Positions 1 to 22,724 of a DNA stretch of 22,724 nt are shown in pieces. The stretch is from Anaerolineales bacterium UBA7227 (GTDB lineage Bacteria > Chloroflexota > Anaerolineae > Anaerolineales > Villigracilaceae). The DNA lies in the NCBI GenBank assembly GCA_002473085.1, contig DKTP01000075.1, positions 1 through 22,724 of the forward strand, given 5' to 3'. Each line of letters begins with the position of its first letter. Position 1 is the first letter of the stretch. The position numbers were made by a program, and so were the translations under genes. The notes beneath the pieces are model-generated. The model did no database searches and had not been told where the DNA came from. It worked only from the letters and a program-made list of their open reading frames with translations.

Positions 1-450
1 TTCGTGTGGCTGATCTTCCTGCCCAACGCGCCCTACATTATCACCGATTTCAAACACCTGGCTGAGCCAAGCGCCAGCGTCCCCGACTGGTTCGACGTGA
101 TGCTGCTGATGTGGTTCTCGTGGACGGGGATGCTCCTCGGCGTCGTCTCCCTCTACCTGATGCAGGATATCGTCCACCGCGAATTCGGACGCTGGGTCAG
201 CTGGATCATGGTCTTCGTCGTCTCCGTGTTGAGCGGACTCGGCGTCTACATCGGGCGTTTCATCCGCTGGAATTCGTGGGACATCTTCGCCGACCCGAAA
301 GGCATCGTCCGGCAATTCATCGTCGGCGCGCAAGACCCCAGCCTGCGCTCCATCGGCTTCACGGTCATCTTCGCGGGATTCTTCCTCTTCGTCTACGTCA
401 CGCTGTACGCCTTCGGGCATCTGCTCATGGAACCTGTCAGGGAAAAATGA
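1..450 (+). CDS. DUF1361 family membrane protein (5' truncated by window edge)
   Basis: The frame is open from base 1, so the N-terminus lies outside the window; about 149 residues remain. Seen: a W-L-I-F-L-P-N-A-P-Y-I-I-T-D-F motif at the beginning, then several hydrophobic helices separated by short loops, and a G-R-F-I-R-W-N-S-W-D motif near the middle. The LPNAPY..TD and GRF.RWNSWD signatures are those of the DUF1361 family of integral membrane proteins, whose function is unknown. The stop codon overlaps the next gene's ATG (ATGA at 447-450), so the two are probably translationally coupled. Family assignment is fairly secure; the role is not known. Confidence 0.8.
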   Translation, partial: FVWLIFLPNAPYIITDFKHLAEPSASVPDWFDVMLLMWFSWTGMLLGVVSLYLMQDIVHREFGRWVSWIMVFVVSVLSGLGVYIGRFIRWNSWDIFADPKGIVRQFIVGAQDPSLRSIGFTVIFAGFFLFVYVTLYAFGHLLMEPVREK

Positions 451-1253
451 ACCAACGCATCCTCATCCGCGGCGGCGGGGACCTCGCCAGCGGCGTCGCG
501 CTCCGTCTCCACCACGCGGGATTCGACGTGGTCATCGCCGAACTGCCGCGTCCGCTCGCGGTGCGACGCCTCGTCTCGTTCTCCGAGGCGGTCTACGCGG
601 GACAGATCGTCGTCGAAGACGCGGCCGCCCGCCTCGTCACGCCCGACCAGATCGAGTCGACTCTCGCCCGACGCGAAATCCCCGTCCTCGTCGATCCCGA
701 AATCAACCAATTACCAATTACCAATTACCAAATTATCATAGACGCCCGCCTCCTTAAGACTTCCCCCCGCCCGCTCCCCGCCCCGGTCCCGCTTCACATC
801 GGACTGGGTCCCGGCTTCACCGCCCCGCGCGACTGCCACGCCGTCATCGAGACGCGCCGCGGCCACACCCTCGGACGCGTCTACTGGCAGGGAGGCTCCG
901 CGCCCGACAGCGGACAGCCCGAAGGCGACCCGCGCCGCGTCCTGCGCGCCGACGCCGACGGGACCCTCGTCTCGCACGCGGCCATCGGCGACCATCTCGA
1001 AGCGGGGCAACTCGTCGCCGAGATCCATTCAAAGATTGAAAATCGAAAATCCGAAATCGTCAGCCCCTTCAAAGGCGTCCTGCGCGGACTGCTCCCCGAC
1101 GGCATGGAAGTGGCCCGCGGCCTGAAACTCGGCGACGTGGACGAGCGCGACGATCCCGCCCTGTGCCGCCTCGTCTCCGACAAAGCCCTCGCCATCGGCG
1201 GCGGCGCGCTGGAGGCCATCCTGTCGTTCCTCCATTCGTCCAGCCTGCCTTAA
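447..1253 (+). CDS. YqeB-like selenium-dependent molybdenum hydroxylase system protein (EF2563 family)
   Basis: A 268-residue protein. The ATG at 447 was chosen because it overlaps the upstream stop (ATGA) and begins the conserved nucleotide-binding-like start I-R-G-G-G-D-L-A-S-G-V-A (residues 7-18); the longer open frame upstream lies entirely inside the DUF1361 gene. Family features seen: A-E-L-P-R-P-L-A-V-R-R (31-41), V-Y-A-G, G-L-G-P-G-F-T-A (119-126) and a C-terminal A-I-G-G-G-A-L-E-A (249-257). Members accompany labile-selenium molybdenum hydroxylases, but their exact biochemical role is unsettled. No hydroxylase gene is in view. Residues about 87-98 and 195-204 are encoded by AT-rich 7-bp repeat arrays that look inserted into an otherwise GC-rich gene. 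Confidence 0.82.
   Translation: MNQRILIRGGGDLASGVALRLHHAGFDVVIAELPRPLAVRRLVSFSEAVYAGQIVVEDAAARLVTPDQIESTLARREIPVLVDPEINQLPITNYQIIIDARLLKTSPRPLPAPVPLHIGLGPGFTAPRDCHAVIETRRGHTLGRVYWQGGSAPDSGQPEGDPRRVLRADADGTLVSHAAIGDHLEAGQLVAEIHSKIENRKSEIVSPFKGVLRGLLPDGMEVARGLKLGDVDERDDPALCRLVSDKALAIGGGALEAILSFLHSSSLP
706..734 (+). repeat. In-frame heptamer array, unit ACCAATT, inside yqeB-like gene
   Basis: Three exact ACCAATT units (706-712, 713-719, 720-726) are followed by one unit with an extra A (727-734). It encodes roughly residues 87-98 of the YqeB-like protein, including Q-L-P-I-T. It is much more AT-rich than its surroundings. The complementary unit (GGTAATT) recurs at 10172-10185 inside a FemAB gene, in the same orientation relative to coding. 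Confidence 0.92.
1031..1058 (+). repeat. In-frame heptamer array, unit GAAAATC, inside yqeB-like gene
   Basis: Two exact GAAAATC units (1038-1044, 1045-1051) are flanked by the decayed units AAAGATT (1031-1037) and CGAAATC (1052-1058). It encodes the Lys/Glu/Asn/Arg/Ser/Ile-rich stretch at residues about 195-204. This is a second AT-rich heptamer array in the same gene, with a different unit. Confidence 0.85.
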
Positions 1254-1279
1254 AGAGCGTTTCTTAACCCTCTTTGTGT

Positions 1280-1316
1280 ACACGGATTTGACGGGATCGC
1301 ACGAACAAACACGGAT
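1280..1316 (+). repeat. Intergenic degenerate repeat with ACACGGAT at both ends
   Basis: In the 80-base gap 1254-1333 the octamer ACACGGAT occurs at 1280-1287 and 1309-1316. Similar words (GACGGGAT, GCACGA) lie between them, giving a degenerate repeated look. The rest of the gap holds only the promoter-like element at 1319-1327. Whether this is a dispersed repeat cannot be judged from one window. Confidence 0.45.
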
Positions 1317-1318
1317 AA

Positions 1319-1327
1319 TGCTATAAT
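1319..1327 (+). promoter_or_regulatory. Extended -10 promoter for 1334 gene, probably leaderless
   Basis: TGCTATAAT is a perfect extended -10 element (TG, one base, TATAAT at 1322-1327). Only six bases separate it from the ATG at 1334, so transcription would begin at or next to the start codon. No Shine-Dalgarno sequence precedes that ATG. A TTGACG lies at 1288-1293, too far away (28 bases) to pair well. Confidence 0.55.
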
Positions 1328-1333
1328 CGGCTC

Positions 1334-1795
1334 ATGGCAATTCCCGAACCCACTCCCCAGCCCGAACTGACGCCCGAGCAACTGGCCGCGCAACAGGAAG
1401 CCGAGCGAAAACAGCGCGCGGTCGTGACGTGGAGCATTGTCGGAATCGTCCTGATTCTCGCCCTGCTCGTGACAGCTATCGTCTTTTTGCTGCGTCCGCA
1501 GACCAGCGGCGAATTCGTCGGCAAACTCCGCGACGTGTTCATCATCGTCATGGCGTTGGAGTCCCTGCTCATCGGCGCGGCCCTGATCGTCCTCATCGTG
1601 CAGGTCGCCAGCCTCGTCAACCTCCTGCAAAACGAAGTCCGCCCTATCCTGGCGGCCACCACAGAGACCGTCAACAACCTGCGCGGCACCGCGGAATTCC
1701 TGGGAGAAAACGTCATCGAGCCCGTTGTCAAACTCAACAGTTACCTGGCGGGTTTGCAACGTATGATAGAATTAATGGGCATCAAACGAAAATAA
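1334..1795 (+). CDS. Small two-helix membrane protein, DUF948-like C-terminus
   Basis: A 153-residue protein with an N-terminal Pro/Glu/Gln-rich cytosolic-type segment (1-28), two predicted membrane helices (about 32-53 and 68-95) and a C-terminal amphipathic region (about 99-145) rich in T, V, N and L. That region resembles the methyl-accepting-like helical tail of DUF948 proteins, but this is only a pattern impression. The YtxH gene follows 19 bases downstream and is probably co-transcribed. DUF948-like and YtxH genes are often neighbours in Gram-positive and Chloroflexota genomes, which fits a general envelope or stress role. The ATG at 1334 has no Shine-Dalgarno and sits just after an extended -10, so it may be translated leaderless. 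No specific function is assigned. Confidence 0.75.
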   Translation: MAIPEPTPQPELTPEQLAAQQEAERKQRAVVTWSIVGIVLILALLVTAIVFLLRPQTSGEFVGKLRDVFIIVMALESLLIGAALIVLIVQVASLVNLLQNEVRPILAATTETVNNLRGTAEFLGENVIEPVVKLNSYLAGLQRMIELMGIKRK

Positions 1796-1814
1796 ATCAG
1801 AAAAGGAGCACACT

Positions 1815-2189
1815 ATGTCTGATCGAGATGAATTTGGAGCCTTCCTCGTCGGCTTTATCGTCGGCGGTTTGACCGGCGCGGTCGTATCTCTGCTCTTTGC
1901 CCCGCAATCCGGCGAAGAAACCCGCGCCCTCATCAAAGACAAGAGCATCGAACTGCGAGACAAGGCTTCGGTCTCCGCTGAACAGGCGCTGGCCAAGGCC
2001 GAGGCCGCCGCAGCCGAGGCTCGCGCCCGCGCCGACGAACTCGCCAAAGAACTCAAAGCCCGCGGCGAGAGCGTTGTCAGCGACGTTAGGACGCGCGGCG
2101 GCGCCATCGTGGAAGACGTCAAAACGCGCGGCAAAAACGCCGTGGAGTCCATCCGCAAAACCAAAAAGATCGACGAAGCGGCCATCTAA
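1815..2189 (+). CDS. YtxH domain-containing protein
   Basis: A 124-residue protein beginning at an ATG with a good Shine-Dalgarno (AAGGAG about 8 bases upstream). Seen: one glycine-rich membrane helix (about residues 8-28) immediately followed by L-L-F-A-P-Q-S-G-E-E-T-R, the hallmark of YtxH (general stress, GvpP-like) proteins. A long Ala/Glu/Lys-rich predicted coiled coil follows (about 40-100), then two related segments, V-V-S-D-V-R-T-R-G and I-V-E-D-V-K-T-R-G. The family is membrane-anchored and linked to stress, with no enzymatic activity known. It forms a two-gene unit with 1334-1795 and is closed by the terminator at 2207-2240. Confidence 0.87.
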   Translation: MSDRDEFGAFLVGFIVGGLTGAVVSLLFAPQSGEETRALIKDKSIELRDKASVSAEQALAKAEAAAAEARARADELAKELKARGESVVSDVRTRGGAIVEDVKTRGKNAVESIRKTKKIDEAAI

Positions 2190-2206
2190 CCGCCGCCCGC
2201 CCACCA

Positions 2207-2240
2207 CAAGGGTTTGACAGCCGTCAAGCCCTTGTTTTTT
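2207..2240 (+). terminator. Rho-independent terminator after ytxH-like gene
   Basis: A 12-bp stem (2207-2218 with 2223-2234, one G-U wobble) closes on a 4-base loop and is followed by six T residues (2235-2240). It ends only three bases before the ATG of the methyltransferase gene at 2244, an unusual position for a terminator. Confidence 0.88.
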
Positions 2241-2243
2241 ATT

Positions 2244-2888
2244 ATGCGCCTGACCGCCCGCCTCCTGGACTTCTTCTTCCATCATCTCTACCACAGCCTG
2301 GCCTTCGCCTACGACTGGGTGGCGTGGACGGTTTCGCTCGGCCGCTGGAGCGAGTGGACGGAGACGGTCATTCCCTACGCGCGCGGGACGCGCCTGCTCG
2401 AACTCGGTCACGGCCCGGGACATCTACAGCGCGCCCTGCTGGACCTGGGGCTGGCCGCGGTCGGGTTGGACGAGTCCGCGCAGATGTCCCGCCTCGCCCG
2501 CCGACGCCTCCACCGTTCTGGCTACGCGCAGGTCAACTTAACGCGCGGGCTCGGGCAAAGCCTCCCCTTCGCCGCGGAGACCTTCGACAGCATCGTCGCC
2601 GCCTTCCCCGCGCCGTACATCGCCGAGGCGCGGACCCTGTCCGAGGCGCGGCGCGTCCTCCGAAGCGGAGGCCGCTTCATCGTCCTGTTTGCCGCGTGGC
2701 CGAAGAACGGGATCCTTCGATGGGTGTATCGAGTCACAGGCGAGGCCCCGTCCGAAGCGGAGAGCCTCGTCAAAAAGAAAACCGCGGACCTTTTCCAGCG
2801 CGCCAGATTCGACGTTCGAATTGACATTAATGAATTAGAATCGGGACGGTTGCTGATCGCGGTCGCTCAAAAACCCGCGGAGGGATGA
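2244..2888 (+). CDS. Class I SAM-dependent methyltransferase
   Basis: A 214-residue protein. The ATG at 2244 was chosen because the earlier possible start at 2214 lies inside the terminator stem. Seen: an N-terminal aromatic/basic segment (about 8-35), motif I L-E-L-G-H-G-P-G-H (52-60), the acidic ribose-binding residue D76 in V-G-L-D, and a post-II region L-P-F-A-A-E-T-F-D-S-I-V ahead of a Methyltransf_11-type R-V-L-R-S-G-G-R-F-I-V. The substrate cannot be read from sequence; candidates include quinones, lipids and small metabolites. There is no clear Shine-Dalgarno, and the T-tract of the preceding terminator directly abuts the start. The next gene overlaps by 4 bases (ATGA). Confidence 0.83.
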   Translation: MRLTARLLDFFFHHLYHSLAFAYDWVAWTVSLGRWSEWTETVIPYARGTRLLELGHGPGHLQRALLDLGLAAVGLDESAQMSRLARRRLHRSGYAQVNLTRGLGQSLPFAAETFDSIVAAFPAPYIAEARTLSEARRVLRSGGRFIVLFAAWPKNGILRWVYRVTGEAPSEAESLVKKKTADLFQRARFDVRIDINELESGRLLIAVAQKPAEG

Positions 2889-3469
2889 TGGATTCTACCG
2901 AAGTTCTTCTGGCTCTCTTTCTGTTCGCCGTGTTTGGAGGCGTCATGGCCTTCGCGGTTCTGCAAAGCCGGGCGCGGAGCGCGCGGTTGACGCGCCAGGC
3001 GGAGAAGCGCGGCGGCGAGATCCGCAAAGGTTCGTTGTGGCGACAACCCGAATTGCGGATTCCCTTCAAAGACGCGTTCATCGCCATCCGCGTAATCCCC
3101 GGCAGCCGTTACAGTCCGCCCAAGACGGTGGCGCAGATAAAACTGGATTCGCCGCGGCTGCCCGCGCTTCGCCTGACGAGGAACTTCCTGTTGCAGAAAA
3201 TGCTGGCCGCCTTCGGACGGGAACGCCTGCTGACCGGCGACGAGGAGTTCGACCGCCTTTGGACGCTGACCACCGAGGACGGGTTCGCCGCGCAGAAACT
3301 CGCGACGCCCGATTTCAAGGCTCAACTCGAGCAGCGCCTCTTCCGCTCGCTGGTCATGGACATCCGCCCGCAGGAATTTTCGTTCGCCATCGGCGTCATC
3401 CCGTCCAACGACGAGGCGCTCGACGTCTTTATTGATACGGTCGTCATGGTTCTCAACAAATTCTTATAG
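2885..3469 (+). CDS. Hypothetical protein with single N-terminal membrane helix
   Basis: A 194-residue protein starting at the ATG that overlaps the methyltransferase stop (ATGA at 2885-2888); a second ATG immediately follows at 2888. Seen: one hydrophobic helix (about residues 7-28), then a basic stretch rich in Arg and Lys, then a soluble alpha/beta-looking domain of about 150 residues with no motif recognised. Features in it include V-I-P-G-S-R-Y-S-P-P-K and a hydrophobic C-terminus ending V-V-M-V-L-N-K-F-L. Its tight coupling to the methyltransferase suggests a shared pathway. The orientation is likely N-anchored with the domain on the cytosolic side (basic residues follow the helix). No function is proposed. 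Confidence 0.7.
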   Translation: MMDSTEVLLALFLFAVFGGVMAFAVLQSRARSARLTRQAEKRGGEIRKGSLWRQPELRIPFKDAFIAIRVIPGSRYSPPKTVAQIKLDSPRLPALRLTRNFLLQKMLAAFGRERLLTGDEEFDRLWTLTTEDGFAAQKLATPDFKAQLEQRLFRSLVMDIRPQEFSFAIGVIPSNDEALDVFIDTVVMVLNKFL

Positions 3470-3478
3470 GAGTCGCTC

Positions 3479-4117
3479 ATGTTGAAAAAAATTCGCGAAC
3501 CCGTCAACAGTCTCACCCATTGGGCGGGCGCGGTCCTCGCGCTGGCGGGACTGATCGCCCTGCTCATCGTCGGGTGGAGCAAACCGGCCAAGATCGTCTC
3601 GCTGGCCGTCTATGGCCTGAGCCTGATCGCCATGTTCTCGGCAAGCGCCACGTATCACATGGTACGCGCCAAAGAGAAAGTCCTGCTGGTCCTGCGGAAA
3701 CTCGACCACTCCGCCATCTATCTGCTCATCGCGGGGACGTACACTCCGTTTTGCGTCAACGCCTTCGATGGCTTTTGGAAATGGGGAATGCTGGGCGTCA
3801 TCTGGACGCTGGCCGCGATCGGCATCGTCGTCAAGATCTTCTACATCAAAGCGCCGCGCTGGTTGAACGCGGGCATATACGTCGTGATGGGCTGGCTTTG
3901 CGTCGGCGCGGGGGGACAAATGCTGGCCGCGCTCCCCGCCTGGGTGTTCGGATGGCTGCTGACCGGGGGCGTGATCTATACCCTCGGCGCGGTGGTGTAT
4001 ATCACCAAAATTTTCAACTTCTGGCCGGGGGTATTCGGATTCCACGAAGTATGGCACATCTTCGTCCTGCTGGCCGCGGCCGCGCACTTCGTCGCGGTGA
4101 TGGGAGTGGCGGTCTAG
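3479..4117 (+). CDS. Hemolysin III / YqfA-type PAQR membrane protein (TrhA family)
   Basis: A 212-residue protein with seven predicted membrane helices and a Shine-Dalgarno TAGGAG about 8 bases upstream of the ATG. PAQR signatures seen: S-A-T-Y-H (56-60), L-D-H-S-A-I-Y-L-L-I-A-G-T-Y-T-P (75-90) and H-E-V-W-H-I-F near the C-terminus (H189, H193). The conserved histidines and aspartate (H60, D76/H77, H189, H193) are the zinc-site residues known for the PAQR superfamily. The family is annotated hemolysin III; in E. coli the homologue is linked to membrane energetics and lipid homeostasis. The name does not imply toxin activity. It is nine bases after the upstream gene, so probably the last member of that small operon. 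Confidence 0.9.
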   Translation: MLKKIREPVNSLTHWAGAVLALAGLIALLIVGWSKPAKIVSLAVYGLSLIAMFSASATYHMVRAKEKVLLVLRKLDHSAIYLLIAGTYTPFCVNAFDGFWKWGMLGVIWTLAAIGIVVKIFYIKAPRWLNAGIYVVMGWLCVGAGGQMLAALPAWVFGWLLTGGVIYTLGAVVYITKIFNFWPGVFGFHEVWHIFVLLAAAAHFVAVMGVAV

Positions 4118-4154
4118 CGAGGTTGAGCGGACGAATCTGCGCCTCTTTTTCTGC

Positions 4155-4200
4155 CGCGAATGGCGCGAATTTCACGAAAATTTGTGGAAAATTCTCGTAA
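4155..4200. repeat. AT-rich degenerate repeat / imperfect hairpin between convergent genes
   Basis: The 96-base gap 4118-4213 separates convergent genes. It holds repeated GCGAAT/CGAAAAT-like words (GCGAA at 4156-4160 and GCGAAT at 4165-4170, then CACGAAAATTTG and GGAAAATTC). GAATTTCAC (4167-4175) and GTGGAAAATTC (4184-4194) can pair as an imperfect stem with bulges. It might serve as a weak bidirectional terminator, but there is no strong T-tract directly after the stem. Nothing else is seen in the gap. Confidence 0.35.
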
Positions 4201-4213
4201 TACGGTCAGACGG

Positions 4214-5722
4214 TCACTTTGTAACGCGCTGAAAGACCGCCACCGTCTCAGATTGGAAAACCGCCCGATAGTCCGATGAAGCGCGGAGGTCTTGCTCGAG
4301 GGAGGGAATCGTTTTTGCCACCCAGAGATAGTCGTAGCCCAGCCCCGTCCGCGCGGACCAGGCGTCCACGCACGCCGCGCTCGCGCAGGATTGCAGTTCG
4401 ACGAGGTCGCTGAGGCGCGCGTTGAACCCCGCGCCGAGCGTCCACTCGAGTCCCTGGAGCGTGGTCTGGCTATGCTGGCCGGCAAGCGCCGGGAACCACT
4501 CCTGGACGGGGTCGCTCATGGAGTAGGGCCAGCCGGTGAGGAGCAGGAAATCCCGGCCGGGAGGAAGGTTTCCGCGCAGCCAGGTCATCGCCGCGCGCGA
4601 GTCCGCTGTCAGCGTGGTGTTGACGAGCTTGAAATCGTGCAGCCCGCATTCGATGAAAAGCGTGAACGCGAGCGCGGCCAGGACGGGTGTAGCCGCGCGC
4701 GGGAGCCAGTCTGCCGCGCCGCGAATTTTTCGGAGCAGGGCGGGGAGCGCGTCGAGGAATCCCAGCGCGGCCAGCATGGACAGGGCGATATGCGCGATGG
4801 CGACCGCCGAGCGCGGGTCCACGAACAGGGGGAAGAGAACGAGGGCGGTCAACAGGAATTGACGTTTCCAGACGGCATAGATAAAACCCGCGAGGCGCAA
4901 GAACAGGAGGAGCGGAACGATCTCGTCGCCGACGAAAAAGCCAACCAGCAGGGCGCCCCAGGCGGCGGATGAATGCTGGCCGGTATGAAGCGCGGAGAGA
5001 AAAGGAGAGAGTCCGTGCTGGGCGAGGACAGTCCCCCACCAGGGCGCGGAGAGGAAGAACACACCGAGAGCGAGGAAAAAGGCGTGGAGGAGTCCGCGCG
5101 GCGTGCGGTCGAGGGAGAGCCAGAAGAGGAGGCACAGACCCGCAGTTTGGAGTCCCACTTCGGGATGGCTGAGGACGGCCAGCGAAGAAAAGAGGATGGC
5201 CGGGAGGACGAGTCTGCGGTCGCCCTGTTGGAACAGGCGGAAAACGAAAAACGCGGCGAGGAGGAGGAAGAGCATCCCTGCGGAGCGCGTCACGCCGCCG
5301 CCCATGATGTGCCAGTCATAACTACCGGGGGCGAGGGCGAAGAAGAGCGCCGCGAGGGAGGCGCGCAGTTTATCCGCAAGGAGGGCGCGGGCGAGGAGGT
5401 AAAAGGCGGGGATGGCGAGGAGGGAGAAAAAAGGCGGAAGCCAGAGAAAAACCCCGAGAAGCGGGACCCGCGCGAGGTCCGCGAGAAGCGAGGCGAGGTA
5501 GAGTCCGAGCGGCGGATAGGCGAAGGGGATGGACAGTCCGTTGTAAGATGTCGTCGCGGGCAGGGCGTATCCGTTGGCGGAGAGTTCGCGCGCCATCGTG
5601 TAGAACATCCCGCCGTCGTTGATGGGGAAGCGCGTCATCAGCGCGGGCAGGAAGCGGACAAGTCCGCCGAAGAGCAGGGCGGCGAAGAGGATGAGAACGG
5701 AAAAATCGGGTTGACGCTTCAC
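4214..5722 (-). CDS. Polytopic membrane protein, GT-C-like (glycosyltransferase family 39/ArnT style), function unknown
   Basis: A 502-residue protein starting at GTG (5720-5722). Seen: about ten or more hydrophobic helices over residues 8-365 and a soluble C-terminal domain (about 366-502). The first extracytoplasmic loop carries P-I-N-D-G-G-M-F (33-40), with an acidic residue where GT-C polyprenyl-phosphate-dependent sugar transferases place their catalytic Asp. A second loop holds L-S-H-P-E-V-G. GT-C enzymes move sugars from lipid-phosphate donors on the outer membrane face; that reaction is only inferred here. The start has no Shine-Dalgarno, and a TATAAT lies eight bases upstream, so the mRNA may be leaderless. 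It is divergent from the penicillin acylase gene. Confidence 0.7.
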   Translation of the reverse strand: MKRQPDFSVLILFAALLFGGLVRFLPALMTRFPINDGGMFYTMARELSANGYALPATTSYNGLSIPFAYPPLGLYLASLLADLARVPLLGVFLWLPPFFSLLAIPAFYLLARALLADKLRASLAALFFALAPGSYDWHIMGGGVTRSAGMLFLLLAAFFVFRLFQQGDRRLVLPAILFSSLAVLSHPEVGLQTAGLCLLFWLSLDRTPRGLLHAFFLALGVFFLSAPWWGTVLAQHGLSPFLSALHTGQHSSAAWGALLVGFFVGDEIVPLLLFLRLAGFIYAVWKRQFLLTALVLFPLFVDPRSAVAIAHIALSMLAALGFLDALPALLRKIRGAADWLPRAATPVLAALAFTLFIECGLHDFKLVNTTLTADSRAAMTWLRGNLPPGRDFLLLTGWPYSMSDPVQEWFPALAGQHSQTTLQGLEWTLGAGFNARLSDLVELQSCASAACVDAWSARTGLGYDYLWVAKTIPSLEQDLRASSDYRAVFQSETVAVFQRVTK

Positions 5723-5738
5723 GAATTCGGATTATACT
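5711..5738 (+). promoter_or_regulatory. Sigma-70-type promoter for the penicillin acylase gene
   Basis: TTGACG (5711-5716) and TATACT (5733-5738) are separated by 16 bases, close to housekeeping consensus. Transcription would start near 5745, giving a leader of about 57 bases. The -35 lies inside the first codons of the divergent GT-C-like gene, and the -10 overlaps the opposite-strand TATAAT. Confidence 0.6.
5731..5736 (-). promoter_or_regulatory. -10 element for the GT-C-like gene, probably leaderless
   Basis: On the minus strand TATAAT (5736 down to 5731) lies eight bases before the GTG start at 5722. Transcription would start at about the start codon. No convincing -35 was found at normal spacing. 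It shares four bases with the opposite-strand -10 TATACT at 5733-5738. Confidence 0.45.
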
Positions 5739-5801
5739 CGCCGCGACCTTGCAGCAAGGCGCGGGGTTGTCATTGTCATCAAAACGCCATTGGAGGATTG
5801 C

Positions 5802-8372
5802 ATGAAGAAACTCGGCAAGTTTTTGTTGCGGGGATTGATCGTGGTCGTCGTGCTTGCGCTGATTGCGGGCGCGGGCGGGGCGTATTATTTCAAGTCGTAC
5901 CTGCCCAAGACCGTCGCGCTGAAGTCGTTCCCGCAAATTGACGGGGAGATCAAGATGGACGGCCTGGACGGCGCGGTGGACATCTACCGCGACCAGATGG
6001 GCATCCCGCACATCTACGCGTCCACGACGCACGACCTGTTCTTCGCGCAGGGATACGTCCACGCGCAGGAACGCTTCTGGCAGATGGACGCCTGGCGGCA
6101 CATCGGCTCGGGGACGCTTTCGGAGATGTTCGGCGCGGGACAGGTGAAGACCGATTCGTTCCTGCGTACGCTCGGCTGGAAACAGGTGGCGGAAAAGGAA
6201 TACGAGCAGCTCAGTCCCGACGCGAAGGCCATCGCAGACGCGTATGCCGACGGCGTGAACGCCTACCTGAAAGACCATGACGGCGACGCGGTCAGCCTGG
6301 AATACGCCATCGTGAAACTGCTCAGCCCCGATTACAAGATCCAGCCGTGGACGCCGGTCAATTCGTTGACGTGGGGCAAGGCCATGGCCTGGGACCTGGG
6401 CGGCAACATGGACGACGAGATCGAACGCGCCGTCCTGTTGAAGACGCTCACGCCCGAACAACTGGCGGAGATCTTCCCCGCGTATCCCGAAGATTACCCG
6501 GTGATCGTGCCGAAGATCGGGAATCAGGCTTCGGCGCGCGGCGATTCTCCGTCGGAGATCGGTTACTCGTCGCTGCCCGGCGTGGACTTCCAGTCCGTCA
6601 CGGACAATTTCGCGCGAGTGGACGCGCTCCTCGGCCCGCGCGGGTCGGCCATCGGCTCGAACAGCTGGGCGGTCTCCGGCCAGTTGACGACCACCGGCAA
6701 ACCCCTGCTCGCCAACGACATGCACCTCGGCATTCAAATGCCGTCCATCTGGTTCCAAAATTCCCTGCACTGCGCGCCGAAATCGGACGCCTGTCCCTTC
6801 GAGGTGACCGGCTTCTCGTTCGCGGGCGTGCCGGGCGTCGTGGCGGGTCACAACGACCGAATCGCCTGGGCGTTCACCAACCTCGGGCCCGACGTGCAAG
6901 ACCTGTACATCGAGAAGGTCAATCCCGACAATCCGAACCAATATGAAGTAGACGGCAAATGGGTGGACTTCGAAACGCGCAAGGAGACCATCGGCGTCGT
7001 CGGCGGCGAGGCGGTGGAGATCACCGTCCGCGTCACGCGTCACGGCCCCGTCATCTCCGACACGTACGGTCCGCTCAAAGACAACGTGGATCCCAAATCG
7101 GAAGCCACGCCGTTCAAGGATAAAGCCGGCATCGAACTGCCGCAGAACTACGTCATCGCCCTGGCGTGGACGGCGCTCAGCCCCAACTCGCCCTTCGAGG
7201 CTATCTGGGGATTCAACCGGGCGCAAAACTGGGACGAGTTCCGCGCCGCGGCCCGCATGTGGTCCGTCCCGGCGCAGAATCTGTTGTACGCCGACGTGGA
7301 CGGCAACATCGGCTACCAGACGCCGGGCAACATCCCCATCCGCAAGAACGGCGACGGCACGCTCCCCGTCCCCGGCTGGGACAGCCAATACGACTGGACG
7401 GGCTACATTCCGTTCGACGAACTGCCCTACGTCTTCAACCCGCAGAGCGGCTACATCGTCACCGCCAACAACCAGGCCAACCCGCGCGGCTATCCCTACC
7501 TCATCACCAAAGACTGGGACTACGGACAGCGCGCCGCCCGCATCGTGGACATGATCGTCAACGCGCCGGGCAAGATCGACGCGGCCTACATCCAGTCCAT
7601 GCACGGGGACTCGAAGAGTCTCAACGCCGAAGCCCTCGTCCCGGTTCTGCTCTCGGTCAACCTGGACCCGCGAGCGGCCTCCGTCCGAGATCAATTCCTC
7701 GCCGCGTGGGACTACCAGGAGCGCGCCGACTCCCAGGCCGCCTTCGTCTTCGAATCGTTCTGGGTCAACCTGCTGACCGACGCGTTCAAAGACGACCTGC
7801 CCAAAAATTACCGGCCTGGCGGCGGCTCGCGCTGGTACCTGGTGATGCGCGGCCTCGTCCAAAAGCCAGACAGCCCCTGGTGGGACGACAAGTCCACCGC
7901 CGACAAAGTCGAGACCCGCGACGACATCTTCGTCCGCGCTTTCAGCGAGACTGTCGCGCAGATCGAAAAGGAATACGGCAAAGACGCCGCCAAGTGGCCC
8001 GCCTGGGGCAAACTCCACACCGCCACTTTCCGCAACCAGACGCTCGGCGAATCGGGGATCGGCCTCATCGAAAACCTGTTCAATCGCGGGCCGTTTGTCA
8101 CCGGCGGCGGCGAGAGCATCGTCAACGCGACGGGATGGGCGATGGGCAGATCCTTCGAGGTGGACTGGCTCCCCTCCGAACGCGAGATCGTGGACCTGGG
8201 CAACCTCGACGCCTCGCTTGCCCTGCACACCACCGGGCAATCGGGACACGCGTACCATCCGCACTACGACGACATGATCCCGTTGTGGGCAGACGTGCAG
8301 TACCAGCCGATGTGGTGGGACCGCCAATCAGTCATTGACCACAGCGAGGCGCATCTCAGACTGACGCCTTGA
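5802..8372 (+). CDS. Penicillin acylase family protein (Ntn hydrolase, S45)
   Basis: An 856-residue precursor. The ATG at 5802 was chosen because GGAGG lies five bases upstream; the TTG at 5790 overlaps that Shine-Dalgarno. Seen: one N-terminal membrane helix or uncleaved signal (about 7-27); an alpha-chain region with D-G-A-V-D-I-Y-R-D, G-I-P-H-I-Y-A and Q-E-R-F-W-Q-M-D; then the self-processing site A-I-G|S-N-S-W-A-V-S-G with the catalytic Ser at residue 286; N-D-M-H-L; and a beta-chain N-N-Q-A-N-P with D-W-D-Y-G-Q-R-A. Members hydrolyse amide bonds, such as N-acyl homoserine lactones, acyl amino acids and beta-lactam side chains. The exact substrate is not readable. It is exported and probably membrane-anchored, with its own promoter, and ends just before the hairpin at 8398. 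Confidence 0.93.
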   Translation: MKKLGKFLLRGLIVVVVLALIAGAGGAYYFKSYLPKTVALKSFPQIDGEIKMDGLDGAVDIYRDQMGIPHIYASTTHDLFFAQGYVHAQERFWQMDAWRHIGSGTLSEMFGAGQVKTDSFLRTLGWKQVAEKEYEQLSPDAKAIADAYADGVNAYLKDHDGDAVSLEYAIVKLLSPDYKIQPWTPVNSLTWGKAMAWDLGGNMDDEIERAVLLKTLTPEQLAEIFPAYPEDYPVIVPKIGNQASARGDSPSEIGYSSLPGVDFQSVTDNFARVDALLGPRGSAIGSNSWAVSGQLTTTGKPLLANDMHLGIQMPSIWFQNSLHCAPKSDACPFEVTGFSFAGVPGVVAGHNDRIAWAFTNLGPDVQDLYIEKVNPDNPNQYEVDGKWVDFETRKETIGVVGGEAVEITVRVTRHGPVISDTYGPLKDNVDPKSEATPFKDKAGIELPQNYVIALAWTALSPNSPFEAIWGFNRAQNWDEFRAAARMWSVPAQNLLYADVDGNIGYQTPGNIPIRKNGDGTLPVPGWDSQYDWTGYIPFDELPYVFNPQSGYIVTANNQANPRGYPYLITKDWDYGQRAARIVDMIVNAPGKIDAAYIQSMHGDSKSLNAEALVPVLLSVNLDPRAASVRDQFLAAWDYQERADSQAAFVFESFWVNLLTDAFKDDLPKNYRPGGGSRWYLVMRGLVQKPDSPWWDDKSTADKVETRDDIFVRAFSETVAQIEKEYGKDAAKWPAWGKLHTATFRNQTLGESGIGLIENLFNRGPFVTGGGESIVNATGWAMGRSFEVDWLPSEREIVDLGNLDASLALHTTGQSGHAYHPHYDDMIPLWADVQYQPMWWDRQSVIDHSEAHLRLTP

Positions 8373-8397
8373 TTGGTTGAAAATTTCAGGGTGAAGG

Positions 8398-8439
8398 TTA
8401 AACGTCGAGGGACGGGTCATCCCGTCCCTCGACGTTTAA
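8398..8439. terminator. Perfect 19-bp hairpin, bidirectional terminator between convergent genes
   Basis: The arms 8398-8416 and 8421-8439 are perfectly complementary over 19 bp with a TCAT loop. It sits between the convergent penicillin acylase (ends 8372) and VanZ-like (ends 8417) genes, the usual place for a bidirectional terminator. The T-tract on each strand is short (TTT then AA), so efficiency as an intrinsic terminator is uncertain. The VanZ stop codon lies in the loop, so one arm is coding. Confidence 0.8.
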
Positions 8440-8782
8440 AAGCGATCCACGCGCCGAGCGCGACGCCGAGATAACTGCACGCCAAATCCACCCAATCAGA
8501 TGTGCGGTTTGGGAACCATCTCTGCAACCATTCTTCGAGTCCGATCAACAGGGCAAGCAGCAGGGTTGCGGCGGTCACGGTCCACGCACGGTTTTTCAGA
8601 CGCGGCAGACGCAGCGCCGTCCGGTTGACGAGAAAGGACAGGATCCCAAACAGGACGAGATGTCCCATTTTATCGCCGTTGGGAAAATCGTAGAGACGCC
8701 TGAGGAAGCCGAGCAGGTTCGCGTCGGCCAGCGCGATGACGATCACGATGAAAACCGCGAACAGCGCGGCGAGATACTTCAT
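8417..8782 (-). CDS. VanZ-like family membrane protein
   Basis: A 121-residue protein; the ATG at 8782 overlaps the stop of the upstream PLP-enzyme gene (ATGA). Three to four hydrophobic helices are seen. VanZ-like motifs are G-D-K-M-G-H-L-V-L-F-G (about residues 35-45), E-E-W-L-Q-R-W-F-P-N-R (about 83-93) and S-D-W-V-D-L-A-C-S-Y-L-G. VanZ gives low-level teicoplanin resistance in enterococci, but most family members are small envelope proteins of unknown role, so a resistance function should not be assumed. It is the last gene of the long minus-strand operon. Its final residues (about K-R-R-G-T-G) are encoded by one arm of the terminator hairpin and its stop is in the hairpin loop. Confidence 0.86.
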   Translation of the reverse strand: MKYLAALFAVFIVIVIALADANLLGFLRRLYDFPNGDKMGHLVLFGILSFLVNRTALRLPRLKNRAWTVTAATLLLALLIGLEEWLQRWFPNRTSDWVDLACSYLGVALGAWIAFKRRGTG

Positions 8783-9744
8783 GCGATGTCGGCGTACTTC
8801 TCCGCGAACAGCGCCGTCTGCCCGCCCGTGTTCCAAAACAGGACGGTTTCGTCCTTCTTGAAAAACCCCTTGCGGATCAGGTCGATCAACCCCGCCGCGG
8901 CGCGGCCGGTGTAGACGGGATCGAGGAGCAGACCCTCCGTCCGCGCGAACAAGCGGACGGCTTCGCGCTCCGCCTCGGTCAGGACCCCGTAGCCGGCGCG
9001 GCAGTAGTCGGCGTTCGCGGCCACGTCGGCCGGCGCGAACCCGATCCGCTCCCCCAGCTTTTCGCTCGCCTTCGTCGCCAACGCGGAGACGGTCTCCTGC
9101 AGCCACTCCACACACTCGTCAATGCTGATTCCCAAAATTTTGCCTTTGAACCCGAACACGCGTTGACCCAGCATCAGCCCCGCGTGCGTCCCGCCCGAGG
9201 ACGTGCCGAAGACGAACCAGTCCGCTTCAATGCCCTGCTTCATCACCTCCTCCACAGCGAACGCGTAGCCCAGCGCGCCGGTGGGACTCGATCCGCCGTA
9301 CGGGACGAGGTAGGGCTTCTTCCCCTCCGCCGCGGCGCGGTCGAAGATCTCCTGCAAGATTCGGTCACGGTCTTTCCGGTCCGCCACGTTGACGATGCGC
9401 GCGCCGAGGAGATGGTCGAGCGTCAGGTTGCCGGATGGCCGCGCGGGCAGGTCGCCCGTCAACACGAGGATACATTCAAAGCCGAAGCGCGCCGCCGCGG
9501 CCGCCGTCTGCCGGCAGTGATTGGACTGGATCGCGCCCGCGGAGATGAGCGTCCGCGCGCCCTGCTCCTGCGCCTCCGCGACGAGGAATTCCAGTTTGCG
9601 GGTCTTGTTCCCGCCGAGGGCCAGCCCGGTCTGGTCGTCGCGTTTGACGAGGAGGCGCGGCCCGCCCAAAGTCGAGGAGAGACGCGGCAGCTCCTCGATG
9701 GGAGTCGGAAGATGAGCGAAGCGGAGTCGGGGGATGGAGTTCAC
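8779..9744 (-). CDS. D-cysteine desulfhydrase / ACC deaminase family PLP enzyme
   Basis: A 321-residue protein, typical length for the family, starting at GTG with AAGGA eight bases upstream. Seen: G-G-N-K-T-R-K-L-E (44-52), where K47 aligns with the PLP Schiff-base lysine; S-A-G-A-I-Q-S-N-H (68-76), with S74 at the position of the ACC deaminase nucleophilic Ser; P-Y-G-G-S-S-P-T-G-A-L-G-Y; and a G-T-S-S-G-G-T-H phosphate loop. Members turn D-cysteine into pyruvate, H2S and ammonia, or open 1-aminocyclopropane-1-carboxylate. D-cysteine desulfhydrase is the commoner activity for such bacterial genes, but sequence alone cannot separate the two. It lies in the polysaccharide/FemAB operon, 25 bases after the FemAB gene. 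RidA upstream may scavenge the 2-aminoacrylate made by such enzymes. Confidence 0.88.
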   Translation of the reverse strand: MNSIPRLRFAHLPTPIEELPRLSSTLGGPRLLVKRDDQTGLALGGNKTRKLEFLVAEAQEQGARTLISAGAIQSNHCRQTAAAAARFGFECILVLTGDLPARPSGNLTLDHLLGARIVNVADRKDRDRILQEIFDRAAAEGKKPYLVPYGGSSPTGALGYAFAVEEVMKQGIEADWFVFGTSSGGTHAGLMLGQRVFGFKGKILGISIDECVEWLQETVSALATKASEKLGERIGFAPADVAANADYCRAGYGVLTEAEREAVRLFARTEGLLLDPVYTGRAAAGLIDLIRKGFFKKDETVLFWNTGGQTALFAEKYADIA

Positions 9745-9769
9745 GGGAGAGTCCTTTCGTTCGAGCGAA

Positions 9770-10960
9770 TCACGCGCCCGCAGCCTGGCTGGCTTTTCGT
9801 TTTCCGCGCGAGCGCATCACGTCCAGCAGGCGCGGGATGAATTCGGAATACATGCGATACCAGAATTTGTTCGGAGCGTAGTCCCACGCGCCGAGGGTAC
9901 GGACGACGCGGCCGCCGAGTCCCTCTTTGAAGCGATAGACGCCCCACATTGAATCAGTCTCGTCGAATATCTCCGGCGCGCCCCACAGGTCGTAGACCGC
10001 GCAGCCCGCGGATTTGGCGCGCTTCATCGCCTCCCATTGCAGGAGGTAGGTCGGCATTTTTTCGCGGTGCGAGTCGCGCGACATGCCGTAGACGTAGTAC
10101 GCGCGGCCCGCGAACATGAAGAGGAACAGACCGGCTACCGGCTCGCCGTCCACTTCGGCAATGAGCGGGATGGTAATTGGTAATTGGGGATTGGAGATTG
10201 GAGATTTGACATTCGACATGAAGGTCTGCCAGACGGTTTGGTAATAGCCTTCATCGCGGATGACAAAGCCGTCGCGGACGGAGGTCTCCGCGTACATGCG
10301 ATAGAGCGCCGCCAGGTCTGCCGTTGTGCCAGCGCGCACGATGACGCCTTTCTTCTCCGCCAAACGGACGTTGTAGCGCGTCTTCTGTTTCATGCGCGCC
10401 AGCAATTCCTCCTCGGACGGACGGAGGTCGATCAAGACCGAATTGCGGAATTGGATCTGGTCAGCGGAGTAGACCCAGCCGCGCCGCGTCAACCCCGCCT
10501 GGAGGTCCGCGCCGAGGCGTTCCTCGGTCGAGCCGTCCGCGCCGGGGACGCCCGTCCCCAGCCTCACGTCGGGATCCATCTTGAGGAAGACCGCGCCCTG
10601 CTTTTTGGCGAAGGATTGCAGGTCGTCGAGGACGCGCTCGCGGAGAGGTTGATCCGTCCAATCGAGCAAGGGACCTTTGGGACAATACAAGACGCTTAAC
10701 CGCGCCGCGAACCCGCGAATTGGGACGGCGCGCTTCAAAATCAGGCTGGCGGCGATACAGTGATCAGTGTCCAGTGTCCAGTTTTCAGTACGATCACTGG
10801 TCGCTGAAAACCGACTCTCAGTCCAGACCGCGTAAAACGGTTCCCATCCATACCGCGCCTTGACCTGTCCCCATTCGAAGGTTTGGAGGAAGTGAGGGTT
10901 GGGAAGGCGCGAGAGCGCGGCGTCCCACGCGGCGGAGCGGACGATTGAAGTTTCCATCAT
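9770..10960 (-). CDS. FemAB-like aminoacyl/peptidoglycan-bridge transferase (paralogue 1)
   Basis: A 396-residue protein. The ATG at 10960 was chosen because it overlaps the upstream FemAB stop (ATGA at 10960-10957); a second ATG directly follows. Two GNAT-like halves are seen with the FemABX signature A-R-M-K-Q-K-T-R-Y-N-V-R-L-A-E-K-K-G-V (188-206), shared almost exactly with its neighbour. K-M-P-T-Y-L-L-Q-W-E-A-M-K (301-313), Y-D-L-W-G-A-P (323-329) and M-W-G-V-Y-R-F-K (338-345) follow. Characterised members add amino acids from aminoacyl-tRNA to lipid II stem peptides; others act as N-acyltransferases on polysaccharides. The context favours envelope modification, but the substrate is open. 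Two AT-rich heptamer arrays interrupt it (residues about 54-69 and 249-264), in loops outside the conserved motifs. Confidence 0.87.
   Translation of the reverse strand: MMETSIVRSAAWDAALSRLPNPHFLQTFEWGQVKARYGWEPFYAVWTESRFSATSDRTENWTLDTDHCIAASLILKRAVPIRGFAARLSVLYCPKGPLLDWTDQPLRERVLDDLQSFAKKQGAVFLKMDPDVRLGTGVPGADGSTEERLGADLQAGLTRRGWVYSADQIQFRNSVLIDLRPSEEELLARMKQKTRYNVRLAEKKGVIVRAGTTADLAALYRMYAETSVRDGFVIRDEGYYQTVWQTFMSNVKSPISNPQLPITIPLIAEVDGEPVAGLFLFMFAGRAYYVYGMSRDSHREKMPTYLLQWEAMKRAKSAGCAVYDLWGAPEIFDETDSMWGVYRFKEGLGGRVVRTLGAWDYAPNKFWYRMYSEFIPRLLDVMRSRGKRKASQAAGA
10172..10220 (-). repeat. In-frame heptamer array (GGTAATT / AATTACC family) in FemAB paralogue 1
   Basis: On the + strand there are seven consecutive 7-bp units: two GGTAATT (10172-10185), GGGGATT, two GGAGATT (10193-10206), then two decayed units to 10220. 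The unit's complement is a circular permutation of ACCAATT, the array unit at 706-726. It encodes residues about 249-264 of the FemAB protein, including Q-L-P-I-T, the same pentapeptide as in the YqeB-like protein. Confidence 0.92.
10758..10792 (-). repeat. In-frame heptamer array (CAGTGTC family) in FemAB paralogue 1
   Basis: Five units on the + strand: CAGTGAT (10758-10764), two CAGTGTC (10765-10778), CAGTTTT (10779-10785) and CAGTACG (10786-10792). Looser related words continue to about 10820. It encodes roughly residues 56-67 of the FemAB protein (T-E-N-W-T-L-D-T-D-H), with a Ser/Thr/Asp-rich run before it. The unit differs from the other array in the same gene. Confidence 0.88.
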
Positions 10961-11952
10961 CCGCCTTCGCGTCCCGCCATGCGCCACAGATAAAGTTTGT
11001 ACAACAACGAATTATAGACGCGATCCACCGCCTGCCGCGCGCGCATCAACTCTCCGCCGAAGCCGCGCTTGAAACGATAGACTCCCCACAGGCCGTCGCG
11101 GCGCGTCTCGAAGTTTTCCTCGAGCGTCTTTTCGTCTTCGTCGGGGACGCCCCACAGATCGTACGTCTCCGCGCCTTTGGAGCGCGCCCACTTCATCGCC
11201 TCCCATTGCAAAAGGTAAGTCGGCATAAGATTGCGGTTCTCGTCCGTGGACGCGCCGTATATGTACCAGGCGCGGCCGCCGCGGGCGAAGACCATCAGCG
11301 CGGCGAGCGGCTTTCCCTCGAACTCGGCCATCAGCAATTCCGCCATGCCTTTCGGACGGAACAACTTATAGGCGCGGCGATAATATTCCAGCGAGTGGAC
11401 TCCGAAGCGGTCGCGCGCGCCCGTCGTCAGCATCATTTTGTGGAAGGCGGGGATGTCGTCCCAGGCGCGGACGGTCACTCCCTTTTTCTCCGCGAGTCGG
11501 ATGTTGTAGCGCGTCTTCTGCTTCATGCGTGCCAGGATTTCAGCCTCGGTCCCTTTTATGTCAACGAGGATCGTGCGAGGGGGCTGGATGTTATGGAAAG
11601 AAGTTTCGAGATTCAGGTTCCAGGTTTCAAGTTTTTGGTTCTCCCAAAGATCGGGTTCGATTTTAAGAAAGACCGCGCGGCGTTTTCGACAAACCAAATC
11701 CACTTCCGTCCAAAACCGATCGCTGCTCACTGATGATTGATCGCCGAACACCGGCTTCGGCGCGTACGCAATCGTGAATCCCAGCGGCAACTTGCGGAAC
11801 AAAATCTGGATTCCAGAATCGCCAGAGACCATCCGCGCCGCGTCCCAGCCAAACGCCGACTTCAACTCCCCCCATTCGCCCGTCTGGAGGATGTGCGCGT
11901 CGGGATGTCCCTCCAAAAAACGATTCCATTCAGCAAGCGACACTTCTGCCAT
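10957..11952 (-). CDS. FemAB-like aminoacyl/peptidoglycan-bridge transferase (paralogue 2)
   Basis: A 331-residue protein from the ATG at 11952. Seen: an L-Q-T-G-E-W-G (22-28) N-terminal motif parallel to L-Q-T-F-E-W-G in the next gene, A-R-M-K-Q-K-T-R-Y-N-I-R-L-A-E-K-K-G-V (141-159), then N-L-M-P-T-Y-L-L-Q-W-E-A-M-K, Y-D-L-W-G-V-P and L-W-G-V-Y-R-F-K-R-G-F. This is FemABX architecture. The shared motifs with its neighbour point to a tandem duplication followed by divergence, or a heterodimer-type pair as in FemA/FemB. It is 25 bases after the dehydratase gene and overlaps paralogue 1 by 4 bases. Two heptamer arrays sit in loops (residues about 70-80 and 104-118). Conserved active-site regions are intact. 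Confidence 0.87.
   Translation of the reverse strand: MAEVSLAEWNRFLEGHPDAHILQTGEWGELKSAFGWDAARMVSGDSGIQILFRKLPLGFTIAYAPKPVFGDQSSVSSDRFWTEVDLVCRKRRAVFLKIEPDLWENQKLETWNLNLETSFHNIQPPRTILVDIKGTEAEILARMKQKTRYNIRLAEKKGVTVRAWDDIPAFHKMMLTTGARDRFGVHSLEYYRRAYKLFRPKGMAELLMAEFEGKPLAALMVFARGGRAWYIYGASTDENRNLMPTYLLQWEAMKWARSKGAETYDLWGVPDEDEKTLEENFETRRDGLWGVYRFKRGFGGELMRARQAVDRVYNSLLYKLYLWRMAGREGG
11602..11643 (-). repeat. In-frame heptamer array (RGTTTCA family) in FemAB paralogue 2
   Basis: Six consecutive 7-bp units on the + strand: AGTTTCG (11602), AGATTCA (11609), GGTTCCA (11616), GGTTTCA (11623), AGTTTTT (11630) and GGTTCTC (11637). All align to RGTTTCA. It encodes residues about 104-117 (E-N-Q-K-L-E-T-W-N-L-N-L-E-T), read from the minus strand. 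Confidence 0.88.
11715..11742 (-). repeat. Decayed heptamer array (GATCAGT family) in FemAB paralogue 2
   Basis: Four 7-bp units on the + strand: ACCGATC, GCTGCTC, ACTGATG and ATTGATC. The coding-strand consensus is about GATCAGT, a permutation of the CAGTGAT unit seen at 10758. It encodes residues about 70-79 (G-D-Q-S-S-V-S-S-D-R). It is weaker than the other arrays. Confidence 0.5.
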
Positions 11953-11977
11953 GTGGCCCCGTCTCCGCGTCCCGCCG

Positions 11978-13843
11978 CTAAACCAACGAGGTCAGATCGG
12001 GCGGCGGCGTGGAGCGGACCGCCGCGCCCGGCACGACCTCGTCCAGCGCGTGCAGGAGCGCCTCGGTCTCGTTCTGCTCCGCCAGCCGCGCCAGTTCGTT
12101 CAGCGTATTGTCCAACTGCGCGCCCTCCACCGCCTCGTCCGATTCGACGCGCACGATCTCTGGATGCGAGGTCGGCGAGAAACTCATGCTGTCGTCCGAG
12201 AGATCCTCGGTCAATTTTTCGCCGGGACGGATACCCGTGAACTCGATCTCGATATCGCGCCCGGGCTCGAGTCCCGAAAGACGGATCAAATCCTCGACCA
12301 GGTCCAGGATCCGCACGGGCTGTCCCATGTTCAGGAAGAAGACCTCGCCGCCCGTCCCCATCGCCGCGGATTGCAGCACCAGATGCACGGCCTCGGGGAT
12401 GGTCATAAAGTAACGCTGCATGTCGGGATGCGTCACCGTGACGGGCCCGCCGCGCGCGATCTGACGTTTGAAGCGCGGCACCACGCTCCCGCGGCTGCCG
12501 AGCACATTGCCAAAGCGGACGACCGAATACGCCCGTCCCATGCGGTGCGCGGCGTTGAGGACGATCATCTCCGCGAGACGCTTCGTCGCGCCCATCACGC
12601 TGGCGGGACGGATGGCCTTGTCCGTCGAGATCATCACGAGTCGTTCCACTGAGTATTTGATCGCGATCTCGACGAGGTTGCGCGTCCCCAGCACGTTGTT
12701 CGTCACCGCCTCCGCGACGTTGGCCTCCATCAACGGGACGTGTTTGTGCGCCGCGGCGTGGAACGTCACCTGCGGGCGATACTCCGCAAAGACGGCCTCG
12801 AGCCGCGCCGCGTCGCGCACGTCGGCGATGACGGGATGCAGCGACAGCGACGGGAAATCGTCGCGCAACTCGAGCAGGGCTTCGAAGATGCTGTTCTCTC
12901 CGTGACCGAGCAGGGTCAACTCGGAAGGCATCCAGCGCGCGATCTGCCGCGCGAGTTCGCGCCCGATCGAGCCGCCCGCGCCGGTGACGAGGACGCGCTT
13001 CCCGTTCAGGGAGGAACCGATGAGGCGCTCGTCTATCGTGGCGGGATCGCGGCGCAGCAGGTCGGTGATGTCCACTTCGCGCAGGCGGTTCACGCTGACC
13101 TTCCCGCCGATGAGTTCGTTCATGCCGGGCATCGTCCGCGAGGGGATGCCCCTCCTGCGGCAGGTGTCCGTGATCTGGCGGACCAGTTTGCCCGACGCGG
13201 ACGGGATGGCGATCACCACTTCGTCCACCCGGCGGTTGGCGAGGACGGATTCCAGATCCGTCACCTTGCCGATGACGCGCACGCCGTAAATCTCGTGCCG
13301 CTGTTTGGCGGGATCGTCGTCGAGGAAACCGATGGGAGTCAGGTCGAGTTGGTTCGTCTTTTGCAGTTCGCGGGCCACCAGCGCGCCCGCGTCGCCCGCG
13401 CCGATGATGAGGGCGCGCCGTCCCTTGTCCACGCGGGAGGCGGACTGCTCGCTGAGGATGCGCAGGGCGAAGCGCGAGCCGCCGATCAGGACGAGCGAGA
13501 ACAGCCAGTCAATGACGAGGGCGGTGCGCGGCATCCCCGGCTGGACGAGTCCCGCCGCGATCAGCGCCAGCATCACGCCGCCCGTCAGGACGGACGCGGT
13601 GGAGACCGCCACCGCGATCAGTTTCAGTTCGTTCGTGCTGGCGTACATCCACAGGCGGCGGTAGAGTCCGAAAAAATAATAGGTGGGGATTTTGACCAGC
13701 AACGCCACGCCCGACATGATGAGGATGGCGGGAAAATAAAACGACATCTGCCCCACGTCGTAACGCAGCGCGAAACTCCCCAACACAGAAACGATGATGA
13801 GGACGAAATCGCCGATGACAACGAAACGATTGCGAAGTTTCAT
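11978..13843 (-). CDS. CapD/FlaA1/PglF-type membrane nucleotide-sugar 4,6-dehydratase
   Basis: A 621-residue protein. The ATG at 13843 was preferred over a GTG at 13873, which would overlap the upstream gene. Seen: four N-terminal membrane helices (about residues 8-125); a first nucleotide-binding fold with I-I-G-A-G-D-A-G (146-153); and a second, catalytic SDR domain with V-T-G-A-G-G-S-I-G (286-294), I-S-T-D-K-A (405-410) and V-M-G-A-T-K-R (416-422). M417 and K421 replace the usual Tyr-x-x-x-Lys, as in WbpM, PglF and FlaA1. A C-terminal F-T-G-I-R-P-G-E-K-L (535-544) also fits. These enzymes convert UDP-GlcNAc to a 4-keto-6-deoxy sugar, the first step to bacillosamine- or QuiNAc/FucNAc-type residues. 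Which sugar is made cannot be read. Confidence 0.92.
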   Translation of the reverse strand: MKLRNRFVVIGDFVLIIVSVLGSFALRYDVGQMSFYFPAILIMSGVALLVKIPTYYFFGLYRRLWMYASTNELKLIAVAVSTASVLTGGVMLALIAAGLVQPGMPRTALVIDWLFSLVLIGGSRFALRILSEQSASRVDKGRRALIIGAGDAGALVARELQKTNQLDLTPIGFLDDDPAKQRHEIYGVRVIGKVTDLESVLANRRVDEVVIAIPSASGKLVRQITDTCRRRGIPSRTMPGMNELIGGKVSVNRLREVDITDLLRRDPATIDERLIGSSLNGKRVLVTGAGGSIGRELARQIARWMPSELTLLGHGENSIFEALLELRDDFPSLSLHPVIADVRDAARLEAVFAEYRPQVTFHAAAHKHVPLMEANVAEAVTNNVLGTRNLVEIAIKYSVERLVMISTDKAIRPASVMGATKRLAEMIVLNAAHRMGRAYSVVRFGNVLGSRGSVVPRFKRQIARGGPVTVTHPDMQRYFMTIPEAVHLVLQSAAMGTGGEVFFLNMGQPVRILDLVEDLIRLSGLEPGRDIEIEFTGIRPGEKLTEDLSDDSMSFSPTSHPEIVRVESDEAVEGAQLDNTLNELARLAEQNETEALLHALDEVVPGAAVRSTPPPDLTSLV

Positions 13844-13854
13844 GCCCCGCCCGC

Positions 13855-14778
13855 CTATGACTCCTTCATCCACTCCGCCGTCCTCGCCAGCCCGTCGGTC
13901 AGCGAGACCTCGGCGCGGAAGCCGATCGTCTCTGCGGCTTTTTGCGGACTGCCGATGGAGCGATAGATGTCGCCCGCGCGCGGCGCGGCGAATTCGGGCG
14001 CAGGCGCGGACGGGAACAGGTCCTGCAAAATTTCCACGAGGTCGAGGATGCGCGTCTCGTTTCCCGTGCAGATGTTGAACACGCCTCCCGGCGCGGACGG
14101 GTGGGCGGCCGCGACAAAATTGGCGCGCACCACGTCCCCGACGAAGATCAGGTCGCGCGTCTGGCCGCCGTCGCCGAAGATGGTGACAGGCTTGTTGTCG
14201 AGCAGGCGGCGGATGAAGATCGGCACGGCCGCGGCGTATTGCGAATCGGGTCGCTGGCGCGGCCCGTAGACGTTGAAGTAGCGCAAGCCGACGACTTCCA
14301 CTCCGAATGAGGCAGTGTAAAGCTGGCCGTAGATTTCATCCACGCGCTTGGAGGCGGCGTAGGGCGAGAGCGGACGGAGCGGAGTCTCCTCGGAGAGCGG
14401 GTAGGCGTCCGAATCGCCGTAGACCGCCGCGCTGGAGGCGAAGACGACGCGCTTCACGCCGTGTTTGCGCGCGGCCTCCAGCAGCGACGCGGTGCCCGTC
14501 ACGTTCACGTCGAAGCAGTCGAGCGGCTCCTGCATGGATTGGGGGACGGAGACGAACGCGGCCTGGTGGAAGACCGTCTCGACGCCGCGGCAGGCCTCGG
14601 TCAGGCGCGAGGCGTCGCGCAGGTCGGCCTCCACGATCTCCACGTCGAGTCCGTCGAGATTGCCGCGTTTGCCGGTCGAGAAGTTGTCGAGGACGCGGAC
14701 GCGGTCGCCGCGTTCGAGCAGTCCGCGCACGATGTGCGAGCCGATGAATCCCGCGCCGCCGGTGACGAGTACGTTCAT
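13855..14778 (-). CDS. NAD-dependent nucleotide-sugar epimerase/dehydratase (GalE-like, extended SDR)
   Basis: A 307-residue protein of normal length. The ATG at 14778 has GGGAGG about 9 bases upstream. Seen: V-T-G-G-A-G-F-I-G-S-H (5-15), the NAD-binding loop; D-N-F-S-T-G-K (31-37); A-S-S-A-A-V-Y-G (114-121), with the catalytic Ser; and Y-A-A-S-K (140-144), the YxxxK pair; then R-Y-F-N-V-Y-G-P-R. This places it among UDP-glucose/UDP-GlcNAc 4-epimerases and relatives. The five-base spacing from the sugar transferase gene makes it part of the polysaccharide operon. It probably supplies UDP-Gal, UDP-GalNAc or a similar precursor; the exact substrate is open. Confidence 0.9.
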   Translation of the reverse strand: MNVLVTGGAGFIGSHIVRGLLERGDRVRVLDNFSTGKRGNLDGLDVEIVEADLRDASRLTEACRGVETVFHQAAFVSVPQSMQEPLDCFDVNVTGTASLLEAARKHGVKRVVFASSAAVYGDSDAYPLSEETPLRPLSPYAASKRVDEIYGQLYTASFGVEVVGLRYFNVYGPRQRPDSQYAAAVPIFIRRLLDNKPVTIFGDGGQTRDLIFVGDVVRANFVAAAHPSAPGGVFNICTGNETRILDLVEILQDLFPSAPAPEFAAPRAGDIYRSIGSPQKAAETIGFRAEVSLTDGLARTAEWMKES

Positions 14779-14783
14779 GCTGC

Positions 14784-16244
14784 CTACCTCCCGCCCGCGC
14801 GCACGACCGTGCCGATGGTGCGGAGGACGATTTGGATGTCCATCATTAAAGTGCGATGTTTGATGTAATAGAGATCGTATTCGAGTTTGACCGCCGTCTC
14901 GGTGACGTTGGCGACGTAGCCATAGTTAATCTGCGCCCAGCCGGTGAGTCCGGGCTTGGTCAGGAGACGGGCGCGGTAGAAGGGGATCTGCCGCTGGAAC
15001 TCGGCCACCAATTCGGGGCGCTCGGCACGCGGCCCGACGAGGCTCATCTCGCCGTTGACGACGTTCCAGAATTGCGGCAGTTCGTCGAGGCGCGTTTTGC
15101 GGAGGAAGTTTCCGACGCGCGTGACGCGCGGGTCGTTCTCTGTGGCGAGGCGCGGCTTGCCGTCCACTTCGGCGTCTTTGAACATGGTGCGGAATTTTCG
15201 GATGTTGAAGATCCGTCCGCCCCTGCCAAAACGAGACTGGGTGTAGAAAATGGGAAAGCCGCTGTCAATGACGATCGCCGGCGCGATGAACGGAAACAGG
15301 ATGCAGAGCAGCGCCAGGCCGGCCAGCCCGCCGACGATGTCGAGCAGGCGTTTGAACATTTCGTAGAAGCCGCTCACGCGCGCCTGGTCCACGAAGGAAC
15401 GGATGAGCCAGTCGGAATCGAGGTGCTGGATGGGGACGCGTCCCGTCATTTCCTCGTACATCGTGGGCATGGGGATGATCTCCACGCCGCTCTCCTGCGC
15501 GTCGAGGATGCGCTGGAAGGTGATGCCGCGCATCGCGCCCATGATGCCGATGACGATGTCGGAGACGCGTTGTTCTTCCAGCGTCTGGAGTAATCGGTCG
15601 CTGTTCCCGAAGACGGGATACCCTTCGTAAGTCTTGCCGGCCTTCTCGCGGTCGTCGTCAATGAAGCCGATGAAATGGAAGGGCGGCGGGTTCATGGATT
15701 TGTAGAGGCGGGCCAGCGTCCGTCCCGCCTTGCCCGCGCCGACGACGAGAATGCGGCGCTGGAGTCCCGACGAGGTGTAGAGGCGGATGTAGAGCAGGCG
15801 CCAGAGCAGCGTCAGGAGCGAGGCGATGAGCAGGAACGCGCCCACAAGGACGCGAGGCAAAGATTCGAAGGATTTGGCGTTGGAAGAAAAGATAAAAAAC
15901 AGGGAATACAGCATCAACCCCAAAATCGCCGAGAGCAAAATGCCGCGCAAAGTCAGTCCGCGATGCGACGAAACGCGCGGATCATACAATTCCACCAGAA
16001 AGACGACCCAAACCAAAGGCAGGACATAAAACCAGAAAGGAACGTCGGCGCTGGGAAAGAACTTCATGGCGCGCAGCGGAGGAATGCCGCTGGCGATCAA
16101 TTTGTACCAGGCATATCCCAACCAGGAATAATAAGCGCCGATTCCCGCGAGCGAAGCCGCGATCAGATCGCCGACAAAGAGTATCGTGCGATGCTCGCTC
16201 GACCTTAAACGCAGGCTGATCGGCCGGGTGGGACGTTCAGCCAT
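14784..16244 (-). CDS. Polyprenyl-phosphate sugar-1-phosphate transferase (WbaP/WcaJ-type initiating glycosyltransferase)
   Basis: A 486-residue protein. Seen: four to five N-terminal membrane helices (about 20-155), a CoA-binding-like Rossmann domain with V-V-G-A-G-K-A-G (167-174), another membrane segment (about 300-325), and the catalytic bacterial sugar-transferase domain. That domain has K-F-R-T-M (350-354), L-D-E-L-P-Q-F-W-N-V (386-395), S-L-V-G-P-R-A-E-R-P-E (401-411), G-L-T-G-W-A-Q and D-L-Y-Y-I-K (457-462). The family transfers a sugar phosphate from a UDP-sugar to undecaprenyl phosphate, starting a repeat unit of capsule or exopolysaccharide. The gene overlaps the upstream GT2 gene by 8 bases, so both are probably coupled. 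The donor sugar cannot be deduced. Confidence 0.93.
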   Translation of the reverse strand: MAERPTRPISLRLRSSEHRTILFVGDLIAASLAGIGAYYSWLGYAWYKLIASGIPPLRAMKFFPSADVPFWFYVLPLVWVVFLVELYDPRVSSHRGLTLRGILLSAILGLMLYSLFFIFSSNAKSFESLPRVLVGAFLLIASLLTLLWRLLYIRLYTSSGLQRRILVVGAGKAGRTLARLYKSMNPPPFHFIGFIDDDREKAGKTYEGYPVFGNSDRLLQTLEEQRVSDIVIGIMGAMRGITFQRILDAQESGVEIIPMPTMYEEMTGRVPIQHLDSDWLIRSFVDQARVSGFYEMFKRLLDIVGGLAGLALLCILFPFIAPAIVIDSGFPIFYTQSRFGRGGRIFNIRKFRTMFKDAEVDGKPRLATENDPRVTRVGNFLRKTRLDELPQFWNVVNGEMSLVGPRAERPELVAEFQRQIPFYRARLLTKPGLTGWAQINYGYVANVTETAVKLEYDLYYIKHRTLMMDIQIVLRTIGTVVRAGGR

Positions 16245-17235
16245 TCGCGCTCCACAAGGAGGAGATCAAACTCCACAACAACGCGCCGCCCCACGAAAAA
16301 TGGATGGTCATGATCGCGAGCGGAAAACCGAGCGCCAAAGCGGGCTGTTTGCGTTTGACGGCCTGCTGGATTCCCGCCGCGAACAAAATGAAAATGTAGA
16401 CCAGCAATTCCAGCGCCAGCAGCGCCCGCGCCGGCGGCCAAAACGAAAGCGCCAGCAGAAGAACGACGCTCGCCACAAAAACGGGCGGGATAAATTGCCT
16501 CCAGCGCAGCGTTTCGGGATAGCGGCGCAACATGCGCGCCTTCCAAAATCCATAACGGGCGTACTGCCGCGCCAGGGCGCCGAAATCGGAACGCGCAAAA
16601 TAGACCGAGCGGATGCGCGGGTCGAGCCAGACGGTCTTTCCCGCCCGCCGCACGCGGACGTTGAACTCGTAATCTTCGTTGGACAAAAGCGACTCGTCGA
16701 ACGCGCCGATCTCCTCGACAAGGGATTTCCGGTACGCTCCAAACGGGACGGTGTCCACCGCGCCCGCCTCGGGCTTCAGACGGTAAGCCGCGTCCCCCGC
16801 CCCGAGCGGATGCGCCGCCGCGGCCGCGATCCCCGCCGCGATCCAGCCCGGCGCGCCCGGCTGGATCTCCCACACCCCGCCCACGTTCGCGCCGCGGCCC
16901 TCCTCCAGCGCGCGGACGCAGTTCTCCACATAGTCGGGATAGGGCTTCGAGTGCGCGTCCATGCGGACAATGATCTCGCCCTGCGCGGCTTCGATGGCGC
17001 GGTTCAACGCGGCCGGGATGGCGCGCGCCCTGTTTTCCACCACGCGCACCGCGAGTTCAGGGTGGAGGCGTTGAAAATCCGCGATCACCGCGCGGGTCCG
17101 GTCCGTGGACATGGAATCCGAGATCACCGCTTCCATCTCGGCGCGGGGAAACGTCTGTCCGTGAATGGCGGACAGCGTATCGCCGATGGTGGCTTCCTCG
17201 TTGTAGCAGGGAATGATCACAGAGACTTTAGGCAT
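16237..17235 (-). CDS. Family 2 glycosyltransferase with C-terminal membrane helices
   Basis: A 332-residue protein. The ATG at 17235 was chosen because the GT-A fold begins at once: V-S-V-I-I-P-C-Y-N-E-E (4-14). The preceding open sequence is non-coding-like. Seen: the D-A-H metal-site variant of the usual DxD (residues 93-95), F-G-A-Y-R-K (165-170), N-E-D-Y-E-F (186-191) as the catalytic-base region, then three C-terminal membrane helices (about 245-325). This resembles membrane-bound GT2 enzymes that build exopolysaccharides, including succinoglycan-type transferases. It is the first gene of the polysaccharide operon and has no clear Shine-Dalgarno. Donor and acceptor are unknown. Confidence 0.9.
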   Translation of the reverse strand: MPKVSVIIPCYNEEATIGDTLSAIHGQTFPRAEMEAVISDSMSTDRTRAVIADFQRLHPELAVRVVENRARAIPAALNRAIEAAQGEIIVRMDAHSKPYPDYVENCVRALEEGRGANVGGVWEIQPGAPGWIAAGIAAAAAHPLGAGDAAYRLKPEAGAVDTVPFGAYRKSLVEEIGAFDESLLSNEDYEFNVRVRRAGKTVWLDPRIRSVYFARSDFGALARQYARYGFWKARMLRRYPETLRWRQFIPPVFVASVVLLLALSFWPPARALLALELLVYIFILFAAGIQQAVKRKQPALALGFPLAIMTIHFSWGGALLWSLISSLWSANG

Positions 17236-17285
17236 GGCTGTTGCGCGTTGTAGCGCCGTTTGCGGAGCGCGTAAATGCGGACGGT

Positions 17286-17294
17286 ATTGTACCA
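17286..17294 (-). promoter_or_regulatory. Extended -10 promoter for the polysaccharide operon
   Basis: On the minus strand, TGGTACAAT (17294 down to 17286) is an extended -10 element. It lies about 50 bases before the GT2 ATG, giving a leader of about 44 bases. No good -35 was found, as expected for extended -10 promoters. A near-identical TGATACAAT precedes ridA. This would drive the whole run of genes to 8417. Confidence 0.45.
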
Positions 17295-17320
17295 CTGCGC
17301 GCGAACGCCCCCCGATTAGT

Positions 17321-17704
17321 TCAGACAAGCGCGACGGCTTCAATCTCCACCAGCGCGCCTTTGGGAAGTCCGGCCGCGGCCACAGCGCTGCGGGCGGGCG
17401 GCTCATCGGGGAAAAATTCCGCGTAAATGGCGTTCATGGCCGCGAAGTTCGCCATATCTGTGAGAAAAACGGTCGTTTTGACCACGCGTCCGAGGCTGGA
17501 ACCGGCGGCTTCAAGGACGCTCTTCAAATTGGTCAATACCTGGCGCGTCTGCTCTTCGACCCCGCCCGCGACCATCTCCATCGTGGACGGGTCCAGCCCG
17601 ATTTGTCCCGCGGTGAAAACCAGCCCGTCTGCGCGGACGGCTTGCGAATACGGCCCAATGGCTCGCGGGGCGTTGGGAGTGAAAACGATGGTTTTTGCAG
17701 TCAT
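17321..17704 (-). CDS. ridA: RidA family enamine/imine deaminase
   Basis: A 127-residue protein, typical length. Seen: G-P-Y-S-Q (17-21), F-T-A-G-Q-I-G (30-36), R-V-V-K-T-T-V-F-L-T-D (73-83) and P-P-A-R-S-A-V (102-108), with R105 at the catalytic arginine position, then L-P-K-G-A-L-V-E-I-E-A (113-123), including E120. RidA hydrolyses 2-aminoacrylate and related reactive imines released by PLP enzymes. The ATG has AAGGAGAGG upstream. It is transcribed toward the polysaccharide operon but separated from it by 85 bases holding another promoter. The PLP-dependent desulfhydrase at 8779-9744 would generate a natural RidA substrate. Confidence 0.93.
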   Translation of the reverse strand: MTAKTIVFTPNAPRAIGPYSQAVRADGLVFTAGQIGLDPSTMEMVAGGVEEQTRQVLTNLKSVLEAAGSSLGRVVKTTVFLTDMANFAAMNAIYAEFFPDEPPARSAVAAAGLPKGALVEIEAVALV

Positions 17705-17740
17705 GGAACCTCTCCTTGAAATTTTAGTTTCGGTTAAGGA

Positions 17741-17749
17741 ATTGTATCA
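17741..17749 (-). promoter_or_regulatory. Extended -10 promoter for ridA
   Basis: On the minus strand, TGATACAAT (17749 down to 17741) is an extended -10, giving a leader of about 30 bases that contains a strong Shine-Dalgarno. No -35 at standard spacing was found. Confidence 0.45.
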
Positions 17750-17775
17750 TCCATCCAATGTACTCGGATTACAAG

Positions 17776-17807
17776 AAAACCAGGTTTCTCATAGAAACCT
17801 GGTTTTT
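17776..17807 (-). terminator. Terminator of the partner-switching operon
   Basis: A perfect 14-bp stem (17776-17789 with 17793-17806) and a three-base loop lie just after the phosphatase stop codon at 17815. On the minus strand the stem ends in a run of T residues (TTTT, then CTTGT). The other strand also has a T-rich tail, so it may work in both directions. It separates this operon from ridA. Confidence 0.8.
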
Positions 17808-17814
17808 GTAAAAA

Positions 17815-20800
17815 TCAAACCCGCCTCGCCGCCAGCATGGTGAGATCGTCGGACGGCGGCGCGTCGCCCGCGAAATCGTCGAGGGCAGATTCGACCGCGC
17901 GGATCGTCTCGTCGGCGGAGGCGGCTTCCTGCCAGCCGAGGGCGCGCAGCAGGCGCTCCTCGCCAAACATGTCGCCCTCGAGGTTGAAGGCCTCGGTCAA
18001 ACCGTCAGTGTAGAACAGCAGGGATTCGCCCGCCTCGAGTCGGATGGTCCGTTCCTCGATTCGGGAATCTTCCGAGGCGCCGAGGGCTACGCCCGTGCGC
18101 GCCAATTTTTCGAGAGAATCGCGGCGCGTCCAAAGCGGCGGATTGTGGCCCGCGTTGGCGTAGGTCAGTTCGCCCGTGTTCAGATCCAGCACGGCATAGA
18201 CGGCGGTGACGAACATGCCCTGTTTCGTGTCGGGCAGGAGCAACTCGTTCACGCGTCGCAGGGCTTCGGCGGGAGACGAGGTCTCCGCAGCCGCGGCGCG
18301 GACGAGGGTGCGCGTCAACGCCATGAACAGGGCGGCGGGCATGCCCTTGTCGGCCACGTCGGCGATGAAGAGTCCCAGGCGGTCGTTCGGGAGTTCGATC
18401 ACGTCGTAGAAGTCGCCGCCCACCTGGCGGGCGGTGCGCCAGCGGGCTGCAAACTGCCATTGCGGATGCGTCGGCAGGACTTCAGGGATGAAGGTCTGCT
18501 GGATCTGGCGCGCCAACTGGACTTCGGTCTCGAGGCGTTCGCGGACGACCATCTCTTTTTGCAGGCGGTCGTTTTGGATGGCGAGAGCGGCCTGCTGGGC
18601 GATGCCGCTGACGATCTCCGCGCGGCGGGAGCGGAAGCGCAGCCCGCCGGGGCTTTCCTCCGCCACCAGGACGCCGAAGAAGTCGTTTTTGATGGAGAGC
18701 GGGACGAACATCAGGAGCGGGGAACTGTCGCTGTAGACGGAAGCCAGCTCCCAGTCCGCGTGAGGCGTGAGAGCCGACCAGGTTTCGGGCGCGGCGTCCG
18801 GGTCGATCTTCCGCACGTGGAGGCGGTTGGCCTCGCAGACGGCGTCGAGCAGGGCAAATTCGCCCGGGGCGAAGTCGCGGCGGAGCGTCTCGTCGGCCTC
18901 GTCGAATCCGTATCGCTGCGCGGGCGTGTAGCGGTCGTGATCGGCGTCGTAGAGATAGAGCAACGTCCGACGCACGCCCACGAGGATGGGCAGGATGCGG
19001 ACGATGGCGCCGAGGATCTCGTCGAGGTCGCCCATGCTGACGACGGCCTGCGCCACCTGTAACAGCGCGGCGGAGGCGTAGGCCTGTTCTTGCGCCTGGT
19101 CGTAGAGACGCGTGTTTTCGATGGCGACCGCAGCGTAACTGGCGAAGGTGGACAGCATTTTCTGCGTTTCGTGACCAAAGCGTCCGGGCGTGTGGTGCGC
19201 GAGCGTGATAACTCCGAGCGGCTGGTTGCCAATGCGCAGGGGCGCGGCGATGGCCGAGTAGTCTGCCGAGAAGCCCGCCGCGATGCCCGAAGGCCAGGAG
19301 GGGTCTTTGGGCCGGCGAATGACAGGTTCATCGGCCAGGAGCGCGGCCATCATGGCGGCGGAGGCGTCGGGATTGTCGCGGCGCGCCTGTTCGAGGGCCT
19401 CTATGTCGCCGTTGGAACAGGCCGCGAGGTAGAGGTCGCTTTCGCCGATGAGCCAGATGGCGGAAATGTCGACCGGCAGATTGCGTCCCAGTTCGGTGAG
19501 GATGGCTTGCAGCGATTCGTCGAGGCCGACGTTGTCGGAGAGCAGGCCGGCCACTTCGCGCAGGCTGTCGGCTACGCGGCGGCGCCATTGTTCGGCGGCG
19601 TACAGGTCGGCGTTGTGGATGGCGGCCGCGATGTTGTCGGCGACAGCCTCGAAGATGAAGCGGTCGTCTTCGGTGAAGGCGTTCAGCCGCCCGGTCTGAA
19701 TGTCGAGCAGGCCGACGACCTCGCCGTCGTAGATCAGCGGCACGCACAGTTCGGCGCGGATGTCTTTCGGCGGGAGCGGCGACGGCACGTGGCGCGGCTC
19801 TTTCGTCACGTCGTTGGCAAGCACGGTCTCGCCGTTGCGCGCCACCCACGGGAGGATGCCGTGCGCGTCGTCGAGCGAAAGGGTATATTTTTCGAGTCGT
19901 TTGCTGCGCCGCCCGCTCCCCGCTTCGTATTCGATGGCGCGGCGGTTGCGATGCACCGAGAACATGTGGACGTGGGGAAAGCCAAACCTGCGCTGGATGC
20001 GGCGCGCGGTGTTGCGCATCAGTTCGCGCAGTTCGAGCGAGGAGGTCACGCCTTTGCTCACTTCGGCGATCAGGCTCAACTGGTCGGCGCGGCGGCGCAG
20101 GTCGCCATAGAGACGCGCGCCCTCGACCGCGCGCGCGACCGAATCGGCCAGCGCCTCCAGCACAAGCAGGTCGTTGGGGTGGAAGGCCTGCGGCTGGTCG
20201 CTTTGCACATCCAGCACGCCCAGGACGCGTTCTTCGATCTTCAGCGGCAGGGCGACTTCGGAGCGCGTTTCGGGCAGGAGGTGGATGAAGCGGTAGCGCG
20301 CGTCCTGGCGGACGTCTTCGCTGAGGACGCGTTCCCCCGTCTGCGCGGCCTGCCCGACCAGGCCCTTGCCGAGGACGGCGTCCACCACGATGTTTTTTTT
20401 CCCGCGCCGCGACCCCGACGCGCTGGCGCGGAATCGAAGCGTTTCGGCGCCCGGTTTGAGCGTGAAGAAGGCGACGTAATAGTAGTTGAAGGTCTTTTGG
20501 ATGAGAGAGGCGACGCGGCGCGCCAGTTCGTCAAGTTCGAGCACGTTGGCGATCTGCGCGCTCACTTTGCGGACGAGGTTCAGTTGTTCGAGACGAAAAC
20601 GCTCGACCGCAGCGCGGTGCGAGGCGTAGAGGCCGATCGCGATGATAGACGATAATCCTTCCAGGATGTCCAGTTCTTCCGCGCGAAAGGGTTCGGCGCG
20701 TGCGACCATCAACGCGCCCATCGTCACGCCCTGGTCGGCGATGGGCAGCGCCACCCACTGGCGCGCCGCTTTCGGGCCTGAGCGGACGACCTGCCCGCTG

Positions 20801-21045
20801 TTCCAGGCGCGGCGCAGCCCGCCAGCGGGAGGTTCGGCGGGAAAGAGCGGGGCAGATTCGCGGTCGGGGAGGTGGAAGAGGCCTCCGTCCAGCCAGAGCG
20901 AGACGCGCCCATCAATGAGGCGGCGCGCCATCTTGAGGATGCGTTCCTGCTGGGCGGCGAGGGAATCGGCGTTCGCCAGTTCTTCTCCCAGGCTGGCCAG
21001 CCGGCGCCATTCCGAAAGATTGGGGGAATCCTGCGCGGCGGTCAT
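17815..21045 (-). CDS. Multi-GAF PP2C serine phosphatase (RsbU/SpoIIE-type)
   Basis: A 1076-residue soluble protein. The start ATG overlaps the anti-sigma factor stop (ATGA at 21045-21042). Five GAF-type sensor regions can be traced: about 20-145 (degenerate), 165-315, 330-480, 500-650 and 665-825. They are joined by helical linkers, and a coiled-coil Q-L-A-R-Q-I-Q-Q-T-F-I-P (843-854) leads to the PP2C domain. Phosphatase features are G-G-D-F-Y-D (876-881), I-A-D-V-A-D-K-G (894-901), N-A-G-H-N-P-P (964-970), Y-T-D-G (1012-1015) and S-D-D-L-T (1065-1069), with all metal-binding aspartates present. Such enzymes dephosphorylate a STAS antagonist to release a sigma factor from its kinase. GAF ligands are unknown. 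Confidence 0.92.
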   Translation of the reverse strand: MTAAQDSPNLSEWRRLASLGEELANADSLAAQQERILKMARRLIDGRVSLWLDGGLFHLPDRESAPLFPAEPPAGGLRRAWNSGQVVRSGPKAARQWVALPIADQGVTMGALMVARAEPFRAEELDILEGLSSIIAIGLYASHRAAVERFRLEQLNLVRKVSAQIANVLELDELARRVASLIQKTFNYYYVAFFTLKPGAETLRFRASASGSRRGKKNIVVDAVLGKGLVGQAAQTGERVLSEDVRQDARYRFIHLLPETRSEVALPLKIEERVLGVLDVQSDQPQAFHPNDLLVLEALADSVARAVEGARLYGDLRRRADQLSLIAEVSKGVTSSLELRELMRNTARRIQRRFGFPHVHMFSVHRNRRAIEYEAGSGRRSKRLEKYTLSLDDAHGILPWVARNGETVLANDVTKEPRHVPSPLPPKDIRAELCVPLIYDGEVVGLLDIQTGRLNAFTEDDRFIFEAVADNIAAAIHNADLYAAEQWRRRVADSLREVAGLLSDNVGLDESLQAILTELGRNLPVDISAIWLIGESDLYLAACSNGDIEALEQARRDNPDASAAMMAALLADEPVIRRPKDPSWPSGIAAGFSADYSAIAAPLRIGNQPLGVITLAHHTPGRFGHETQKMLSTFASYAAVAIENTRLYDQAQEQAYASAALLQVAQAVVSMGDLDEILGAIVRILPILVGVRRTLLYLYDADHDRYTPAQRYGFDEADETLRRDFAPGEFALLDAVCEANRLHVRKIDPDAAPETWSALTPHADWELASVYSDSSPLLMFVPLSIKNDFFGVLVAEESPGGLRFRSRRAEIVSGIAQQAALAIQNDRLQKEMVVRERLETEVQLARQIQQTFIPEVLPTHPQWQFAARWRTARQVGGDFYDVIELPNDRLGLFIADVADKGMPAALFMALTRTLVRAAAAETSSPAEALRRVNELLLPDTKQGMFVTAVYAVLDLNTGELTYANAGHNPPLWTRRDSLEKLARTGVALGASEDSRIEERTIRLEAGESLLFYTDGLTEAFNLEGDMFGEERLLRALGWQEAASADETIRAVESALDDFAGDAPPSDDLTMLAARRV

Positions 21046-21461
21046 ACCTTCCCCGCTTTTTTCTTGATCATGGTGAGGGTGTTGCCGGCTTCCCCGTTGG
21101 ACTCGAAGCGCACCTCGTCCATCAATTGACGGATGAAGTATATCCCCAGCCCGCCGATCTGGCGCTCGCTGAGCTGCGGACTCAGGTTCGGCTCACGGGC
21201 GGAGGAGAAGTCGAACACCCTGCCGTGATCGCGAACGATCACGGCGATCTGTTCGTCCGTGGTCTGGCACGATATTTCGATTTCGCCGCCGGGGATCCCC
21301 TTATAGGCGTGTTCAATCACATTGGAGCAGGCTTCGTCTGTGGCAAGCTGGATGGAGTAGACCGTCTTTTCGTCGAACCCGGCCCGCCGGGCAAACTCTC
21401 CCACGAGTTCGCGGATGGCGTCCAAATTCTCGAAATCGGCGGAATATTTGACGGTTAGCAT
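21042..21461 (-). CDS. RsbW-like anti-sigma regulatory factor (HATPase serine kinase)
   Basis: A 139-residue protein if the ATG at 21461 is used; a TTG at 21485 in the terminator stem would add eight residues and seems less likely. Seen: a GHKL N-box with T-D-E-A-C-S-N-V-I-E-H-A (41-52, N47), R-D-H-G-R-V-F-D (77-84) as G1 and G-G-L-G-I-Y-F (103-109) as G2. These are the ATP-binding motifs of RsbW/SpoIIAB kinases, which phosphorylate STAS antagonists and hold a sigma factor or another target. There is no clear Shine-Dalgarno, and a terminator sits right in front. It overlaps the phosphatase gene by 4 bases. Confidence 0.9.
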   Translation of the reverse strand: MLTVKYSADFENLDAIRELVGEFARRAGFDEKTVYSIQLATDEACSNVIEHAYKGIPGGEIEISCQTTDEQIAVIVRDHGRVFDFSSAREPNLSPQLSERQIGGLGIYFIRQLMDEVRFESNGEAGNTLTMIKKKAGKV

Positions 21462-21470
21462 TTGACGCTT

Positions 21471-21506
21471 AAAAAGCCGCCCCAACCAGATCAGTTGACG
21501 GCGGCT
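21471..21506 (-). terminator. Rho-independent terminator between STAS and anti-sigma genes
   Basis: On the minus strand, a 7-bp GC-rich stem (21506-21500 with 21481-21475) plus an inner CAAC/GTTG pairing is followed by five T residues (21475-21471). It ends nine bases before the ATG of the RsbW-like gene. Readthrough would be needed to express the two downstream genes from the STAS promoter. Confidence 0.7.
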
Positions 21507-21530
21507 CGCCTTTCATGCGCCCGATCCGGG

Positions 21531-21866
21531 CTAGAAATTGCCAACCGCGGATAAGGTATCGGGAAATGTCTTGAAAAGTTCAGTGAACCCGGCTAGTTCC
21601 AACGCCTCGTGGATGCGCGTCGGGACGGAGGCCAGGACCACCTCGCCGCGGTTATAGCGCTTGCAGACGCGCTGGGCGGCGAGCAGGGCGCGGAAGCCCG
21701 CGCTGGACATGTATTCCAACCCGGCCAGGTCGAGGACGATCTTGAAATGCCCATCCTCGCCGACCTTCTCCAGTTTCTGTGAAAGCAGCTGGGCATTGGA
21801 ACTATCCACGCGGCCTTTGACTTCGATGACCACACAATGCTTGAATTCTTTAAGATTGATTTCCAT
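21531..21866 (-). CDS. STAS-domain anti-sigma factor antagonist (RsbV/SpoIIAA-like)
   Basis: A 111-residue single-domain protein from an ATG with AGGAG about 8 bases upstream. Seen: a central E-V-K-G-R-V-D (15-21), V-L-D-L-A-G-L-E-Y-M-S-S-A-G (44-57), with the phosphorylatable serine pair S54/S55, and L-E-L-A-G-F-T-E-L-F-K (89-99). The STAS fold binds an RsbW-type kinase when unphosphorylated. Gene order (antagonist, kinase, phosphatase) fits a complete partner-switching switch without its sigma factor. It has its own promoter and is followed by a terminator, so it may be expressed in excess over its partners. Confidence 0.93.
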   Translation of the reverse strand: MEINLKEFKHCVVIEVKGRVDSSNAQLLSQKLEKVGEDGHFKIVLDLAGLEYMSSAGFRALLAAQRVCKRYNRGEVVLASVPTRIHEALELAGFTELFKTFPDTLSAVGNF

Positions 21867-21913
21867 ACCGTGTCTCCTGTTTTGAGATGGCAGTTGGTCT
21901 TCCAGCGGCGAAA

Positions 21914-21919
21914 ATTATA
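21914..21919 (-). promoter_or_regulatory. -10 element for the STAS / partner-switching operon
   Basis: On the minus strand, TATAAT (21919 down to 21914) lies 47 bases before the STAS ATG, which has a good Shine-Dalgarno. No -35 near consensus was found at 16-18 bases. It sits in the 87-base gap after the B2 gene. Confidence 0.45.
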
Positions 21920-21953
21920 CCGCACTCAACGGCGATTCGCGCTTTTTGGCGCT

Positions 21954-22412
21954 TCATCGAGAATGGCCGTGACTGCGACAACGTCCCTTCCCGAACACGC
22001 GGAAGAATCCGCCCGCATCCCGCGGCTCGCCGAGCGGATCGCCCCCCACTTCCAGCCAGGCGTGCGCGCGGAAGCCGAGCGGACCGCGCGCCGCGCCGAT
22101 CTTTAAACGGGAGGCGATCCCGCGCCGCGTCAACATCCGCCGCAGCGCGAGGGATTGGACCAGGCAGGTCATCGGCAGGAGGTGGAGGCGGGCGGCCCAA
22201 CCCGTCAGTTGATACAGACGGCGCGCCGTCAACAGGTCGTCGTCCCCCGCTTCGAAATTCGAATCGTCCATCCGCGTCAGATCGGCGTAACCCCTCCAGC
22301 GGATGAGAAAATAAAACAGGACCAGCGCGCGCCAGGCTTCGGTCAGCGCGGCCCAATCGGACGGGGAAAGCCCGCGCGCGAGAGACCATCTATGCCGAAG
22401 CGACTTCCACAA
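21954..22412 (-). CDS. Lasso-peptide-type biosynthesis B2 protein (transglutaminase-like leader peptidase)
   Basis: A 152-residue protein. The TTG at 22412 was chosen: GGAG lies seven bases upstream, and no in-frame ATG precedes the conserved region. Seen: a helical N-terminal half, then C-L-V-Q-S-L-A-L-R-R-M-L (83-94) with catalytic Cys83, R-G-I-A-S-R-L-K-I-G (97-106) and F-R-A-H-A-W-L-E (114-121) with His117, followed by acidic residues (D125) that could complete the Cys-His-Asp triad. This matches the Transglut_core3 B2 peptidase that cuts the leader of lasso precursors. It overlaps the PqqD-like gene by 23 bases. No precursor or cyclase (C protein) is visible in this window. Confidence 0.85.
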   Translation of the reverse strand: MWKSLRHRWSLARGLSPSDWAALTEAWRALVLFYFLIRWRGYADLTRMDDSNFEAGDDDLLTARRLYQLTGWAARLHLLPMTCLVQSLALRRMLTRRGIASRLKIGAARGPLGFRAHAWLEVGGDPLGEPRDAGGFFRVFGKGRCRSHGHSR

Positions 22413-22671
22413 GGCCGTTCTCCGTCAGGCGGTCTGCGAGTTCGAGCAGGTCGCGTTCGAGTTGGGGAGCGTCCACCTCGTATTCCGTCAGCAGCAGGTC
22501 GAACGCGCCGCGCAGGGATTTCCCCTCCGACAGCAGTTGCCAGAAACGCGCGCCCACTTCGGTCAACGAGAAATACTGGTTGGCGCGCGTATCCAGCAAC
22601 ACGGCTTCGTCGTCCAGCGAAGCGGACAGCACGCCTTCGGGAATTTTCAAGTCGGCGTCGAGGGTCAGCAT
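22390..22671 (-). CDS. PqqD-like RRE protein (lasso peptide B1 type)
   Basis: A 93-residue protein from the ATG at 22671, which overlaps the upstream gene's stop by 7 bases. Seen: V-L-L-D-T-R-A-N-Q-Y-F-S-L (24-36), a PqqD signature in which the protein binds a leader peptide through a winged-helix fold, then G-A-R-F-W-Q-L-L-S-E-G (40-50) and an acidic helix D-L-L-E-L-A-D-R-L. In RiPP pathways such a domain hands the precursor to modifying enzymes; its pairing with the B2 gene is characteristic of lasso peptide loci. Stand-alone B1/B2 pairs also occur without a recognised precursor. Confidence 0.86.
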   Translation of the reverse strand: MLTLDADLKIPEGVLSASLDDEAVLLDTRANQYFSLTEVGARFWQLLSEGKSLRGAFDLLLTEYEVDAPQLERDLLELADRLTENGLVEVASA

Positions 22672-22724
22672 AAAGTCTCCAGGATTTCCCGCAGGCGCGG
22701 GAGCGCGTCCATGCGGCGGGGGGG
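22665..22724 (-). CDS. C-terminal end of an unidentified upstream gene (truncated by window edge)
   Basis: In the minus strand a frame open from the window edge ends in ...R-E-I-L-E-T-L-C and a TGA at 22667-22665, overlapping the ATG of the PqqD-like gene by 7 bases. Such overlap is usual between co-translated genes in this window. Only about 19 residues are visible, too few to identify. In B1/B2 contexts the neighbour is often an asparagine-synthetase-like cyclase, a kinase or a nucleotidyltransferase, but none can be claimed here. Confidence 0.45.
   Translation of the reverse strand, partial: PPRRMDALPRLREILETLC

Follow-up and report, generated by a model that had tools for sequence, protein, structure and literature searches.

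Why do two unrelated proteins encoded on one stretch of the Anaerolineales bacterium UBA7227 genome share the pentapeptide Q-L-P-I-T, with a seven-base tandem repeat behind it in both genes? The stretch (all 22,724 nucleotides analysed here, hereafter the window) encodes the peptide as NPQLPITIPL in a FemAB-type protein and as NQLPITNYQ in an XdhC/YqeB-type protein. The two arrays have the same orientation relative to coding, and in both respects our reading agrees with an earlier note on this DNA. The features that matter for the question are given below, a slot being a place in a protein where arrays sit.

447..1250, plus strand: XdhC/YqeB-type gene, named from its database relatives, with no Pfam family at threshold.
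706..731, plus strand: CCAATTA in 3.7 perfect copies, slot 1 of the XdhC/YqeB gene, encoding QLPITNYQ.
1032..1058, plus strand: GAAAATC-type array, slot 2 of the XdhC/YqeB gene, encoding KIENRKSEI.
9773..10987, minus strand: FemAB/FemX-type aminoacyl (peptidoglycan bridge) transferase gene, host of the array in question (Pfam FemAB, 3.6e-52; start codon putative).
10171..10219, minus strand: heptamer array of seven units (ATGTCRA, ATCTCCA, ATCCCCA, ATTACCA), slot 2 of the FemAB gene, encoding MSNVKSPISNPQLPIT.
10758..10789, minus strand: second array of the same FemAB gene, slot 1, ACTGNNN units, from the period-7 search.
10758..10815, minus strand: the same array as a whole with a degenerate inverted CAGTNNN arm, which lies 5' of the ACTGNNN units in the gene and extends to about 10815 (by eye).
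10960..11952, minus strand: second FemAB-type gene, a paralogue (FemAB2), identified by Pfam.
11602..11634, minus strand: heptamer array (AAACTTG / AACCTGG type) in the paralogue, encoding KLETWNLNLET.

The FemAB gene has FemX (6snr, 1ne9) and FemA (1lrz) as its relatives by sequence and fold. Its slot 2 array, which the earlier note had put at 10172..10220, is real and lies one base off, at 10171-10219. On the coding (minus) strand its units are, in order, ATGTCGA, ATGTCAA, ATCTCCA twice, ATCCCCA and ATTACCA twice. The array is thus heterogeneous: the description of it as the complement of the unit at 706-734 holds for the last units (ATTACCA), which alone represent the CCAATTA family of 706-731, and fails for the others. 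A weak period-7 row (TCACGCG, 15% indels) was also seen at window positions 7021-7044, within a large gene at 5790-8372.

Since 7 and 3 are coprime, arithmetic alone makes all three frames of a strand translate a perfect heptamer array into one identical cyclic heptapeptide. CCAATTA yields PITNYQL, and its reverse strand meets TAA. It follows, again from arithmetic and not from an assay, that an array whose sense strand is stop-free is harmless in every frame, and this frame-independence is a simple reason why a 7-base period could be tolerated inside genes. The earlier note had gone further and suggested that arrays in genes are constrained to the one stop-free strand. For the CCAATTA family this stands: predicted genes contain 15 arrays in the CCAATTA sense and none in the TAATTGG sense (4 in the own genome, G000, where the gene model missed the XdhC array, and 11 in G007, a second genome of the same species, so that the sets overlap). 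As a general rule outside that family we reject it, since, with every family counted, the coding arrays that are stop-free in every frame number 18 of 39 on the sense strand and likewise 18 of 39 on the antisense strand.

If the pentapeptide were ancestral, orthologues should keep it. An exact QLPIT, at whatever position, is present in 23 of 121 FemAB rows and in 6 of 121 XdhC rows (in each case the query and the best 120 of about 7,970 matches), so it is absent from most of them. Loop DNA was compared for 44 loci and the query (a 45th, partial locus, L063, gave no loop). Loop 2 of FemAB orthologues holds AATNNCC (encoding SPITNYQLP), AACGTTN (NVERLTLNVQ), AAGTTNN/AACCTNN (KLEGSQVSTF..SNLPTCEP), GTCNNCC (TVHGQPS) or TTCATCC (SSFILHPSSF) families, and in some orthologues it is short and array-free (L054, L029). 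Even within the species the FemAB of G007 has QSPIT, not QLPIT, and 2 of the 7 units of the 10171-10219 array differ there. By contrast, the closest six relatives (P0001-P0005 plus the fragment P0040, at 92-99% identity) retain the loop 2 family, of SPISN type, which speaks against family replacement; in four of these, loop 1 lacks a clear array peptide. Since different repeats occupy the same loop in different species, the shared QLPIT goes back to a common DNA repeat and not to a common protein ancestor: it is a repeat-encoded sequence, not a conserved motif. This bears out the earlier proposal of a dispersed repeat behind both peptides, and the orthologue comparison it had called for gives the same answer. 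Peptides such as QLPITNYQ, SVISDQSSVTENW and SSFILHPSSF in Anaerolineales proteins are repeat-encoded and hence unfit as motifs or as evidence of homology.

Repeats of this kind are far more common than chance would give. The 16-mer CCAATTACCAATTACC matches the own genome (3.02 Mb, 182 contigs) 18 times at 16 places, whereas its reversed control has no match. In 518 kb comprising the window and related loci, 46 repeats were scored at lag 7 and none after shuffling; lags 4, 5, 6, 9, 10 and 11 gave 0-1 each, lag 8 gave 8, lag 14 gave 17 and lag 16 gave 8. In a 255 kb sample of the own genome, strict thresholds leave 18 repeats at lag 7 against 2 at lag 6 and 1 at lag 9, whereas at loose thresholds lags 6, 9 and 7 are equally common (38, 40 and 31), with lags 6 and 9 as frequent as codon periodicity would make them. 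Across 1.11 Mb of loci (several genomes, some stretches included twice) we counted 205 lag-7 arrays in 77 necklace classes, 23-72 bases long (5-95% range), against 35, 33 and 51 at lags 6, 8 and 9. The distribution over the phylum is patchy. In a sample of 301 genomes the CCAATTACCAATTACC 16-mer occurs in 10 of the 18 that belong to the same family, with 246 matches (overlaps counted) versus 5 for the control, and outside the family in 3 of 283 genomes with one match each; within the family the copy number runs from 0 to 102, two genomes holding 102 and 63 and others none.

Predicted coding ORFs, which make up about 80% of the sequence under a rough gene model, contain 39 of 77 arrays in G000 and 103 of 160 in G007. 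Under that model (and with 3 of the 40 G000 stretches picked for holding the repeat) arrays appear depleted in genes, yet not mostly intergenic. Artefacts of metagenome assembly can be ruled out as their origin: the better assembled G007 (4 contigs) has most of the arrays at the same places. Contig ends of C7, C11, C12, C22, C26, C27, C31, C43, C114 and C115 lie in heptamer arrays or a few bases from them, so the arrays probably break short-read assembly.

Inside genes the arrays are confined to few positions. The 45 FemAB genes (L063 dropped) carry 68 lag-7 arrays, against 0.85 expected per codon-shuffled set, and 60 of these fall in two loops, 35 at residues 50-79 and 25 at residues 250-269; at least one array is present in the two main slots in 35 of the 45 genes. 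Seven others lie in the first 31 positions, some possibly before the start codon as the rows run from stop to stop, and one near the C-terminus; the lag-7 search of the 45 genes found no further FemAB arrays. In an AlphaFold2 model (pLDDT 77.8) slot 1 lies between strands 60-64 and 79-89, and slot 2 links helix 246-257 to strand 271-279. At the place of loop 2, S. aureus FemA (1lrz) and 6snr have about 53 and 56 extra residues, which we take to be the coiled-coil arm. Two slots are also apparent in the FemAB paralogue, with 29 arrays around residue 70, 29 around residue 110 and 10 elsewhere (raw counts with no shuffle control, from 41 rows: the query and 40 loci, L061 and L077 being from one genome and the split or partial L024 and L032 left out). 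XdhC has 17 arrays in 30 genes (those with loci, of 56 genomes matched) where 1.1 are expected, and 14 of the 17 cluster near residues 90 and 190-209.

Slot lengths bear on whether arrays were added or substituted. The FemAB2 slot measures 35 or 36 residues in 29 of 41 rows, including array-free ones (L049, L050, L053, L056, L059), the remaining 12 rows having 37-67; for XdhC slot 1 the range is 24-29 residues over all 30 rows and 24-26 in the six read as carrying arrays. Such near-constant lengths indicate that array sequence often replaced native sequence and was not added to it. FemAB loop 2 is more variable (6 to 102 bases of compared stretch), and with arrays it is longer than the shortest loops, which fits insertion. 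By eye, period-9 (GTTAGACCA type) and period-8 (AACGTTNN) arrays also occur in the FemAB slots that hold heptamers in other species (L043, L044, L045 and L060 in loop 1, L037 and L061 in loop 2).

The family found at loop 2 has no phylogenetic signal, while that of loop 1 keeps it. On a tree of the FemAB core (45 rows, loops excluded, family labels assigned by hand, with L036 labelled as having none in spite of a weak array) loop 2 requires 26 family changes against a shuffled mean of 27.3, with 154 of 500 shuffles at or below this number; loop 1 requires 14 against 27.8, a value reached by 0 of 500 shuffles. A label-free comparison agrees: k-mer sharing in loop 2 is not correlated with core identity (rho 0.07, P-value = 0.14), whereas 8 of 8 control windows (0.25 to 0.53) and loop 1 follow it. 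Among pairs with at least 90% core identity the loop 2 family is common to 2 of 11, and L024 and L032, at 92% core identity, differ in family at both loops. At the much shorter distance between G000 and G007 (about 1% DNA divergence) no array with a changed family was seen by eye; the next genomes with DNA for comparison are about 79% identical or less in protein.

Within the species the arrays change faster than other DNA. In 187.5 kb of G000 aligned to G007 in pieces of at least 1 kb, 37 arrays pass the search threshold in at least one genome, 31 of them in both, and 34 are recognisable in both at a looser threshold. Mismatches amount to 49/1437 (3.41%) in arrays and 1805/185,925 (0.97%) outside (Fisher exact test, P-value = 2e-13). 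More than half of the array mismatches, 26 of 49, fall in four arrays, and 16 of the 37 arrays have none; with the four most changed arrays removed the rate is still raised (23/1160, P-value = 0.002). The four indels found in arrays measure 7, 7, 14 and 21 bases, each a multiple of 7, against 1 of 23 outside. None of the 25 arrays in predicted genes has an indel, compared with four indels in the 12 other arrays (P-value = 0.007; coding was called by a simple codon model, and the XdhC gene that it missed in G000 was added by hand for this count). Mismatches number 41/970 in coding and 8/467 in other arrays. Weak evidence comes also from array substitutions matching the base 7 positions away, 43 of 48 versus 1369 of 1798 outside (P-value = 0.04). 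Phase-variable simple sequence repeats change length in whole-unit steps. The arrays resemble them in this, but none of the 25 coding arrays changed length between the two genomes and thus no on/off switch is seen there.

The slots, the family differences between orthologues and the indels in steps of seven, observed together with elevated change, point to a dispersed heptamer-repeat system and not to an element with recognisable ends. We consider it probable that the FemAB array is one of many degenerate heptanucleotide tandem repeats spread through the genome, STRR-like in their repeat features, that turn over at tolerant slots. Under this explanation arrays within genes would survive mainly in a few structurally tolerant slots and would change more quickly than the rest of the DNA, through replacement of units and steps of 7 bases, only length-neutral changes being kept in genes; over longer, species-level times the unit family at a slot may be replaced altogether. 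The proposed mechanism at the molecular level is slippage or unit conversion, and new families may originate by copying from other arrays of the genome. A slot's family might change by gradual unit drift, by copying from a different array, by a fresh insertion or through short recombination tracts.

Some data speak to copying in particular. At 11 of 27 loci, versus 5.3 after shuffling (P-value = 0.004), a FemAB array has 10-mers in common with further arrays of the locus, those of the neighbouring paralogue included. Distant arrays of G007 share composite words above a unit-permutation null at all four lengths (for 14-mers 215, null maximum 174); in G000 this is so at length 14 only (41, null maximum 40) and not at 16-20. 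These mixed results suggest copying between arrays within a genome. A stronger version, in which heptamer arrays form a pool spread over the genome and, copied into one another without change of length, keep overwriting loops of conserved enzymes, we put forward tentatively, as a possibility that is rather less probable than its opposite. If true, loops would diverge between species at a far higher rate than the remainder of the protein, and the arrays would represent a satellite-like conversion system on coding DNA, tolerable through the frame-independence of the 7-base period.

The most serious alternative, though an unlikely one, is a discrete small mobile element, similar to Rickettsia palindromic elements (RPE), that inserts in frame where the protein tolerates it and later disappears. 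Such an element would be expected to leave different families in one slot, and it would fit the short array-free loops of L054 and L029, the patchy copy number, the 10-mer sharing within genomes and the greater length of FemAB loop 2 with arrays. It would also fit the locus L140:7680, where G007 lacks 21 bases and with them almost the whole array, the only one among the 37 arrays of the two genomes that looks like a filled/nearly-empty pair. An element of this kind, as the earlier note had implied by the word, should have ends; none were found, the flanks of the FemAB and XdhC arrays have no obvious likeness by eye, and many heptamer families behave alike. The 34 of 37 arrays recognisable in both genomes and the near-constant slot lengths of FemAB2 and XdhC slot 1, which speak for replacement, also count against it. 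A viral carrier is unsupported: the 16-mer is present in 34 virus stretches of 2.9 million contigs, about what chance would give by a rough estimate.

It is improbable that horizontal transfer, with homologous recombination importing FemAB alleles that carry another array, accounts for the pattern. Import would explain why loop 2 loses its signal while the rest of the gene keeps it, but as the control windows and loop 1 do keep it, the imported tracts would have to be very short and centred on loop 2. Slightly less probable still are regulatory RNA hairpins maintained by selection. Among the seven sequences folded, some inverted pairs of loop 1 do form structures (z of -2.39 for window 10740-10830, -4.44 for L023 and -2.72 for L039), whereas the arrays at 706, 1038 and in FemAB2 fold no better than shuffles (z of 0.15, 0.01 and -0.25), and for the array at 10171-10219 (z of 0.03) we reject such a role. 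A conserved functional motif of FemAB and XdhC, with repeats due to convergent codon usage, is hardly credible and we reject it, for in spite of the recurrence of exact QLPIT among the best matches of both proteins, G007 has QSPIT, relatives have NVERLTLNVQ, KLEGSQVSTF, SSFILHPSSF or TVHGQPS at the same place, and the DNA periodicity of FemAB is far above codon-shuffled controls.

Heptamer repeats as such are already known, from cyanobacteria (STRR), Xanthomonas (GGGAATC) and Beggiatoaceae (TAACTGA) (PMC4692102, PMC2670836, PMC4679880); what is new is a variant with coding slots whose families differ between species. According to these papers, the known repeats also have dispersed 7-base units, degenerate in Xanthomonas, with inverted or hairpin arrangements reported, and our arrays share with STRR the excess of the 7-base period and the dispersal of degenerate units of several families over the genome. 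TAACTGA read in reverse encodes a repeating heptapeptide, and its reverse-orientation copies lie in 11 ORFs, mostly of hypothetical proteins or near protein ends (PMC4679880). The repeats described there are mostly or preferentially non-coding, whereas many arrays of these uncultured Chloroflexota occupy slots in the interior of conserved enzymes and, unlike the STRR types described, belong to different families at one slot in different species.

Like RPE, the arrays are repeat sequences read in frame within conserved but unrelated proteins that also have element-free orthologues. RPE are about 150 bp long with a conserved peptide (PMC10969869), while heptamer arrays have no unit element and no conserved peptide, and no ends were found: no palindromic element of that size was found, the arrays being 23-72 bases long and the two compared flanks unlike by eye. 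PARCEL repeats are likewise tandem, dyad-symmetric and coding and are thought to shuffle within genomes, but they have 25-residue units in ORFs lacking assigned functions (PMC2996958), against 7-base units here. Our literature search, which covered few subscription journals, found no report of heptameric tandem repeats in Anaerolineae or Chloroflexi and, among the papers covered, no description of family replacement at fixed slots of conserved proteins. Slots that can be compared across many orthologues offer a direct measure of how arrays arise, change family and are constrained.

Several smaller features were noticed at these loci. By eye, palindrome-like sequences (CCCTGAGC...GAAGGG; GAGTGCGACGACTCCC...) lie within slot arrays of FemAB and FemAB2 or replace them (L053, L055, L031, L051, L052). 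L139 differs from G007 by 42 bases with one more copy of the palindromic AATCCGAAAGTTCTACTTTCGG, possibly a recent insertion or loss of a small element. Between its FemAB genes (L109:12405-12829) G007 has about 460 extra bases that encode a HicB-like antitoxin and a HicA toxin (Pfam) and are missing from the window, and its FemAB starts with an N-terminus different from that of the window's protein.
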